Position numbers and translations under genes: made by a program. The notes beneath the pieces were generated by a model that saw nothing but the letters and a program-made list of their open reading frames with translations, made no database searches and was not told the origin of the DNA. From contig JANQSJ010000008.1 in the NCBI GenBank assembly GCA_028284065.1, positions 124,001 through 188,000 on the forward strand: a DNA stretch of 64,000 nt, written 5' to 3'. The stretch comes from Parvularculaceae bacterium. Its GTDB lineage: Bacteria > Pseudomonadota > Alphaproteobacteria > Caulobacterales > Parvularculaceae. Shown in pieces: positions 1-64,000 of this stretch. How positions within the stretch are numbered: position 1 is the first letter of the stretch; each line of letters begins with the position of its first letter.

Positions 1-1604
1 GCCAGCCAGTTCTCCCCGCCGCTGAACAGGGCGGCGGCCTTTTTCTCCGTGAATGACCAGGTGACCGCTTCATGCATGCCGCGCGCGGCGAGCGCGCGCC
101 GCGCGGCCGCCCGGCGCGTCTGGATCGCGGTCGGCGCGCCGACCTCCACCGGGCGGCAGAGCGGCAAGGTCGCCGTCGGCAGCGCGTCATAGCCGACAAT
201 GCGCGCGATCTCCTCCACAAGGTCCGCCTTGCCCTCGATATCCGGGCGCCAGGTGGGCGCCGCGACGCGCCACGGCCCCTCGCCCGCGTCAACGTCAAAG
301 CCGAGGGCGCCGAGGATCTCAGAAGCGCGCGCGTCAGAAACCTCAATGCCGGTAAGGCGCCTGGTCTCCGTCGGCGGAAACGCGATGACTGCGCGATCCG
401 ACGGCGCCTCTCCGGCGACCGCGATCTCCGACGGCTCGCCGCCGCACAAATCGAGGATAAGGCGCGTCGCCTGCTCCAGCCCCGGAAGCATGAACGCCGG
501 GTCGACGCCGCGCTCAAAGCGATAGCGCGCGTCCGAGACGATGCCGGTCGCGCGGCCTGTCTTGGCCGTCCGCAAGGGATCGAAAAGAGCGCTTTCGACA
601 AAAACGTTTACGGTGTCCTCCGTACACCCAGAGGCGTCGCCGCCCATGACGCCGCCAAGGCCGAGGACGCCGTTTTCGTCAGCGATGACGCACATCTCGT
701 CCGTCACGTCGTATTCCTTGCCGTCGAGCGCAAGGAATGCTTCGCCGGCGGCGCCAAGACGGGCGCTGACGGCGCCTTTCAGCTTGTCCGCGTCGTAGAC
801 GTGGAGCGGCCGGGCGCGGTCGTAGGAGAGGAAGTTCGTGACGTCGACGAGCGCGTTGATGGGCCGGAGGCCGATCGCGCGCAGGCGGTCCTTCAGCCAT
901 TTCGGGCTCTCGCCGTTCTTCACCCCACGGACGACGCGGCCGGCGAAGGCGATGCAAGCGTCTTTCGCGCCTTCGGGAAAATCGAGGCGGATTTCCTGCG
1001 GACACGGGAACGCGCCGGCGACAGGTTCGGGCGCGGCGCCCATCAATCGACCGAGCCCGGCGGCGGCGAGATCGCGGGCGACGCCGTCGACGCCGTTCGT
1101 ATCCGGACGGTTCGGCGTCACCTCGAAGTCGATGACGGGGTCGTTGACGTCAAGGACGTCCGCCACCGGCGCGCCGACCTCCGCATCCGCAGGCGCCTCG
1201 ATGATGCCGTCATGGTCGTCGCCAAGCTCAAGCTCGCGCGCGGAACACATCATGCCGAGACTTTCAACGCCGCGTATCTTGGCCTTGGAGAGGGTCAGGT
1301 CGATGCCCGGCACATAGGTTCCGACAGCCGCATAGGCGACCTTGATGCCCGCGCGCGCGTTCGGCGCGCCACAGACGATTTGCTTTTCGCCGTCGCGCGT
1401 CGCGACGCGGCAGACCTTCAGCTTGTCCGCGTCCGGGTGCTTCTCCGCGGCGAGCACTTCCCCGATGGTGAAGTCCTTCAACCGCTCGGCCGGGTCGTCG
1501 ACATGCTCCACCTCAAGGCCGACGCGCACCATCGCATCGACAATGTCGTCGAGGCGCGCATCAGTCTCCAGATGATCCCTCAACCAGGACAGGGTGAATT
1601 TCAT
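1..1604 (-). CDS. pheT: Phenylalanine--tRNA ligase beta subunit, C-terminus off window
   Basis: Beta subunit of the alpha2-beta2 cytosolic enzyme that charges tRNA-Phe. The frame stays open from an ATG at 1604 to the left edge, about 534 codons; the remaining third, with the B5/FDX-ACB end, lies outside. It begins [12 protein letters not shown], the standard PheT start, followed by the tRNA-binding (EMAP-like) domain with [11 protein letters not shown] and IVCGAPN near residues 55-80, then the B3/B4 editing region with FEVTPNRPD and ending near [17 protein letters not shown] of the catalytic-like domain. pheS lies 2.2 kb upstream, with three unrelated genes between them, instead of directly adjoining. 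Identity is certain; only the length is unknown. Confidence 0.96.
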
Positions 1605-1722
1605 GGGTCGTCGCTCGCTCGTCCGCGCAAGACGCCCTCGCGCGATCGCGACCCTCTAACAGAGGCGCGCGCCGGGCGCCAACCCGCGGGCGATGCGCGA
1701 ACCGAAGCGCGCGCCGCGCTGG

Positions 1723-2445
1723 CTAGAACAACGTGAAGGCGCCGTTCGCCACATTGTGCCCGATGATCGGCATGACGATGGATCCGGTCTTTTCCCGAAG
1801 CCAAAGCAGAATGAGACTCGGCCCGCCCGTCATGGCGAACGTTGCGAGGTCGAACGCCAGTGCGCCGTCATCCCAGGCGAGCGCGTGGGCCGCGCCGAAA
1901 AGGACCGAGGTCATAAGGCCGCCCCACCCGATCAGCGCGTCAAGGATGTTTGCGCGCGCCCGGAACGCTTCATTCAGCGCGACCAGGAGAACGCCGCGGT
2001 AAAACAGTTCCTCATCGAAACCCGGCATCGTCCACTGGAACGCAATCGTCTCCGGATTGGCCGGCTCGCCGTCGCCCGTCGTCACCGCGAAATAGAAAAA
2101 CACGGCCGTCAGCGCCGCGAGCATCGCCCATGCGGTCCACGACCCTCGCGCCTGACGCAGCGTGAGGCCGACCTTTCGCCAGCCGAACGCGGGCAGAGCA
2201 GCGACCGCAAGCGCAAAGGCGATCGCCATCAGCTTGCCGGTCCAGTTCCATTCTTCGCCAATGACGTTCGGGATCTCGCGAAAGGCGCGGCTCAGGAAGA
2301 AGTCGTATCCGGCATAGATGACGAGCGCGGCGAGAAACCAGCCAGGCCGGAAAGACTTTCGGTCGATCGCCAGCCAAACCAGCGCGCCAACGATAAGGAC
2401 GCCCCAATGCAAGCCAATTGTGAGGATACTGTCGATCAAGATCAC
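1723..2445 (-). CDS. CPBP-family intramembrane metalloprotease
   Basis: Predicted 240-residue integral membrane protein of the CPBP (CAAX protease/bacteriocin-processing, Rce1-like) family. Motif 1 is EELFYR near residue 144 (EExxxR), motif 2 is LFGAAH (FxxxH), and motif 3 is an H near the C-terminus in IIGHNVANG; these are the expected metal and catalytic residues. About seven hydrophobic helices are visible. Substrate is unknown: bacterial members can process prenylated or signal-like peptides or act in bacteriocin immunity. It lies 118 bases before pheT on the same strand and 31 bases after the next upstream gene, so it may share a transcript with pheS and pheT. It interrupts the usual pheST pair. 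Confidence 0.85.
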   Translation of the reverse strand: MILIDSILTIGLHWGVLIVGALVWLAIDRKSFRPGWFLAALVIYAGYDFFLSRAFREIPNVIGEEWNWTGKLMAIAFALAVAALPAFGWRKVGLTLRQARGSWTAWAMLAALTAVFFYFAVTTGDGEPANPETIAFQWTMPGFDEELFYRGVLLVALNEAFRARANILDALIGWGGLMTSVLFGAAHALAWDDGALAFDLATFAMTGGPSLILLWLREKTGSIVMPIIGHNVANGAFTLF

Positions 2446-2476
2446 GCCCCGCCGGACTGAAGGGGCGGCGCTCGTC

Positions 2477-2947
2477 CTACCCTTTGCGCCTCCTTATAGC
2501 GCGGCGGCGGCTGCGCGCGAGAGCGCCGCCGGCGGATGCGCCGGCGAAGCCGATAACGATGAGCTCCGCCCGCGGCGTGTCCTTGAAGGTATCGCCCGCC
2601 CATTCCGCGATCTCATCGCGTGACGCGCCGACGAGGCCGGCCGCGGCGATATCATTAAGCGTCAAATTGACGAGGGTCGCGAGCGCAAACGCCGCGCCAA
2701 TGAGCGAAAACAGAAAACCGCTCGGCCGGACGCCGAACAGCTCCGGGATGGCGGAGGCGAAGAACGCCGGCGGCAGTCCAACGAGGGCGACGGCGACGAA
2801 GACGCTGACCGCCAGGAAAGCGCCCGCTTCAGCGGAGAAGAAAGCGCCCCGCAGGACGCTCGCGACGGCGACGGCGAAAAACAACACGAGCGCGGCGGAC
2901 ATCGCCGCCTTCAGATACGAGCCAAACCAGGAGAACGCGAACGTCAT
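2477..2947 (-). CDS. Hypothetical four-helix membrane protein
   Basis: A 156-residue protein with about four hydrophobic segments (roughly residues 10-33, 40-64, 75-95 and 130-147) and a strongly basic C-terminal tail ending in SRRRAIRRRKG. I do not recognise the family. A hydrophilic loop at about 103-125 carries ASRDEIAEWAGDTFKD, which looks soluble and faces one side of the membrane. It lies between pheS and pheT on the same strand, 31 bases upstream of the CPBP protease gene, and may be co-transcribed with it. Function not assigned. Confidence 0.6.
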   Translation of the reverse strand: MTFAFSWFGSYLKAAMSAALVLFFAVAVASVLRGAFFSAEAGAFLAVSVFVAVALVGLPPAFFASAIPELFGVRPSGFLFSLIGAAFALATLVNLTLNDIAAAGLVGASRDEIAEWAGDTFKDTPRAELIVIGFAGASAGGALARSRRRAIRRRKG

Positions 2948-3119
2948 TGCGGCGTCTGTCGCGCCTCGCAGACTGCAAGGCGCTTTGATCCTTTCTTTCG
3001 CGGCCGCGAGGGCTCGCCTCGCCCCGCAGTTGCGGTCCGTCGCAGCTCATGGAACGACGTCACCGCGGCGTTTTTATGGCGCCTCGCGTTGAGAGTTCGG
3101 TTAGGGAAATTGCGACAAT

Positions 3120-3167
3120 CTTAAGGGTCGACCGGCTTAAGGGTCGCCCGGCCTAAGGGTCGCCTGG
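3120..3167. repeat. Three tandem copies of a 16-bp unit
   Basis: Units at 3120-3135, 3136-3151 and 3152-3167 share the pattern CTTAAGGGTCGNCCGG with one or two changes each. Each unit carries an in-frame stop when read on the minus strand, so the 3' end of the gene at 3153-3833, including its stop codon, has been triplicated. Probably slippage. Confidence 0.8.
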
Positions 3168-3833
3168 TCCGTCGCCCGTTTCGGCGCCTGTCCGGACGCC
3201 TTCCCCTGCGAACGGCGCGCCCGAAGGCTGCGGCGCGGTCTGCAACAGCCGCGCAATCACGTCTTCCCCGGCGTCTTCGCAGGCCGCGACCGGAACAGGC
3301 CGCGCCGCGCCGGTTGCGTTCGTGCGCCAGCATTTGTCGAACACAGAGCAATAGCAAACGCCGAAATCCGTCGTGTCCCCCATGCTGCCGTAAACGTCCG
3401 CCTGCAATACGCGGAAGGCGGCGTCGACGGCCGGCTCGCGCGGCCAGCGCGCCACCAGCACATCAAGGCGCTCGCCGGCGGCCAGCACGCCGATGGCGCT
3501 GGAGAGGCTGACGTCAAGACGCGGCCGAAGGGCTTCAGGCAACAGACGCGCCTCGAGGTCTGGCCAGTCCGCGATCCGCTCGCCGGCGACGACAAGCTGC
3601 GCGCTCTCCACAAGCGCCGGGCCGATGCCGTCGTTCTGTATCGAGATCGTCATGACATTCTCCTCGGCGACCGAGGAAAAACCGCCCGCGACATTGACGA
3701 TCGGAATGACGCTCGCGTGCTGCTGCTTGCGCATGATCTGCGCCTGATCCCAGGCGACGAAGAGCGCCGACAGGCCGACGACCATGGCGACGATCGACCC
3801 GACGGTTTCGAAGTTGAGCCCTCGCTGCGCCAT
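3153..3833 (-). CDS. Hypothetical membrane-anchored protein
   Basis: A 226-residue protein with one N-terminal transmembrane helix (about residues 8-28, VGSIVAMVVGLSALFVAW) followed by a charged stretch and a mainly beta extracytoplasmic or cytoplasmic domain with VTISIQNDGIGPALVES-like strands. Several cysteines (VCYCSVFDKCW near residue 160, then AC near 185) might form disulfides. I recognise no named family. It starts 15 bases after the pheS stop, so it is almost certainly in the pheS transcript. Its C-terminal PGDP-stop lies in a tandem 16-bp repeat. The start ATG has no competitor nearby. Confidence 0.6.
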   Translation of the reverse strand: MAQRGLNFETVGSIVAMVVGLSALFVAWDQAQIMRKQQHASVIPIVNVAGGFSSVAEENVMTISIQNDGIGPALVESAQLVVAGERIADWPDLEARLLPEALRPRLDVSLSSAIGVLAAGERLDVLVARWPREPAVDAAFRVLQADVYGSMGDTTDFGVCYCSVFDKCWRTNATGAARPVPVAACEDAGEDVIARLLQTAPQPSGAPFAGEGVRTGAETGDGPGDP

Positions 3834-3848
3834 TGCCCGATTTTCTGT

Positions 3849-4925
3849 CTACCGACTAAGCCCCGTCGCGAGGTTCGGCGCATAGAGCGGATCGAACCCA
3901 TAATGGCGTAGCCAGCGGGCGTCGGCCGCGAAAAAGTCGCGCAGGTCCGGGATGCCGTATTTCAGCATGGCGAGCCTGTCGACGCCCATGCCCCAGGCGA
4001 AGCCCTGGTACTCGTCCGGGTCGAGGCCGCAATTCTTCATCACGTTCGGGTGGACCATGCCGCAGCCGAGGATCTCCATCCACTTCTCGCCTTGGCCGAT
4101 GCGGATTTCCTCGCCAACACGCTCATACTTCACGTCCATCTCCGCCGACGGCTCCGTGAACGGAAAGAAATGCGGCCGGAAGCGCGTCTCCACGTCATCC
4201 ACTTCGAAGAACGTTTTCACAAACGTCTCGAGGGTTCCTTTCAGGTGGCCCATATGGCTGTCGCGGTCGATGACGAGGCCTTCGATCTGGTGGAACATGG
4301 GCGTGTGCGTCTGGTCTGAGTCGCAGCGATAGGTCCTGCCCGGAATGACAATCCGGATCGGCGGCTTTTCGGTCATCATGGTGCGGACCTGCACCGGGCT
4401 TGTGTGGGTGCGAAGCAGCCGCCGTGAACCGTCCTCCTTTTCATGAAAGAAGAAGGTGTCGTGCATGTCGCGCGCCGGGTGATCGGGAGGGAAGTTCAGC
4501 GCCGTGAAGTTATGGAAGTCGTCCTCGATGTCCGGGCCTTCGGCGACGTCGAAACCCATGGCGGCGAAGATCGCCGCGCACTCCTCCATCACCTGGCTCA
4601 CCGGGTGGATGGAGCCTTGCGCCTCCGGCGCGACGGGCAAGGTCACGTCAACCTGTTCAGAGGCGAGACGCGCATCGAGCGCCGCCTCCTCGAGGGCCGC
4701 CTTCTTCGCCTCAATTGCGTCGGCGATTTTGGTCTTGAGGCCGTTCAGCGCCGGCCCCATGACCTGACGCTCCTCCGGGCTCATCTTGCCGAGGGTCTTC
4801 ATCCGTTCGGAGACGACGCCCTTTTTGCCAAGGGCGTGGACGCGCAGGTCCTCAAGCGCGTGGAGGTCGTCCGCGGCGTCGATTTTCGCGGAGAGGTCGG
4901 TTTCGAGGTCAGCGAGGTCTGTCAT
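3849..4925 (-). CDS. pheS: Phenylalanine--tRNA ligase alpha subunit
   Basis: Catalytic alpha subunit, 358 residues from the chosen ATG at 4925 ([16 protein letters not shown]). An in-frame ATG farther upstream would add 35 residues lying inside the preceding gene and lacking homology to PheS, so it was rejected. Class II synthetase motif 1 ([17 protein letters not shown]), motif 2 ([12 protein letters not shown] ... YRCD) and motif 3 ([17 protein letters not shown]) are all present, with an N-terminal coiled-coil arm. Its ATG overlaps the stop of the upstream DmpA-like gene as ATGA, so translation of this essential subunit appears coupled to that peptidase. The next gene follows 15 bases downstream; pheT is 2.2 kb farther. 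Confidence 0.97.
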
Positions 4926-6112
4926 TCGGTCGGCTCTTGGTCGGTTCGACCCGCCTTTTTGATAATTTCCCGCACCTTGTCGAGGGGGATCGCCTCGACG
5001 CGCGACGGCGCGGCGCGGGACGTATTCCATCCCTCCGTCGTCGTCGCCATGAAGAGCGAGTTCAGGATCGCCTCCTCCGTCGCTTCAATGGCGGCCTCGG
5101 ACAGGGGCGAGAATAGTCCGTTCGGCAGGTCGGCGATCTTCGCGACCTTCTCCCGGCGCGCCGGCGTGCGGCGGACGTCCTCGTTCGTCGAAAAGGCGAT
5201 CGCGTAATCGCCGGAGCCATTGGTCATCGACGCGCCCGTCCGGGCGAGGCCGGCGATGGCGCGCGCCGCGAGGCGTTCGAGGTTGCGGTCCGACAGAGGC
5301 GCGTCGGTGGCGACGACAATCATGATCGACCCGTCCCCCTTGTCGGTCGCATCTTCACGGTCAACCGCTTCTTTCAGATAGTGCTGGCCGAGCGCCTCGC
5401 CGAGCGGAACGCCGTCGGCCATCAGCACGCCGCCGAAATTCGACTGCACGAGAACGCCGACGGTCCATCCGCCGAGCTTTTTCGGCAATTCACGCGAACT
5501 CGTCCCGATTCCCCCCTTCCAGCCGAAGGCGATCGTTCCCGTCCCTGCGCCGACGGCGCCCTCCTCGACCGGGCCCCCTTGCGCGTTTTCAATTGTGGTA
5601 CGGATGATATCTGCGTTCAGCGTCCGGGCGCGAATGTCATTAAGGCCGCCATCATTGGTTTCGCCAACGACGGCGTTCACCGATCCGACGCGATCATTGC
5701 CGTCTTGCTCGAGGCTCCATTCAATAATCGCCGCGGCGGCTTCAGGGACATTCAGGGTGTTCGTCAACACAATCGGCGTTTCGATTTCGCCAAGCTCCAC
5801 AATTTGCGTCGAGCCCATCAGCTTGCCGTAGCCATTGCCGACGAAAACCGCCGCAGGGACCTTGTCCTGATAAAGATTATCTCCGTGGGGCAGGATCGCC
5901 GTCGCGCCGGTGCGAGCGCGTTCGCCCTCTCGCACGGTCACATGCCCCACGCGCACGCCGGCGACGTCGGTGATGGCGTTCAATTCGCCCGGCTCAAGCA
6001 CGCCTGGGGCGAGGCCGAGATCGCGGGTGCGGGCGCGCGGTTCTTCTGCGGCGGCGGAGGACGTCATAGCGATGATCATTAAGGCGAATGCGCATAAACG
6101 CGAAAGGGTCAT
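4922..6112 (-). CDS. P1/DmpA-family (S58) aminopeptidase, exported
   Basis: A 396-residue member of the DmpA/BapA family of self-processing N-terminal-nucleophile hydrolases, which include L-aminopeptidase D-amidase/esterase and beta-peptidyl aminopeptidases. The ATG at 6112 opens with a signal peptide ([19 protein letters not shown] then AAAEE), so the enzyme is probably periplasmic; an ATG 18 codons earlier would spoil that signal. Family features are [12 protein letters not shown] near residue 50, FVGNGYGKL near 95, [12 protein letters not shown] near 150 and [10 protein letters not shown] near 200, where the new N-terminal nucleophile Ser is expected after autocleavage. Its stop codon overlaps the pheS start (ATGA). 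Specificity cannot be read from sequence. Confidence 0.88.
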
Positions 6113-6172
6113 GGGCGGTCCGTTGAGGCAGGGAGCTAAATCGAATTTGGCGGAACTCCGACACACTCCACC

Positions 6173-7039
6173 CTAAATCCAGCCTGCGGCGCGCAGCTTA
6201 TCAACCCTTGAGCGCCCGATTGGCGCATCGACCCCGTCCTTAAGCCGAATGACGCGGTCGCGTCCGCGCGTCTCGACCCGCTCGACCGCGGCGCGGGCGA
6301 CCCACCAGGAGCGGTGGACCTGCGCGCCGTCCAAATGGGCGAGCAGCGCCGCCGCGTCGCCCATCCGCCCGCGCACGAACCGCCGGCGGCCGCCGGCGAG
6401 GCTCACTTCGAGATAGTGGTCGTGCGAGCGCGCCCATTCGACTTCGTTGAGGGGCAGCGCGGCGAGCCCGTCCTCAGCGATCCGAAGCTCGGGGCCCGCG
6501 GCGGACGCCGCGACAGCGGGGCCGGAATGAGCGTCAAAGAGGACCTCCGCCGTCACCACCGCCATCGCGATCGGCGCGACCGTCGGCGCGACGAAGAGGA
6601 TAAAGCCAAGGATTGGGTCCGGCGCGTGCGGCACGAGGGGCGTGAACTTCAGCGCATGAATCTCCAGCGCCGCAATGACGACGATCGCGGGAACGACCGC
6701 GGCGTACTGCGCCGCGATCGGCAGGGATTTCACTGAAGACCGCAGGAGGATCGCCTGGGCGACGACGAGGCCCGGAACCACCGTCCAGAGCGCCAGCCGG
6801 TGCGCGAGCGAAATCTCGTCGGTGTCGAACGCGCCGGCGACGGAAAATAGGATCGCGACAAGCGCGACCGCCGCGCCATAGGCGATCGGGCGAATGACCC
6901 TATCGGCGCCGGCGAAAACGCCAAAGACGCCTGAAGGCGAGACGTCCGATCCCGGACCGTTTGCGACTCTTTGCGACACTTCGCGACCAGCCGTCTTCCC
7001 TGCTTTCGCCATCACTGTAGCAGGCGAGAGCGCCGTCAC
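6173..7039 (-). CDS. LytTR-domain transcriptional regulator with membrane N-terminus
   Basis: A 288-residue protein. Residues about 50-170 form four hydrophobic helices and residues about 190-288 form a LytTR DNA-binding domain (LNEVEWARSHDHYLEV, then VHRSWWVA and IGRSRVDKLRAAGWI at the end). Such membrane-anchored LytTR regulators without receiver domains are common in Caulobacterales, Parvularculales and Sphingomonadales and usually act on nearby or own promoters. It sits 60 bases upstream of the DmpA-like gene on the same strand and divergently from the NTF2-like gene at 7099, so either could be a target. The signal it senses is unknown. Confidence 0.85.
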   Translation of the reverse strand: MTALSPATVMAKAGKTAGREVSQRVANGPGSDVSPSGVFGVFAGADRVIRPIAYGAAVALVAILFSVAGAFDTDEISLAHRLALWTVVPGLVVAQAILLRSSVKSLPIAAQYAAVVPAIVVIAALEIHALKFTPLVPHAPDPILGFILFVAPTVAPIAMAVVTAEVLFDAHSGPAVAASAAGPELRIAEDGLAALPLNEVEWARSHDHYLEVSLAGGRRRFVRGRMGDAAALLAHLDGAQVHRSWWVARAAVERVETRGRDRVIRLKDGVDAPIGRSRVDKLRAAGWI

Positions 7040-7098
7040 GCGAGCCCTCGCGCAGGAGGCCTTGCGTCGGCGCGATCCGTTCAGAAAGGAACCACATT

Positions 7099-7641
7099 AT
7101 GCCCAGAGTCACCGCCGCGCTCGCCGCGCTTTGCCTTGTCGCTCCCCTCCTCGCCCCCCTTCTCGCCTTGCCGGCCGGCGCTCAGGAACGCTGGGCGACG
7201 CCGGACTACAGGGTCTTCGGAAGGCCGGCGACCGACAGGGACGCGGCCGCCATCGACGCCGTTCTGGAGAGTTTCGGCCAGGCCTGGGCCGCCGAAAACG
7301 CCGAAGGCGTCGCCGCGCTGCACGCTGACGATGTGGAATGGACGAACGCCTACGCCCGGATCATCCGGTCGTCGGACGCGCTCGAAATGTTCCTTCGCGA
7401 TCGCCTGTTTCCCGCCTTCGACGCCTCAACCTCGTCCGGCGAAGCCGCCGCGCTCACGCCTGTCTCCCTGCGGTTCGTCGGCGCTGACGCGGCGGTCTAT
7501 CACGGCGTCGCCGACAGCGACCGCGGCCCGGCGCGAGATGGCGGCGCAGGACGGCGGCGGGTGCATTTCCACTTCGTTCTTGAGCGCCAGGGCGATGACT
7601 GGCGGATCGCCCACACGGCGATCTTCGACGCGAGGCGGTAG
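7099..7641 (+). CDS. Secreted SnoaL/DUF4440-type NTF2-fold protein
   Basis: A 180-residue protein with a long signal peptide ending ALPAGAQ (about residue 29). The mature part follows the NTF2-like pattern of SgcJ/DUF4440 proteins: an N-terminal helix with IDAVLESFGQAWAAENAEGVAALHADDVEW, then beta strands and a final DDWRIAHTAIFDARR strand. These domains bind small ligands or act as simple isomerases or scaffold domains; no specific activity can be assigned. Divergent from the LytTR gene. One of four NTF2-fold proteins in the window. Confidence 0.75.
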   Translation: MPRVTAALAALCLVAPLLAPLLALPAGAQERWATPDYRVFGRPATDRDAAAIDAVLESFGQAWAAENAEGVAALHADDVEWTNAYARIIRSSDALEMFLRDRLFPAFDASTSSGEAAALTPVSLRFVGADAAVYHGVADSDRGPARDGGAGRRRVHFHFVLERQGDDWRIAHTAIFDARR

Positions 7642-7652
7642 GCGCAAGTCCC

Positions 7653-8453
7653 CTATTCTTTAGGGCTCTCCGCGCCGGAACCCGCCTCTTCTTCATCGTC
7701 CGGGAAGCGGCCGCCAAACACAACAGGGCTCGGCAAGCCGTCGAAATCGAGCGAGCGCCAGGACTTGGATGCGACGTCCAACAAACCGAACCGGCTTCCG
7801 CTTTCCAGCGTCACCAAGAACTTGTCTTCATTAATTGGCGTCACGCTAATTCGGTCGTCTGCGCCAGCGATCAATTCAAATTCTGTTAAAACGCGGTTGG
7901 CGAAACTGTAATGGGCGAGCCTCGACGTATCTGCGCAGGAAAGCGCTCCATCGCCGTTAGTGTCATCGGGCGCATACCCGATGAGCAAGAACTCCTCACC
8001 ATTCCAGACACCAGCGTGGACCGAAATCAGTTTCACCGGATTAGGAAATATTCTTTGTTCCAATGCGTCGGCGCCGCGCGCAGGATCGATCAGACCACGA
8101 TGCATCGTGTAGCAACTGACGATATCAGCCCGGACGGGAACGCCGCGCTCCCGGGCGACAAACATTGGCGCGACAATGGTCGAGGGGTAGTACTGTGGAC
8201 TCGCGGTTTCCGCCATGAAGCCAACATGGCGCATCTCCACCGCCCCATCCACGTCCTTCAGGAAGACGCCAAACGTGTCTACTTGATAGGTCTTGGCGTC
8301 ATCGAGGGGGATCGCGCCGGCCTCGGCATTGGCGCGCTCTTCCCGATCGAACAAGCCGAGCATCACGCCTCGGTTGTAATCCCAGTCGCCGAAAAAAAAC
8401 GCGAAGAAGACGAGCGCCGTAATTGCCGTAAGAACGTAGAAGAAATATCGCAT
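7653..8453 (-). CDS. Hypothetical membrane-anchored protein with Ca-binding-like loop
   Basis: A 266-residue protein with one N-terminal membrane helix (residues 3-22, rich in F) and a large exported domain. Around residue 170 the stretch DDTNGDGALSCAD matches the DxDxNGDG-type calcium-binding loop found in EF-hand and dockerin-like modules. The C-terminus is acidic (DDEEEAGSGAESPKE). I know no family name. Base composition is slightly poorer in GC than in neighbours. The convergent NTF2-like gene ends 11 bases away. Confidence 0.6.
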   Translation of the reverse strand: MRYFFYVLTAITALVFFAFFFGDWDYNRGVMLGLFDREERANAEAGAIPLDDAKTYQVDTFGVFLKDVDGAVEMRHVGFMAETASPQYYPSTIVAPMFVARERGVPVRADIVSCYTMHRGLIDPARGADALEQRIFPNPVKLISVHAGVWNGEEFLLIGYAPDDTNGDGALSCADTSRLAHYSFANRVLTEFELIAGADDRISVTPINEDKFLVTLESGSRFGLLDVASKSWRSLDFDGLPSPVVFGGRFPDDEEEAGSGAESPKE

Positions 8454-8515
8454 AATGCCCCCAATCTATCATTCGCCGTATAGCGCACGATGCAGTTAAG
8501 GGCACGCAGTTATCG

Positions 8516-9025
8516 CTATTTAGATTTCCGCCGCGCATCGAGGCGCGCGCGCAAGGCCGGCGGCGCGCCGGGGCCGGGCGTCGCCCGAACGTCGGTGAGG
8601 CCGACCGGCTCCCCGTTTTCGTCAAGAAACGCCATGTCGGCGACCTTTCGCCCGGTGGCGCGCGACATGAATTCGATGCTTCGCCCACCCTCGCTCGGAC
8701 TCCATTCATCGCCCCAGCGTACGAGCGCGACGAGAATGGACATCAGCGAGCGGCCCTTCTCCGTCAGCCGGTAGACGCTGGCGCGCGCGTCCTCGGGGTC
8801 TTCGCGTTTTTCGATGAGGCCGTCGGCGGCCATTTTCTTCAGGCGTCGCGACAGGATGTTTTTCGAGATGCCGAGCGCGGCCTGGTACTCGCCAAACCTG
8901 CGCGCGCCGTAAATCGACTCGCGCACGATCTGCATCGTCCACCAGTCGCCCATCTGCTCCAGCGCGCGGGCGGCCGGGCAATCGGGCGGGGTCGAGCCGT
9001 TCCGCGGCGAATCCGACGAGTCCAT
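8516..9025 (-). CDS. HxlR-family winged-helix regulator
   Basis: A 169-residue MarR-like winged-helix protein of the HxlR family. Typical family features are CPAARALEQMGDWWTMQIVRE near residues 16-36, RRFGEYQAALGISKNILSRRLKKM (recognition region), and DARASVYRLTEKGRSL (wing). A C-terminal extension after residue 120 includes FLDENGEPV, seen in a subset of HxlR proteins. HxlR proteins often sense redox or aldehydes and regulate a divergent gene, but here no divergent gene exists; the 268 bases upstream hold several palindromes and a ribosomal-protein terminator, so autoregulation is plausible. Confidence 0.85.
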   Translation of the reverse strand: MDSSDSPRNGSTPPDCPAARALEQMGDWWTMQIVRESIYGARRFGEYQAALGISKNILSRRLKKMAADGLIEKREDPEDARASVYRLTEKGRSLMSILVALVRWGDEWSPSEGGRSIEFMSRATGRKVADMAFLDENGEPVGLTDVRATPGPGAPPALRARLDARRKSK

Positions 9026-9042
9026 TGAATGAGCCTAGCATT

Positions 9043-9110
9043 TAGGTTGCGGAATGGAACCATTCCATTTAGGTTCCAATCTGAAACCTAGTCTGGAGCG
9101 CGCTCCAGAC
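9043..9110. promoter_or_regulatory. Palindrome cluster upstream of the HxlR gene
   Basis: Within 90 bases before the HxlR start lie TAGGTT half-sites at 9043 and 9070, an inverted AACCTA at 9085-9090, a GGAATGG-aa-CCATTCC palindrome at 9051-9066 and a perfect 20-bp palindrome at 9091-9110 (GTCTGGAGCG and its reverse complement). This is the expected place for the operator of an autoregulated HxlR protein. Which of them is bound is not visible. Confidence 0.5.
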
Positions 9111-9233
9111 ATAAGAACCTCAGGCGGGGGCTTTCTCAAACGCCGGCGATCCGGATTTCATTTGAAAATCCTCCCTGAACTCCCGCCGCGCGGAGCGTCC
9201 GTCTCCTTTCTCAAATGTCGTTTTGACTGCGCA

Positions 9234-9267
9234 ATAAAAAACGCCGCCCGCAGCAGCCGGGCGGCGT
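9234..9267 (-). terminator. Rho-independent terminator of rpmI-rplT
   Basis: Perfect 10-bp GC-rich stem (ACGCCGCCCG 9241-9250 with its complement at 9258-9267), 7-base loop, followed on the minus strand by a T run (A run at 9235-9240 on the plus strand). It lies 27 bases after the rplT stop. Confidence 0.9.
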
Positions 9268-9293
9268 CGATGTTTCCAGCGCCTTGAGAAAGC

Positions 9294-9650
9294 TCAGCCG
9301 AGCGCTGCCTTGGCCTTTTCGGCGAGAGCGGCGAACGCCTTCGGCTCATGCACGGCGAGGTCGGCGAGCACCTTGCGGTCGACCTCGACGCCGGCCTTGT
9401 TGAGGCCGTCCATGAGCCGGGAATAGGTCATGCCAAGCTCCCGCGCGCCGGCGTTAATGCGCTGAATCCACAGGGCGCGGAAATTGCGCTTCTTCGCGCG
9501 GCGGTCGCGATAGGCGTACTGGCCGGCCTTTTCCACCGCCTGATTGGCGACGCGGAAGGTGTTCTTGCGGCGGCCGTAATAGCCCTTGGCGTTCTTGATG
9601 ACCTTGCGGTGGCGGGCGTGGGCGGTGACGCCCCGTTTGACGCGTGACAT
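9294..9650 (-). CDS. rplT: 50S ribosomal protein L20
   Basis: 118 residues starting [16 protein letters not shown], the expected L20 N-terminus that threads into 23S rRNA during assembly; the rest ([22 protein letters not shown]... [18 protein letters not shown]) matches throughout. The ATG at 9650 was preferred over an in-frame ATG 20 codons upstream because L20 always begins at MxRVKRG. It follows rpmI by 13 bases and ends at a strong terminator, so it is not co-transcribed with pheS as in many bacteria. infC is not upstream. Confidence 0.98.
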
Positions 9651-9663
9651 GTGACTGACCCCC

Positions 9664-9864
9664 TTACCGCGCGTACGGCATGTATTTCTTGACGATCTTC
9701 GCGTCCGCATCGGCGAGGCAGTCAGTGCCGCGCTTCTGGCGGATCTGCTTCGGCGTGCGCTTGATCATCCCGTGCCGCTTGCCGGACATGCCGGCCTTCA
9801 CGCGGCCGGTGGCCGTCATCTTGAAGCGCTTCTTGGCGCCCGACTTGGTCTTCATCTTCGGCAT
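9664..9864 (-). CDS. rpmI: 50S ribosomal protein L35
   Basis: 66 residues, [20 protein letters not shown]..., full-length L35 with its basic N-terminal half and the [11 protein letters not shown] motif. A Shine-Dalgarno-like AGGAGAA lies just upstream (minus strand), and a sigma-70-like promoter precedes it by about 120 bases. First gene of the rpmI-rplT unit. Confidence 0.98.
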
Positions 9865-9979
9865 TTCAACTTCTCCTCAGGAGGGCGCCCGGCGTCCCGC
9901 TAGGGGACCGGCGCATTGCAACCGCCAAGGCATGCCATTTCCCTGATGAGGGAGCCCGACGGTTCAACGAAAGCGGCGG

Positions 9980-10007
9980 CTTATAGCGCAAAACCGCGGG
10001 CCCGCAA
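9980..10007 (-). promoter_or_regulatory. Sigma-70-like promoter for rpmI-rplT
   Basis: On the minus strand TTGCGG (10007-10002) and TATAAG (9985-9980) are separated by 16 bases, about 115 bases before the rpmI ATG. The 115-base leader is GC-rich and could carry the usual L20 or L35 feedback structure, but I could not assign one. Confidence 0.55.
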
Positions 10008-10030
10008 GGGCGATCGGGCGGGGACGGGAC

Positions 10031-10327
10031 TCACGTGCTCTCAGCGTCCGCTTCGTCCCGGTAATAGGGCTCAACGACGCCCTTGAACTTCATCGTCAGC
10101 GGATCGCCGTTGCGGTCGACCTTGTTGCCGAGGGCCACCCGAATCCACCCCTCCGAAACGCAGTATTCTTCGACATTGTTTTTCTCCTCGCCGTTGAATC
10201 TGATCCCGACGTCGCGCGAGAGGACCGCTTCGTCGTGATGCGGGCTTTTCGGATTGACGCAGAGCCGGTCAGGCAGCTGAGGATAGGGGGCGTCGTCGGT
10301 CGTGGCGGCGGGAGTGTCCTCGCTCAT
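10031..10327 (-). CDS. DUF3297 family protein
   Basis: A 98-residue protein. After a short variable N-terminus, the body LPDRLCVNPKSPHHDEAVL, GIRFNGEEKNNVEEYCVSEG and DRNGDPLTMKFKGVVEPY matches the small DUF3297 family common in alpha- and gammaproteobacteria. Function is unknown; members are about 80 residues. Start could be the ATG at 10327 or one two codons earlier at 10333. A much longer upstream reading frame exists but has no family support. It stands alone between rpmI and the divergent lipoprotein gene. Confidence 0.85.
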   Translation of the reverse strand: MSEDTPAATTDDAPYPQLPDRLCVNPKSPHHDEAVLSRDVGIRFNGEEKNNVEEYCVSEGWIRVALGNKVDRNGDPLTMKFKGVVEPYYRDEADAEST

Positions 10328-10549
10328 GCGCATCTCGCTATGCTGCTTAAACGGAATACTGCTTAAACGGCGCCGGGACGCCTTGAGCGCCTGCGCGCAC
10401 GGGGTGTCTCGCGGAAGGCGGTCGAGGTCAAGCTCAGGGCGGCGCCGCGGGCGCGAACGCCCGCCGGGGCAAATCCCGACGCGACTCACGTTTCCGCCAG
10501 CATGGTTGCCGCGCGTCGCCGCCGCGGTAGAATGATGATTTGGGGTCGG

Positions 10550-11548
10550 ATGATGCGCGTAACGCAGATCGGCGGAGGGGTTTTGCAAGCTCTGTTGAGC
10601 GGGGCCTTTGCGCTTGCGCTTGCGGCCTGCGCGGCGACGCCTGCGGGACCCGACGCGCACGCGCTCGCGCAACCTGTCTTTGAGGGCGAATTCCGAGAGG
10701 ACTATGGCGGACGCCTGATCGTACAGGCGATGGTAAACGGCGAAGGCCCGTTCGATTTCATTCTCGACACCGCGGCGACGCAAAGCGCGGTTTTCTCAAA
10801 TCTGACGGATCGCCTGTCGCTGACCGTCGAAGAGGACGCGCAGCGGCGCGTATTCAGCCTCGCGGGCCTGCAGGAACGACCGACGACCGCCCTTGAGCTA
10901 TTGCAACTGGGCGACATCGCGCGGCCCGGGCTTAACGTCGTCGTCTTTTCCGACTGGGACGATCAGGAGCGCACGCCTCAGGGCGTGCTCGGGCTGGACG
11001 TTCTATCTTCATACGTCCTTCGCATCGATGCGCGCTCTAGCCGGCTATCTCTTTATCGGCGAGACAATGCGCCCAGCTTTTCCGCAATGGGCTGGGGCGA
11101 GGCGGCGTTGCGGCCGACAAATTTCGGCCTTTCCGGCACCCCGCTCTATCTGTTGCCCGGCGACATTTCCAATCACCGGTTCGAGATGTTGCTGGACACC
11201 GGGTCGGAGATTTCGATCGGCAATTTCGCTTTGCTGGAGCGCATCCTCGTCGCGCCGCGCGTCGTCGACCTCGGCGCGACCGCAACGCGGTTCAATGACG
11301 TTTTCGATCGCACCGTCGAAATATACGACCTTCGATACTCCAACCTCGGATCATCAGGTATCAGCTGGGGCGACGGGCACATGTACTTCACCGAAGCCCA
11401 GATTTTCAGAGACCTCGGTTACCAGGACGCATCTTTCGCCATATTGGGGAATGACGTGCTGACGGGGCGCTCCATCGCCATCGACTTTGTCGGACTGACG
11501 ATTCACGCCTCGCCATTTGCGCCGGCCTCAGGCGGTGAGGACGAGTAA
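10550..11548 (+). CDS. Retropepsin-like aspartyl protease, probable lipoprotein
   Basis: About 332 residues. A signal sequence ends with a lipobox-like ALAAC (Cys near residue 27), suggesting a lipoprotein. Two retropepsin-like half-domains follow: FILDTAATQSAVF near residue 80 and MLLDTGSEISIGNF near residue 215. The second has a canonical DTGS catalytic triad; the first has DTAA, so the protein may be an internally dimeric, pepsin-like enzyme with one degenerate site. Close second-motif glycine-rich strands (GVLGLDVLSSY and ILGNDVLTG) complete each lobe. The ATG pair at 10550/10553 follows a GGGG box; earlier in-frame ATGs give an unusually basic N-terminus. Confidence 0.75.
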   Translation: MMRVTQIGGGVLQALLSGAFALALAACAATPAGPDAHALAQPVFEGEFREDYGGRLIVQAMVNGEGPFDFILDTAATQSAVFSNLTDRLSLTVEEDAQRRVFSLAGLQERPTTALELLQLGDIARPGLNVVVFSDWDDQERTPQGVLGLDVLSSYVLRIDARSSRLSLYRRDNAPSFSAMGWGEAALRPTNFGLSGTPLYLLPGDISNHRFEMLLDTGSEISIGNFALLERILVAPRVVDLGATATRFNDVFDRTVEIYDLRYSNLGSSGISWGDGHMYFTEAQIFRDLGYQDASFAILGNDVLTGRSIAIDFVGLTIHASPFAPASGGEDE

Positions 11549-11569
11549 CCTCACAAGGATAGCGCGAGC

Positions 11570-11746
11570 ATGGTCGGCGACGCGGTCGCCATTCGGTCGA
11601 CCCCCCTCGCCAGCATCAGTCAGCTGAAGGACACCCACGTCCCAGGAGGAAGGCGTCGCCTGCAAGACGCCGTGCGGGCGTTGCGCGCCGATCTTGCCGC
11701 TCTTGCGCCGGGCGCTATTCCGGATACGGAAAACCGCCTGGCGTAG
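11570..11746 (+). CDS. Possible 58-residue hypothetical protein
   Basis: Short frame starting 21 bases after the protease stop, with AAGGAT placed about 10 bases before its ATG. The product is alanine/arginine-rich with a helical stretch (RRRLQDAVRALRADLAALAP). No family is recognised. Codon choice fits a GC-rich gene, and no competing gene exists on the other strand, but the evidence is thin. Confidence 0.3.
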   Translation: MVGDAVAIRSTPLASISQLKDTHVPGGRRRLQDAVRALRADLAALAPGAIPDTENRLA

Positions 11747-11771
11747 CGATGGAAGCGAATGGAGGCGCAAA

Positions 11772-12125
11772 TCACTCGATGGGAAGGCCGTGCATCTTTA
11801 GAAAAGACAGCTTGTCCCAATACCCACGCTGAAAGACTATCTCTTCGCCCTGGACGGTGAAGAATCCACACCCCCGAAGCCCAAGCGGGTCCCGCCATTC
11901 AAGAATGGCGACGGCGCCGGCCTCATGTATTTCTTCCACCAGGCATGTCATATCCGCGGCCGCGAATTCGGCGCGAAACATGGATCTAATTGCGTCTCGA
12001 CCTTCGACCGGGTCCTGCGTGACCTGATGGTTTACTGCGTCCTCCGCATAGAGCTCCGACAGCGCGTCGGCATCCCCGGCGTTGAAACGCCTGACCCATT
12101 CCTCAACAAGCTGTTTCGGCGTCAT
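11772..12125 (-). CDS. SnoaL-like NTF2-fold protein
   Basis: 117 residues from MTPKQLVEEWVRRFNAGDADALSELYAEDAVNHQ, the classic SnoaL/ketosteroid-isomerase-like opening, followed by DPVEGRDAIRSMFRAEFA and ending with FQRGYWDKLSFLKMHGLP. The ATG at 12125 follows AGGAAC; an ATG nine codons upstream is possible. These small alpha+beta barrels are polyketide cyclase-like or limonene epoxide hydrolase-like; substrate unknown. No signal peptide, so cytoplasmic. Confidence 0.78.
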   Translation of the reverse strand: MTPKQLVEEWVRRFNAGDADALSELYAEDAVNHQVTQDPVEGRDAIRSMFRAEFAAADMTCLVEEIHEAGAVAILEWRDPLGLRGCGFFTVQGEEIVFQRGYWDKLSFLKMHGLPIE

Positions 12126-12402
12126 CGATTTGTCCCGTTCCTGAGCCGGCATGAATAACATGCCTCCGCAAGTGTCGCGATAACGGGGTCGACTAGCCGT
12201 TCCTGGAGACCGGCGGCGGTTGAGCCGCGGGGCGCTCCGGACGAGCGACCTCATCGGATTGGAACGTCAGCGCTGCGGCGCGGCCGGCGCCGGCGCGGGG
12301 CCAGCTCCGCCGGTTCGCGCGGAAAATCCTTACCCGTTCTTAACGCCTTCCCGGCAGTTTCGCATCGACAGCCAAGGGCGGAGATCTCCGGGGAGATGGG
12401 CG

Positions 12403-13392
12403 ATGGATGGCGACCCCAATACGGCAGCCGAGATTGACGAGCGTCTGACGCGCGTCGGCGCCGACGGTTATGTGTGCGCGGAGGACGTTCAGTTCCTGCG
12501 TTCGGAAATCTATCCGGACGGGATCGTCGACCGGCGCGAACTCGCCAGCGTTTTCGCGCTCGCCGAACGCGCGCCCGACGGCGACCAGGAATGGCGCGAC
12601 TTCTTCGCCGAAATCTGCGCCGACTTTTTCCTCAATGAGGAAGAGCCGCCGGGCTATATCACGAATGGCGACTTCGCGGCGCTTAAGGCGCTCATCGTCC
12701 GCGACGACGAGGCGCCGTCGGAGCTTGAGCTGTGCGTGCTCGTGCGCCTCATGGAGAAGGCGGTCGCGACGCCGACGGACATGGCCGACTTCGTTGGTGA
12801 ACAGATCAAGCGCGAAATCGTCGAGAAACCAGACCCTTGCGTGACGCGCCGCGAATCGCATCTCCTCAGCCGGTATCTCTACGCCGCGGGCGGCGCGGGC
12901 GCAGTGGCGATCACGCGCGAGGAGGCGGAGCTTCTCTTCGATATCCATGACGCGACGGCGGCCGCCGACAACGCCGAGGAATGGAACGAGCTCTTCGTCA
13001 AGGCGATGGCGGCGCACCTGATGCAATATATCGGGTACAAACCATTGCCGCGAGACGAGGCGATCCGGCTGCATGACTGGGCGAACGACCATTCGGTGAA
13101 TGTCGGCGGGTTCATGACCTCGATGTTCTCCGGCGGCCTCAACGCCATTCTGGAGGCTTACGGCATGAAGCGCGGCGCCGGCCGCCGCAAGGACGATGAC
13201 GAGATCGCCATCGCCATCGCCGAGCAGGTGACGGCGCGCGAGGCCGACTGGCTCGCCAGCCGCATCGGCCGCAATGCGGTGGTCGACGAAGCCGAACAAG
13301 CGCTTCTCGGCTATCTGAAAGAGCTTGAGGCGGACCTCCCGCCAAAGCTGAAGGCGCTGGCTGAAGGCGCCGGCGTCGCCGAGACGGCGTAG
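12403..13392 (+). CDS. Hypothetical helical protein with internal duplication
   Basis: 329 residues starting at ATG 12403, preceded by GGGGAG; a longer frame starting upstream has low-complexity sequence and was rejected. The protein is acidic and helical and seems built from two related halves: ELASVFALAE ... QEWRDFFAEICADFFL near residues 45-80 and EEAELLFDIHD ... EEWNELFVKAMAAHLM near 175-210, each followed by a short linker and another helix. The arrangement recalls TerB-like or EF-hand-derived helical proteins, but I cannot place it in a named family. No signal or membrane segment. Stand-alone gene, convergent with the YbjN gene. Confidence 0.65.
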   Translation: MDGDPNTAAEIDERLTRVGADGYVCAEDVQFLRSEIYPDGIVDRRELASVFALAERAPDGDQEWRDFFAEICADFFLNEEEPPGYITNGDFAALKALIVRDDEAPSELELCVLVRLMEKAVATPTDMADFVGEQIKREIVEKPDPCVTRRESHLLSRYLYAAGGAGAVAITREEAELLFDIHDATAAADNAEEWNELFVKAMAAHLMQYIGYKPLPRDEAIRLHDWANDHSVNVGGFMTSMFSGGLNAILEAYGMKRGAGRRKDDDEIAIAIAEQVTAREADWLASRIGRNAVVDEAEQALLGYLKELEADLPPKLKALAEGAGVAETA

Positions 13393-13424
13393 CGGCTTCT
13401 CGGACGCCAGAACCTGGCGCCCCT

Positions 13425-13934
13425 TCAGGACCCCGCGGCGCGCGCCCGGAAGTGGTTCCGGAACGAGGCGATGACGTCGGCCCATTTGCCGATGCTGTCG
13501 GCCACATGGGCGGGCGTGACGCCGCCGTCGAGATCGATCACATAATCGACGCCGACCGTATCGCGGTCTTCCACCACGTAGGCGCGCCCGAACACCTGGC
13601 GCTCATTGAATGCGTTGACCGCATTGAAGTCGGCCGGCGTCGCGTCGCGGCCGAGGTCGAAGTTCGCGAAGAACATCAGCGTCGAGCAGGCTCCGCCGGC
13701 GCAGTCCATGGCGCGCACGAAATAGAAAACGTCGCCGGCGACGACGCGGGCGACTGGCGCGCCGCTGGCGGCGTCCTCCATCAGGCTGGCGGAGAGGCCG
13801 GCCTCATCAAGGGCCGCAATGATCTCCTCGCCGGTCATCGCGGTCATGACCTCGGCGGCCGCCGGCCCCGCGCCGGTGGCGAACGCAGCGAGGCCGATCG
13901 CGGCCGACGCGAAACGCTTCTTCGAGAGTCCCAT
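13425..13934 (-). CDS. Secreted YbjN-domain protein
   Basis: 169 residues starting MGLSKKRFASAAIGLAAFATG, a signal peptide with cleavage after AAAE region; the ATG 14 codons upstream would break the signal and was rejected. The mature domain (TGEEIIAALDEAGLSASLMED, FYFVRAMDCAGGACSTLMFFANFD, ATPADFNAVNAFNERQVFGRAYV) is a YbjN-type (PF10722-like) fold. In YbjN proteins the role is poorly defined, linked to stress and motility in enterobacteria. The two cysteines at CAGGAC probably form a periplasmic disulfide. Confidence 0.8.
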   Translation of the reverse strand: MGLSKKRFASAAIGLAAFATGAGPAAAEVMTAMTGEEIIAALDEAGLSASLMEDAASGAPVARVVAGDVFYFVRAMDCAGGACSTLMFFANFDLGRDATPADFNAVNAFNERQVFGRAYVVEDRDTVGVDYVIDLDGGVTPAHVADSIGKWADVIASFRNHFRARAAGS

Positions 13935-14131
13935 AAACGCCCCACTTCCCACCGCATCAGCATGCCCGTCTTTCACGGCCTGCTCAATGGCTTCGGGGCG
14001 TAGGAGCGTCGGGGCGTCGGGGCGGGGCCGCGTAGCGGGCCACGCCGCATCTTTCGGCTGAGTCCATCACGCCGAAAAAAATGCTATCAGGCCCCGCCAG
14101 ACGAGAGGCGCATCGCGCGACAGGAGTTCCC

Positions 14132-14887
14132 ATGAGCGACCAAGTTCTAATTGACGCCGCAGATCGCATCATGACGATCGCCTTCAACAGGCCGGAGCGG
14201 CGCAACGCCCTCTCCCACGACATGTACGCCGCCGTCGCCGACGCCCTTGGGCAGGCGGACGCTGACGAAAACGTGCGCGCTGTCGTCCTCACCGGCGAGG
14301 GCGAAGCCTTTACGTCCGGCAACGACATCGGCGACTTCACAAAGCCCTACCCCCATGGCGAACCACCGGTGATGCGCTTCCTGGCGGCCATCCGCGACGG
14401 CGAGACGCCGCTTTTCTGCGCCGTCAATGGCGCGGCGGTGGGGGTCGGCCTGACCATGCTGCTGCATGCCGATTTCGTCTTTGCGTCCGAGGCGGCGACG
14501 TTCAAGGCGCCGTTCGCGGCGCTCGGCGTCGTCCCGGAGGCGGGCTCATCGCTGCTGCTGCCGGCGCGCGTGGGCGAAGCGATGGCGAACGACATTCTGA
14601 TTGCGGGCCGCACGCTCGACGCCGACGAAGCGCTCCGCTGCGGGCTCGTCTCCCGGGTTCTGGCGCCGGACGCGCTGATGGCGGAGACAATTGAGGTTGC
14701 GCGATCGGTGGCGGCGCTCGCCCCGAATGCGGTGAAACGCTCGCGGGCGCTCATCCGCGGCGACCGCACCGCCATCGCAGCGCGCATGGCGGAGGAAAAC
14801 GCGATCTTCGCCGAGCAGCTTGCCTCGCCGGAGTTCGCCGAGTCCGCGGCCGCGTTCATGCAGAAGCGCGCGCCGAACTTCGGCTGA
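14132..14887 (+). CDS. Enoyl-CoA hydratase/isomerase family protein
   Basis: 251-residue crotonase-fold enzyme. Start MSDQVLIDAADRIMTIAFNRPERRNAL at ATG 14132 follows a GGAG box; earlier in-frame ATG adds an unsupported leader. The oxyanion-hole segments are GEGEAFTSGNDIGDF (residues about 57-72) and CAVNGAAVGVGLTMLLHADF (about 100-118). It has the fold of fatty-acid beta-oxidation hydratases, though the GNDI/VGVG pattern is closer to the PaaG/ECI-type isomerases; the catalytic acid pair of true hydratases is not obvious. Stand-alone gene. Confidence 0.85.
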   Translation: MSDQVLIDAADRIMTIAFNRPERRNALSHDMYAAVADALGQADADENVRAVVLTGEGEAFTSGNDIGDFTKPYPHGEPPVMRFLAAIRDGETPLFCAVNGAAVGVGLTMLLHADFVFASEAATFKAPFAALGVVPEAGSSLLLPARVGEAMANDILIAGRTLDADEALRCGLVSRVLAPDALMAETIEVARSVAALAPNAVKRSRALIRGDRTAIAARMAEENAIFAEQLASPEFAESAAAFMQKRAPNFG

Positions 14888-15253
14888 CGCGGCGTCCCGA
14901 GAGCGAATAACTCTCAAGTGCAAAAATCTTGTAGCTTAGCGCGTCAATTAGGGGCGACGACATCATCCCTTATGCGGGATAAGACCTTGATCCAGCGTTC
15001 GTGCGGAAACGAACGTCAGCTTCGTTGGCTAATTCTCCAGTGGACGGATTTGTGGATCAGACGCTCAGGAAAAATTCGTACTGACCCAGTATGACCGGGT
15101 CCTGAACGACGCGAGCGTCGATTAGGCGGGTTGATTAAGAACCGTTTCGCGCGCGCCACAGCGGCCCAAAGACGCGGAGCTCAAGGCCTTTCGCCGCGTT
15201 GACTTGGCGCCGACGCATTCTAGGTTCGAATGGTTACGGAAGGAAACTCTCCG
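14888..15253 (+). other. Long leader/intergenic region before sdhC with hairpins
   Basis: 366 bases without a gene. Notable structures: a perfect CGTTCGT hairpin (14996-15002 with 15009-15015) that competes with AACGAA/TTCGTT (15008-15013 with 15021-15026), a GACCC/GGGTC hairpin (15083-15101) and a perfect CGACGC-ga-GCGTCG hairpin (15107-15120). It probably carries the sdh promoter and could be a structured 5' leader. No named RNA family recognised. Confidence 0.4.
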
Positions 15254-15685
15254 ATGGTCGATACGCCCGCCGGCGCCGCAAGGCCGACAGCGGCCCCGCC
15301 TCAATCGCCGCCGCTGTCGCCGCACCTGCAGATCTGGCGTTTCACGCCGACCATGGCGGCATCGATCACGCAGCGCGCCACCGGCGTCGCGAACTTCACC
15401 GGAACGGCCGTATTGGCTGTCTGGGCGTTCGCGGCGGCGCGCGGCGAGGCGTGGTTCGCGCCGGTCGCCGGCTTCCTCGCCTCGCCCTTCGGCCAGTTCA
15501 TCATTCTCGGCTATATCTGGTCGCTCGTCTTTCACGGGCTCGGCGGCGTCAGATATCTGTATACGGACACCGGCCGCGGGCTTGAGCCGGAATTCGCGAC
15601 GAAAGCCGCGCTCGGCGTCTATGCCGGCTCGGTCGTGATAACGGCCGTCATCGCCATTGCGGCCCACGCCGCGCGCGGCGCCTGA
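15254..15685 (+). CDS. sdhC: Succinate dehydrogenase cytochrome b556 subunit
   Basis: 143-residue membrane anchor of complex II, which with SdhD binds heme b and ubiquinone. Start ATG 15254 follows GGAAAC; three hydrophobic helices are visible. The signature SPHLQIWRFTPTMAASITQR (residues about 23-42) contains the quinone-site Ser and Arg of the family, but the usual His before the Arg is Gln here. The heme ligand His lies in FHGLGGVRYLYTDTG near residue 96. First gene of sdhCDA. Confidence 0.93.
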   Translation: MVDTPAGAARPTAAPPQSPPLSPHLQIWRFTPTMAASITQRATGVANFTGTAVLAVWAFAAARGEAWFAPVAGFLASPFGQFIILGYIWSLVFHGLGGVRYLYTDTGRGLEPEFATKAALGVYAGSVVITAVIAIAAHAARGA

Positions 15686-15701
15686 GGGGAGGGCGGAGAC
15701 G

Positions 15702-16025
15702 ATGGCAAAGGGACCGACCTCCACCTTCGCGGCGCAGCGCGCAAGCGCCGTCATCCTTATACCTATCGCCTTGTGGTTCCTGTGGAGCCTCGCGGCCCAT
15801 GCGGGCGAGGACCTTGAAGGCGCGCGGAACTGGCTGGCGCAGACGCATAACAAGTTTCTCTTCGGCCTTTTCGTCACCGTCGGCGTCTTCCACGGCCGCA
15901 TCGGCCTGCACGAGATCATCCAGGACTATTTCTATGGCGGCATGGCGAAAACGCTCGACACGATCGCGATCGCCGCTGCCGTCCTGATCGCGCTCATCAC
16001 CTGGATATCGCTGTTTCAGATCTGA
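15702..16025 (+). CDS. sdhD: Succinate dehydrogenase hydrophobic anchor subunit
   Basis: 107 residues, three transmembrane helices. The second helix carries FHGRIGLHEIIQDYF (residues about 65-79), with the heme-ligand His and the Asp-Tyr pair that borders the quinone pocket. Start ATG 15702 lies 16 bases after sdhC; an upstream in-frame ATG would overlap sdhC and is not supported. Co-transcribed with sdhC and sdhA. Confidence 0.92.
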   Translation: MAKGPTSTFAAQRASAVILIPIALWFLWSLAAHAGEDLEGARNWLAQTHNKFLFGLFVTVGVFHGRIGLHEIIQDYFYGGMAKTLDTIAIAAAVLIALITWISLFQI

Positions 16026-16097
16026 CGCCAAAGACAAGTCCGCCAACGCCATCTCGTCCGTTATCGGACGACGCGCCGAACCAGAGGCCGCCGCTTC

Positions 16098-17885
16098 ATG
16101 ACCGACAGCTACGAAATAATCGACCACCAGTATGACGTCGTCGTCGTGGGCGCCGGCGGCGCAGGCCTGCGCGCTACGCTCGGCGCCGCGCAGGCCGGCC
16201 TCAAGACCGCCTGCGTCACCAAGGTCTTCCCGACGCGCTCGCACACCGTCGCCGCGCAGGGCGGCATCTCCGCGTCCCTCGGCAATATGGGCGAGGACGA
16301 CTGGCGCTGGCACATGTACGACACCGTCAAGGGCTCCGACTGGCTCGGCGACCAGGACGCGATCGAGTACCTCTGCAAAAACGCGCCCGCCGCCGTCTAC
16401 GAACTGGAGCACTGGGGCGTGCCGTTTTCGCGCACCGAGGACGGCAAGATTTACCAGCGCGCGTTCGGCGGCATGACCCGGAACTATGGCGAGGGTCAGG
16501 TGCAGCGCACCTGCGCCGCCGCCGACCGCACGGGCCACGCCATCCTGCACACGCTTTACGGCCAGTCGGTGAAGCAGAACGCGAAATTCTTCATCGAATA
16601 TTTCGCCCTCGACCTCATCATGTCCGAGGACGGAGAATGCCAGGGCGTCATGGTCTGGAAGCTCGATGACGGGACCATCCACCGCTTCGCCGCGAAGATG
16701 GTGATCCTCGCCACAGGCGGCTATGGCCGCGTCTATTTCTCCTGCACCTCCGCCCACACCTGCACCGGCGATGGCAACGCCATGGTGATGCGCGCCGGCC
16801 TGCCCTTGCAGGACATGGAGTTCGTGCAGTTCCACCCCACTGGCATTTACGGCGCCGGCGTCCTCATCACAGAGGGCGCGCGCGGCGAGGGCGGGTATCT
16901 GACGAATTCCGAAGGCGAGCGCTTCATGGAGCGCTATGCGCCGTCGGCCAAGGACCTCGCGTCGCGCGACGTCGTCTCCCGCTCCATGACCATGGAGATT
17001 CGCGACGGGCGCGGCGTCGGCGGGGACGGCGACCACATCCATCTGAACCTCAATCACCTTGACCCTGCGATCCTCGCCGAACGCCTGCCCGGCATTTCGG
17101 AGAGCGCGAAGATTTTCGCCGGCGTCGACGTGACGAAGGAGCCGATCCCCGTCATCCCCACCGTGCATTACAATATGGGCGGCATACCGACGAATTATTA
17201 CGGTGAAGTCGTCACCAAGAAGGGCGATGACCCGAACGCCGTCGTGCCCGGCCTCATGGCCATCGGCGAGGCGGCGTGCGTCTCCGTCCACGGCGCCAAC
17301 CGGCTCGGCTCCAACTCGCTCATCGATCTCGTCGTCTTCGGGCGCGCGGCGGGCCTTCGCTGCGGCGAGGTCGTCGACAAGGATGCGCCGATCCCGGAGC
17401 TTTCGAAAGACTCAGGGAGCGAAGCCCTCGCCCGGCTCGACCGCTTCCGCTACGCCACCGGCGGCACGCCGACGGCGGAGCTGCGCCTCAAAATGCAGAA
17501 GGTGATGCAGAACAATTGCGCCGTCTTCCGCACCGGCGAGGTTCTGGAGGAAGGCCAGAGCCTTATCGCCGATGTCTATTCGGGACTGCCGGACATCTCC
17601 GTCGCCGACCGGTCGATGATCTGGAACACCGACCTCGTCGAAACGCTGGAGTTCGACAATCTCATCGAGCAGGCGGTGGTGACGATGGAGTCGGCCGCCA
17701 ACCGCAAGGAAAGCCGCGGCGCGCACGCCCGCGAGGACTGTCCGGACCGGGACGACGAAAACTGGATGAAGCACACCATTTCCTGGTTCCAGAACGGCAA
17801 GGCCTCGCTCGACTATCGCCCGGTGCATGATTATACGTTGACGGACGAAATCTCCTACATCGAACCGAAAGCGCGGGTGTACTAG
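16098..17885 (+). CDS. sdhA: Succinate dehydrogenase flavoprotein subunit
   Basis: 595 residues, full length. The FAD Rossmann motif is [17 protein letters not shown] (about 16-32), the covalently flavinylated His lies in [10 protein letters not shown] (about 48-57), and substrate/catalytic segments [20 protein letters not shown] and [19 protein letters not shown] are intact. C-terminus ends [10 protein letters not shown] as usual. It oxidises succinate to fumarate and passes electrons to SdhB. Its TAG stop shares a CTAG with the stop of the convergent DUF998 gene. sdhB lies 4 kb farther on, unusually far. Confidence 0.98.
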
Positions 17886-18496
17886 CGGGACGTTCGGATC
17901 GAATAGACCCCAAGCGCGATCAGCCAGAGGCAAAGCGACAGAAGAAATCCGCGCTGATATAGCCCGATGAGCGGATGATCGAGACCCCCTGCGCCCATCA
18001 GACGAAACGACAGCCCCATGCCTGTCGCGGCCAAAAGCCCGGCCACAAGGGGAACGACGCGCCTCGCGCTCCATAGCGCCGAGACGCCGATCCATATGGC
18101 GCCGAAGAAGGCCAGAATAAACGCCGAGAACGCCGTCCAGTTATGGATGGCCTGAGACCGGCTTCCTTCAAACGGGCAGCCGGCGTCGCAGGGGTGGAGC
18201 CCCGCCGCAACGAATCCGGCGCCGGCAAGAACGAGCAGCGCGCCGCCGAGCACGGTGAGGCTTCCGTAGTGCGCGCGGACAAGAAAACCGAGCCCAAACA
18301 GAATGATCGCTGCGCCAAACGGGATGATTCCCGCGAGGTTCATAATCTCCGCGTAAGGCGCATTAATGGCCGCGAGTTCAGAGACAAACTGCCCTTTCGG
18401 GTCGTAACCCGGCGTCAGTTCGCCAATGACGATGATCATCGCGACGAAAAGGACTGCGCCAAGAACGGCGCTCCATCTTGATACGCTTGCGAACAC
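17882..18496 (-). CDS. DUF998 family membrane protein
   Basis: 204 residues from a GTG at 18496, preceded by AGGGAAGTGGG; the longer ATG frame (249 residues) begins with an implausibly basic stretch. Six hydrophobic helices, with the family segments [14 protein letters not shown] near residue 32 and [20 protein letters not shown] near residue 100 between helices; the latter is highly characteristic of DUF998. Function unknown. It lies between sdhA and the AlkB-like gene, on the opposite strand from sdh. Confidence 0.8.
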
Positions 18497-18614
18497 GTCG
18501 CGCCCACTTCCCTGATGCAATGCGACCCTAGGCCCGAACCGGCGACGCGCAAGGCGGCCCGTCCGGCGACAGCACCGCTTCGACGGAAAACGTTGGCGCC
18601 GCGCGAGCCCGCCG

Positions 18615-19202
18615 CTAGTTGAGCGGCCCATCGGCCGGGCGCATGGCGCCCTTTGAAACGCATGCGACGGTTCGGAACGTAATCGATACGCGCCGCCCCC
18701 GGCTCACCCGGCGCCCTTCAACAACATCGCTTTTGCGGGGCGCAATTCCATGGCGCCAGCGCCATCGGGCTTGTCCGGATAAGACAAGCAGACTTCTTGG
18801 CGGCAGCGACAGCTCCGTCCGGCGATCCGTTTCCGAATCGTCAAACGCCATCACAGTCGCCGACCCAAGACTCAAAGAGGCGACGACATCACCGAAGGCC
18901 GGGGAATCGACATGCGGCGCAATCCCCTGCCCCGGAAGGTATTCATTGACGATCGCCTGATCGAACTCGGCGCCAGCGATGACGTCGACGCGGATCACGA
19001 GGCCTTGAAGCCATGGCGGGAAAGGGCCCAGGAACGCTCCCTCGCCTACGCCGCGCTTTGAGTAGTCATAACGCCAACCGAAATGCCGCACACGCCGCTT
19101 CAGGGCGTCATCCCACTCGCCCGCGTTGGTTTCGCATAGGAGCGCGGTCTCTACCGATGGTGAAACAAAGTCCTCGATCAGCCGCAGGCCTTCTATAGTC
19201 AT
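18615..19202 (-). CDS. AlkB-family 2OG-Fe(II) dioxygenase, ALKBH8-like
   Basis: 195 residues from ATG 19202. All catalytic residues are visible: Fe ligands H97 and D99 in NEYLPGQGIAPHVD, distal H151 in WRWRHGI, and the 2-oxoglutarate arginines R171 and R177 in RRVSITFR. The pattern DQAIVNEYLPGQGIAPHVD followed by VASLSLGSATVMAFDD and PRSLLVLSGQARWRWRHGI is closer, from memory, to the AlkB domain of animal ALKBH8 (a tRNA wobble-uridine hydroxylase) than to E. coli AlkB. Its ATG overlaps the stop of the upstream BMT5-like methyltransferase gene (ATGA). Repair of alkylated nucleic acid is the default alternative; RNA uridine hydroxylation or demethylation is inferred. Confidence 0.88.
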   Translation of the reverse strand: MTIEGLRLIEDFVSPSVETALLCETNAGEWDDALKRRVRHFGWRYDYSKRGVGEGAFLGPFPPWLQGLVIRVDVIAGAEFDQAIVNEYLPGQGIAPHVDSPAFGDVVASLSLGSATVMAFDDSETDRRTELSLPPRSLLVLSGQARWRWRHGIAPRKSDVVEGRRVSRGRRVSITFRTVACVSKGAMRPADGPLN

Positions 19203-19978
19203 TGAATGGAACGTCCGGATTGATGATCGAAGCGATTCTTCGCGAAAACGCGCGTTACGAGAGGGAAACCGCAATTCAATAGGTCAACCCGCTGATTGAC
19301 ATTTGTTGTCACCTCATGGACGTAGCCAGGGTAGAGTCGAGGATCGAAGCTAAATTGGTTGATACACATCATTTTTGCGCGCCGCGCCGCTTCGACAAAA
19401 TCAAACCCACCGATGTAGTGAGGGCTTTCAATCGTGGTGACGGCAACGCGGCCATCGGGTTTTATAACATTTGTAGCACTACTCAAAAAAGACCGGATCA
19501 ACGTATGGTTAGGGTTTCTTCTATTTGCGACTGGCCTCAACCCGCTATGCGGAAATTGGAATACAACGAGATCGAATCTCCCGTCGCCGAATGATCTGAG
19601 GAGTCTTGTTGCGTCAACTCGAAATCTGACGCGAATGCCCCTAGCCACTAAGTCGGATACATTGCGACGTCCAAGTGAGCTCAGCGAAACATTTGAAGCG
19701 TCTGTGGAGGCGACGAAACGCCTAGCGTCAACATTCTCCATTCTCGCGAGCGCGAGTGTAAAACTGAAATTCCCTTCACCGACAAATAATGCGTTCTTGC
19801 CACTCAGCACCCTACCTAAGTGGATTTGTTTGCCTCCTCGGATTGGCTTTCTGAATTTTCTTGACCCGCAAGTTGTGACGCCCGCGCTTGGATCGCGCTC
19901 GAGCTCATGACGCCGCCCCACCGCCTTGGCCATCGCCTCCTCCAGCGTCCGTCCCCTGAACAATCCTTCGCGAACCAT
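19199..19978 (-). CDS. BMT5-like (DUF2431) Rossmann methyltransferase
   Basis: 259 residues. The C-terminal 200 residues match the BMT5-like/DUF2431 domain of eukaryotic 25S rRNA uridine-N3 methyltransferase: SAM-binding VGEGNFSF (66-73), VDATRL (121-126), FDLVVFQFPHSG (135-146), a SFLSSATNVIKPDGRVAVT segment (163-181) and FDPRLYPGYVHE (211-222), a near-diagnostic ending. The first 55 residues are basic, possibly for RNA contact, and open with MVREGLFRGRTLEEAMAKA. It is coupled by ATGA to the AlkB-like gene. The coding sequence is visibly poorer in GC than its surroundings, suggesting transfer. Target RNA in bacteria is unknown; uridine N3 methylation is inferred from the family. Confidence 0.85.
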   Translation of the reverse strand: MVREGLFRGRTLEEAMAKAVGRRHELERDPSAGVTTCGSRKFRKPIRGGKQIHLGRVLSGKNALFVGEGNFSFTLALARMENVDARRFVASTDASNVSLSSLGRRNVSDLVARGIRVRFRVDATRLLRSFGDGRFDLVVFQFPHSGLRPVANRRNPNHTLIRSFLSSATNVIKPDGRVAVTTIESPHYIGGFDFVEAARRAKMMCINQFSFDPRLYPGYVHEVTTNVNQRVDLLNCGFPLVTRVFAKNRFDHQSGRSIQ

Positions 19979-20056
19979 AGCTCTACTCCCTGGTTTACTC
20001 TTTAACTTCGCTCGTAGGGCGCCGCGCTGATTGACGGCCCCGTTTGAAAACTCTGT

Positions 20057-20234
20057 CCGTCGCCGCCCTCGAACATCGGGCGATAAATCCGCATTGCCTC
20101 ATCCTGAGGGGTTTTTCTCCTCGCCCTTCGGGACGCCAGCCTGACGGCTGGCTCCTCAGGATGAGGAGAAAAATCGTCTCGAAGGAGAGTGATGCAGATT
20201 TATCGCCCGAAGCTCCAGTCGACGGCGGTGACGG
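20057..20234. repeat. Nested inverted-repeat element
   Basis: Concentric inverted repeats: CCGTCGCCGCC (20057-20067) against GGCGGTGACGG (20224-20234); TCGGGCGATAAATCCGCAT (20076-20094) against a copy with one mismatch ending at about 20212; and a central CCTCATCCTGAGG / CCTCAGGATGAGG pair around 20097-20167. The central CTCATCCTGAGG palindrome is a known kind of alphaproteobacterial intergenic repeat. No coding content. Confidence 0.75.
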
Positions 20235-20427
20235 AAGGAGGATAAAGCCGCCCCGAAGGCGTTCGATGAGATTTTTGAAAATCGCCCTCAATCCCGCGCC
20301 GCGCCTGGGGTTCAGGCGTTCGATAAGAAATCGCCGGCGGCGTGGCCGCAACGCTTGGGAAAAGGTGGCGGGAGATACCGGCTCTCGTCCGCGGTTCGGC
20401 CGGGATGGCAGGACCGCCGTTCACCTG

Positions 20428-20466
20428 TCATCCCGGGCGCGCGGATGCGCGACCCGGGATCTCGGG
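20428..20466. repeat. Intergenic palindrome of the TCATCCCGGG type
   Basis: TCATCCCGGGCGCGCGGATG followed by CGCGACCCGGGATC forms an imperfect hairpin with arms CATCCCGGG/CCCGGGATC. Similar repeats are scattered in many alphaproteobacterial intergenic regions. The 593 bases between the BMT5-like gene and the isomerase gene (19979-20571) hold only this and the nested element. Confidence 0.6.
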
Positions 20467-20571
20467 AGTTGGGGCGCATGCGGCGCGATCGGCTGAACGG
20501 CGGAGGGTGCGCGCGGCCAGTGCGCGCGCCGTTCCGATGGGGCATAAGGGCGCGTGAGCCAAGGAGCCCGA

Positions 20572-21414
20572 ATGATGACCGACACCGCCTGCTTCACGCT
20601 GGAGATCGCCGACCATATTGCGCACCTGAGGCTCAACCGGCCGGAAAAGGCGAACTCGATGATCCCGGAGTTCTGGACCGAGTTCCCGGAGGCCATCGAC
20701 AAGATCTCCGCCGACGCCGATGCGCGCGTCATCGTCATCTCCGCCGAGGGCAAGCATTTCTGCTCCGGCATGGACATTTCGGTCTTTATGCAAGGCGCGC
20801 TCGACGCGGACGAGGCGAACCCCCACGTCTCGGCGGAGGCCTTCCGCCACAAGGTCCACGCGCTTCAGGAAACGTTTACGAGCCTTGAACGCGCGCGCCA
20901 GCCGGTGCTCATCGCCGCCCAAGGGGGCGTCGTCGGCGGCGCGGTGGACCTCGTCACCGCCGCGGACTGCCGCTACGCCAGCGAGGACGCGTTCTTCTGC
21001 ATCCAAGAGACGGCCATCGGCATGACCGCGGACGTCGGCACCTTCCCCCGCCTCGCCAAGGTCATACCCGAAGGCTGGGCGCGGCAGATGAGCTACACCG
21101 CAGAGCGGGTCCCTGCGGCGAAGGCGAAGGAGATCGGCCTCGTCAACGAGGTCTACCCGGACGCCGAGGCGCTGCTCGACGGGGTCATGGGCGTCGCGCG
21201 GAAGATCGCCGCGCACTCGCCCCTCGCCGTCACGGGCTGCAAGCGGATGATCACCTACGCTCGCGACCACACGACCTCAGACGCCCTCGATTATATCGGC
21301 GTTTGGAACGCGGGCATGCTGCGCCCTGAGGACATTCGCGAATCATATGTGGCGAAGAGCGAGGGCCGCGCGCCCGAATTCGCGCCGCTGAAGCGCCTGA
21401 AAGGCGGCCTTTAG
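20572..21414 (+). CDS. Delta3,5-delta2,4-dienoyl-CoA isomerase-like crotonase
   Basis: 280 residues from ATG 20572, which follows AAGGAG. It resembles ECH1, the dienoyl-CoA isomerase used in oxidation of odd-position unsaturated fatty acids: HFCSGMDISVF (oxyanion hole), GGAVDLVTAADCRYAS and FCIQETAIGMTADVGTFPRL carry the Asp, Glu and Asp that correspond to the ECH1 catalytic acids, and the C-terminal RDHTTSDALDYIGVWNAGML matches the ECH1 tail. Plain enoyl-CoA hydratase is the alternative. It lies between repeats and a small membrane gene inside the split sdh region. Confidence 0.87.
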   Translation: MMTDTACFTLEIADHIAHLRLNRPEKANSMIPEFWTEFPEAIDKISADADARVIVISAEGKHFCSGMDISVFMQGALDADEANPHVSAEAFRHKVHALQETFTSLERARQPVLIAAQGGVVGGAVDLVTAADCRYASEDAFFCIQETAIGMTADVGTFPRLAKVIPEGWARQMSYTAERVPAAKAKEIGLVNEVYPDAEALLDGVMGVARKIAAHSPLAVTGCKRMITYARDHTTSDALDYIGVWNAGMLRPEDIRESYVAKSEGRAPEFAPLKRLKGGL

Positions 21415-21549
21415 CGCGCCCTTGCCGCGCCCCCGCCCCCTCCGCCCGGACCTCTCGCGGCAATGGTTAATCGCAGAAACTGACCGCCGCGATTAACAGG
21501 GGCTTCAGGCTTTTGCGCAATTGTATGGCGTGCAGCCCAGGGGCGTTCC

Positions 21550-21813
21550 ATGAGCACCGTATTTGACGTCTTCGCCATGTGCCTGATCGTCGTCTCTCTG
21601 GCGATCTTCATCATCCGCTACATCCGAGAGGAACCGCCGATCCTGCCTTATCTCCTGATCGCCATCGCCTGCGGCGTCGGCAACTGGGTGGGCGAAGCGG
21701 TGGACGAATTCGCCGGGATCGTTGTCTTGATCATCGCGGCGTTCCTGTTCCTCAGCTGTTTCCTATATCCGGACATTTACTACCGGAAGCCCGAGCAGCC
21801 GGAATTCGAGTAG
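21550..21813 (+). CDS. Small three-helix membrane protein
   Basis: 87 residues, MSTVFDVFAMCLIVVSLAIFIIRY then a short loop with EEPPILPYLLIAIACGVGNWVGEA and a third helix, ending in an acidic tail. The layout (MxTVxDxx opening, a P-rich loop, GN in helix 2) resembles, from memory, small accessory proteins linked to exosortase (XrtV) systems in sphingomonads, but I would not name it on that alone. It sits 77 bases upstream of sdhB on the same strand and may share its promoter. Confidence 0.6.
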   Translation: MSTVFDVFAMCLIVVSLAIFIIRYIREEPPILPYLLIAIACGVGNWVGEAVDEFAGIVVLIIAAFLFLSCFLYPDIYYRKPEQPEFE

Positions 21814-21890
21814 CCCGCTGGCGCGGCGGACCGTCGCGGGCGGGGAATATTGCGCTGGCGCATTGCGCAGGCGCACACTAAATCCTCGCT

Positions 21891-22700
21891 ATGGTTCAGC
21901 TTACCCTCCCCGCAAACTCGAAGGTCCGTAAGGACGGCAAGACGTATCCGGCGAAAGCCGGCGCGGACGGGTCGTTCCGGCGCTTCAACGTCTACCGCTA
22001 CGATCCGGATGCGGGCGAGAACCCGCGCATCGATTCGTACGAGGTCGACGTCTCCGACGTCTCCATGGTGCTCGACGCGCTTATCAAGATCAAAAACGAG
22101 ACCGATCCGACCCTCACCTTCCGGCGGTCCTGCCGCGAGGGCGTGTGCGGCTCATGCGCGATGAACATCAATGGCGCGAACACGCTCGCCTGCACCAAGG
22201 GCATGGACGATCTCGGCGACGGCGACGTGGCGGTCTATCCGCTGCCGCACCAGCCGGTCGTAAAGGATCTCGTCACCGACCTGACGAAGTTCTACGAGCA
22301 GCACGCCTCCATCAATCCGTTTCTGCAATCCTCCGTTGCGGACGACGCGGCGGAAATCCCGCAATCGAAAGAGGAGCGGGAAAAGCTCGACGGTCTTTAC
22401 GAGTGCATTTTGTGCGCGTGCTGTTCGACCTCGTGTCCGTCCTACTGGTGGAATGGCGACAAGGACAATGGCGAGGAGTATCTCGGCCCAGCCGCGCTGC
22501 TTCAGGCGTATCGCTGGATCGCCGACAGCCGAGACGAGGAGCGCGAGAAGCGCCTCGACGCGCTTGAAGACCCGTTCAAGCTCTATCGCTGCCACACCAT
22601 CATGAATTGCGCGCAGGTCTGCCCGAAGAGCCTGAACCCGGCGAAGGCGATCGCCGAAATCCGTAAGCTGATGATTACGCGGCCGCGCAAGGCCGGATAG
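21891..22700 (+). CDS. sdhB: Succinate dehydrogenase iron-sulfur subunit
   Basis: 269 residues, full length. The 2Fe-2S site is in [22 protein letters not shown] (starting about residue 83; the last Cys is some 15 residues on) and the 4Fe-4S/3Fe-4S sites in [16 protein letters not shown] and [17 protein letters not shown]. It relays electrons from SdhA FAD to heme/quinone. An alphaproteobacterial N-terminal extension ([18 protein letters not shown]) is present. It is 4 kb from sdhA, with unrelated genes on both strands between, so it needs its own promoter. Confidence 0.98.
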
Positions 22701-22711
22701 GGCGCCGTCCG

Positions 22712-23773
22712 CTACATGAGCAGCCTTTCGCGCGACTCGCTGAACAGCGAGCCGAGGTCGTTTGCGCAGCAGCAGCCTGCATCGCATGCGCCGTCGCCGA
22801 TAAGGTGCGACATTTCCGGCGCGAGATGGCCGTAAAGCACGATCTGAAACTCGCCCGGCGCGTGGCGGCGCGCCGCCTCCAGAACCTGTTCTATCGCCTT
22901 CAGTCGATGGCCGCGCGAGAAGACCGGGCTCGACGCGAGCGCGAGCCCGCCGAACTCGCCGCCCTCGATAAGCCTGCAGATGTCATCGCTTGTATCCGGC
23001 AACGCGTAGTTCACGCGCCGCCCGGCGCCCGTAAGGCTCTCCGCCGCGACGGCGGCGCCGACGAAATGCTGCTCGCCCGGCATCGCCGCCACCAGCAGTC
23101 GCGATCCTCCGGGCTGGATGAATGGCTGCGGCGCACGAGCGCGCACGCGGCGAAAGACCTTGAGAAGCGCGCACAGCCCGACGGCGACGTCGACGTCCCG
23201 ACACGCGTCCTCCGCCCACAGATCGCCGAACGCCTCAAACACGTCCTCGCACGCTTCAATCTGCGCCGGCAGGGCGGCGCGCGGCGCGCCGAGCAGCGCT
23301 TCGAAATCAGCGTCCTCGCCGTGGAAGAGGCCACGCGCGGCGCGCCTGGCGCCCGGGCGGCGGCCGGATTCGACGTATCGCAGCGCGCCGCCGCTCAGAA
23401 GCGGGGCCGACTCGGTTCGGCCGCTGAGAAGATGCATGCCCCAGTCGGCGAATATCCTTGAAAGGGCCGGACGATAGGAAACGACCTCTATATCGGTATG
23501 GCGCTCGTCCTCGCCGATCCGATCAAACAGGCGTTGCACCGCCGGCGCGGGGCCTTCCAGCCACTGAACGAACCGACCCTGCTCATAAAGCACCGATCCG
23601 GTGACCCCGCGCGCGAGATTTCGCCCGCGCGCAGCGTCCACGAGATCGTCAAGATCGGCCGGAGTGAACTCGATCGTTGATCGGCTCGTATAGAGAAGGC
23701 TGACGAGTCCAGCACGCGGCTCGGGCCGCCAGAAGGTCGCCGGGAGTTGGTCGCGTTCGATAGTCACGGACAT
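22712..23773 (-). CDS. AppA-like BLUF photoreceptor with SCHIC-type and Cys-rich C-terminus
   Basis: 353 residues. Residues about 20-115 form a BLUF domain with the flavin-photocycle residues visible: Y28 in LLYTSRS, N52 in RNLARGVTG, Q70 in GRFVQWLEG, and W111/M113 in ADWGMHL. The C-terminal half (about 175-320) resembles the B12-binding-like SCHIC domain of Rhodobacter AppA and of PpaA/AerR, with H236 in the AMPGEQHFVG segment that corresponds to the heme- or cobalamin-ligand region. A cysteine-rich tail follows (C330, C334, C335, C336), as in AppA. AppA senses blue light and redox and antagonises the repressor PpsR; no ppsR or photosynthesis genes are in the window. Stop lies 11 bases from sdhB, convergent. 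Start supported by GGAAGG. Confidence 0.85.
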   Translation of the reverse strand: MSVTIERDQLPATFWRPEPRAGLVSLLYTSRSTIEFTPADLDDLVDAARGRNLARGVTGSVLYEQGRFVQWLEGPAPAVQRLFDRIGEDERHTDIEVVSYRPALSRIFADWGMHLLSGRTESAPLLSGGALRYVESGRRPGARRAARGLFHGEDADFEALLGAPRAALPAQIEACEDVFEAFGDLWAEDACRDVDVAVGLCALLKVFRRVRARAPQPFIQPGGSRLLVAAMPGEQHFVGAAVAAESLTGAGRRVNYALPDTSDDICRLIEGGEFGGLALASSPVFSRGHRLKAIEQVLEAARRHAPGEFQIVLYGHLAPEMSHLIGDGACDAGCCCANDLGSLFSESRERLLM

Positions 23774-24365
23774 GGTGTTATCGCCTTCCGGCCGGGCGCC
23801 GCCGGCCTTGTTGCGGGGCGAGCCTACAGCCCCCGGACGGCGCGGTCAGACGCCCGCCGCCCCTTAAAAATGTCAACGCAAACAAATTCTTAGAACGCCA
23901 ACACCTGGGGCGAAGAAGACCTTCGCCCGCGTTTCGCCGCCTTGCGGCTAGCCGCGCCGCCGGCGTTCGCGCCACGCCGGACGCCGCCAAGTCCAAGGCG
24001 CGCCCCGCGCTCCTTCGCGCGTCCGGCCCGCCCGCGCAGCCATCGGCTGCACTAGTCAGACCCCTTCGACATCTCGTTTCGAGCCGCGCCATTTCGTCGC
24101 TCAGCGTGTGGCGCGCGGGCCCTCGTGTCAAGTTCCGAAGACAATTGTCGAGTCTTCGCCGACGGACGGATTATTCTCCAAACACGAGTAAAAACAGTCG
24201 CTTGCGGCGGCCATTTCGGCGCCATCGCAAAGCTGCTGAAAAACAGCTGCGAGCGCCTCTCGTTCGCTGGCCGGACGCGGCGCTGTTTGGGGGCGCCGGG
24301 CCTGCGACTGAGATGGCCGCCGCCCCGCGCGGGAGGCGGGCGGCGGCGCGCCCGGCCCCGGCATC
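23774..24365. other. Intergenic region, no gene seen
   Basis: About 590 GC-rich bases upstream of the photoreceptor gene. A TTGACA box on the minus strand at 23876-23871 could be the -35 of its promoter, but I see no good -10. The rest shows no frame with family support. Confidence 0.4.
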
Positions 24366-24510
24366 GGGCCTGACGCGGCGCGAGACAGGCGTTGCGCGCC
24401 TCGCCGTGCGGCGACATCTCCCGCGCTATCTTCCGTCTCCTGAGCTTTTTGACGAGGCGGCGAGCGGGCTAGTCGCCCGCCGGAGCGTGGGTCTCCACCC
24501 CCATATTCGG
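24366..24510 (-). pseudogene. Remnant of a GNAT acetyltransferase gene (C-terminal part)
   Basis: This stretch aligns base for base, at roughly three-quarters identity, with the 3' end of the intact GNAT gene at 26745-27257: compare GCCTGACRCGGC...GTTGCGCG at its end and the segment encoding VETYMLDSNEPARRLVEKLKG. Here it reads VETHAPAGD, an in-frame stop, then PARRLVKKLRRRKI and EARNACLAPRQA. The reading frame is broken and the N-terminal part is missing, so it is a dead paralogue. The following 220 bases to the S9 gene hold no clear gene. Confidence 0.75.
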
Positions 24511-24731
24511 CAACGCTGTAATTCTCAATCCAACCCGCCTCCTCTGCGTCACGTCAAAGAACGGCTCCTCCGCTCGCTGGACGTCAAACGCGACAGCGCC
24601 ATCGCATTGATGCGCTATTGAGCGCCCTATTTGCGCGAGCAAGCATGTGTCGGCGGTCATTGACCCTTCGGCCACATCGATATTTATGCAGGCTCGTCCG
24701 TTAACTCGCGCAGGGAAGAACCGAGACCGTC

Positions 24732-26693
24732 ATGATGAACTCTAGATCGCTTCTGGCCGCGGCCAGCGCCGCCGCTCTCGTTCTCGGAATTCACGCCGAC
24801 GACGCGTACGCGGCAATGTCGGAAGCGGGCGCAGACGTCGCCGGCGCCGAGCGGACGACCAAGGGAAACCTTGTGATGGAGGGCGTCCCGGCGATTCCGG
24901 CGGAAATCAGCGAACGACGCCGTCAGTATTCGAACTTTCGCGGCCACAACTTCCGGGACTGGACCGATGGCGGCGTCCTTATCGGCACGCGGTTCGCCGA
25001 AGTCACCCAGATTCACAAGGTCGCCAAGCCCCTGGGGATGCGCGAACAAATCACCTTTTACGACGAGCCTGTGGGCGGCGGCAGCGCCGACCCCGATGGC
25101 GGCGGCTTCGTCTTTACGAAGGACACCGGAGGCGATGAGTACTTTCAGGGGTATTACTATCAAAACGAGACAGGCGAGGTAACCCAATTCACTGAACCGG
25201 GCACACGGAATAGCTCGATCGTCTGGAATGATGACGGCTCTCAAGTAATCTGGACAAGCACGTCTGCGGACGATCCGGACTATGATCTGTATATTGCGGA
25301 CCCCGCGGACCCGAAGAGCGCCAAGGTGGCGCACGAAGGCGAAGGGCTGGTTTTCCCCGTCGATTTTTCCGCCGACGGCAAGATGGTGACGGTCCAGCAA
25401 TACATCTCCATCACCAAAAGCCGGCTTTTCACGCTGAACATCAAAACCGGCGAGTTCAAGGAGTTCAATCCGGACGATGACGTCGCATATTTCGGCGCGT
25501 CGCTGCTCGCGGATGGCGACATCCTGACCGTGACGGACAAGGACGCCGAGTTCCGCAACCTCGTGCGCTACGACGCCGAGACAGGCGCGCCGAAGGTCTA
25601 TACGGATTCAATCGAATGGGACGTGTCGAGCTGGGATCTGTCGCCCGACGAAGAGACGGTCGTCTTTACAGTGAATGAGGGCGGGCTTGGCGCAATCAGG
25701 CTGCTTGATCTCGACACAGGCGTTATTCGCCAGGGGCCCAAGCTTCCCGTTGGCATCGCGTCCGGCGTAACGTTCAGTCCCGACGGAAAGGATGTAGGCT
25801 TCACGTTCAACAGCGCGACAAGTCCGTCCGACGCCTGGAGCTTCAATGTCGAGACGCTTGACCTGACGCGCTGGACGGCCGCCGAGACCGGCGGGCTCAA
25901 CGCCGGCAACTTCATTGAGCCGGAATTGTTCACCTATCCGAATAAGGACGGCCACGACATCCCCGCCTTCATCTATCGCCCCGAGGGACGCGGACCCTTT
26001 CCCGTGGTCGTTTCAATCCATGGGGGGCCTGAAGGCCAGGCGCGTCCGGGCTTTTCGAGCACGTACCAATACTGGGCGAGCGAGCTGGGCGTCGCCGTGG
26101 TGGTCCCGAACGTTCGCGGATCGAGCGGCTACGGCAAAACCTATGTGGCGCTCGACAATGGGCTCAACCGCAAGAAAAGCGTGGAGGATATCGGCGCGCT
26201 GCTCGACTGGATCGACGCGCAAAGAAATCTCGACGATGACCGCGTCCTCGTCTTCGGCGGCTCATACGGCGGCTATATGGTGCTTGCGTCCATGATCGAC
26301 TATGGCGAGCGGCTTGCCGGCGGCATCAACATTGTCGGCGTTTCCGACTTCAAGACGTTCCTGAAAAACACCAAGGGCTATCGCCGTGACCTGCGGCGGG
26401 CTGAGTATGGCGACGAGCGCGACCCGGAGATCTCCGCTTTCTTCGACGAGATAAGCCCTCTTCTGAATGCGGATAAAATCAACAAGCCGATCTTTATCAT
26501 TCAGGGCTATAATGATCCGCGCGTTCCTTATACGGAGTCCGAACAGATTCTCGAGGCGGTCAAGAAAAACGACACCACGGCCTGGTTCCTGATGGCGATG
26601 GACGAAGGCCACGGGTTCCGCAAGAAATCCAACCGAGATTTCCAGGCCGACGCGCAGACCATGTTCCTCAAGGAGATTCTGGACCTGGAATAG
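24732..26693 (+). CDS. S9 family serine peptidase, secreted
   Basis: 653 residues, prolyl-oligopeptidase superfamily (acylaminoacyl-peptidase/dipeptidyl-peptidase IV-like). A signal peptide (MNSRSLLAAASAAALVLGIHA) is followed by a beta-propeller of about 370 residues with TolB-like repeats (VIWTSTSADDPDYDLY, DFSADGKMVTV, DLSPDEETVVF, TFSPDGKDVGF). The catalytic alpha/beta-hydrolase domain has VSIHGGPEGQ (oxyanion), nucleophile Ser near residue 511 in FGGSYGGYM, Asp near 594 in NDPRVP and His near 626 in DEGHGF. It cleaves peptides in the periplasm or outside. The ATG at 24732 or the next codon is the start. Stand-alone gene. Confidence 0.93.
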   Translation: MMNSRSLLAAASAAALVLGIHADDAYAAMSEAGADVAGAERTTKGNLVMEGVPAIPAEISERRRQYSNFRGHNFRDWTDGGVLIGTRFAEVTQIHKVAKPLGMREQITFYDEPVGGGSADPDGGGFVFTKDTGGDEYFQGYYYQNETGEVTQFTEPGTRNSSIVWNDDGSQVIWTSTSADDPDYDLYIADPADPKSAKVAHEGEGLVFPVDFSADGKMVTVQQYISITKSRLFTLNIKTGEFKEFNPDDDVAYFGASLLADGDILTVTDKDAEFRNLVRYDAETGAPKVYTDSIEWDVSSWDLSPDEETVVFTVNEGGLGAIRLLDLDTGVIRQGPKLPVGIASGVTFSPDGKDVGFTFNSATSPSDAWSFNVETLDLTRWTAAETGGLNAGNFIEPELFTYPNKDGHDIPAFIYRPEGRGPFPVVVSIHGGPEGQARPGFSSTYQYWASELGVAVVVPNVRGSSGYGKTYVALDNGLNRKKSVEDIGALLDWIDAQRNLDDDRVLVFGGSYGGYMVLASMIDYGERLAGGINIVGVSDFKTFLKNTKGYRRDLRRAEYGDERDPEISAFFDEISPLLNADKINKPIFIIQGYNDPRVPYTESEQILEAVKKNDTTAWFLMAMDEGHGFRKKSNRDFQADAQTMFLKEILDLE

Positions 26694-26744
26694 GCTGACG
26701 ACCTGGTCTCCTATTCCTGCGCGAGTTTACTGTCGCGCCGGATA

Positions 26745-27257
26745 TCAGGCCTGACACGGCAGAAGATAGACGTTGCGCGACTCGCCGTCGGGAAATGTCT
26801 CTCGCGTTATCTTCCGCCCTTTGAGTTTTTCGACGAGACGGCGGGCGGGCTCGTTGCTGTCGAGCATGTAGGTCTCCACCTGCGGCCATCCGAGCGCGTC
26901 GTATCCGAAGTTTATCGCAAGCCCGGACGCCTCGGCCGCGTAACCCTGTCGGCGCGCCTCCGGCAGGATCCACCAGGTCAGCTCGCGGCGTCCCCACCCT
27001 TCAGGCAGGTAGAGGCCGCATCCGCCGATCGTCCGCCCGTCGTTCCTCGTGACGACCGCCCACATGCCATAGCCGCGCAGCGCCCAGTGCCCGATATCGG
27101 TCGCGAGCTTGCGCCAGGCGCCGTCCGGGGCCAGGGGGCCGCCATAGAACTTTGACGCCGCGGCATCGCCATAAAACGCCGTATATGCCTCAAGGTCGGC
27201 ATTGCCCAAGGCCCGAAGGATAAGCCTTTCCGATGTCAATGTCGGGACGTCGATCAT
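26745..27257 (-). CDS. GNAT N-acetyltransferase (RimJ/RimL type)
   Basis: 170 residues. N-terminal TLTSERLILRALGNADLEAY is the standard opening of the Acetyltransf_3/RimJ-like group; GHWALRGYGMWAVVTRNDG and ILPEARRQGYAAEASGLAINFGYDALG contain the acetyl-CoA pyrophosphate-binding region (R-Q-G-Y-A). Substrate is not predictable. Its start overlaps the stop of the upstream thioesterase gene as ATGA, so both are one operon. A decayed copy of its 3' end lies 2.2 kb away at 24366. Confidence 0.88.
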   Translation of the reverse strand: MIDVPTLTSERLILRALGNADLEAYTAFYGDAAASKFYGGPLAPDGAWRKLATDIGHWALRGYGMWAVVTRNDGRTIGGCGLYLPEGWGRRELTWWILPEARRQGYAAEASGLAINFGYDALGWPQVETYMLDSNEPARRLVEKLKGRKITRETFPDGESRNVYLLPCQA

Positions 27258-27784
27258 CGCTTTTCGCCCCTCGCGGCGCCGGGAAAGCCTGAGGGCTCGC
27301 CGCTGACGCCGAAGGCGTCAAGCACGTCCTGTCCGATGCGCAGGGGCCGGCGCGTCGCGAGGTCAATCATGCACCATACGGACTTTACCGATGCGGAGGG
27401 CTTGGCCGCACCGGGCTTGCGCAAATCCACATAGCGTTCGAAGCGAGGCCCCGTGGCGGCGCCGAGCCAGGTGCGGCCGACCACCTGCTCGCCGGGGAGG
27501 ACCGGGTCGCGATAGTCGATCTCATGGCGCAGGACCACAAACACGCGGGCCGCGCGCATCGCCGCCGGCGCGGTCGCGGCCCAGTGGCGCACCGCCACCT
27601 CCTGGGCCCAGCGCAGATAGACCGCGTTATTCACATGGCCGAGTTCGTCGAAATCCTCAGCCGACGGCGCGATGTCGCAGACGAAAGCAGTTTCGAAACT
27701 CTCTGCGCCCGACCCGGCGCCCGTCCGCTCGTTCTGGCCCGCGCCTCTCCCGGCGTCTTCCGTGTCCGCGACCGTCGCCGCCAT
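27254..27784 (-). CDS. Acyl-CoA thioesterase, 4-hydroxybenzoyl-CoA type hotdog fold
   Basis: 176 residues. The core starts about residue 30: APSAEDFDELGHVNNAVYLRWAQ is the conserved YbgC/FadM-type motif with catalytic Asp before LGHVNN; the rest (EIDYRDPVLPGEQVVGRTWLG and RFERYVDLRK) fits a hotdog fold. It hydrolyses acyl-CoA thioesters; chain length not predictable. First gene of a two-gene unit with the GNAT gene (ATGA overlap); divergent from arsR, sharing a 96-base intergenic region. The first 25 residues are low complexity, and the true start may be internal. Confidence 0.87.
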   Translation of the reverse strand: MAATVADTEDAGRGAGQNERTGAGSGAESFETAFVCDIAPSAEDFDELGHVNNAVYLRWAQEVAVRHWAATAPAAMRAARVFVVLRHEIDYRDPVLPGEQVVGRTWLGAATGPRFERYVDLRKPGAAKPSASVKSVWCMIDLATRRPLRIGQDVLDAFGVSGEPSGFPGAARGEKR

Positions 27785-27845
27785 TCAGCGCTCCCTCAAA
27801 AACGCCAGAATCGACCGCAGGGACCCAAAAGTCGAGCGTCGCCGC

Positions 27846-27882
27846 TTGACATGGGCAATTATTTCTATATTTGTTGAAATAT
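27846..27882 (+). promoter_or_regulatory. Promoter and operator of the ars operon
   Basis: TTGACA at 27846-27851, a TATTTG -10-like box at 27868-27873 (16-base spacer), and a palindrome ATATTT-gttg-AAATAT at 27867-27882 that overlaps the -10 region and the first two bases of the arsR ATG. The placement is what is expected of an ArsR operator, giving autorepression of the operon. Conspicuously AT-rich against its surroundings. Confidence 0.65.
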
Positions 27883-28237
27883 GGAATCAACAGCCGCCGT
27901 CGCCGCCTTTGCGGCGCTCGCCCAGGAAACCCGCCTCGCCGCGTTTCGCCGCCTCATAGAGGCCGGCCCAAACGGCCTCGCCGCCGGCGACGTCGCCGCG
28001 GCCTGCGCGGCGAGCGCGCCGACCATGTCGTTTCACCTGAAGGAGCTGGCGCGCGCAGGTCTCATCCGCTCACGGAAGAATGGCCGCCAGGTGATCTACG
28101 CCGTCGACTTCAGAGGCGTGCGCGCGCTTATCGACTTCCTGATGCGCGACTGCTGCAAGGGCGATCCCGTTTTCTGCGGCGACTATCTGGGCGAGGGCGC
28201 CGGCGGGAAGACCGCAGCGCTCGCTGACGCGACATAG
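27881..28237 (+). CDS. arsR: ArsR-family arsenic-responsive repressor
   Basis: 118 residues, winged helix of the ArsR/SmtB family: ALAQETRLAAFRRLIEAGPNGLAAGDVAAAC, the recognition helix in APTMSFHLKELARAGLIRSR and the wing in NGRQVIYAVD. Near the C-terminus is RDCCKGDPVFC with three cysteines, a layout like the C-terminal arsenite or methylarsenite-binding sites of the shorter ArsR types, not the ELCVCDL site of E. coli ArsR. First gene of arsR-arsI-arsC-aqpS; represses its own promoter through the palindrome overlapping its start. Confidence 0.92.
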   Translation: MESTAAVAAFAALAQETRLAAFRRLIEAGPNGLAAGDVAAACAASAPTMSFHLKELARAGLIRSRKNGRQVIYAVDFRGVRALIDFLMRDCCKGDPVFCGDYLGEGAGGKTAALADAT

Positions 28238-28258
28238 AAGCAACCAAGGAGCGCCTTG

Positions 28259-28684
28259 ATGAAACGCCTGCACATTCACATCCGAACGAAGGATATCGAC
28301 CGTTCCGTCGCGTACTACGCGGCGCTTTTCGGCGTCAAACCTGAAAAACGCCGCGACGGCTACGCCCGCTGGCTGCTCGACGATCCCTATGCGCATGTAT
28401 CCGTGTCCACGCATGCGGGCGCGCCGGGCCTCGATCATGTAGGTATTTCCATCGACGACGAGGATGAGCTTGAGGCCTATGCGGAGCGCCTTAGGGCGAC
28501 AGAGATGGGCGCGCTGCCGGAAACCGGAACGACTTGTTGCTACGCGACCAGCGACAAGTACTGGAGCCGCGGACCGGACGGCGAGGTGTGGGAGCTTTTC
28601 CGCACCTATGGCGACAGCGAAACCTACGGCGTCGACCGCCGCGAGGAGCTCGAGGCCGCGGGCTCATCGCCCTGCTGCGGATGA
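28259..28684 (+). CDS. arsI: ArsI/CadI-family C-As lyase
   Basis: 141-residue vicinal-oxygen-chelate protein, starting at ATG 28259 after AAGGAG. Probable Fe(II) ligands are H5, H60 (LDHVGI) and E112 (EVWELF), and the CC pair that binds trivalent methylarsenite is C93-C94 in TTCCYATSDKYW; these four features are the hallmark of ArsI, the dioxygenase that cleaves the C-As bond of methylarsenite to give arsenite and formaldehyde. It ends in a second CC pair (PCCG). Related CadI proteins are cadmium-inducible; the position in an ars operon favours ArsI. Confidence 0.9.
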   Translation: MKRLHIHIRTKDIDRSVAYYAALFGVKPEKRRDGYARWLLDDPYAHVSVSTHAGAPGLDHVGISIDDEDELEAYAERLRATEMGALPETGTTCCYATSDKYWSRGPDGEVWELFRTYGDSETYGVDRREELEAAGSSPCCG

Positions 28685-28696
28685 GGATTGACGCCG

Positions 28697-29155
28697 ATGC
28701 CGGGAAACATTCTCTTTCTGTGCACGGGCAATTCCGCCCGGTCCATCATGGCGGAAGCATATATGAACCAAGCGGGGCGCAACGCCTGGCGGGCGTGGTC
28801 CGCGGGATCGAAACCTACCGGCGCGCCAAACCCTCTCGCCCTTGAGACGCTCGCCGCCCATGGGATTGACCCGGGCGCGGCCCGTTCAAAAAGCTGGGAC
28901 GAGTTCGCCGCCCTCAACGCATCCCGTTCGGACGCGCCGGTAATGGAGGCGATCGTCACTGTCTGCGACAACGCGGCCGGCGAGGCCTGCCCCGCATGGC
29001 CGACGCGCAAAGGCGAGACGCCCATTAAGCTGCACTGGTCTTTTCCGGATCCCGCCGCCGTCGAGGGAACGCATGCGGAGAAACGCGCCGCCTTCGAAAC
29101 GGTCTTCGCGGACATCCGGGCTCGGATTGATGCGTTTCTCGCAGAGCATCGCTGA
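28697..29155 (+). CDS. arsC: Arsenate reductase, LMW phosphatase type
   Basis: 152 residues from ATG 28697 (a TTG three codons upstream is possible). The phosphatase-like P-loop LCTGNSARSIMAEA (C-x5-R, about 8-21), SAGSKPTG, the WSFPDPAAVEGT Asp loop and a resolving-cysteine region VCDNAAGEACP identify the thioredoxin-coupled ArsC of the low-molecular-weight PTP family. It reduces arsenate to arsenite. Its stop overlaps the aqpS ATG by one base (TGATG), so the two are translationally coupled. Confidence 0.93.
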   Translation: MPGNILFLCTGNSARSIMAEAYMNQAGRNAWRAWSAGSKPTGAPNPLALETLAAHGIDPGAARSKSWDEFAALNASRSDAPVMEAIVTVCDNAAGEACPAWPTRKGETPIKLHWSFPDPAAVEGTHAEKRAAFETVFADIRARIDAFLAEHR

Positions 29156-29874
29156 TGGAGAAAACGCTTGCGCAACGCCTCGCCGGCGAGGCGGTCGGGA
29201 CGGCGTTCCTGCTGATCGCGATCGTCGGCTCCGGAATCATGGCGGAGGGGCTCGCCGGGCAGAATGCGGCGGCCGCGCTTCTGGCCAACTCAACGGTCGT
29301 CGGCGCGGCGCTTATTGTGCTGATACTGATTTTCGCGCCGGTCTCCGGCGCGCATTTCAATCCGGCGGTCACCCTCGCTTTCCTGATGCGCAAGGACATC
29401 GGCCCGCGGGACGCAGGCCTCTATGTGGCCGCGCAGATTGTCGGCGCAGTCACTGGCGTCTTCGCCTCGCACGCCATGTTCGGCGAACCCATCCTGCAAA
29501 TTGGAACGACGGCGCGCGAGGGCGGCGGCCAGCTCCTTGGGGAGCTGATCGCGACATTCGGGCTATTGGCGACGATCTTCGGCTGCCTTGCGGGCCGGAA
29601 GGACGCGATCCCCTACGCGGTCGGGCTCTACATCTTCGCGGCGATCTGGTTCACCTCCTCCACCTGCTTCGCCAATCCGGCCGTGACAATCGCCCGCGCC
29701 CTCACCGACACCTATACGGCCATTCGGCCGATTGACGCGCCGGCCTTCATCCTCGCCGAAGTCGCCGCCGCCGCAGTCGCCACGCTCGCCGCGCCGTTCC
29801 TGTTCGGCGCGCCGGCGGAAAGCGAAGAGACCGCCGAGGCCAAAGAGGCCGCGCCGCCGCGCCGCGCAGCTTGA
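29155..29874 (+). CDS. aqpS: Aquaglyceroporin AqpS-like arsenite channel
   Basis: 239-residue MIP family channel with six helices and both pore motifs, SGAHFNPAVT near residue 64 and FANPAVTIA near residue 170; the residues around them (no Phe/His/Cys/Arg water filter) suggest a wider solute pore. In Sinorhizobium and relatives AqpS replaces ArsB/ACR3 as the arsenite exit pathway in arsR-aqpS-arsC operons, and the location here right after arsC agrees. There is no arsB, acr3, arsA or arsH in the window. The C-terminus is a charged Ala/Glu tail. Confidence 0.9.
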   Translation: MEKTLAQRLAGEAVGTAFLLIAIVGSGIMAEGLAGQNAAAALLANSTVVGAALIVLILIFAPVSGAHFNPAVTLAFLMRKDIGPRDAGLYVAAQIVGAVTGVFASHAMFGEPILQIGTTAREGGGQLLGELIATFGLLATIFGCLAGRKDAIPYAVGLYIFAAIWFTSSTCFANPAVTIARALTDTYTAIRPIDAPAFILAEVAAAAVATLAAPFLFGAPAESEETAEAKEAAPPRRAA

Positions 29875-29931
29875 AAGACGTCATCGGCCGAGGCTCGCCT
29901 TTCTTAATCGCTTCGGCGTATAGCGGAGGCC

Positions 29932-31074
29932 ATGACGGGACCGCTCCATCGCTATGACGCCCTCGCCGCGGAAGGCGCGCTCAATCCTGACCCGGAGCAA
30001 CGGGCCGCCGCGGCGCGCCTGCAGGAATTGCACGAGGCGCTCGGCGAGGCCGCAACGCGCCCGTCGCTGTTCGGCCGGCTTTTCGGGGCGAAACCGCCGC
30101 CGCCGCGCGGCGTTTATCTCTGGGGCGGCGTCGGCCGCGGCAAGTCGCTTCTTATGGACATCCTCTTCAACAACGCCCCGGTCGCGCGGAAACGCCGGGT
30201 GCACTTCCACGCCTTCATGCTGGAGGTCCACGATCGGGTCGGCGCCTATCGCAAGGCCGATGAGGGCGAGCTGAAGCGCCATCCCGCTTTCGACAAGTCG
30301 GCGCCAAACGACCCCATGCCGCTTGTGGCGGCGGACGTCGCCGAAACGGCGCGGCTCTTCTGCTTCGACGAATTCCACGTCACGGACATCGCAGACGCGA
30401 TGATCCTCGGCCGGCTCCTGCGCGGCCTTCTCGACGCCGGCGCCGTTATTGTCGCGACGTCCAATCGCGCGCCCGACGATCTCTATAAGGATGGCCTCAA
30501 CCGTCAGCTCTTCCTGCCGACGATCGCGCTCCTGAAACAGCGGCTCGACGTGATGGAGCTGGATTCCGCGCGGGATTATCGCCTTGCCCGCCTCGAAGGC
30601 GCGCCGACCTATTACGAACCGCTTGGCCGCGAAGCCGATGCGGCCATGGACGCCGCCTGGCGCCGGTTCATCTGCGGCGCGACGGCGGGCGAAGAGATAA
30701 TCGAGGTGCAGGGACGCGCTCTCATAGTTCCGGCCGCAGCGCGCGACGCCGCCCGCTTCGACTTCGAAGATCTTTGCGCAAAGCCCCTGGGGGCAGCCGA
30801 CTATCTCGCCCTCGCCGACGCCTACTCCACCCTCTTCATCGACCGCGTACCCTTGATGAGCCCCGAAAACCGCAATGAAGCGAAGCGGTTCGTGACCCTC
30901 ATCGACACGCTTTACGAGACCCGCACCAAACTCGTCTGCTCCGCCGCCGCAGGCCCGCAATCGCTCTACCCTGAAGGCGACGGCGCGTTCGAGTTCGAGC
31001 GCACCGCCTCGCGGCTTATCGAAATGCGCTCAGCGGATTATCTGGGTTCGGAGCGGCGGACGGCGGCTGAGTAG
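29932..31074 (+). CDS. zapE: Cell division protein ZapE (AFG1-like ATPase)
   Basis: 380 residues. Walker A GGVGRGKS (about 64-71), Walker B LFCFDEFHVTD (about 142-152), sensor ATSNRAPDDLYKDGLNR (about 176-192) and the C-terminal FEDLCAKPLGAADYLALADAY and SPENRNEAKRFVTLIDTLYE segments are all typical. ZapE destabilises FtsZ polymers at constriction, and the mitochondrial homologue AFG1 helps degrade respiratory chain subunits. A GTATAG sequence just upstream may be the -10 region. Stand-alone gene. Confidence 0.96.
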   Translation: MTGPLHRYDALAAEGALNPDPEQRAAAARLQELHEALGEAATRPSLFGRLFGAKPPPPRGVYLWGGVGRGKSLLMDILFNNAPVARKRRVHFHAFMLEVHDRVGAYRKADEGELKRHPAFDKSAPNDPMPLVAADVAETARLFCFDEFHVTDIADAMILGRLLRGLLDAGAVIVATSNRAPDDLYKDGLNRQLFLPTIALLKQRLDVMELDSARDYRLARLEGAPTYYEPLGREADAAMDAAWRRFICGATAGEEIIEVQGRALIVPAAARDAARFDFEDLCAKPLGAADYLALADAYSTLFIDRVPLMSPENRNEAKRFVTLIDTLYETRTKLVCSAAAGPQSLYPEGDGAFEFERTASRLIEMRSADYLGSERRTAAE

Positions 31075-31226
31075 CGTGGATTGGCGGCCGGACGTTTGTA
31101 GATGGACGCGCAAAAGTGATACATCTTCGAAGCTGAATGGGCGCGCTCGGCGTTATCCGAGGCTGTCAAAAAGCCCATCGCTATTGGAATAGGCAAGAAT
31201 GGCGCAGGCCATCCAAGGAGCGCGTT

Positions 31227-31667
31227 ATGAAAAGGGTATTTCGCCTGATTTTTAGTGTTCTTGCGTTTGGGGTCGTTTCTTTTTCAGCGTCGGCCGAAAC
31301 GACGCCGGATGACATCATTAAGCTTGAGCGCGAATGGGCTGAAGCTATGAAGAATCAGGACCTGGAACGGCTTTATCCGATGATGCATCAGGACTTTCGA
31401 TTGATGGCGGAAAACGCCTCGGCCGAGGTCAGAAAAGGAGAATGGCTCCTAAACACCATGCACGCCATGACATTCGACAAGGTCGAGATAATCGACCCGA
31501 AGGCTACAGTCTTCGGCGACACGGCTGTTGTGTCCATGCGGATGGACCTGGACTGGACGTCGCGGGGACAACCGTTGCCAGGCGCGTATCGCCTCGTGGA
31601 CACCTGGGTAAAGACAGGTGACGGATGGCAGGTCATCAGCCGCATCAGTCACGGCGCCAGCGAGTAG
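31227..31667 (+). CDS. Secreted DUF4440-type NTF2-fold protein
   Basis: 146 residues from ATG 31227, which follows AAGGAG; signal peptide MKRVFRLIFSVLAFGVVSFS with cleavage after ASA. The mature part, TPDDIIKLEREWAEAMKNQDLERLYPMMHQDFRLM through GDGWQVISRISHG, is a DUF4440/SnoaL-like domain. Function unknown. The gene is less GC-rich than neighbours. One of four NTF2-fold proteins in the window. Confidence 0.8.
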   Translation: MKRVFRLIFSVLAFGVVSFSASAETTPDDIIKLEREWAEAMKNQDLERLYPMMHQDFRLMAENASAEVRKGEWLLNTMHAMTFDKVEIIDPKATVFGDTAVVSMRMDLDWTSRGQPLPGAYRLVDTWVKTGDGWQVISRISHGASE

Positions 31668-31760
31668 ACGCGCGCGAGCGTTTTGCCCGGCGAGAGCCGA
31701 AACGGCGGAAATGACCTGCGCCGCGCGCCGTCCGGCATGCGGCGACAGCCGAGCCCGAAC

Positions 31761-33542
31761 CTAAAGCTGTGAAAGATCGGGCGCGCGGTCGCCGAGCCAC
31801 GCCTTTTCGAAGAGCTTCTTCGCCAGCTTGCGGCCGTTCTTGTCGCCCTGGGCGGCGAACGCCTCGCTGAGGCCATAATAAGCCCAACCGGAATTCGGCG
31901 CGTCGACAAGCGTCTCAAGAAACAGCTGCTCGGCCCGTTCCGCGTCACCTTTGCGCAGGGCGAGTCCCGCAAGCGTCTGCTTCAGGGGGTAATACCAGTA
32001 CGGAGGCTCCGTATAAAGAAGGCTGGCCTGCACGTCCGAAGCCTCTTCGAGAGCCGCAATCGCGCCGTCAAGATCGCCGTCGGCCGCGGCGGCGCGGCCA
32101 CGGACGGTCAGCTCAGCGACCTTCAGAATATCGTTCGCCGGAATGTTGACGGTCGCCATCGCCTCAAATGCGTTGGCGCCCGAAATCTCAGCAATCGCCG
32201 CCGCTTCCGCCGCCGCCTCATCGGCGCGGCCGAGCTTGGCGAGCGCTTCGCCGCGAGCGTACCGCCATATCGCCGTGATAAATGGCGCGCCCTGCGCCGG
32301 TTCAGGTAAGGCGAGGACCTCTTCCGGGTCGCCGAACGTCGCCATCGCATAATAGGGCGCAGCCTTGATCGGCTGCGCGAACGGCACGGCGAGCGCCATC
32401 TCCACGGGCAGCTTCTCATCGAGCTTCTGCGCCATGCTTAGCGCCGTTGCGCCGTCGCCCGCCATCAGTGCGGAGGCCATCAGGAAGTGCACATTGTGGA
32501 CGTAATAGCCGAATTCATAGAACGGGCTGGCGCCGCCTTCGGCGATGAAGGCTTCGTCCGACGCCGAGGCAAGAATGTTAACGTCCATCGATTCCTTGAA
32601 CCGGCCGATGCGATAGTAGATGTGCGAGGGCATGTGCTGAAGGTGGCCGAGCCCCGGCGCCAGATCGGCGAGTTTGTCCGCAAAAGGAGCGGCTCTGTAC
32701 GGATTAATGGTCGCTTCCGTCGTGTGGATGTAGAGATGGATCGCGGCGATGTGTTCGGGATTGCGGTCGAGGATCCTCTCAAGGAGTTCAAGCGTGCGCC
32801 CGGTCCGGCCTTTCGGCGTGCGGCCATCCGCTTCCCAATAGTCCCAGGGCTGCGTATCCATGTTCGCTTCCGCCGCAAGCGACAGGATGAAATCGTCATC
32901 CGGGTACTTGTCGGCAAGCGCGTCCATCTTTTCGGCGAACGCCTCGTCGAGCGACAGACGCTCCATCATGGCGAGCGGCTTTGCGTAACGCGCGGACGCA
33001 GCGTCGATGAGGTCGCGCTCTTTTTCGCCGGCGCCGTCCTTCAGCTTCGCCGCCGCCGCGGCGGCGATCCCCGCAGGTTCGACCGCAGCGTCCTCCATGG
33101 GCGCATTAATGTTGGGTCCGAGCGCGATCGCCTCGCCCCAGAAACACATCGCGCACGACGGGTCCGCCGTTTGCGCCTTCTTGAAAGCGCCCACCGCCGC
33201 GCCGTGATTGAAATTCCACATGTGCGCAAGGCCTTCGTTGAAGAAGCCCTGCGCCTCGGCGCTGGTCGTCGTAATGTCGAACGCGATGCCGTCGCTGAGG
33301 CGAGGGCCTTCAGCCAAGGCGGGCGCCGCCTCTTCCCTCGTTTCGGCCAACGCGGCGGCCGTCTTCAAGAAATAAGCGCGCCGTTCGCGCATCGCCGACG
33401 CGTCGCGTCCGCAAATCGACTGCGACAGTTCAAGCGGCGGCACGAACGCAACGCCCTTGTCGGTTTCCAATCGAGCGCCGATCCCGACGCCCACAAACGC
33501 CGCCATCGCGGCCCCGGCGGCTAGAGTCTGTTTCAACGCCAT
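31761..33542 (-). CDS. TPR-repeat protein, exported or anchored
   Basis: 593 residues from ATG 33542, beginning with a hydrophobic signal or anchor (TLAAGAAMAAFVGVGIGA). The body is helical with tetratricopeptide-like repeats: AQGFFNEGLAHMWNFNHGAAVGAFKKAQTADPSCAMCFWGEA (about 115-160), LLERILDRNPEHIAAIHLYIHT (about 245-266), HLQHMPSHIYYRIGRFKESMD (about 290-310), and C-terminal DLDGAIAALEEASDVQ. The CAMCFWGEAIALG and LGHLQHMPSHIYYRIG motifs define a conserved family of TPR proteins in marine bacteria. It could be a periplasmic scaffold; two Cys in CAMC might be redox-active or bind heme, but no CxxCH is present. The convergent DUF4440 gene ends 93 bases away. Confidence 0.8.
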   Translation of the reverse strand: MALKQTLAAGAAMAAFVGVGIGARLETDKGVAFVPPLELSQSICGRDASAMRERRAYFLKTAAALAETREEAAPALAEGPRLSDGIAFDITTTSAEAQGFFNEGLAHMWNFNHGAAVGAFKKAQTADPSCAMCFWGEAIALGPNINAPMEDAAVEPAGIAAAAAAKLKDGAGEKERDLIDAASARYAKPLAMMERLSLDEAFAEKMDALADKYPDDDFILSLAAEANMDTQPWDYWEADGRTPKGRTGRTLELLERILDRNPEHIAAIHLYIHTTEATINPYRAAPFADKLADLAPGLGHLQHMPSHIYYRIGRFKESMDVNILASASDEAFIAEGGASPFYEFGYYVHNVHFLMASALMAGDGATALSMAQKLDEKLPVEMALAVPFAQPIKAAPYYAMATFGDPEEVLALPEPAQGAPFITAIWRYARGEALAKLGRADEAAAEAAAIAEISGANAFEAMATVNIPANDILKVAELTVRGRAAAADGDLDGAIAALEEASDVQASLLYTEPPYWYYPLKQTLAGLALRKGDAERAEQLFLETLVDAPNSGWAYYGLSEAFAAQGDKNGRKLAKKLFEKAWLGDRAPDLSQL

Positions 33543-33573
33543 TTCAGGTTTCTCCCTTCTTGTCCATTCAGCC

Positions 33574-33993
33574 TCACCAACGCCAATCATCGCCGATCGT
33601 CTGCGCCTGGCGCCGGTAGTCGAAAGGGCCGTCGCCTGACCAATCCGCGCCGTTCGGGAAGCGCACCTCAATCCCTTCAAGGTCCGCAGGATCGAAGAGC
33701 CGCATGTTGACGCCCATTCGATCGAGCGACGGGTTCCGCGCTTGGAACGATTGCGACGTCACCCAATGCGTCGTGGCCCCGCAGATCGGGCAGGAATGGA
33801 CCTCGACAGCGGGATCCTCCAAATCACGCCGCACGAAGGCGACGGTCTTTCCGTTTGTGGCGACCATGGCCGTCGGAAAGTACCCCCACGCCGCGCCCGA
33901 CTTGCGGCACAGCGCGCAATTGCAGTCATGGATGAATTCGGGTTTGGCGCCGATGGTCACGCTGACCGCGCCGCAAACGCATTCCCCGGTCAT
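33574..33993 (-). CDS. GFA family zinc-binding protein
   Basis: 139 residues with the GFA/CENP-V pattern of zinc-binding cysteines: ECVCGAVSV (CxC near residue 5), DCNCALCRKSGAAW (about 23-33), and HSCPICGATTHW (about 67-75). The family was named for glutathione-dependent formaldehyde-activating enzyme, but most members have unknown roles. It directly precedes the TPR gene on the same strand (31-base gap), so they may form an operon. Confidence 0.9.
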   Translation of the reverse strand: MTGECVCGAVSVTIGAKPEFIHDCNCALCRKSGAAWGYFPTAMVATNGKTVAFVRRDLEDPAVEVHSCPICGATTHWVTSQSFQARNPSLDRMGVNMRLFDPADLEGIEVRFPNGADWSGDGPFDYRRQAQTIGDDWRW

Positions 33994-34141
33994 AGGATCC
34001 TCCCGAAGGCTCGCCGCGCCCGATCTTATAGCACGATTTCACCGCAATTGACGCCGTCGCGTTTTGCGCCGGCCTGTGCTTAAAGACGACATGCGCGGCG
34101 GCCCTATTTCGGGCGCTTGCGATTCTCGAAAGCATGACCCG

Positions 34142-35395
34142 ATGACCACCGCCCTGAAGCGCACCGAGCCGCCCGGGTTCGCCGAACTCGCCATGATCGC
34201 CGCGGCGACGATGGCGCTGAACGCGCTCGCCATCGACATGATGCTGCCGGCGCTGGGGCTGATCGGCGACGACCTCAGCCTCGCCAACCCGAACGACCGG
34301 CAGCTGATCGTCGGGCTCTATCTTATCGGCAATGGCGTCGGACAGTTGTTTTTCGGGCCGCTCGTCGACCGCTTCGGCCGCCGGCCGATCCTTATCGGCG
34401 CGCTCCTCGCCTATCTCGGCGGCTCGATCCTGTCCGTCGTCGCCGGCTCGTTCGAACTCCTCCTCGCCGCGCGGGTCTTTCAGGGCGTCTCGACGGCCGG
34501 CAGCCGGGTGGCGATCTTCGCCATCATTCGCGACCAGTACGCCGGCCGGCGCATGGCGAAGCTTGTCTCGCTCGCCATCACGCTCTTCATGGCGGCGCCG
34601 ATCATCGCCCCGGCGCTGGGGCAAGGCGTGCTCTTGTTCGCGCCGTGGCGGGGGATTTTCCTCGCGCTCTTTCTTTACGGCCTGGCGGTGTTCGTCTGGG
34701 GGTTCCTGCGGCTGCCGGAGACGCTTGAGCCTGCGCGCCGCACGCCCCTCAATATGCGCCGCGTCGTCGGCGCCTATGCGGAGTTTTTCACCGACAAGTG
34801 CGCGGCGGGCTATACGGTCGCGTCGGCTTTATGCTTCGGCGCGCTGTTCGGCTACATCTCCGCAGCGGAGCAGATCTTTTTCGAAGTCTTCGAGATCGGC
34901 GACCAGTTCGCCCTCGCCTTCGCGGCCGTCGCCGTGTCGCTTGGCGTCGCGACCCTGACGAACGCGCAGCTTGTGGAGCGGTTCGGCATGCGCCGGCTGA
35001 CCCATCTGGCGCTCGTCGGCTTCGTTGCGATCAATCTCTCCCACCTCGCATTCGTCGCCGTCTACGGCTCAACGACAGTCAACTTCATCGCCTTCCTGTC
35101 GGCGGCGTTCTTCGCGATCGGCCTTATCGGCCCCAACTGCTCGGCGCTCGCCATGGAGCGGATGGGCCATATCGCCGGGTCGGCGGCCGCGGCGAACGGC
35201 TTCGCCGGCACCACGGTCGCCGGGGTGCTCGGCGCGATGATTGGACGGCAGTTCGACGGCACAACGGGACCGATCATCGCCGGCTTCGCGATCTTCGGCG
35301 TCGCCGCGCTCCTCCTCATCCTATGGGTGGAGAACGGGCGGCTCTTCCGCACCGGCGAAGGCGCCGCCGCGACGGCGGAGCCGCGCGAGGCGTGA
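34142..35395 (+). CDS. Bcr/CflA-type MFS drug-resistance transporter
   Basis: 417 residues with 12 hydrophobic helices. The Bcr/CflA signature is present: DMMLPALGLIGDDL in helix 1, then YLIGNGVGQLFFGPLVDRFGRRPILIGALL (motif A between helices 2 and 3) and RVFQGVSTAGSRVAIFAIIRD (motif B region). It is a proton-driven efflux pump of the DHA1 group; substrate unknown. ATG 34142 was chosen because the residues before it have no hydrophobic character. Its TGA overlaps the rimM GTG start (GTGA), so both are coupled. Confidence 0.9.
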   Translation: MTTALKRTEPPGFAELAMIAAATMALNALAIDMMLPALGLIGDDLSLANPNDRQLIVGLYLIGNGVGQLFFGPLVDRFGRRPILIGALLAYLGGSILSVVAGSFELLLAARVFQGVSTAGSRVAIFAIIRDQYAGRRMAKLVSLAITLFMAAPIIAPALGQGVLLFAPWRGIFLALFLYGLAVFVWGFLRLPETLEPARRTPLNMRRVVGAYAEFFTDKCAAGYTVASALCFGALFGYISAAEQIFFEVFEIGDQFALAFAAVAVSLGVATLTNAQLVERFGMRRLTHLALVGFVAINLSHLAFVAVYGSTTVNFIAFLSAAFFAIGLIGPNCSALAMERMGHIAGSAAAANGFAGTTVAGVLGAMIGRQFDGTTGPIIAGFAIFGVAALLLILWVENGRLFRTGEGAAATAEPREA

Positions 35396-35958
35396 CGGCG
35401 CGAAAGGATCGCGGCGCGCGCGTCTGCCTCGGCCAGATCGGCGCGCCCCATGGCGTCAAGGGTGCGTTCCGCATCAAGACGTTCACCGAGGCCGAAGAAG
35501 ACGTCGCCGCCTATGGCCCCGTAACGCTCGACCGGAATGCAGAACCGAAGACGCTGACGCTGAAATTCATCCGCACGGTCAAGCCCGGCCTCGCCCTCGC
35601 CGAAGCCGCGGAGGTCCCGCATCGCGAGGCGGCCGCGGCGCTCACCAATGAGAAGCTGTGGGTCGGCCGCGACGCCCTGCCGACGCTCGATGACGAAGAA
35701 GACTATTATGTGGAGGACCTCATCGGCCTGAAGGCGCAGGCGCACGACGGCGCGCCCGCCGGCGTCGTCGCGGCGGTGCATGACTTCGGCGCCGGCGACC
35801 TTCTGGAGCTGCGCCAGGTTCCGGGCGTCAAAGGCAGCCGCCTCGTCCGGTTCACGAAGGAGCTTGTCCCGGAGGTCGATATCGCGGCGGGCCGCATCGT
35901 CCTTGCCGCCGACGCCTTTGACGAAGGCGAAGGCGCGCCGGAGCCGTCCGAGACGTGA
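35392..35958 (+). CDS. rimM: 16S rRNA processing protein RimM
   Basis: 188 residues from GTG 35392, overlapping the MFS stop. CLGQIGAPHGVKGAFRIKTFTE is the RimM N-terminal signature; the linker EDYYVEDLIGLKA leads to the PRC-barrel domain (AAVHDFGAGDLLELRQ... ELVPEVDIAAGRIVLA). RimM assists 30S head assembly at S19. In most bacteria it lies between rpsP and trmD; here rpsP is absent upstream, replaced by a transporter gene, and trmD is 7.7 kb away. Confidence 0.95.
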   Translation: MTARKDRGARVCLGQIGAPHGVKGAFRIKTFTEAEEDVAAYGPVTLDRNAEPKTLTLKFIRTVKPGLALAEAAEVPHREAAAALTNEKLWVGRDALPTLDDEEDYYVEDLIGLKAQAHDGAPAGVVAAVHDFGAGDLLELRQVPGVKGSRLVRFTKELVPEVDIAAGRIVLAADAFDEGEGAPEPSET

Positions 35959-35986
35959 CGCAATCCTCAGCGCGCGGCGCGCAAGA

Positions 35987-38224
35987 TCAGACCGCCGCCC
36001 GTTCGCGGAGCAGGTCGTCAATGTCCGGGTCGGCGAGATACGCCTCGCTCGGCCGCGCGCCGAACCGCTCGACAAGCTCAATGGCGAAGAGCTTCGCGAA
36101 TAGAGGCGACACGAAATAGCCATTGTGAAGAAGCTCCGCGCCGTCGAACTTCATCGCCACCGCTAGCGGGTCATGGCCCGCCTCGCCCGTGGTCAACGCG
36201 CCAGACGCCAGCAAATCGCGCAAGCGATCGATCGCGCCGGGGGCGTCATTATGGGACAGCGCGACCATTTCCTCTTCAACGCGTCGCGGCAACGCGCCGA
36301 CAATTTCCTCATCCACGTCAATGGAGGGCGACACCCCGACGACCCGCTCTCCGTACCCGTCATTGCCATAGGCCTGCGCCCGCAGGACGCCATTGAGATA
36401 GGCGTTGAGGACGGGCGCGCCGAAAAAGCCCGCTATGGCGGCGATAATGGCGGAAAACCCGAGAACCGGAATCAGATTGGCGATCTGGAACGTGACGCTT
36501 GTCGTCGAATCAGGACGCACCGCCGCCGGCAGGCACTCATAGTAGGGACGTCCGCAATAGCCATCGTAACCGCCTATGGCCGCCGTCGCCGACGCCGTCC
36601 CGTCGAGTATGGCGCTCGTCGCCCTCGAATGCGCATCCATCAGGAAATCCAAAGACCGCGGCGCCGGCTCGATCACATCACACCAGGGAAATAAAGCGGA
36701 GCGCCGGCCGCTTGCGTTAAACAACCGTCCGTCCGCAATGTCATCGACGATGCCGCCGCATGTGCGCGCCACATCCGTGCGAACCGAAATCGTCGTGACG
36801 AGTTCAGCCCCCTTTTCGATCACTCGCTCTGTCTGCCGATCATTTACCGCTCCGTTATGAAGGTCTCTCAAGACCCGCAAGTAAACGACAGGCTCGACTG
36901 AGTAGGTGTGTTCCAGGTTTTCGAGCGCGCTCAATGGGGCGTCCCTGTACGCCGCCTCTGCGGCGAACCAGCCGACAAACGACATAAGGCCTTCCTTGCG
37001 GACATAAAAGTTGGATCCATCAGCGCCTACGGCGACAAAGAACTCAATCGCCATGTTCCGAATGTCTTCGACTGACATTCCCTCCGCCTCGCGCAGAACG
37101 TCATATGCGGTCGTACCGACCATCCGCTCCTCGCCGCTCAACCGTCCGTGTAGGTCTTCATCGCTGAACCGATCCAGCTCGGCCCGAAAGTCCTCAAGCG
37201 TCACTAGGTAAAGGTCAGCGCGGAGGCGGTAACGTCTGGAAAAGTAAGCGGCGAAAGCGGGGATCGTTTCAGCCCCGGCGAGTCGAAACGCGCCAACCGA
37301 CTTAAAATGACGATCTACATCAGCTGCGTCCTCATCGGCCAACCAGACGGGATCATCAACAAGCGCTAACCCCGCAGATCGTTCCGCAAGGCGCAGCTCG
37401 TCCTCCGCAATCTGATTGCCGATCGCCTCCACATAGACGTTCGCGACGAACAAAAACGCCAGCAGAGAGAAGACGCCGACAAAAACCTGCCGGAAACGGA
37501 CAATCTTCGGCGCAAGCGCAACCCCCTGGCGCAGGGCGTTGATGGCTTCGTCCTGCGCGTGGCTCATGCGCAGATATTTATCGCCCGCCTTGTCATGGAG
37601 GACGTTGCGCCGAAACGCGCGCTGACGCCTGAAATTGCGCCGTACAAAGAAAAAGAGAATGCTGACGCCGATGATCGCGGCGGAGAGGGTCAGCGCGTTG
37701 TCGCCGACAAATCCCGAAACGCTCGCCGCATCCGCGTTCAGGAGGGAATAGAGCAGCACCGCAAGAACCCCCATGATCGCCGTCATGGCGATGCGGCCGC
37801 GCAGGTCGAGGATCGTCACCGGATTGCGGTTCGATCGGAACAGGATGAGCGGCATGCCAATCGATATGAAGCCGCGCACATGGTCGAAGTCCGCGCGCCG
37901 CCTCGTCAGATATCGCAAAAGCAGGGCCTGCGCGCCGACGCTGCCGCCATGGCTGTGCCCCACGACAAGAGGCGGCGTGCGCCGTTTGCGCAAGGTCCTG
38001 AACAGCCGGGCGCCGGCCTTGCGCCGGTCCACCTCGCTGTTGCGGCCGGACCAGTGGAAGGGCTCGATATTGAGTTGCGTGTCAACGAGCCGCTGCACCA
38101 CGGTCCAGAACGGCGAGCCGCGCTGCCACCATTTCTCGCCGGCGTCCGCGTCGTCCTGCGCAAATGTGCCGTGCACCGTGACGACGTCGATTGCGTCGTC
38201 GTCGCCCCCGCTTCGGATTGACAT
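35987..38224 (-). CDS. Large membrane protein with N-terminal alpha/beta-hydrolase domain
   Basis: 745 residues from ATG 38224; the longer frame upstream was rejected because it crosses the opposite ttcA leader and lacks a hydrolase-like start. Residues 12-135 look like a lipase/esterase: [11 protein letters not shown], then a nucleophile motif [15 protein letters not shown] (Ser near residue 98) and [11 protein letters not shown]. Pairs of hydrophobic helices lie near 155-210 and 255-280; a soluble region of about 330 residues follows, then helices near 610-645 and a C-terminal domain of about 100 residues with conserved-looking GGRAP-less sequence. The region after 280 is unlike anything I can name. 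Likely an inner-membrane hydrolase. It is convergent with rimM and divergent from ttcA. Confidence 0.7.
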
Positions 38225-38465
38225 CTCCCCTCGCCCCCGCTCCCCTGAACCCAAGACCGGCCAATCAAGGTTGGCGATCCAATCGCCGAGATCGAACGGC
38301 CCAAACGCCAGCCCCGCAATTCCCGCCCGCCAGGCCGGCGACCGCCCGCTGTCCCGCACACTATATCGAAGAACCGGGGGAAGGCGAACCGCTAGTCCGA
38401 TCGCGCGGGGGCGAGGCTTGAGTTTCCTCTTCGCTTGTGGTTCGGCTTGCCTTTGGAGGCGGGCC

Positions 38466-39353
38466 GTGGCCGAAAGCGAACCAGTCATCGACGAAGAAGA
38501 CGGCGGACAGGCGCCGGATGACGCCGCGCTTCACGCCTACGCTGAGGCGCCGAATTCACTTACGTTCAAGAAGCTCCGTAAACGCATCGTTCGGAACGCC
38601 CAGGAGGCGATCCGCCAGTACGCCATGGACGGCCAGCGCCCCGACGGCGCGCCGCAGAAATGGCTTGTGTGCCTGTCCGGCGGCAAGGACAGCTATGCGC
38701 TGCTCGCCGCGCTCCTCGACCTCAAATGGCAGGGCGCATTGAAGGCCGAACTACTCGCCTGCAATCTTGACCAGGGCCAGCCCGGATTTCCGAAACACGT
38801 ATTGCCGGACTATCTCGACGGCCTCGGCGTCGACTATCGCATCATCGCCGAAGACACGTACTCGATCGTCACGGACAAGGTTCCTGAGAACCGCACTTAT
38901 TGTTCGCTCTGCTCGCGTCTTAGGCGCGGCATTCTCTATCGCGTCGCGCGCGAAGAGGCTTGCGACGCCATCGTCCTCGGCCACCATCGCGACGACGCGC
39001 TTGAGACATTCATGATGAACCTCTTCCATGGCGGCCGGCTTGCGGCGATGCCGCCGAAGCTCGTCAATGACGAGGGCGATCTTTTTGTCCTCCGCCCCCT
39101 GATTTTTTGCGCCGAAAAGGACCTCGCGAAATTCGCCGAGCTTTTGAAGTTCCCGATCATTCCCTGCACGCTCTGCGGCAGCCAGGAGGGCCTTCAGCGC
39201 GTGGCGATGAAGGCACTTCTCGACGGGTGGGAGGAAAAGCGCCCCGGCCAGCGCGAGACCATGTTCCGGGCGCTCAGAAACGTCCGCCTCAGCCACCTCG
39301 CCGATGATCGGGCGTTCGATTTTGAGGGGTTAGGAAAGTCGAGCGAACAATGA
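38466..39353 (+). CDS. ttcA: tRNA 2-thiocytidine biosynthesis protein TtcA
   Basis: 295 residues from GTG 38466, preceded by GGAGGC; a longer frame to the left has no homology. PP-loop [13 protein letters not shown] (about 75-87), the Fe-S cysteines in [11 protein letters not shown] and the later [12 protein letters not shown] identify TtcA, the ATP- and iron-sulfur-dependent enzyme that thiolates C32 of several tRNAs. Other TtcA-type segments: [20 protein letters not shown] and [17 protein letters not shown]. Stand-alone gene, divergent from the membrane hydrolase. Confidence 0.95.
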
Positions 39354-39443
39354 CCGGATGCAAGATGTTCGCGCACAAAGGCGACATGCAGGCGAGGTAT
39401 AAGGTCTCTCTAGTCCCAAACTACATCGAAGCGGCATGATGCA

Positions 39444-39821
39444 ATGGATGAAAGCGTAAACGCACTACGAGAGACCGCTAATACGCTCGCGCAGGCGGCC
39501 GGAGCCTTATCAGCTACATCTGAAGGCGCGCCTCAAGCTGGAGCGTTTCTTTCGCTCGGGCAGATTTCATTTGGCGCACTCATGGGCTCCCTTTTGACAT
39601 TCTTCGTCCAACGATGGTTCACGAAGAAAGATGAAAGAAGCCTAGCGAAGCACCGCCGTAGAGAGATGGCCGTTCAACTTCACGAGCGATTCAATTCCGC
39701 CGAAATGCTGAAAGCTCGCACTAACGCCGAAATGCACTTGCTGGAACACGTTGGTAAACGCCTTCACGACATTCGAGACACTGGCACGCTGTCTGGCTGG
39801 TCGCTCGAGAGTACGAGTTGA
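39444..39821 (+). CDS. Split DUF4760-like gene, N-terminal part
   Basis: 125 residues with one membrane helix (about 38-57, ISFGALMGSLLTFFVQRWF) and a cytoplasmic part REMAVQLHERFNSAEMLKARTNAEMHLLEHVG, close to the DUF4760-type start seen in mobile-element neighbourhoods. The frame ends with an unlikely LESTS tail, while the next frame over reads into the following ORF as a natural continuation (LVAREYELMQIAIDEGL). Most likely a single gene of about 230 residues broken by a frameshift near 39775-39795. AT-richer than neighbours. Confidence 0.6.
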   Translation: MDESVNALRETANTLAQAAGALSATSEGAPQAGAFLSLGQISFGALMGSLLTFFVQRWFTKKDERSLAKHRRREMAVQLHERFNSAEMLKARTNAEMHLLEHVGKRLHDIRDTGTLSGWSLESTS

Positions 39822-40141
39822 TGCAAATTGCGATCGATGAAGGGCTTGCTGATCAAGATATTGTGGCGAAATACGCATTCGAAATCTTCGTATATTGGTT
39901 ACAACACTTTCGATTTGGGTTCATGTATGAAACCTTCGATACCGTTGCGCGAATCAAGGCGCTTGAAGATTTTTTCAAGATGCATCCGTCAACGGCCGGT
40001 CGATGGGAAGAGATGGAGTCCATGCAGCGCGCGCACTTAAATCGACTGCTCACGTCAATTGGCAAGGTAGAATTTGATTTTTCAAAAGCGCCAGAACTTC
40101 TGAGTAGAAAACTATCAGGCGACGGCAATATTCTAAAATAA
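39821..40141 (+). CDS. Split DUF4760-like gene, C-terminal part
   Basis: 106 residues from ATG 39821, which overlaps the previous stop by one base (TGATG). The product (MQIAIDEGLADQDIVAKYAFEIFVYWLQHFRF...) matches the rest of the DUF4760-like pattern, with ALEDFFKMHP and a helical end. It may be a frameshifted C-terminal half, or a coupled second protein. Function unknown. The pair has lower GC than the ttcA and kinase genes that flank it, which suggests acquisition. Confidence 0.55.
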   Translation: MQIAIDEGLADQDIVAKYAFEIFVYWLQHFRFGFMYETFDTVARIKALEDFFKMHPSTAGRWEEMESMQRAHLNRLLTSIGKVEFDFSKAPELLSRKLSGDGNILK

Positions 40142-40315
40142 TATCCAAGTGCTTTAGTGTATTTCGGGGACTCTGATGGAAGCTCTGAGTTCGCGTCGAA
40201 CTGCGCATCGGCCGCATCGCCCTGACTAGCCGGACCATTCATGAGCGATTAGCCATTTTGGCGTATGGCCCTTGGGCGCCGATGCGATGGATCATAACGA
40301 TTCGCGGAGAGCCCC

Positions 40316-41923
40316 ATGACAGCGACGACGCCAAAAGAAGAAAAGACGGCGGCGGTCACGTCGGCCAGAGACGAAAGCGCCGAGGAAAAGAAGTCGTTCA
40401 TCCGTCGCGCGGCGGAGGCGCAGGCGGAGCTCGGCAACGCGACAAGCTTCTTCGTGAACTGCCTCGCCGCCGTCGTGATGAGCGCGGCGATGGCGGTTCC
40501 GATAACCTGGGCGCTCAAGACTGCGACGGGCGCGCCCGCCTTCGACATCGACTTTGGCGCCGTGTCGGTCATCGCCGCATTCACGAGCTTCATCGTGGCG
40601 ATGCCCATGGTCGTGTTCATCATCGTCACCGTCGACATCATCAAGGACGTGCGCGATAAGCTGTCCGTCGCGGCGAAAAAAGCCGAAGCCGCCAGCCGGT
40701 CGAAATCCACCTTCCTCGCGAACATGAGTCATGAAATCCGTACGCCGCTCAATGGCGTTCTCGGCATGGCGCAGGTGCTGGAGTCGACGCGCCTCGACGA
40801 CGACCAGCGGGACTATGTCGCGGCGATCCTCGATTCCGGACGCACCCTGACGAGCCTCCTGAATGACGTGCTCGATATTTCCAAGATCGAGGCCGGCAAA
40901 TTTGACATCGCGCCGGTCGACGTCGACATCCGCGCGCTGCTGGAGCGCCAGGTTCGCCTATGGGAGGGGCGCGCGTCGGAGAAGTTCCTTGAGCTGACGC
41001 TCAACGTCGCCGACGATGTTCCCGAATGGCTCTCCTTCGACCAGGTGCGCGTGCAGCAGTGCCTGTCGAATCTCATTTCCAACGCGATAAAATTCACCGA
41101 GACGGGCGGCGTGACCGTGCGCGTTTCCTCAACCGCGCAGGGCGACGATTCCCATCTTATCGAAATTCGGGTCATCGACACCGGCTCCGGCGTCGACGCG
41201 CAGACGCTCTCGCGCCTCTTCCAGCCCTTCGCCCAGGCCGACGAGACGACCTCCATAAATCACGGCGGCACGGGGCTTGGCCTGTCGATCACGCGACGAC
41301 TCGCCGAGCTGATGGGCGGCGGCGCGGAGGCGACGTCAAAGGTCGGCGAGGGGTCGACCTTCATGTTCTCCTTCGCAGCGCCGGCGGCTGACGCGCCCGC
41401 CGCGCCGGACGACAAGACCGAGGTCGACGACGCCGAAAAGGCGCTTGCGACGCTCGCCGGCGCGCCGTTGAAAATCCTGATCGTCGACGACATGCCGCTC
41501 AACCGGCGGATCGCCGCCCTCTTCCTCAACGCCGTCGGCGCGGACATAGAGGAAGCGGAGAACGGCGCCGCGGCTCTCGACGCGCTTGCCGCAAAGCCCT
41601 TTGACGTCGTCCTCCTCGACATGCGCATGCCGGTGATGGACGGCCCGGAAACCGTCGCCGCCATTCGCGCATCGCCGGCGGCCTGGCGCGATACGCCGCT
41701 CATCGCGCTGACCGCGGACGCCATGGGCGGCGACCGGGAGAAGTACCTCGCCCTCGGCGCCGATGGCTATGTGTCGAAACCGGTGGACGAGCGCAGCCTG
41801 CTATCGGAGCTGCTCCGTGTCATGAGCGATAGGCCGCCCGCGTGCGAACGGCGAACCGCACAGGAAGACGGAGGGCGCCGCGCGGCGCCGGCGCAAACCG
41901 CGGCGCCGACCTCAGCCGCCTGA
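40316..41923 (+). CDS. Hybrid histidine kinase-response regulator
   Basis: 535 residues. Two membrane helices (about 45-67 and 80-105) are followed by a HisKA dimerisation domain with phospho-acceptor H about 139 in NMSHEIRTPLNGVLGMAQ, an HATPase_c domain (N box QCLSNLISNAIKF, G boxes DTGSGVD and GGTGLGLSITRRLAELMGG) and a receiver domain (ILIVDD, phospho-acceptor D about 435 in VVLLDMRMPVMDG, conserved TAD and SKP). A CAPI-rich linker joins them. No cognate output regulator is adjacent; the histidine phosphotransfer partner must be elsewhere. The periplasmic loop is very short, so the signal may be membrane or cytosolic. Confidence 0.93.
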   Translation: MTATTPKEEKTAAVTSARDESAEEKKSFIRRAAEAQAELGNATSFFVNCLAAVVMSAAMAVPITWALKTATGAPAFDIDFGAVSVIAAFTSFIVAMPMVVFIIVTVDIIKDVRDKLSVAAKKAEAASRSKSTFLANMSHEIRTPLNGVLGMAQVLESTRLDDDQRDYVAAILDSGRTLTSLLNDVLDISKIEAGKFDIAPVDVDIRALLERQVRLWEGRASEKFLELTLNVADDVPEWLSFDQVRVQQCLSNLISNAIKFTETGGVTVRVSSTAQGDDSHLIEIRVIDTGSGVDAQTLSRLFQPFAQADETTSINHGGTGLGLSITRRLAELMGGGAEATSKVGEGSTFMFSFAAPAADAPAAPDDKTEVDDAEKALATLAGAPLKILIVDDMPLNRRIAALFLNAVGADIEEAENGAAALDALAAKPFDVVLLDMRMPVMDGPETVAAIRASPAAWRDTPLIALTADAMGGDREKYLALGADGYVSKPVDERSLLSELLRVMSDRPPACERRTAQEDGGRRAAPAQTAAPTSAA

Positions 41924-41929
41924 AGCAGG

Positions 41930-42493
41930 TCAGGCGCCGCCATAGGGCAGCGAGGATTTGTGCACGACCATGCGCAGATCGCCCGCGTCATCCCTTATAT
42001 AGCCGATCGTGTATTCGACTTTCGTTTCTTCCCCGACCTTCGGCGTGAAATAGTAGTTTCCCATGGCGACGGCCATGTCGCAGCTGTTGTTGGTGATCCC
42101 CTCATTCAGCCAACGGACCTTTGTCCAGGGCCGCAGGGCGAAACCGCTGTCTTCCGGGAAAGACGGATTGCCGCCGACGAAATAGGACAGCGCGCCGTCA
42201 AACGATGACCGGAATTGCTCATCCGCCGCCAGGGTGGGCTTGAAAAGGACGAGGCCGAGGTCGTAGGCGTAGAACCGGTTGATGTGATCGGAGGCCGCCG
42301 CGACATAGTCGCCGCCTGCATCGTACACGCCGCCAATTTTCACGATCCCCTCGCCCCAGGCGGTCTGCGCGGCGACCACTTCCTGTTCGGTGATGCATTG
42401 ACCGCTGCTTTGGGCGACGGCGCTGGGCGCCGCCGTTTCGGTGACGCAGGCCGTAAGACCCACCAGGGCGACGGCCGATAGGAACGCTCTCAT
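41930..42493 (-). CDS. Conserved secreted protein, CaMKII-association-like NTF2 fold
   Basis: 187 residues with a lipobox-like LTAC (Cys 16) in a signal sequence. Core segments AQTAWGEGIVKIGGVYDAGGDY, YAYDLGLVLFKPTLAADEQFR, GALSYFVGG, SGFALRPWTKVRWLNEGI and AMGNYYFTPKVGEETKVEYTIGY, HKSSLPY form a strongly conserved family in marine proteobacteria that is often mislabelled phosphoribosyl-AMP cyclohydrolase. It has the look of an NTF2/CaMKII-AD-type cone. Function unknown. Confidence 0.7.
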   Translation of the reverse strand: MRAFLSAVALVGLTACVTETAAPSAVAQSSGQCITEQEVVAAQTAWGEGIVKIGGVYDAGGDYVAAASDHINRFYAYDLGLVLFKPTLAADEQFRSSFDGALSYFVGGNPSFPEDSGFALRPWTKVRWLNEGITNNSCDMAVAMGNYYFTPKVGEETKVEYTIGYIRDDAGDLRMVVHKSSLPYGGA

Positions 42494-42810
42494 CTTCTCT
42501 CCTTTCTGGAACCGCCGGATATTCGGCGGGACGGCGACGACCCGACAAGGCGAGCGTAACCGTTCATTTTCTCAGGAGCGTGACCTGTAGCGCGCAGCGG
42601 GTTGTCTTGTCGTCGGCAGGCGGAAACGGAAATGAAAAGCCGATTACAATTTTTGAAAACCATCACGCAATTGGCGGGCGTCTTCCTTGCCGCTGAACGT
42701 TGATGGCGACGCATGTCAAAGTGATGCGGGTCGAAATGGCGTCGCAACCCTGATGGCGTCGCAATCCTGATGCGGGGGTCGATCCCTCCCGCTGATCGCG
42801 CTGAGGCTTC
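42494..42810. other. Intergenic region with tandem repeats
   Basis: About 320 bases without a gene. Two tandem copies of a 17-bp unit ATGGCGTCGCAAYCCTG lie at 42736-42752 and 42753-42769, followed by a partial third (ATGCGGG). Just right of it begins the repeat end at 42811-42833. Nothing else is visible. Confidence 0.55.
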
Positions 42811-42833
42811 GCCGGCTTTTTCGAACGGGCTCT
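42811..42833 (-). repeat. Solitary AGAGCCYGTTYGA repeat end
   Basis: On the minus strand AGAGCCCGTTCGAAAAAGCC, matching the right arm of the element at 50783-50967 in all but one of 23 bases. It starts exactly inside the stop codon (TAG) of the CAP-domain gene. No partner arm was seen within 300 bases. Confidence 0.75.
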
Positions 42834-43395
42834 AAAACGGCTCCGCCACCACCATGGTCCAGAAAGTCCGCGACGAGGCGCTGCGGTCATAGACGAGCGC
42901 AAGGCCCACATGCGCCGCATCCGGCAGGAGAAGCGTCTTGCGGTGGCTCGGACTGTGCAGCCAGCCGTCCAGCACTTCATCAAAATGGCGATAGCCGGTG
43001 GCGACGTTCTCGCCCGTCAGCACCGCGTCATATCCCGTCGCCGCGACGCGGGTGACCGGCGTCGATCCGTTCGCCCCGTAATGGGAGATCGCGTCCCGCT
43101 TTGCGAGGTCGGCAGCATGCGCATGGGCGGCCTCGGCGAGAAGCGGGTCCAGCGCCAGCGGCCTGACGCCATTGGCGACGCGCAACTCGTTGATCTTCGA
43201 GAGAGCCGCATACGGATCGAGCCGGCTGGACGGCGGCTGATAAAGGGTCGATGGCGCCGCTGCGCCATAAGAAGCGGACGTGGCGCGGACCGCGCCCTTT
43301 GATGCGCCGCCATGATGGGGCGCATCGCACGCCGCCGCGGCCCCCGACGCCGCAACCGCGCCCGCCGCTAAAGCCAACCAGAAACGCTGAACCAT
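42832..43395 (-). CDS. Secreted CAP-domain (SCP/PR-1-like) protein
   Basis: 187 residues from ATG 43395 (GGAG six bases upstream; a second ATG two codons before is possible). Signal peptide MVQRFWLALAAGAVAASGAAAA. CAP/SCP domain: ALSKINELRVANGVRPLALDPLLAEAAHAHAADLAKRD, ISHYGANGSTPVTRV with the His, GENVATGYRHFDEVLDGWLHSPSHRKTLLLPDAAHVGLA with the His/Glu cluster. Bacterial CAP proteins are secreted, with metal- or sterol-binding pockets and unclear roles. The stop TAG is formed by a repeat end shared with other genes in the window. Confidence 0.88.
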   Translation of the reverse strand: MVQRFWLALAAGAVAASGAAAACDAPHHGGASKGAVRATSASYGAAAPSTLYQPPSSRLDPYAALSKINELRVANGVRPLALDPLLAEAAHAHAADLAKRDAISHYGANGSTPVTRVAATGYDAVLTGENVATGYRHFDEVLDGWLHSPSHRKTLLLPDAAHVGLALVYDRSASSRTFWTMVVAEPF

Positions 43396-43630
43396 GACCA
43401 TCTCCGCCGCCGCAAACCGACCGACGGCAAGAAATGAGTCACGGGCGCTAACCCGACTTTAAGAAACGCGGTTAACGGCGCAATTTATCATAATACGGAG
43501 GAAAAAGCGCAGCCCGATTCCCCAACCGGCGAATGGGCCTTTCCCGCGATTCCCCCATTTGGGGTGCGCGGCGCGCAGGTCCGACCGCCGAGATTGCCAT
43601 CCGCCCGCCCCTCGCCCATACCGCGGCCCC

Positions 43631-44431
43631 ATGTGGCGCGCGACGGTTCTCACCCTCTTCCCGGAGCTCTTTCCGGGGCCCCTCGACGCTTCGGTCCTTG
43701 GCCGGGCGCGGGGCGAGGGCCATTGGAGCCTTGAAACCGTCGATATCCGCGACTTCTCCGACAACGCCTATCGCAGCGTCGACGACACGCCGGCCGGCGG
43801 CGGGCCCGGCATGGTGATGCGGGCCGACATCCTCGCCGCCGCGATCGACAGCCTTGACGACGCCAGCGACGAAGAGGCGCCCCGGCCGCGCATCGCCCTT
43901 TCGCCGCGCGGCCGGCCATTCGATCAGGCGCGCGCGAAGGCGCTGGGCGACGGGCCCGGCGCGGTCCTCATCTGCGGCCGTTTCGAGGGCATTGACCAAC
44001 GGGTTCTGGACGCCCGCGGCATTGAGGAAGTTTCGATCGGCGACTTCGTCCTCGCAGGCGGGGAAATCGCCGCCATGGCCCTTGTGGAAGCTTGCGTGCG
44101 CCTCCTTCCCGGGGTATTGGGCGCGGCTCAATCACTCGCCGAGGAGAGCTTCTCGCGCGGGCCGGACGGGCGGACGCTCCTAGAGTATCCCCAGTACACG
44201 CGGCCGCGGGTCTTCGAAGGCGTTGAGATTCCGCCCGTCTTGACCTCGGGCGACCACAAGAAAATCGCCGCCTGGCGGCGAGACCGGGCGATCGACATCA
44301 CCCGCGCGCGACGACCCGACCTCCTGGGGGATACGCCTCCCGGCGACGAGGATCCAATCCGCGATCGGCATAAAATTGAGGGCGCGCCTTCTGACGCGAA
44401 GCCCGACAAGGATAAGGACGACGCGCCATGA
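43631..44431 (+). CDS. trmD: tRNA (guanine-N1)-methyltransferase TrmD
   Basis: 266 residues from ATG 43631 ([20 protein letters not shown]). The deep trefoil-knot SAM-binding motifs are clear: [12 protein letters not shown] (about 56-67), [15 protein letters not shown] (about 112-126), [19 protein letters not shown] (about 130-149), and the C-terminal [12 protein letters not shown]. It methylates G37 of tRNAs reading CNN/GNN. The last 20 residues are acidic/basic and variable. Its TGA overlaps the rplS ATG (ATGA). rimM, normally adjacent, is 7.7 kb upstream. Confidence 0.97.
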
Positions 44432-44829
44432 ACCTGATCGAAGAGCTCGAAAACGAGCAGATGGCCTCCCTCAAGCCGGACGTGCCGGCGTTCGCGCCCG
44501 GCGACACGGTGCGCGTCGCCGTGAAGGTGAAGGAAGGCAATCGCGAGCGCCTGCAGAATTACGAGGGCGTGTGCATCGCCCGCGCCGGCAAGGGGCTGAA
44601 CGAGAGCTTCACCGTGCGCAAAATCTCATTCGGCGAGGGCGTCGAACGGGTGTTCCCCATCTATTCGCCGCTCGTTGACTCCATAAAGGTCGTGCGCCGC
44701 GGCAAGGTCCGCCGCGCCAAGCTCTACTACCTGCGCGGCCGCCGCGGGAAATCCGCCCGCATCGCGGAGAAGGTCGACCGCCGCCCGGCAAAGGGCGCAA
44801 AGGGCAAGGCCGACAAGGCCTCGGAATAA
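44428..44829 (+). CDS. rplS: 50S ribosomal protein L19
   Basis: 133 residues, [15 protein letters not shown]..., [36 protein letters not shown], then [21 protein letters not shown]. Complete L19 with an alphaproteobacterial lysine-rich C-terminal extension ([12 protein letters not shown]). ATG overlaps the trmD stop, so it is translationally coupled. The 210 bases that follow hold no gene; a T run follows at about 44848 but without a convincing stem. Confidence 0.97.
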
Positions 44830-45041
44830 GTCCCAAGGATCCGGGCTTTTTTGACGGTACGAGGCCCGATTGCATCCCGAGAGCTGCTCCCGTTGCGATC
44901 GGCCGCATCGTTCCGCCGGCTGTAGCGTTCTGACGTTATAGTCGCCCGCCCGCCGGGTCCGCCCGCCGACCCATATCGTCTTTACTGCGGCTTAAACCGC
45001 CCGCCCCCAGACTGCGCGGCGTCGCTTCCGGGAGGCGGACC

Positions 45042-46148
45042 ATGGGGCCGACGCCGCCCGTTTCGTTAGCGCCGCGCAATGCGCCGGCGCGCATCGACAT
45101 CGTCGACGCCCTGCGCGGCGTCGCGGCGCTCGGCGTTGCGTGGTTCCACATCGTCGGCGGCCTTGATGCGCCGTCGCTCCTGAAGCTCTCAGGCGCATAC
45201 GGATGGGTCGGCGTCGACGTCTTCTTCGTCCTCTCCGGCTTCGTCATCCCCTACTCGATGAGCCGCTATCCGGGCGGCTACGCGCTTGGCCGGTTTCCGT
45301 CCTTCATGGCCCGCCGCGCCATCCGTATCGAGATTCCCTACCTCGCCAGCATCATTGCGACGCTTGGCGCGGTCTATGCGGCGTCCCTCATTCCGGGTTC
45401 GGGCTGGCCGACGCCAGACTTTGAGCCGGCGCGCATCCTGCGCCACGCCTTCTATCTTGTTCCGTTTACCGATGATAAATGGATTCAACCGGTTTACTGG
45501 ACCCTCGCCTTTGAATTCGCGTTCTATGTCGCGATCGGCCTGTTCTATCCTGTGGTGGTCGGCGAAAGGTCGCGAGCGCGTTTCGCCGTGGCGAGCGTAG
45601 CGGTCTGCGCGCTCGTCGTGGCGGCGGCGCCGTTCAGCGAGGCGCCGGACAGGACCGTCCGCACAGTCCTCTTCATCATGGGCCTCGCCATCTGCCGGGT
45701 CCGCGTCAGCGGCGACGAAGCGCGGTTCGCGTGGCTTATCATTGCGATCGCGGCGATCGCGATGGCCTCGCTCGACGCCTTTGTCGGCGCGGCGGCCGGC
45801 GTCGCGACCTCAGCCATCCTGATGCGCATCGTTACCACAGGCGCCGCTTCGCCCGCGCGGCCATCGATTTTGTCCGGATTAGGCGCAATTTCCTATTCGC
45901 TCTATGTCACGCATTTCGTCGTCTTTGCGCTGACCTTTGGACCCATCGGCGCGCTCACCGCCGCCTGGCCGCTGGCCGCGCTTCTTCAATGCCTGTTGAC
46001 GCTGGCGCTCTGCCTCGCCGCGGCCTGCGGTTTCTACCTGGCCGTGGAGCGTCCGGCGCAACGCCTGTCGAAGTCGGTTCCCATTAAACGCGCCCGGCGC
46101 GCCGACCACGGAGCGCCGGCGGAGCTCACGACAGCTGCGCATCAATGA
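45042..46148 (+). CDS. Acyltransferase family (OafA/YrhL) membrane protein
   Basis: 368 residues with about ten transmembrane helices. The Acyl_transf_3 signature is at the N-terminus: IDIVDALRGVAALGVAWFHI (about 18-37) with the His, then YGWVGVDVFFVLSGFVIPYS and FMARRAIRIEIPYL with the basic residues of the active site. It probably acetylates or succinylates a surface glycan or lipid. The 3' end overlaps the convergent methyltransferase gene by 23 bases. The start ATG at 45042 is preceded by GGAGGCGG. Confidence 0.9.
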   Translation: MGPTPPVSLAPRNAPARIDIVDALRGVAALGVAWFHIVGGLDAPSLLKLSGAYGWVGVDVFFVLSGFVIPYSMSRYPGGYALGRFPSFMARRAIRIEIPYLASIIATLGAVYAASLIPGSGWPTPDFEPARILRHAFYLVPFTDDKWIQPVYWTLAFEFAFYVAIGLFYPVVVGERSRARFAVASVAVCALVVAAAPFSEAPDRTVRTVLFIMGLAICRVRVSGDEARFAWLIIAIAAIAMASLDAFVGAAAGVATSAILMRIVTTGAASPARPSILSGLGAISYSLYVTHFVVFALTFGPIGALTAAWPLAALLQCLLTLALCLAAACGFYLAVERPAQRLSKSVPIKRARRADHGAPAELTTAAHQ

Positions 46149-46851
46149 TCATGAATGTGGGGAACGTATCGTTGCGGTGAAACTTGTACGGATTGATCGC
46201 CTGCAGTTCAGGCAGCGGCCGCGTCTCCTCAATCCGCGCGATCCGGAAACCCGCCGCCAACACCGGGTTTACGATTTCCTCGAACGACCGGTAGTAGTCC
46301 GGCACCGTAACCGGCTGATCGGTAAAGCTTGTCCACTTCACTTCGCAGTAATGCACCCCGAACGCCGAGGGCGGCTTCAGCCACTCATACGACGCGGTCG
46401 GGTGCTGCACGGAGAAGACGAGGCGGCCGCCGGGCCGAAGGATACGGACGAATTCTGACAATGGCGTGCGCCAGTCGCGGACATAGTCGATAGCGAGGGA
46501 CGATACGACAAGGTCGAAATCGTCCGTCTCCAGAAACGGCATCGGCTTTGCGAGGTCAGCGAGATGGATGTCCGCCCCTTCGCCGGCGCGGGCCGTCGCC
46601 AGGCGGACCATCGCCGGGCTGACGTCGACGGCGGCGAGGAAAGCCGCGCCCTTGTCGAGGAGGTCGCGCGTCAGAAAGCCAGGCCCGCACCCGGCATCGA
46701 AAACGCGCAGGCCCGCAACGTCTCCTATCACGCGGCGCATGGCGGGATGCTCATTGTACCCGTTCTCGGCCTTGGCGGGCGCCTTCGCCGCGTAGCCCTC
46801 CGCGAGCTTCTCATAGGCGTCGAGCGCGATGGGTCGGTCGTCTTCAGCCAT
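46126..46851 (-). CDS. Class I SAM-dependent methyltransferase
   Basis: 241 residues; motif I VFDAGCGPGFLTRDLL (about 50-65), motif II-like AAVDVSPAMVRLA, DIHLADLAKPM and DFDLVVSSLAIDYV, then LSEFVRILRPGGRLVFSVQHPTA. It belongs to the methyltransferase type 11 group, possibly a small-molecule or quinone-type enzyme; target unknown. The C-terminus AQLS ends inside the convergent acyltransferase gene. Confidence 0.9.
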   Translation of the reverse strand: MAEDDRPIALDAYEKLAEGYAAKAPAKAENGYNEHPAMRRVIGDVAGLRVFDAGCGPGFLTRDLLDKGAAFLAAVDVSPAMVRLATARAGEGADIHLADLAKPMPFLETDDFDLVVSSLAIDYVRDWRTPLSEFVRILRPGGRLVFSVQHPTASYEWLKPPSAFGVHYCEVKWTSFTDQPVTVPDYYRSFEEIVNPVLAAGFRIARIEETRPLPELQAINPYKFHRNDTFPTFMIIDAQLS

Positions 46852-46868
46852 CGCGGGGGGCCAGGCCT

Positions 46869-48344
46869 CTACTGAGAGATCGCTTCGTCGCCAGCGAGCT
46901 CCGGCCGGAAATCGACGGGCGCGTTCGCCGTCATGTAGATCATTGCGGCCCAGGCGGCGACGTTCTGCTTCAGGTCCTCCGGGTCGACCTTATCAAGGGT
47001 GTCGTCGGGCGTGTGGTGGAGATCGAAATAGTCGAGCCCGTTCTGGCGCAGGCTGAAGACAGGCACGCCTGCGCCCCGGAGCGGCGAGACGTCCGGCCCG
47101 CCATAAGCCGCATTGTCGCCGCGATTGATCTCCAGCGTCGCAATGCGGCGCGCCATCTCGTCAAACGCCGGCAGGTCCTCCTCGCCGATGCGCGACTGCA
47201 AAGACCAGATATTTCCGGCGCCGAAATCGGATTCCGACGCCATTGCGTGGCGCTCCAGTTCGTCCGCATGCGCCTTGGCGTAGGCGCGCGCGCCGTAGAG
47301 CCCGACTTCCTCCGAACCCCACATGACGACGCGGATCGTCCGCCGCGGCTTGCCGTCGGCCTGCATCACGAGCTTCGCCGCCGCCGTCGTGATGGCGACG
47401 CCGGCGCCGTCATCGACCGCGCCCGTGCCGAGGTCCCAGCTGTCCAGGTGCCCGCCGACGACGACGATTTCGTCCGTCTCACCTGGAATCTCGCCAATGA
47501 CATTGCCGGAAGGCGAGGAGGCCTTCGTCTCCACGCCGATATCGAGGCGCAAGGTCACCGGGCCGTCGGCGCGCGCGATCGCGCGCGCGAGCTGGTCCGC
47601 ATCCGGATTGGAGAGCGCGGCGGTCGGGATTTTCTCAACGTCGTTCAGATATCGCATGCCGCCGGTGTGCGGCATTCGGTGGCTGTCGGTGCCGACCGAA
47701 CGGATGATCGCGGCGGCCGCGCCGCGCCTGCCGGCCTCGTTCGCCGCACCGGAGCGTTTGGCGACCGCCGGCCCGTAGCCGGAGCCGTCCATGGTGCGGG
47801 TCATTTTTTCGTCGACGAAGACGATTTTGCCTTCAAGGCCCGTCGCCGGCGCATTCTTGAGGTCGGCGAGGGAGGCGAACCTGACGACTTCCGCTTCGAC
47901 GCCGCCCTCCGGGGTCGCGATCGAATTTCCGAGCGCTGTGACGGCGAGCGCCTGCGGGAAAGGCGCGACGATTTCCGCGCGCTCATGGACGCGCCGCCAG
48001 AATGGCAGTTCGAAAGGCTCTACACGGACGTTCTTGAAGCCGAGCCGCTTGAACGTAGCGACGCCCCAGTCGCGCGCCCGGGCCTCTTCCTCAGAGCCGG
48101 CGAGCCGCGGCCCGATCTCGGTCGTCAGGCTTTCGAGAATGTCATAGGCGAGATCGCTCTCAAGGCCGCGTTCGATGAGCGCATCGACGCGCGCCGCCTG
48201 GCGCGGCGTCAGAACGTCGCCTGCAGCCGCCGCCGGCGCGCCTTCGCCAATCGCGTTTCTTACGCCGGGAGAAGGTTGCGCTGCGGCCGGCGCCGCCGCC
48301 GCAATCCACGCCGCAATCATGCCCGTCATCGCCTTGCGTCTCAC
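46869..48344 (-). CDS. Secreted M28-family zinc peptidase
   Basis: 491 residues with a signal peptide (AMTGMIAAWIAAAAPAAAQ) and an M28 catalytic domain. Two-zinc ligands: VVGGHLDSWDLG (His, Asp), VDDGAGVAI (bridging Asp), SEEVGLYGAR (Glu pair), ESDFGAG (Asp) and a C-terminal HHTPDDTLD (His). A PA domain-like insertion lies between about residues 110 and 200 (GLEGKIVFVDEKM). Probably a periplasmic aminopeptidase or carboxypeptidase Q-like enzyme. Start could be the next ATG five codons in. It follows the methyltransferase gene, 17 bases away on the same strand. Confidence 0.92.
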   Translation of the reverse strand: MRRKAMTGMIAAWIAAAAPAAAQPSPGVRNAIGEGAPAAAAGDVLTPRQAARVDALIERGLESDLAYDILESLTTEIGPRLAGSEEEARARDWGVATFKRLGFKNVRVEPFELPFWRRVHERAEIVAPFPQALAVTALGNSIATPEGGVEAEVVRFASLADLKNAPATGLEGKIVFVDEKMTRTMDGSGYGPAVAKRSGAANEAGRRGAAAAIIRSVGTDSHRMPHTGGMRYLNDVEKIPTAALSNPDADQLARAIARADGPVTLRLDIGVETKASSPSGNVIGEIPGETDEIVVVGGHLDSWDLGTGAVDDGAGVAITTAAAKLVMQADGKPRRTIRVVMWGSEEVGLYGARAYAKAHADELERHAMASESDFGAGNIWSLQSRIGEEDLPAFDEMARRIATLEINRGDNAAYGGPDVSPLRGAGVPVFSLRQNGLDYFDLHHTPDDTLDKVDPEDLKQNVAAWAAMIYMTANAPVDFRPELAGDEAISQ

Positions 48345-48389
48345 GCCCCGCCTCCTTGATGTTGTTTTTATGGCGCACTCATTACGCGA

Positions 48390-48938
48390 TCATGCGCCGA
48401 AGCGATCAAGCCAGGCCTTGCGGTCGGCGGACCAAATCTTCAGCGGAATCGCGCCGTCGAAAAGATACTCCTCGTCGGTCTCCGCCTCGCCCACCTTGCG
48501 CGCCACCGCCTTGCTGTTGGCGTTGTCGGGATCAATCAGCGAAATGACGCGATCAAGATCAGGGAACCGCGCGAACAGCCAGCGGATCGATGCAATTGCG
48601 GCCTCCGGCGCATAGCCCTTGCCCCAGTGCCCACGGGCGACGCCCCAGCCGCATTCGAGGCCCGGCCAGCCGGCGGGCTTCCACGGGCCGACGCGCCCGA
48701 CCCACTCGCCTGTCGCCTTTTCGATGACGGAGAACATGCCGTAGCCGCGAATCTCCCAATGGCCGAGCATTGTCGCGAAGGATCGCCACGCCGCTTCATA
48801 AGATTGCGGGCGCTTGTCGCTGGTCAGGAACCGCGCGACGTCAGCGTCCGCCATCATCGCGCAGAAGGCGCCCTCATCCGCAGGCGTCATCGGCCGAAGG
48901 ATAAGGCGTTCGGTTTCGCATGCGATGTCGTTGGTCAA
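48390..48938 (-). CDS. GNAT N-acetyltransferase (RimJ/RimL type)
   Basis: 182 residues. ACETERLILRPMTPADEGAFCAMMADADVARFL (N-terminal RimJ-like opening), GHWEIRGYGMFSVIEKATGEWVGRVGPW and GVARGHWGKGYAPEAAIASIRWLFARFPDLDRVISLIDPDNANSKAVARKVG with the acetyl-CoA loop G-H-W-G-K-G-Y-A. Substrate unknown. It is similar in architecture to the GNAT at 26745 but clearly a separate protein. Stand-alone. Confidence 0.9.
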   Translation of the reverse strand: MTNDIACETERLILRPMTPADEGAFCAMMADADVARFLTSDKRPQSYEAAWRSFATMLGHWEIRGYGMFSVIEKATGEWVGRVGPWKPAGWPGLECGWGVARGHWGKGYAPEAAIASIRWLFARFPDLDRVISLIDPDNANSKAVARKVGEAETDEEYLFDGAIPLKIWSADRKAWLDRFGA

Positions 48939-49052
48939 GGGATCAGCCTTTCGCTCCGCCGGTCTTCAGCCCTTCATTAGCTCTCCCGCGGAGTCTATTC
49001 GCCTATGCGCGCCGGGCGAATAGTGCAATGGACGCGGCGGAGAATTTTACCC

Positions 49053-50273
49053 ATGCGCGTCCTCCACGTGTTCGACCATTCAGCGCCGCACCAGAGCGGC
49101 TACGCGGTCCGGTCGCTGTCTATCATGGCGGCGCAGGAGCGGCGCGGCTGGACGGTCGCGGCGCTGACGAGCCCGCGCCACGGGGCCGCCGCGGGCGATG
49201 AGGAGATCGTTGAGGGGCGGACGTTCGCGCGCGCAAACGCCCGCGCGCCCAGCGCGCCCGTAGCGCGCGAGATGGCGGAAATGCGGGCGACCCGGGCGCG
49301 CCTCGCCGAGGTCGCGCGCGCGTTCGGCCCCGACGTCATCCATGCGCACTCGCCGGTGTTGACGGCGTTCCCTGCGCGCGCCGTCGCCTCATCGCTCGGC
49401 CTTCCCATGACCTATGAGATCCGCGCCTTCTGGGAGGACGCCGCGGTCGACCACGGGACGACGCGCGAAGGCTCGATACGCTATCGCGTGACGCGCGCGC
49501 TGGAGACACGGGCCGCGCGCCGCGCCGACCATGTCTTCACCATTTGCGATGGACTGCGCAGCGACCTTGTCGCGCGCGGGCTGCCGGCGGAAAAGATATC
49601 CATCATTCCAAATGCGGTGGACCTGCAACGACTGACGCCCGTCGACCCGACGGCGGCGGAGGCGCGTTCCTTAAGGCGACGGCTTGGCCTCCACGACGGC
49701 GAACGCGTTGTCAGTTTTATCGGCTCATTCTACGCCTATGAGGGGCTTGACCTTGCGATCGACGCGGTCCGCAGGCTTAAGGAGGCGGGACGGAACATCC
49801 GCCTCATGATCGTTGGCGCGGGCCCGGAAGAAGCCAACCTGAAGGCGCGCGCCGAACCGCTGGGCGCAAGCGTCATCTTTCCGGGGCGCGCGGCCCTTGA
49901 CGACGTGCCGCTTTTTTATGCGCTGACGGACCTTCTGATCCTGCCGCGCAAACGCATGCGGCTGACGGAGATCGTGACGCCCTTGAAGCCGCTCGAAGCG
50001 ATGGCGCTCGGAACGCCCGTCCTCGCCGCCGACGTCGGCGGCCATCAAGAGCTCATTCGGGACGGCGAGACGGGCTTTCTCTTTCCGGCCGGCGATGTCG
50101 ACGCGCTCGCCCGGCGCATCGGAGAATTGCTGGACGCGCACGACGGCCTTGACGCGTCAAAAGAGCGCGCGAGAGACTTCGTGGAGCGCGAACGCACATG
50201 GGACGCGGCGACGGCAGGCTACGCGGCGCCATTTGAACGTCTCGCCAGGAAATTCCGCGCCGCGCGCCAATAA
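49053..50273 (+). CDS. Family 4 glycosyltransferase of XrtA/PEP-CTERM type
   Basis: 406 residues from ATG 49053 (MRVLHVFDHSAPHQSGYAVR). A GT-B fold with Rossmann halves: donor-side EPEGLR-like patterns are absent, but GSFYAYEGLDLAIDAVRRLK, MIVGAGPEEANLK, FPGRAALDDVPLFYALTDLLILPRKRMRLTEIVTPLKPLEAMALG and ADVGGHQELIRDGETGFLF match GT4. The segments YEIRAFWEDAAVDHGTT and ADHVFTICDGLRSDLVARG are diagnostic, from memory, for the TIGR04063 group associated with exosortase A/PEP-CTERM polysaccharide clusters. No other EPS genes are beside it. The upstream in-frame ATG 16 codons earlier has an unlikely basic start. Confidence 0.88.
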   Translation: MRVLHVFDHSAPHQSGYAVRSLSIMAAQERRGWTVAALTSPRHGAAAGDEEIVEGRTFARANARAPSAPVAREMAEMRATRARLAEVARAFGPDVIHAHSPVLTAFPARAVASSLGLPMTYEIRAFWEDAAVDHGTTREGSIRYRVTRALETRAARRADHVFTICDGLRSDLVARGLPAEKISIIPNAVDLQRLTPVDPTAAEARSLRRRLGLHDGERVVSFIGSFYAYEGLDLAIDAVRRLKEAGRNIRLMIVGAGPEEANLKARAEPLGASVIFPGRAALDDVPLFYALTDLLILPRKRMRLTEIVTPLKPLEAMALGTPVLAADVGGHQELIRDGETGFLFPAGDVDALARRIGELLDAHDGLDASKERARDFVERERTWDAATAGYAAPFERLARKFRAARQ

Positions 50274-50405
50274 GGCGCGCGCGCGCCCAATTGCTCCCCT
50301 GACGGACGAATATTAACGCTGATTTCCGCTCTCACGCGCGGCTTGGCGCTTGCGCGCGCGGCCCGTCCGCGAGACCATGGCGCCGGGCATGGTTGGAGTA
50401 GAAGA

Positions 50406-50783
50406 ATGCGAATTGGAAAGCGGATCGGCGCCGGGCTGCTTGCAGGCCTCGCTTTCGCCGCGCAGTCGGGGATAAGCGCCAGCGCCGCCTGGACGCGCCA
50501 CGAGGCGGCGACCAGCGCGGCGACCGAGAAGGGCGTGCGCGTCTTTCGAGGCCCGGCGCCGGCGGCCGCCAGCGACATCGACGCCGAACTCGCCGGCGGC
50601 GCATCGAAGAACGTCACGATAAGGATTGTGCGCGAGACGCTTGTCGTCAATTGCTTCCGTCCGCGGCGGCTGACGGTGCACGGCTTTCAGGGCGTCAGGC
50701 GGTACAATACGGGCTTCGGCGGGTTCCGGAACTCGACCTTCGGCTTCGACCGCTACGATCGCGACCAACTGACGAACTGCTAA
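50406..50783 (+). CDS. Hypothetical secreted protein
   Basis: 125 residues from ATG 50406 (MRIGKRIGAGLLAGLAFAAQ, a signal peptide with GISASA cleavage site). The mature part has conserved-looking FRGPAPAAASDIDAELAGG, VTIRIVRETLVVNCFRPRRLTVHGF and RYNTGFGGFRNSTFGFDRYDRDQLTNC, ending with a Cys. A two-Cys disulfide is likely. The longer upstream frame would lack the signal peptide at its start. No family recognised. The stop TAA is the first bases of a repeat arm. Confidence 0.6.
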   Translation: MRIGKRIGAGLLAGLAFAAQSGISASAAWTRHEAATSAATEKGVRVFRGPAPAAASDIDAELAGGASKNVTIRIVRETLVVNCFRPRRLTVHGFQGVRRYNTGFGGFRNSTFGFDRYDRDQLTNC

Positions 50784-50967
50784 GAGCCTGTTCGAAAACG
50801 GCCGCGATCCATTCAGCGACAGATAATCAGACGGTCGCTTCCCCGCGACGATATGGTCCAGGCTCTTGGCTTATAAGAAATAGAGCCCGAACCGGCCATT
50901 GCGTCGGCCGGCGCCTGTCTGATTATCCGATCACGGGGGACGTTGCCGGCTTTTTCAAACGGGCTCT
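50783..50967. repeat. Inverted-repeat-flanked element with AGAGCCYGTTYGA ends
   Basis: Left arm 50783-50802 (AGAGCCTGTTCGAAAACGGC) and right arm 50945-50967 (reverse complement of AGAGCCCGTTTGAAAAAGCC). Inside lies a second inverted repeat GATAATCAGAC/GTCTGATTATC (about 50823 and 50919). 185 bases, no coding content, resembling a MITE. It begins at the stop codon of the preceding gene. Confidence 0.8.
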
Positions 50968-50993
50968 AACGCGTTCCGGCCCGGACGCGCTGG

Positions 50994-51650
50994 TCAGCTC
51001 TTGGTTGCGAACGCCGCGTCGACGCCGTCGAGGATGACATCGACGGCGGGCCGGTTGCGATAGCTTTTTTCGTTCGTGAGGAAATCCTCCTCATAGAATT
51101 TCGCGCGCACGGTCCGCTCGCTGTCGATGATGAACGCGACCGGGTGCGGAATGCCGTACCAGCGCGTTCCTTCCTTCGCCGTCTCATTGCGGATGCCGAA
51201 CGCTTCAATCGCTTTGATGTCGGCGTCGGAGAGAAGCGCCGGCGCAAATTGCGTCGCCTCAACGAACGCCGCCTGCTTCTCCACCGTATCGTAGCTGACG
51301 AAGGCGACGCCGAGCCCCCGCGCCTTAAACTCGGCGATCCGTTCGCTGACGTCCGTCGCCTGGCGCTTGCAATAGGGGCACCAGTCCACCGACCGCACAA
51401 AGAAAAGCGCGAGGCCCTTTTCGCCGGCGAGCGCGTCGAAAGACGCCGTTTCCCCGGCGGCCGTCGGCAGGGCGAGGTCATGCGGGATCGTGGCGCCGAC
51501 CGCCGGCCCGAGGTCGGCGGCGTCTTTCATCTCGGCCGACTTGTCGGCCATCTTGTCGGCCATTTTTTCCGCCGCGAAGGACGGGCCGACGATTGCGCCG
51601 GCAATTGCGACAGACGCCGCGGCGAGGATGGCGAACGTGGTCTTCTTCAT
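50994..51650 (-). CDS. Secreted AhpC/TSA-like redoxin
   Basis: 218 residues from ATG 51650 with signal peptide TTFAILAAASVAIAGAIVG then PSFA. A repeated KMADKMADKSAEMKDA linker precedes a thioredoxin-fold domain: LAGEKGLALFFVRSVDWCPYCKRQATDVSERIAEFKARG with the CPYC motif, GVAFVSYDTVEKQAAFVE, and GIPHPVAFIIDSERTVRAKF. It is a periplasmic peroxiredoxin-like or thiol-disulfide protein; the CxxC form suggests a disulfide reductase role. The longer frame upstream would lack the signal peptide. Gene is followed on the right by mdh (87-base gap, same strand). Confidence 0.85.
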   Translation of the reverse strand: MKKTTFAILAAASVAIAGAIVGPSFAAEKMADKMADKSAEMKDAADLGPAVGATIPHDLALPTAAGETASFDALAGEKGLALFFVRSVDWCPYCKRQATDVSERIAEFKARGLGVAFVSYDTVEKQAAFVEATQFAPALLSDADIKAIEAFGIRNETAKEGTRWYGIPHPVAFIIDSERTVRAKFYEEDFLTNEKSYRNRPAVDVILDGVDAAFATKS

Positions 51651-51736
51651 GATTGAGCGCCCCAAATTAGAGATTTCGGATCGCATGTAATCGCCGCGCG
51701 GCCCCGAGGTCACCTCACGTTTTGGTTAGCGGCCGC

Positions 51737-53118
<1,382 letters not shown>

Positions 53119-53119
<1 letters not shown>

Positions 53120-53865
53120 TAGAACTTTAGCTGAAGCGAGGCGTTGGCCGTCGACATCACGAACGGCTCGCCGAGGGCCTGCACGCCGAGGTCGCCCTCG
53201 CCAAGGCGGTCGGGCCCAAAGACCACGTCCCGCGTGCGCAGATAGACATATTCCATCGACACGCTCGCCTTTTCGGTGATGTCGACGGACACCCCGCCGC
53301 GGCCCTGATACGCGAAGGCGGCGTCGCGCGCGCCAAGCCCGTTATTGAAAAAACCGCCGCCGACGCCGGCGCCGATAAAGAACCCGGCGCGCCCGGCGCG
53401 CGCCACTTCGTAATAGGCGTTCGACATCAGAAAATGCGCGGCGAAGTTCTCCGCCGGCGTAACGTCGACCGCTCCGAAGCCGCCCGTCATGAAATCGAAC
53501 CCGCCGAATTCGCGTACGCTGTCGAAGGGCGGCCTCAGAAACCGGTATTCAAGCTCGGTGCGCGCGCCTGACGGGTAGGAAAAGCCGATAGCGACGGAAG
53601 GCGACGCGGCCGCATCGAAATCCGAGACGCGCCGATCGGGCGGCGGCGCGATGAAAGCAAGCCGTGAATCGTAGACGAGATCCTGGTCGAGCCGGTTCAC
53701 GAACGACGCCCCGACGCCGAAGCGGGCGTAGAGCGACCAGTCCTTCACTCCGTCCGGGGCCGCCTCCTGCGCCCGCGCGGCCGGCGCCGCCGCCAACAGA
53801 AGCGCGCCAAAGACCCCCGCGGCCACCTGCGCCCGGTCCGAACTCATCGCCAAACGCGACTCCAT
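53119..53865 (-). CDS. Outer-membrane beta-barrel protein
   Basis: 248 residues with signal peptide (QVAAGVFGALLLAAAPAARAQ) and alternating strands: WSLYARFGVGASFVNRL, SVAIGFSYPSGARTELEYRFL, FFIGAGVGGGFFNNGL, YQGRGGVSVDITEKASVSMEYVYLRTRD, ending with NASLQLKF, a terminal Phe as BamA needs. Probably an eight-stranded OmpA/OmpW-like porin. The stop TAA comes from the neighbouring repeat arm. The next gene at 54004 encodes a related barrel, so the two may be an old tandem duplication. Confidence 0.8.
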
Positions 53866-54003
53866 GCGAAAATTCCTAACGCAACGCGACGCATCATAGC
53901 GGCGCCGCAGCGCAGCGGGAAGCGCGGTTCAATTCACATATTGGCGGGCGCGGCGCCGAGGCCCCGAAATGCCCAGGCGCCGCGCATTGGTCGACGCGAC
54001 AGG

Positions 54004-54729
54004 TCAGAAACGCTTTTCAAACGAGAGGCTGACGGTCGAAATCCCGAGCCCGTCGACCTCCTCCCGGACCGCCGCGCCGCCGGGATCGGGGAAGCCATCG
54101 GCCCCAAATTGAAGGTCAAGCGTCCTGAGGTAGGAGTAGTCGAGCGAGACGCGCGCGCTGTCGGAAACCGGCGCCGCGATCCCTACCCGTCCCTGGAACG
54201 CCGGCGCCCAATCTGTCCGATCGCCCAGGAGGCCGAAGGTGAAGCCGCCGCGTTCGGCGACGCGGGCCGCGCCGGCGCCGGCGCTGGCGAACGGCTGAAA
54301 AGGCCCGATTTTAGTGCGCGGCGCGAAGACCGCGTTCGCCAGGACCGCATTCACGCCAAATCCGCCCTCATCCACCGGCAGCGGGGCGGGAACGCCGCCG
54401 ATCGCCGGGTCAAACCCATCGAGCGCGGCCACCTGTTCGACGCCGGCGCGGATGTATCGATACTCAACCTCCGCGCGGAACGGACCGCCAAAGTCGTAGC
54501 CCGCCGCTACGCCCACGGACCAGTCCGGGTTTGTTTCAATCTCCAGGCTCGAGGGGGGCGGGTTCAGGAAGACAACCGTCGGGTCGAAGGTCCGCGACAC
54601 GTCAATGTTGGGCGTGAAGCTGACGCCGCCGGAGACGCGCGCGTAGACGCCAGGCGTATCGTCGCCGCCTGTCTGCGCAAACGCCACGGCCGGCGCCATC
54701 GCTAAGCCCAGGATAAAAATATTCCGCAT
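54004..54729 (-). CDS. Outer-membrane beta-barrel protein
   Basis: 241 residues from ATG 54729 with a clean signal peptide (MRNIFILGLAMAPAVAFAQ). Strands include VYARVSGGVSFTPNIDVSR, WSVGVAAGYDFGGPFRAEVEYRYI, FQPFASAGAGAARVAE, FQGRVGIAAPVSDSARVSLDYSYLRTLD and the terminal STVSLSFEKRF. It shares its layout with the barrel at 53119, including Y-R-F-L/Y-R-Y-I and DYSYLRT/EYVYLRT strands, indicating paralogy. Role unknown, perhaps adhesion or small-molecule permeation. Longer upstream frame lacks the signal sequence at its start. Confidence 0.82.
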   Translation of the reverse strand: MRNIFILGLAMAPAVAFAQTGGDDTPGVYARVSGGVSFTPNIDVSRTFDPTVVFLNPPPSSLEIETNPDWSVGVAAGYDFGGPFRAEVEYRYIRAGVEQVAALDGFDPAIGGVPAPLPVDEGGFGVNAVLANAVFAPRTKIGPFQPFASAGAGAARVAERGGFTFGLLGDRTDWAPAFQGRVGIAAPVSDSARVSLDYSYLRTLDLQFGADGFPDPGGAAVREEVDGLGISTVSLSFEKRF

Positions 54730-54843
54730 CAAGATACTCCCAAAAAAGCGCCCTCGTCTGGCGCGGGAGATAAGGCGCCGTTGACGCGCTTGCGAGATCA
54801 ACCGCCGCGCGTTTGCGCCAGTTCGTCGAAAATGTTTGATAGG

Positions 54844-54871
54844 AAAACGCCGCCGTCCTTTGACGACGGCG
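54844..54871 (-). terminator. Terminator of the AGCS symporter gene
   Basis: Stem CGCCGTC (54851-54857) with GACGGCG (54865-54871), 7-base loop, followed on the minus strand by a short T run (AAAA at 54844-54847 on plus). It lies 60 bases past the symporter stop and before the beta-barrel gene. Confidence 0.65.
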
Positions 54872-54930
54872 ACTATTGACGAAAAGCAATACTTAAAATT
54901 CAGGCGCGAGCGCTTACGCACCCAGCGAAG

Positions 54931-56409
54931 TCACGCTTCGCCTGGTTCCGCGGCGCTCCGCCCCGCCTCGCGCTGCGCATTGGCGAAGTACTCCTTCGTC
55001 ATCTGCGCGATCAGCGGCGACAGCGCCAGGAGCGCGATAAGGTTTGGCGCGGCCATGAGCCCCGTCAGCGTGTCGGCCACCAGCCAGAAGAGCGAGACGA
55101 CGTCAACGAGCGCGCCGCCCTCCTCAAGCATCAGGACGCTTGCGCCGCCGAGCACGACCACAATCCACGAGATGCGGAACGGGACGACGCTCCGTTCCCC
55201 GAAGAGATATTCCGAGCAGCGCTCGCCGTAATAGCTCCAGCCGAGAATGGTGGTGAAGCCGAAGACCGCAAGGCCGATCGCGACGATGTGCTGGCCGATT
55301 CCCGGCAGCGAGTTCTCGAACGCGGCGACCGTGAGCGGCGCGCCGGTCTCGCACCCTTCCGGCAACGTGATGAGCGACTCGCGCACGAATGGCTCGCACG
55401 CCTCCGGGATGATCCCCGCCGTGACGATGACGAGCGCGGTAATCGAGCAGACGACGAGCGTGTCGATAAAGGTGCCGAGCATGGCGACGATGCCCTGATT
55501 GACGGGATCGTCGTTCTTGGCGGCGGCGTGGGCGATGGGCGCGGAGCCCTGCCCCGCCTCGTTCGAAAAGATGCCGCGCGCGACGCCCTTTTGCATCGAC
55601 AGCAGCAACAGGCCGCCGACGAACCCGCCCTTCGCCGCGTCTATGCCGAACGCCTGCGAGACGATGAGGCCGAACGCCGCCGGCACCGCATCGATATTGA
55701 TGGCGATGACGATAAGGCCTGCGGTCAGATAGCCGAGCGCCATCGCCGGCACGAGCTTGGAGGCGACGGTGGCGATCCGCTGAATGCCGCCGAGAATGAC
55801 CGCCGCGGCGCCGGACGCGAGCACGATGCCCGACACCCATGGCGCAATACCATAGGTCTGGTTGAGGGCGTCGGCGATCGAATTCGACTGGATGGACGCG
55901 CCGGTGCCCCAGCTCGCCAGAATGCCGAATGCGGCGAAGACCCCGCCAAGCCACACCCATTTCGGCCCCATGCCGTTCTTGATGTAGTACATCGGCCCGC
56001 CGACGTGCCGGCCCGCCTCATCGACCTCGCGATACTTCACGGCGAGGACGCCCTCGGCGAACTTCGACGCCATGCCGACAAGCGCCGTCATCCACATCCA
56101 GAAGACCGCGCCGGGGCCGCCAATCGCGATGGCGACGGCGACGCCGGCGATATTGCCGGTGCCGATGGTCGAGGAGAGCGCGGTCATCAGCGCGCCGAAG
56201 GGCGAAACGTCGCCTTCCTCATGGCTGTCCCGCTTCCGGAACAACTCCCCGACGGCGTAGGGCAGGCGGATGATCGGCATGAAGCCGAGCCGCACGGTGA
56301 GGTAGAGCCCGGTGGCCAGAAGCAGGATCAGGACCGGCGGATAGGCGATCGCGTCGGACCCCCAGACGAGCGCGTTCGTCAGCTCGATAAAGCCCTGCAA
56401 ACCGTCCAT
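54931..56409 (-). CDS. Sodium:alanine/glycine symporter family (AGCS) protein
   Basis: 492 residues from ATG 56409, about eleven hydrophobic helices. AGCS signatures: SSTIGTGNIAGVAVAIAIGGPGAVFWMWMTALVGMASKFAEG (about 88-128), VGGPMYYIKNGMGPKW, and GQGSAPIAHAAAKNDDPVNQGIVAMLGTFIDTLVVC. It imports alanine or glycine with Na+. The N-terminal extension in the longer frame is Arg-rich and improbable. A terminator follows. The 290 bases upstream (56410-56700) contain an eight-G run and no gene. Confidence 0.95.
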   Translation of the reverse strand: MDGLQGFIELTNALVWGSDAIAYPPVLILLLATGLYLTVRLGFMPIIRLPYAVGELFRKRDSHEEGDVSPFGALMTALSSTIGTGNIAGVAVAIAIGGPGAVFWMWMTALVGMASKFAEGVLAVKYREVDEAGRHVGGPMYYIKNGMGPKWVWLGGVFAAFGILASWGTGASIQSNSIADALNQTYGIAPWVSGIVLASGAAAVILGGIQRIATVASKLVPAMALGYLTAGLIVIAINIDAVPAAFGLIVSQAFGIDAAKGGFVGGLLLLSMQKGVARGIFSNEAGQGSAPIAHAAAKNDDPVNQGIVAMLGTFIDTLVVCSITALVIVTAGIIPEACEPFVRESLITLPEGCETGAPLTVAAFENSLPGIGQHIVAIGLAVFGFTTILGWSYYGERCSEYLFGERSVVPFRISWIVVVLGGASVLMLEEGGALVDVVSLFWLVADTLTGLMAAPNLIALLALSPLIAQMTKEYFANAQREAGRSAAEPGEA

Positions 56410-56700
56410 GAAGTCCCCTCGAGCGTCGGCTGCGTGATTGGACGCTGACCCGCCGGCCCACTCCCCGGCAAAGAAATCCCGGCGCCGCGATCCGCCGCGC
56501 CGGGCGCGCATCCCGTTGGATTTATTGAGGATAGACTAGGCGTACCTGGCGCGCCCTGTCCAGTTTGGGGGGGGGACGTGAGCCAATCGTCCCACAAACT
56601 AGGGAATTGGATCTTCGGACACCTGCTCGAACCGGCAGGAAAGTCCTAACATGAAGTTCAATTACACTATCGGCATGCGCCGCTGCGAAGACCGAGTCAC

Positions 56701-57075
56701 TTATTCGTCTTCGCGGCCCTTGCGACCCTTTATTCGGTTCATGAGCACGTTGAAGAGATTCTCAAGCGGCACAATGATCGTGGAAACTTCCAAATGCTTG
56801 GCAAGTCCGAGTAACGCCGCAATCTGCAGCAAGAATATCAACAAAAATCCGTGCCCGGCGAATTGCGCCACATATCCATCGACAAGAATCGCAACACCTA
56901 GAATGAAGTAGAACTGGTCCTTCTTCCGACCGTCTCGCTCACTCTGATAAAGCCGCTCCAAGTTAGCCGCGCTTCTGTCAATTGGCGTTACGGAAGTCGT
57001 ACTAGATATCTTCTCGAGATCAGTCGTCTCAGCACCAGAGGCGGGTCCATTACCGGGTTCGTCTGTGGTACTCAT
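56701..57075 (-). CDS. Small two-helix membrane protein, candidate toxin partner of Panacea gene
   Basis: 124 residues from ATG 57075 (STTDEPGNGP; an ATG five codons upstream is possible). Polar, acidic 55-residue N-terminus, two hydrophobic helices (about 57-78 and 80-98, FILGVAILVDGYVAQFAGHG and LLIFLLQIAALLGLAKHL), then a basic tail RIKGRKGREDE. No homology recognised. The start lies inside the 3' end of the Panacea gene (26-base overlap), so translation is coupled. GC is clearly lower than the host average. Partner of the antitoxin is inferred from position only. Confidence 0.6.
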   Translation of the reverse strand: MSTTDEPGNGPASGAETTDLEKISSTTSVTPIDRSAANLERLYQSERDGRKKDQFYFILGVAILVDGYVAQFAGHGFLLIFLLQIAALLGLAKHLEVSTIIVPLENLFNVLMNRIKGRKGREDE

Positions 57076-57484
57076 CAATAATATCCGCATTTGGAATTAC
57101 GATGCCGCGTTGGCCGGGAATATAATGTTTGGCCCAGGCGCCATCATCCCAATGAGTTATTGCAACGAGTTCGCCGGGGCCTTTTTCGCCAAAGGTAGAC
57201 CAAATTTCGTCGATAACTCTGGCTTCAGACCCGGTAACATTTCGGTCGGCTTGATAGAAGACGTCCAAAATCGGCTCGTCGCCGAATATTTTCACCCGAT
57301 GATACAATGACGGCTCGACCGGCCCATAATCCCAAGCTTGGAAACGCCCTGGCACCAGCTCACCCAAGCCGCGTCCGAGGTGAACCATGTGCGCCAGATA
57401 TAGAAGCTTTTGCAGCGCAAGGTTCGAAACTTGCCATGCGCCTCTTTCACAAATCCGTCTGGCAGCAGTTTGAATGTTAATCAT
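57050..57484 (-). CDS. Panacea-domain (DUF4065, SocA/GepA-like) antitoxin candidate
   Basis: 144 residues, complete Panacea fold: GAWQVSNLALQKLLYLAHMVHLGRG, FQAWDYGPVEPSLYHRVKIFG, and DGAWAKHYIPGQRGIVIPNADIIDEYHRR. SNLALQKLLY-A and AWxYGPVxPxxY are the family hallmarks. Panacea proteins act as antitoxins for very diverse small toxins (some membrane-active) and are usually the first gene of a two-gene operon, as here. AT-rich relative to the chromosome, so probably mobile. A 15-bp palindrome in the promoter region may be its operator. Confidence 0.88.
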   Translation of the reverse strand: MINIQTAARRICERGAWQVSNLALQKLLYLAHMVHLGRGLGELVPGRFQAWDYGPVEPSLYHRVKIFGDEPILDVFYQADRNVTGSEARVIDEIWSTFGEKGPGELVAITHWDDGAWAKHYIPGQRGIVIPNADIIDEYHRRTR

Positions 57485-57590
57485 TCCAGATCCCCGTACC
57501 TGCCTTTCAAGCCGGCTTCAGAAACACCAACTTGCTTTCGATCGATAACGCCTTCAGAGCGTCACTTGCCCCTATAAAGATAGGAATTCG

Positions 57591-57605
57591 GGTACAAAAT
57601 GTACC
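57591..57605 (-). promoter_or_regulatory. Palindrome upstream of the Panacea gene
   Basis: Perfect inverted repeat GGTACA-aaa-TGTACC, 107 bases before the gene start. On the minus strand it includes TTGTAC (57597-57592), a -35-like box, with TATAGG (57576-57571) 15 bases farther as a possible -10. A typical place for an antitoxin operator. Confidence 0.5.
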
Positions 57606-57742
57606 TTCTTGCGTCTCCTTTCCGACACAAAACCACGCAAAAGTGAACAAAACAAGAACATAAATACGTGTCTGCGCGTTCTAGCCAGCAAGCAAACGGA
57701 ATTATCTTGACCGCCTAGTCCACAGCTATAGGTGCCCCTCTA

Positions 57743-58987
57743 ATGACCGAAACGCTCGCCATTATCGGCGCCGGGCAAGCGGGCCTTTCCGCCGCCGCCA
57801 GCGCCCGCCAGGAAGGATTTGAGGGCCGCATCCGCCTCATTGGCGCGGAGGCGACGCCGCCCTATCAGCGCCCGCCCCTGTCGAAGGCGTACCTCAAGGG
57901 CGAGTTCGAGATTGACCGGCTGCACCTGAAGCCCGCCGAGTTCTATGAGAGCGCCGACATCGAGATGGACCTCGGCCGGCGCATCGTCGCGATCGACCGC
58001 GACGGCAAGACGCTGACGGACGAAGCCGGCGCAGAAATCGCCTATGACCGCCTTATCATCGCCACCGGCGCGCCGCCGCGGCGGCTGTCGCTGCCGGGCG
58101 CCGACGCTGAAGGCGTCTTTTACCTGCGTACGCTGAAGGACAGCGACGCGTTGCGGGCGATACTGGACGTGGACGGAACGATTGTCGTCGTCGGCGCCGG
58201 CTATATCGGCCTTGAGGTGGCGGCGGTGGCGCGCGCCGCCGGCCGCGACGTGACGGTCCTTGAGATCGCCGACCAGCCCTTGAAACGCGTCGCCGGACCG
58301 GCCGTGTCGGCGTTCTTCGCGAACCTCCATCGCGACGAAGGCGTCGACTTGCGGCTCGGGACGGGCCTTGAGGAAATCGAAACGACGCACGCAAGGGTTT
58401 CAGGCGTCCGCCTGACCGACGGATCGAGGCTTCCCTGCGCGGCCGTGCTTGTCGGCGTCGGCGCGGCGCCCGACCAGGGGATCGCCGCGGACGCCGGCCT
58501 CGACTGCGACAATGGCGTCCTTGTCGACGAAACCGCGCTGACGAGCGATCCGGCCATCTGGGCGGCCGGCGACGTTGCCAACTTCCCCTCGCCCTTTTAC
58601 GGCCGCCGCCTCAGGCTGGAATCCGTGCCGAACGCCATCGAGCAGGGCAAGGCGGCGGGGACGAACGCGGCGCGGGCCGCCGCCGGAAGAGACCCGATCG
58701 TGTATGACGCACTGCCCTGGTTCTGGTCAGACCAGTATGACGTGAAGCTCCAGACCGCCGGCGCGCGGCCGCCAAACGAAACGCCGGGCATGGCCGAGGT
58801 CATCCGCCCCGGCGCGGCGGGGCGTAGCTTTTCGGTCTGGACGACGCTAAACGGCGCCCTGCAGTCGGTGGACGCGATCAACGACCCGGCGGCGTTCCTG
58901 GTGGGCAAGCGGCTCATCGCCGCGCGCGGGAACATCGATCTGGACGCGCTCGCTGATCCGTCGCAAGACCTGAAGTCGTTATTGTAA
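57743..58987 (+). CDS. FAD-dependent ferredoxin reductase (class I mono-oxygenase type)
   Basis: 414 residues. FAD motif AIIGAGQAGLSAAASARQEGF (about 6-26), PPYQRPPLSKAYLKG, NAD motif IVVVGAGYIGLEVAAVARAAG (about 147-166), IWAAGDVANFPSPFYGRRLRLESVPNAIEQG and the C-terminal PWFWSDQYDVKLQTAG. It resembles rhodocoxin/putidaredoxin reductase-like proteins that pass NADH electrons to a 2Fe-2S ferredoxin. The ferredoxin gene follows after 49 bases. No P450 or Rieske oxygenase is nearby, so the terminal acceptor is unknown. Confidence 0.93.
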   Translation: MTETLAIIGAGQAGLSAAASARQEGFEGRIRLIGAEATPPYQRPPLSKAYLKGEFEIDRLHLKPAEFYESADIEMDLGRRIVAIDRDGKTLTDEAGAEIAYDRLIIATGAPPRRLSLPGADAEGVFYLRTLKDSDALRAILDVDGTIVVVGAGYIGLEVAAVARAAGRDVTVLEIADQPLKRVAGPAVSAFFANLHRDEGVDLRLGTGLEEIETTHARVSGVRLTDGSRLPCAAVLVGVGAAPDQGIAADAGLDCDNGVLVDETALTSDPAIWAAGDVANFPSPFYGRRLRLESVPNAIEQGKAAGTNAARAAAGRDPIVYDALPWFWSDQYDVKLQTAGARPPNETPGMAEVIRPGAAGRSFSVWTTLNGALQSVDAINDPAAFLVGKRLIAARGNIDLDALADPSQDLKSLL

Positions 58988-59027
58988 GGCCCAGCGCGCA
59001 ATCGAACGATCCCGCGCGGGCGGATGA

Positions 59028-60330
<1,303 letters not shown>

Positions 60331-60355
60331 ATCTTCGCCAGCCGCCTCCGCTTGC

Positions 60356-60826
60356 ATGACGCCCTCGCTCCTGACGCCAAAATCATCGCTTACCGCCCCA
60401 GCGGCGACGTCCGGCGCGCGACCCGACGTGACGGCGGACATCACGCGCGGCGTTGCGCGGCTCTTCGTGGACATGGGGCTCGCTGTCCTTCCTGAGTTTC
60501 AGCTTCCCACCGGTCGGCGGCTTGACCTCGCAGGCCTCAACGAAAAGGGCCGCCTCATCGTGGCGGAAGTGAAGTCCTGCCGCGCCGATTTCGAGGCCGA
60601 CCATAAGTGGCCTCAGTATATTGAGTATTGCGACGAGTTTTTCTTCGCCGTCGACGCGGCGTTCCCGCGCGACCTGTTGCCCGCAAGCGAGGGCCTCATT
60701 GTCGGGGACGGGTTCGGGGCGGCGGTCTTGCGGCGCGCCGAGCCGCGCCCGTTGCCCGCCTCCCGCAGGAAGGCGCTGACGCTGCGCTTCGCCCGCCAGT
60801 CGGCCCAGCGCGCGGGTTTTTTCTGA
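60356..60826 (+). CDS. mmcB: MmcB family DNA repair protein
   Basis: 156 residues. After a 28-residue lead comes the MmcB core ITRGVARLFVDMGLAVLPEFQLPTGRRLDLAGLNEKGRLIVAEVKSCRADFEADHKWPQYIEYCDEFFFAV, a PD-(D/E)XK-like nuclease pattern with D in RRLDLAGL and E-x-K in VAEVKS. In Caulobacter mmcB is SOS-regulated and needed for mitomycin C resistance. No SOS box was evident. It is divergent from the EEP gene; the start may be further in. Confidence 0.93.
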   Translation: MTPSLLTPKSSLTAPAATSGARPDVTADITRGVARLFVDMGLAVLPEFQLPTGRRLDLAGLNEKGRLIVAEVKSCRADFEADHKWPQYIEYCDEFFFAVDAAFPRDLLPASEGLIVGDGFGAAVLRRAEPRPLPASRRKALTLRFARQSAQRAGFF

Positions 60827-60978
60827 GCTTTCCGGCGCGCTGGCGTCGACGCGTTGATGCCGCTATAAGCGCTTTTGGAGATTTTATGTCAGAGCTTGTC
60901 GCCCGCTGAATTGTAACGCCCCCGCGCGGAAGGACGTCCTTTCGCGCGCCTCGTTCTTTTCAGCCGACAGGCTTTCCC

Positions 60979-61239
60979 ATGAACATTTCAAGAGCGGAGC
61001 AGCGCACGCTGCACGTCCTGGCGCGCGGCGGCGCCGTCCTCGTCGAGAAAGACGACAAGGGCAAAATCGTCGAAGTGAACTGCGTCTCACGAGAGGGGTG
61101 GACCCTCGCCGATTGCTCGCTCGGGGTTTTCAGGAAACTCCGCAAGCGCCGGCTTGTCGCCTCATCCGATGGCGGACCGTATCGCATTACGCGCGCAGGC
61201 CGCGTCGCGGTGCGCCCGCAGCTCGACAATCGGAGCTAA
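60979..61239 (+). CDS. YjhX/TopAI family protein
   Basis: 86 residues, [60 protein letters not shown], full match to the UPF0386/YjhX family. In E. coli YjhX (TopAI) inhibits DNA topoisomerase I and is neutralised by the GNAT-like YjhQ, but most alphaproteobacterial homologues have no adjacent antitoxin and none is here. A TATAAG-like box lies about 110 bases upstream. Could be a plain house-keeping DNA-binding protein. Confidence 0.9.
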
Positions 61240-61328
61240 AAAAGCGCTGGACGGATCGCGCCGCGATCTGTTCAGCGCCCTGCGAAGCGCCATATGGAAA
61301 GCGAAGAAACGCGAAGGGAGGAGACCCC

Positions 61329-61649
61329 ATGATCATCACAACCACGCCCGGCGTCGAAGGCCGGCAGGTCCGCGACTATAAGGGCGTCATCACGGGCGAG
61401 GCGATCTTCGGCGCCAACCTCTTTCGCGATCTCTTCGCTGGCGTGCGCGATATTGTCGGCGGCCGCTCCGGCTCTTACGAGAAATCCCTTCGCGAAGCCC
61501 GCGAGGTCGCCCTCGGCGAACTTGAAGAGGAGGCTCACCGCCTCGGCGCGAACGCCGTCGTCGGCGTCGATCTCGACTATGAGGTTATCGGCGAGAAAGG
61601 CTCGATGATGATGGTGTCCGTATCCGGAACAGCTGTGGTGATTGAGTAG
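61329..61649 (+). CDS. YbjQ/UPF0145 family protein
   Basis: 106 residues, [54 protein letters not shown] and [25 protein letters not shown], the well-conserved DUF74/heavy-metal-binding-like fold that forms pentamers. Function unknown. A strong GGGAGGAGA box precedes the ATG; a longer frame starting earlier is not needed. Follows yjhX by 89 bases on the same strand. Confidence 0.93.
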
Positions 61650-61699
61650 GCGGGAGCCTTTGTTGGCCTCGCCGGCGAGGTCGAACGAAAGGCTTTAGC

Positions 61700-62068
61700 T
61701 CAACGCGTCCGGCATTGCTGCGTCATCCTGCCGATGGCGGCGGAAGCGGCGCCCATCGCTGAATAGTCGATGGCGGGAAGGCGGCGCTTGGCGTCCCTTT
61801 CATCAACGCCCACCTGGACGAGCAGATAGAACGCAGCGGTCGATCGCTCCTGTTCGGAGAGACCGCGCATCGTCTTGTCATACGCGCACTTGCAGTATGA
61901 CTCGGTCGTGACCCGGCCGTTCGATTGCTCTTCGATTCTCACCTGATCCGGATTAACCTGACACGCGTCGAGGAACGCCTCGCGTAACGGGTCGGCCGGG
62001 GCGGCGGCGTCGCACGCCACGGCGAACGCGCCGCAAACCAAAACGCGGACAACAGAAACCGACTTCAT
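61700..62068 (-). CDS. Hypothetical exported protein
   Basis: 122 residues with a signal sequence and lipobox-like VAC (Cys 19, VCGAFAVAC). Mature part has SYCKCAYDKTMRGLSEQERSTAAFYLL and DYSAMGAASAAIGRMTQQC. The paired CKC and a C-terminal Cys suggest a small disulfide-bonded periplasmic protein. No family recognised. Convergent with ybjQ (50-base gap). Confidence 0.6.
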   Translation of the reverse strand: MKSVSVVRVLVCGAFAVACDAAAPADPLREAFLDACQVNPDQVRIEEQSNGRVTTESYCKCAYDKTMRGLSEQERSTAAFYLLVQVGVDERDAKRRLPAIDYSAMGAASAAIGRMTQQCRTR

Positions 62069-62615
62069 TGCGACCCCGTTCGCTCAAGCCTCACGCGACG
62101 AGATTGTCAAAAACACGTTTCTCAAGCGTTTCGGGGCGCGCGCAATTTGCGGCGTTCGTAGTCGCAATGGCGGCGCGGCCACGATCGCCCCCGCAAAATG
62201 AGGGTCAGGCGGCTCGCCGCGCGCGCAAATAAACCCTCCATGCTTGGGGTCTGAACCAGTCCGATGGTCCAAGCATGGAGGTCTCTCTCCTACAATGTAG
62301 AACCCGTCCAATCCTCCTCCGAGTGCGGCGGTCTTTAGTCGAATAAGAAAAAGCCCCGGCGCTACGCCCGTGGCTAGAGAGGGTTGCGGCGAGTTAGGTC
62401 CGTCAAGGACCTAACGGTTCGCCGTTGACGGCTCCCTTCCGTCAACCGCGTCGCAACCCGCAGGGTCAATAACTTAGAGCCTTCTGGGCGGCTCAATCTG
62501 AACGCAGAAGGCTCTAGAGCTTTTCGCATTCCGTTAGAATCGGAATGCGGCTCTAGTTTGTTATTTCGCCGCGCTTTTTCTGCGGATAACCGCGCACATT
62601 TATCCGCGAAGCGCT
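62069..62615. repeat. Palindrome-rich intergenic region
   Basis: 547 bases with no gene but a dense set of perfect hairpins. 13-bp CCTCCATGCTTGG (62235-62247 with 62269-62281); 8-bp GGGTTGCG outer stem (62381-62388 with 62452-62459) enclosing 9-bp GTTAGGTCC (62393-62401 with 62407-62415) and 8-bp GTTGACGG (62424-62431 with 62439-62446); 12-bp TAGAGCCTTCTG (62475-62486 with 62505-62516); 9-bp CGCATTCCG (62525-62533 with 62541-62549) flanked by CTAGAGC (62514-62520 with 62550-62556); 8-bp GCGGATAA (62582-62589 with 62600-62607). The cloverleaf at 62381-62459 is the most striking. Some arms compete, e.g. CCGTCAA (62400) also pairs with TTGACGG (62425). Possibly several intergenic repeat families piled together. 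Confidence 0.7.
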
Positions 62616-63425
62616 CTAGGCCGCCAGCCGCGCAAACGCTTCGCCCGCAAGGCGTCCGGTCGCGTCCGGATCGTCAATCATCTTCCAGTGTCCGGATTGA
62701 GTGTACTCCCGCACACGGACCTTCGACGCCGCCAATCGTTCGTCTACAAAGCGCGCGGTCGCGGCCGGGGCGTTGCGCCGACCCCATAGATAAAGGCCGC
62801 TAACGCCAGTTGAGGAAAGCAAGAGAAGCGCCTCGCCGAAACCGTCGTTACGGCCTTTCTCCGCCGCGTCGCGTCCGAGCCGCCACATGCTCTTCGCGCG
62901 CGCGCGGCGCGCCGCCTCAACATAGCGCAGCGGCGTCAACTGTTCGGCCGACATGCGTTCAATATCCGCAACGAAGTCTCTCTTGAACGCCGCCGGATCA
63001 CGATAGCCGGCCGCCCGACCTGAGAAATACGCATCCTCTTCCGTCAGATTGCCTTCGATCGACATCACATGGGCGATGGCGCGCGGTCGCCGCAGAGCGG
63101 CTTCAATCGCGATTGCGGCGCCGATGGAATGGCCGATGAGCGCAACCGGCCGGGACGGAGAGATGCGCGCCGCGAGGTCGACGATATGGTCGGCAAAGGC
63201 GGAGATCGTGGCGGCGTCATCCGCAAACGGATGAGACGCCCCGAACCCCGGCAGGTCGGGGGCGACAAGCTCAAAGCGGGCGGTGAGCGCCGTACCGGCG
63301 AGTCCTGCAAACGCAGCGCCGTCATCGGCGAACCCATGGACGCAAATTACCTTTGGCGCCGAAGCAGGACCGGACCTACGCAGGAGAACGCCGCCATCGA
63401 ACTCCTTGCGCATTCGCCGCTCCAT
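62616..63425 (-). CDS. Alpha/beta-hydrolase fold protein
   Basis: 269 residues. Oxyanion HG in VICVHGFADDGAAF, nucleophile VALIGHSIGAAIAIEAAL (GHSIG, Ser about 97), an acid in the later helices and His in TQSGHWKMIDDPDATG near the C-terminus. A standard esterase/dehalogenase-like hydrolase; substrate unknown. The start may be the ATG four codons further (MRKEFDGG). A cap domain with FSGRAAGYRDPAAFKRDFVADIERM is present. It is on the same strand as the M16 peptidase gene, 27 bases after it. Confidence 0.88.
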   Translation of the reverse strand: MERRMRKEFDGGVLLRRSGPASAPKVICVHGFADDGAAFAGLAGTALTARFELVAPDLPGFGASHPFADDAATISAFADHIVDLAARISPSRPVALIGHSIGAAIAIEAALRRPRAIAHVMSIEGNLTEEDAYFSGRAAGYRDPAAFKRDFVADIERMSAEQLTPLRYVEAARRARAKSMWRLGRDAAEKGRNDGFGEALLLLSSTGVSGLYLWGRRNAPAATARFVDERLAASKVRVREYTQSGHWKMIDDPDATGRLAGEAFARLAA

Positions 63426-63452
63426 TAGGCCAGAGGAGAAATCCGACGCGAC

Positions 63453-64000
63453 TTAAAGGTCCGCGAGCTTCACCGTCTCAATGGGACCGAGATCAAGCTC
63501 GCGCACGCCCGCCTCGATCTTCTCGCGGTCGCCGACGATGACCCAGACAAGGCTCTCCGGCTGTACGACCTCGTCCGCAGCGGCCTTGATGGCGGCGAGA
63601 TCAAGCGCGTCATAGCGCGCCTTGAGGCTCGTCGGATAATCATAAGGACGCCCGTAGCGCGCCGAAGACGTCAGGCTCGACAGGACGGCGCCCGCCGTCT
63701 CGAACGAGCCCGGAAGCGAGCGCACATTGTTCGCGACCGCGCGGGTCAGCTCCTCGCCCGTCGCCGGCTTCGTCGTCTTGTAGGCGTTCAGCTCCCGGAC
63801 GATTTCAGCGATCGATTCCTTCGTCTTGTCCGTCTGGACCGGCGCGTAGACGAGATAGGGCCGTTGCCCCCGCGCGCCCTGAAGGAACGTATAGGCGCCA
63901 TAGGCCCAGCCCTTCTCCTCGCGCAGGTTCATGTTGACGCGCGCGGTGAACTGGCCGCCGACAATGTCGTTCATGGCGTTTATGGCGATATTGTTTTCCG
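63453..64000 (-). CDS. M16 family metallopeptidase, C-terminal part
   Basis: Runs off the right edge; about 182 codons visible. INAMNDIVGGQFTARVNMNLREEKGWAYGAYTFLQ contains the R/Y motif of M16C-type domains that lack zinc ligands but help shape the substrate chamber; TKPATGEELTRAVANNVRSLPGSFETAGAVLSSLTSSARYGRP follows. Likely a pitrilysin-like periplasmic peptidase whose HxxEH half is outside. The next gene is 27 bases downstream, so they are probably co-transcribed. Confidence 0.88.
   Translation of the reverse strand, partial: ENNIAINAMNDIVGGQFTARVNMNLREEKGWAYGAYTFLQGARGQRPYLVYAPVQTDKTKESIAEIVRELNAYKTTKPATGEELTRAVANNVRSLPGSFETAGAVLSSLTSSARYGRPYDYPTSLKARYDALDLAAIKAAADEVVQPESLVWVIVGDREKIEAGVRELDLGPIETVKLADL

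What the first reader, a model, noticed from the sequence alone, without database searches (positions are those of the whole stretch)
18615..19978. BMT5-like uridine methyltransferase coupled to an ALKBH8-like dioxygenase: possible RNA uridine modification module
Seen: the gene at 19199-19978 carries a complete BMT5/DUF2431 Rossmann domain (VGEGNFSF, FDLVVFQFPHSG, FDPRLYPGYVHE), and its stop overlaps the start of the gene at 18615-19202 (ATGA). That second gene is an AlkB-family dioxygenase with all catalytic residues (H97, D99, H151, R171, R177) and with the NEYLPGQGIAPHVD and VLSGQARWRWRHGI layout I associate with ALKBH8. Known: BMT5 makes N3-methyluridine in eukaryotic 25S rRNA; ALKBH8 hydroxylates wobble-uridine side chains; AlkB enzymes can act on 3-methyl-uracil/thymine. 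Inferred: a coupled writer plus oxidiser/eraser of a uridine mark in tRNA or rRNA, carried by lower-GC DNA that entered the sdh region. I know of no description of this pair in bacteria.
Basis: partly seen in the sequence, partly recalled or inferred. Interest (0 to 1): 0.85.

Follow-up and report, generated by a model that had tools for sequence, protein, structure and literature searches.

The report
Methylating toxin with demethylase antidote
Two overlapping genes found together in dozens of alphaproteobacterial genomes most likely form a poison-antidote pair, in which one enzyme puts methyl marks on RNA (or another nucleic acid) and its partner burns them off, because the methylating part is also carried as the warhead of injected toxins in three other bacterial phyla.

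Summary
In detail: a complete BMT5-like (PF10354) methyltransferase gene at 19199-19978(-) overlaps by ATGA an ALKBH8-like AlkB dioxygenase gene at 18615-19202(-). The pair is real. In 66 of 68 other alphaproteobacterial loci with the methyltransferase, the same AlkB follows on the same strand; the two exceptions lie at contig ends. No other neighbour recurs. The reading changes, though. The same BMT5-like domain is the C-terminal domain of giant polymorphic toxins in Microseira (eCIS core), Crossiella (eCIS core, inside an eCIS cluster) and a Gemmataceae (pretoxin-HINT). All three are followed by a gene for a SUKH-fold immunity-like protein, and two also by an AlkB of this family. In Alphaproteobacteria the methyltransferase gene is broken while AlkB is intact in 11 loci, and never the reverse. 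AlkB also survives alone, as in Roseobacter denitrificans. Best reading: a toxin-antitoxin module with a nucleic-acid-methylating toxin and an oxidative demethylase antidote, rather than a house-keeping RNA modification pathway. Toxicity, target base (m3U is a guess from BMT5) and demethylation are inferred, not shown. I found no published description of the pair.

The parts
19199..19978 (-). BMT5-like class I SAM methyltransferase (259 aa), proposed toxin; SAM motif VGEGNFSF (66-73), motif IV-like FQFPH (140-144), N157, Y219-x-H221
   Evidence: PF10354 103.5 bits; motifs invariant or nearly so in 43 relatives; AlphaFold2 model pLDDT 82.8, class I methyltransferase fold, many SAM methyltransferases at Z 12-14
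18615..19202 (-). ALKBH8-like AlkB-family 2OG/Fe(II) dioxygenase (195 aa), proposed antidote; HxD...H iron triad H97/D99/H151, R171 and R177
   Evidence: PF13532 79.1 bits; ALKBH8 best PDB relative; invariant residues; only PF13532 gene of its genome
19199..19202 (-). ATGA overlap of methyltransferase stop and dioxygenase start (translational coupling); a 4-base overlap is the commonest junction in relatives (18 of 59)
   Evidence: sequence; junction statistics
19979..20018 (-). 5' leader of the module with a Shine-Dalgarno-like AGGGAG before the methyltransferase ATG
   Evidence: sequence; inference

Best explanation
A mobile two-gene toxin-antitoxin module. The first gene makes a BMT5-like SAM methyltransferase that methylates an essential nucleic acid of its own cell (most likely RNA, perhaps N3 of uridine as eukaryotic Bmt5 does) and so stops growth. 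The second, translationally coupled gene makes an ALKBH8-like dioxygenase that recognises the marked nucleotide through its ALKBH8-type lid and removes or detoxifies the methyl group by 2-oxoglutarate-dependent oxidation. Shown here: the families, the coupling, its conservation, use of the same methyltransferase domain as a polymorphic-toxin warhead with an immunity-type gene, and selective loss of the methyltransferase. Inferred: toxicity of the alphaproteobacterial enzyme, the target, and that AlkB acts by erasing the mark rather than by binding the toxin.
For: (1) Two-gene unit: the same AlkB follows the methyltransferase on the same strand in 66 of 68 deduplicated alphaproteobacterial loci; the 2 exceptions lie at contig ends. 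Junctions are -41 to +61 bases in 56 of 59 loci, and no further gene recurs in more than 4 of 62 loci. (2) The domain is a toxin warhead: C-terminal in a 1306-aa eCIS_core protein of Microseira, a 1901-aa eCIS_core protein of Crossiella and a Gemmataceae pretoxin-HINT protein. The Crossiella gene lies in an eCIS cluster with Pvc16_N, CIS_tube and Baseplate_J. (3) All three giant toxins are followed directly by homologous ~175-aa genes; the predicted fold is SUKH (YobK, SMI1/KNR4, Syd: Z 9.9 to 5.2, then a drop to 3.5). Two of the three also have an AlkB of this family right behind. (4) Asymmetry: methyltransferase broken/AlkB intact 11, reverse 0, sign test p = 0.001; about half of strong AlkB hits in a class sample stand without a BMT5 partner, whereas no complete alphaproteobacterial methyltransferase lacks AlkB except at a contig end. 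(5) Patchy: 2% of genomes of the order and 9 of 385 of the class above cut-off, absent from the sdh site of relatives, tandemly duplicated in L061. (6) The AlkB of Roseobacter denitrificans pTB4 nests inside the paired roseobacter clade. A protein from this species was found by Zdzalik et al. 2014 (PMC4051686) to have negligible repair and no mcm5U hydroxylation, as expected if its true substrate is the partner's mark.
Against: No experiment. The giant toxins already have a SUKH immunity-like protein, so their AlkB might be auxiliary or a neighbour by chance (two cases only). Three of the 11 broken methyltransferases are borderline (84-88% of the domain left), and many loci are MAGs. Stand-alone PF10354 proteins of Gammaproteobacteria, Chlamydiae and Legionellales lack AlkB, so the family is not always part of such a pair. 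Eukaryotic Bmt5 is an ordinary rRNA enzyme. Growth inhibition by an m3U mark is not documented here.
Confidence: 0.6

Rival explanations
1. Sequential RNA modification pathway: the methyltransferase makes a methylated uridine (or a methyl ester, as Trm9/ALKBH8-MTase does) and AlkB hydroxylates it to a stable hypermodified nucleoside in tRNA or rRNA, analogous to ALKBH8's mcm5U to mchm5U.
For: Gene coupling; AlkB lid and residues resemble ALKBH8; Zdzalik et al. favour bacterial ALKBH8s as RNA modifiers of an unknown substrate (PMC4051686); another, non-BMT5 methyltransferase sits upstream of the same AlkB type in Picosynechococcus pAQ5 and G657.
Against: A pathway would not be expected to be so patchy, to lose only its first enzyme while keeping the second, or to use a domain deployed as an injected toxin with an immunity-type gene. 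Agrobacterium ALKBH8 knock-out left tRNA-Gly(UCC) unchanged.
Confidence: 0.2
2. Toxin-antitoxin pair in which AlkB neutralises the methyltransferase by binding it, not by oxidising its product.
For: Most antitoxins and SUKH immunity proteins act by binding; distances of the two proteins co-vary (Mantel r 0.83, n=55), though shared ancestry alone gives this.
Against: All iron- and 2OG-binding residues are invariant in AlkB, which a pure binder would not need; the same AlkB family accompanies very divergent methyltransferases.
Confidence: 0.1
3. Reversible regulation or defence: a methyl mark written on RNA or DNA (for example on phage nucleic acid) and kept off host molecules by AlkB.
For: Mobile and patchy; the alternative methyltransferase matches PADLOC C3a159.
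Against: The window proteins match no PADLOC defence model convincingly; no defence genes recur next to the pair.
Confidence: 0.08

Closest known systems
DarTG toxin-antitoxin (ADP-ribosylating toxin with macrodomain eraser)
   Same: Logic: toxin adds a covalent mark to nucleic acid, antitoxin enzymatically removes it; a more distant AlkB even sits between NADAR and macrodomain genes (L159)
   Different: Chemistry: SAM methylation and 2OG/Fe(II) oxidation instead of ADP-ribosylation and its hydrolysis; no sequence relation
Eukaryotic Bmt5 (25S rRNA m3U2634 methyltransferase)
   Same: PF10354 domain, full length
   Different: Bacterial, coupled to AlkB, with FQFP[HN] motif; substrate untested
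ALKBH8 (tRNA wobble mcm5U hydroxylase) and canonical bacterial ALKBH8-like proteins (R. denitrificans, Rickettsia felis)
   Same: AlkB core with NEYLPGQGI..H.D; R. denitrificans AlkB falls inside the paired clade
   Different: No RRM, zinc finger or Trm9-like domain; partner is BMT5-like
Polymorphic toxin / eCIS payload systems with SUKH immunity
   Same: BMT5-like C-terminal domain in toxins of three phyla with SUKH-fold neighbour
   Different: The alphaproteobacterial unit is stand-alone, has no trafficking domain, and has AlkB in place of SUKH; the 2012 polymorphic toxin survey names no AlkB or methyltransferase toxin in the text held (PMC3482391)

Membership tests
PF10354 BMT5-like | full-length match above curated cut-off | tested here: met
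   103.5 bits, 1-167/168, cut-off 24.7
PF10354 BMT5-like | m3U methylation of rRNA | not testable with these tools
   needs biochemistry
AlkB family (ALKBH8-like subgroup) | HxD...H triad and Rx5R | tested here: met
   H97, D99, H151, R171, R177 invariant in 29
AlkB family (ALKBH8-like subgroup) | closer to ALKBH8 than to repair AlkB in a tree | tested here: inconclusive
   phmmer favours ALKBH8 and E. coli/R. etli AlkB are on branches of 8-10, but human rows also have long branches and the forks are unresolved
ALKBH8 proper | RRM, zinc finger and/or Trm9-like domain | tested here: not met
   195-aa AlkB domain only
Toxin-antitoxin module | conserved two-gene operon, toxin not found without antitoxin | tested here: met
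   66 of 68, exceptions at contig ends
Toxin-antitoxin module | patchy, mobile distribution | tested here: met
Toxin-antitoxin module | toxin stops growth, antitoxin rescues | not testable with these tools
   needs expression experiment
Polymorphic toxin domain (BMT5-like) | C-terminal position behind trafficking/pretoxin domains | tested here: met
   for Microseira, Crossiella, Gemmataceae proteins, not for the window protein itself, which is stand-alone
Polymorphic toxin domain (BMT5-like) | cognate immunity gene directly downstream | tested here: met
   homologous ~175-aa SUKH-fold genes in all three giant toxins; immunity function itself untested

The most novel reading that the evidence does not exclude
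A toxin-antitoxin class whose toxin is a nucleic-acid (RNA uridine) methyltransferase and whose antitoxin is an AlkB-family oxidative demethylase, spread through Alphaproteobacteria and related to injected eCIS and HINT-type toxins; it would also give the long-sought substrate of bacterial ALKBH8-like proteins.
Probability: 0.5. Interest if true: 0.9.

Novelty: new variant of a known kind. Interest (0 to 1): 0.8.

Why it matters
I know of no toxin-antitoxin or toxin-immunity system that uses methylation reversed by oxidative demethylation. It would add a chemistry to bacterial conflict, give RNA biologists a writer/eraser pair for a base mark, and explain why bacterial ALKBH8 proteins tested so far had weak or no activity on DNA lesions and on mcm5U: their substrate would be the mark made by the toxin that is encoded beside them or that they once guarded against.

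Tried and rejected
Close relatives of the methyltransferase on plasmids, phages or viral contigs: none with the window protein; Pseudoalteromonas chromids match the Microseira toxin domain at about 30% identity (not pursued). Solved structure of a BMT5-like protein: none by sequence; fold search returns generic class I methyltransferases, no substrate clue. Third module gene in Alphaproteobacteria: none recurrent. The SUKH-like gene is not in the alphaproteobacterial loci beyond one weak partial match nor on plasmids. Truncated methyltransferase upstream of R. denitrificans AlkB: the 153-aa neighbour is unrelated. Sampling of Cyanobacteria, the Crossiella order and Planctomycetota found no further BMT5 toxins above cut-off. 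DNA-repair role: E. coli and R. etli AlkBs are remote, and a more distant AlkB in Sphingobium, unlike ours, sits among DNA-repair genes. Literature: no paper on the pair; only open-licence papers were searchable.

Full report
Observation. The first is a full-length BMT5-like protein (PF10354, 103.5 bits against a cut-off of 24.7), the second an AlkB-family protein (PF13532, 79.1 bits). The closest solved relative of the second is human ALKBH8 (E 1.4e-21), well ahead of E. coli AlkB (E about 0.006). It is the only PF13532 gene of its genome. The methyltransferase gene is clearly foreign in composition (GC3 53% against 83-88% for sdhA, sdhB and the enoyl-CoA hydratase gene), AlkB less so (67%). 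Five relatives lack the pair downstream of sdhA in the stretch read; in one (G008) sdhA and sdhB are directly adjacent.

Is the pair a unit? Yes. PF10354 is rare in the neighbourhood of this genome (8 of 398 genomes of the order, 12 of 385 of the class including weak hits). Whole-genome samples and one scan of 84,980 species genomes gave 68 deduplicated alphaproteobacterial loci besides the window: Rickettsiales and a Rickettsia endosymbiont, Rhodobacterales, Rhizobiales, Stappiaceae, Azospirillum, Micavibrio, Maricaulaceae, Robiginitomaculum and others. In 66 the same AlkB type lies downstream on the same strand; the other two end at a contig border. Junctions are -41 to +61 bases in 56 of 59 loci, with the 4-base overlap commonest. 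No other gene recurs next to the pair in more than 4 loci. Distances among the two proteins correlate (r 0.83 over 55 loci), so the genes travel together; this alone would also follow from shared inheritance.

The turn. In three non-proteobacterial loci the PF10354 domain is not a small protein but the last domain of a giant one. In Microseira wollei (cyanobacterium) it follows an eCIS core domain (1306 aa). In Crossiella (actinomycete) the 1901-aa protein has an eCIS core domain and lies in a cluster with Pvc16_N, an AAA ATPase-like ORF, CIS_tube and Baseplate_J proteins. In a Gemmataceae bacterium it follows a pretoxin-HINT domain. These are architectures of injected or polymorphic toxins. 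Directly behind each toxin is a homologous gene of about 175 aa, with a 4-base overlap in the Gemmataceae. Its AlphaFold2 model (pLDDT 72.6, three sequences only) matches the SUKH superfamily: B. subtilis YobK, SMI1/KNR4 proteins, yeast Knr4 and Syd at Z 9.9 to 5.2, then a drop to 3.5. SUKH proteins are the classical immunity proteins of polymorphic toxins (my knowledge). In Microseira and Crossiella the next gene, on the other strand, is an AlkB of the same family as in the window.

Reading it back. If the BMT5-like domain is a toxin in these systems, the alphaproteobacterial pair looks like its stand-alone form, with AlkB as antidote. Predictions of that idea were then checked. (a) Toxin should not persist without antidote: it does not (66 of 68, exceptions at contig ends). 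(b) Antidote may persist alone: in a class sample 6 of 13 strong AlkB hits have no BMT5 partner in the DNA read, one of them at a contig edge, and the R. denitrificans pTB4 AlkB nests inside the paired roseobacter clade. (c) The toxin should decay first: 11 loci with broken methyltransferase and intact AlkB, none the other way, p = 0.001; dropping three borderline cases leaves 8 to 0. The search was seeded with the methyltransferase, which biases against finding broken ones. (d) Patchy and mobile: yes, with one tandem duplication (L061). A pathway for a normal RNA modification does not predict b, c or the toxin fusions.

Mechanism. Shown: the methyltransferase has an intact class I SAM fold with GEGNxSF-type and FQFP motifs, N157 and Y219 invariant or nearly so in 43 relatives, and AlkB keeps every iron and 2OG ligand. 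Inferred: the toxin methylates a nucleic acid; N3 of uridine is the first guess from yeast Bmt5 and because AlkB enzymes can remove N3-methyl from uracil and thymine (established knowledge); the ALKBH8-like lid suggests an RNA substrate. AlkB would reverse the mark as macrodomain DarG reverses DarT. Conservation of its catalytic residues argues for chemistry rather than mere binding.

Link to earlier work. Zdzalik et al. 2014 (PMC4051686) showed that the ALKBH8-like proteins of R. denitrificans and Rickettsia felis have negligible or low repair activity and no mcm5U hydroxylation, that an Agrobacterium knock-out leaves tRNA-Gly(UCC) unchanged, and concluded that such proteins modify an unidentified RNA substrate. 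The present context offers that substrate: the partner's methyl mark. I did not retrieve the R. felis and Agrobacterium genes; a Rickettsia endosymbiont has AlkB with a broken methyltransferase (L103). That the pTB4 protein is the one they tested is my inference from the species.

Limits. The toxin fusions number three and AlkB is beside two of them. Many loci are metagenome bins. The AlkB tree is poorly resolved at its base and human rows have long branches, so kinship with eukaryotic ALKBH8 is not settled. The window's own two proteins sit on long branches in both trees, though all key residues are kept. Nothing here shows toxicity or demethylation. Novelty rests on an open-licence library, where neither the polymorphic toxin survey nor an eCIS toxin survey mentions it.

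Noticed in passing
L149:3025-4549 (Picosynechococcus pAQ5) and L157:2368-3788 (G657): The same ALKBH8-like AlkB follows a different, non-BMT5 methyltransferase (PADLOC C3a159, 24% identical to each other): perhaps a second methylating toxin served by the same antidote type.
   Followed up: partly
L159:170-2006 (G673 contig C17): A more distant AlkB lies between a NADAR gene and a macrodomain gene, both erasers of ADP-ribose marks: a small cluster of mark-removing enzymes.
   Followed up: partly
L158:3995-6238: ALKBH8-like AlkB fused to the C-terminus of a 748-aa protein without other Pfam match.
   Followed up: no
L155:2613-4564 and L156: Orphan ALKBH8-like AlkB directly downstream of a cytochrome P450 gene in two species of one genus.
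   Followed up: no
L153:3540-3995: DUF488 gene overlaps the end of an orphan ALKBH8-like AlkB gene.
   Followed up: no
L061:838-4637: Two tandem copies of the methyltransferase-AlkB pair in one Rhodobacteraceae contig.
   Followed up: no
L041, L042, L114-L116: Gammaproteobacterial PF10354 proteins form a separate clade without AlkB; two read here (L041, L042) end in a C2H2-like zinc finger.
   Followed up: no
window 17882-18631: DUF998 membrane protein gene (89 bits) just downstream of the pair on the same strand, overlapping the AlkB end; part of the same variable stretch between sdhA and sdhB.
   Followed up: partly
window 17885-21891: The sdhA-sdhB interval is a variable insertion site in this family: its content differs among the relatives read and it is empty in G008.
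   Followed up: partly
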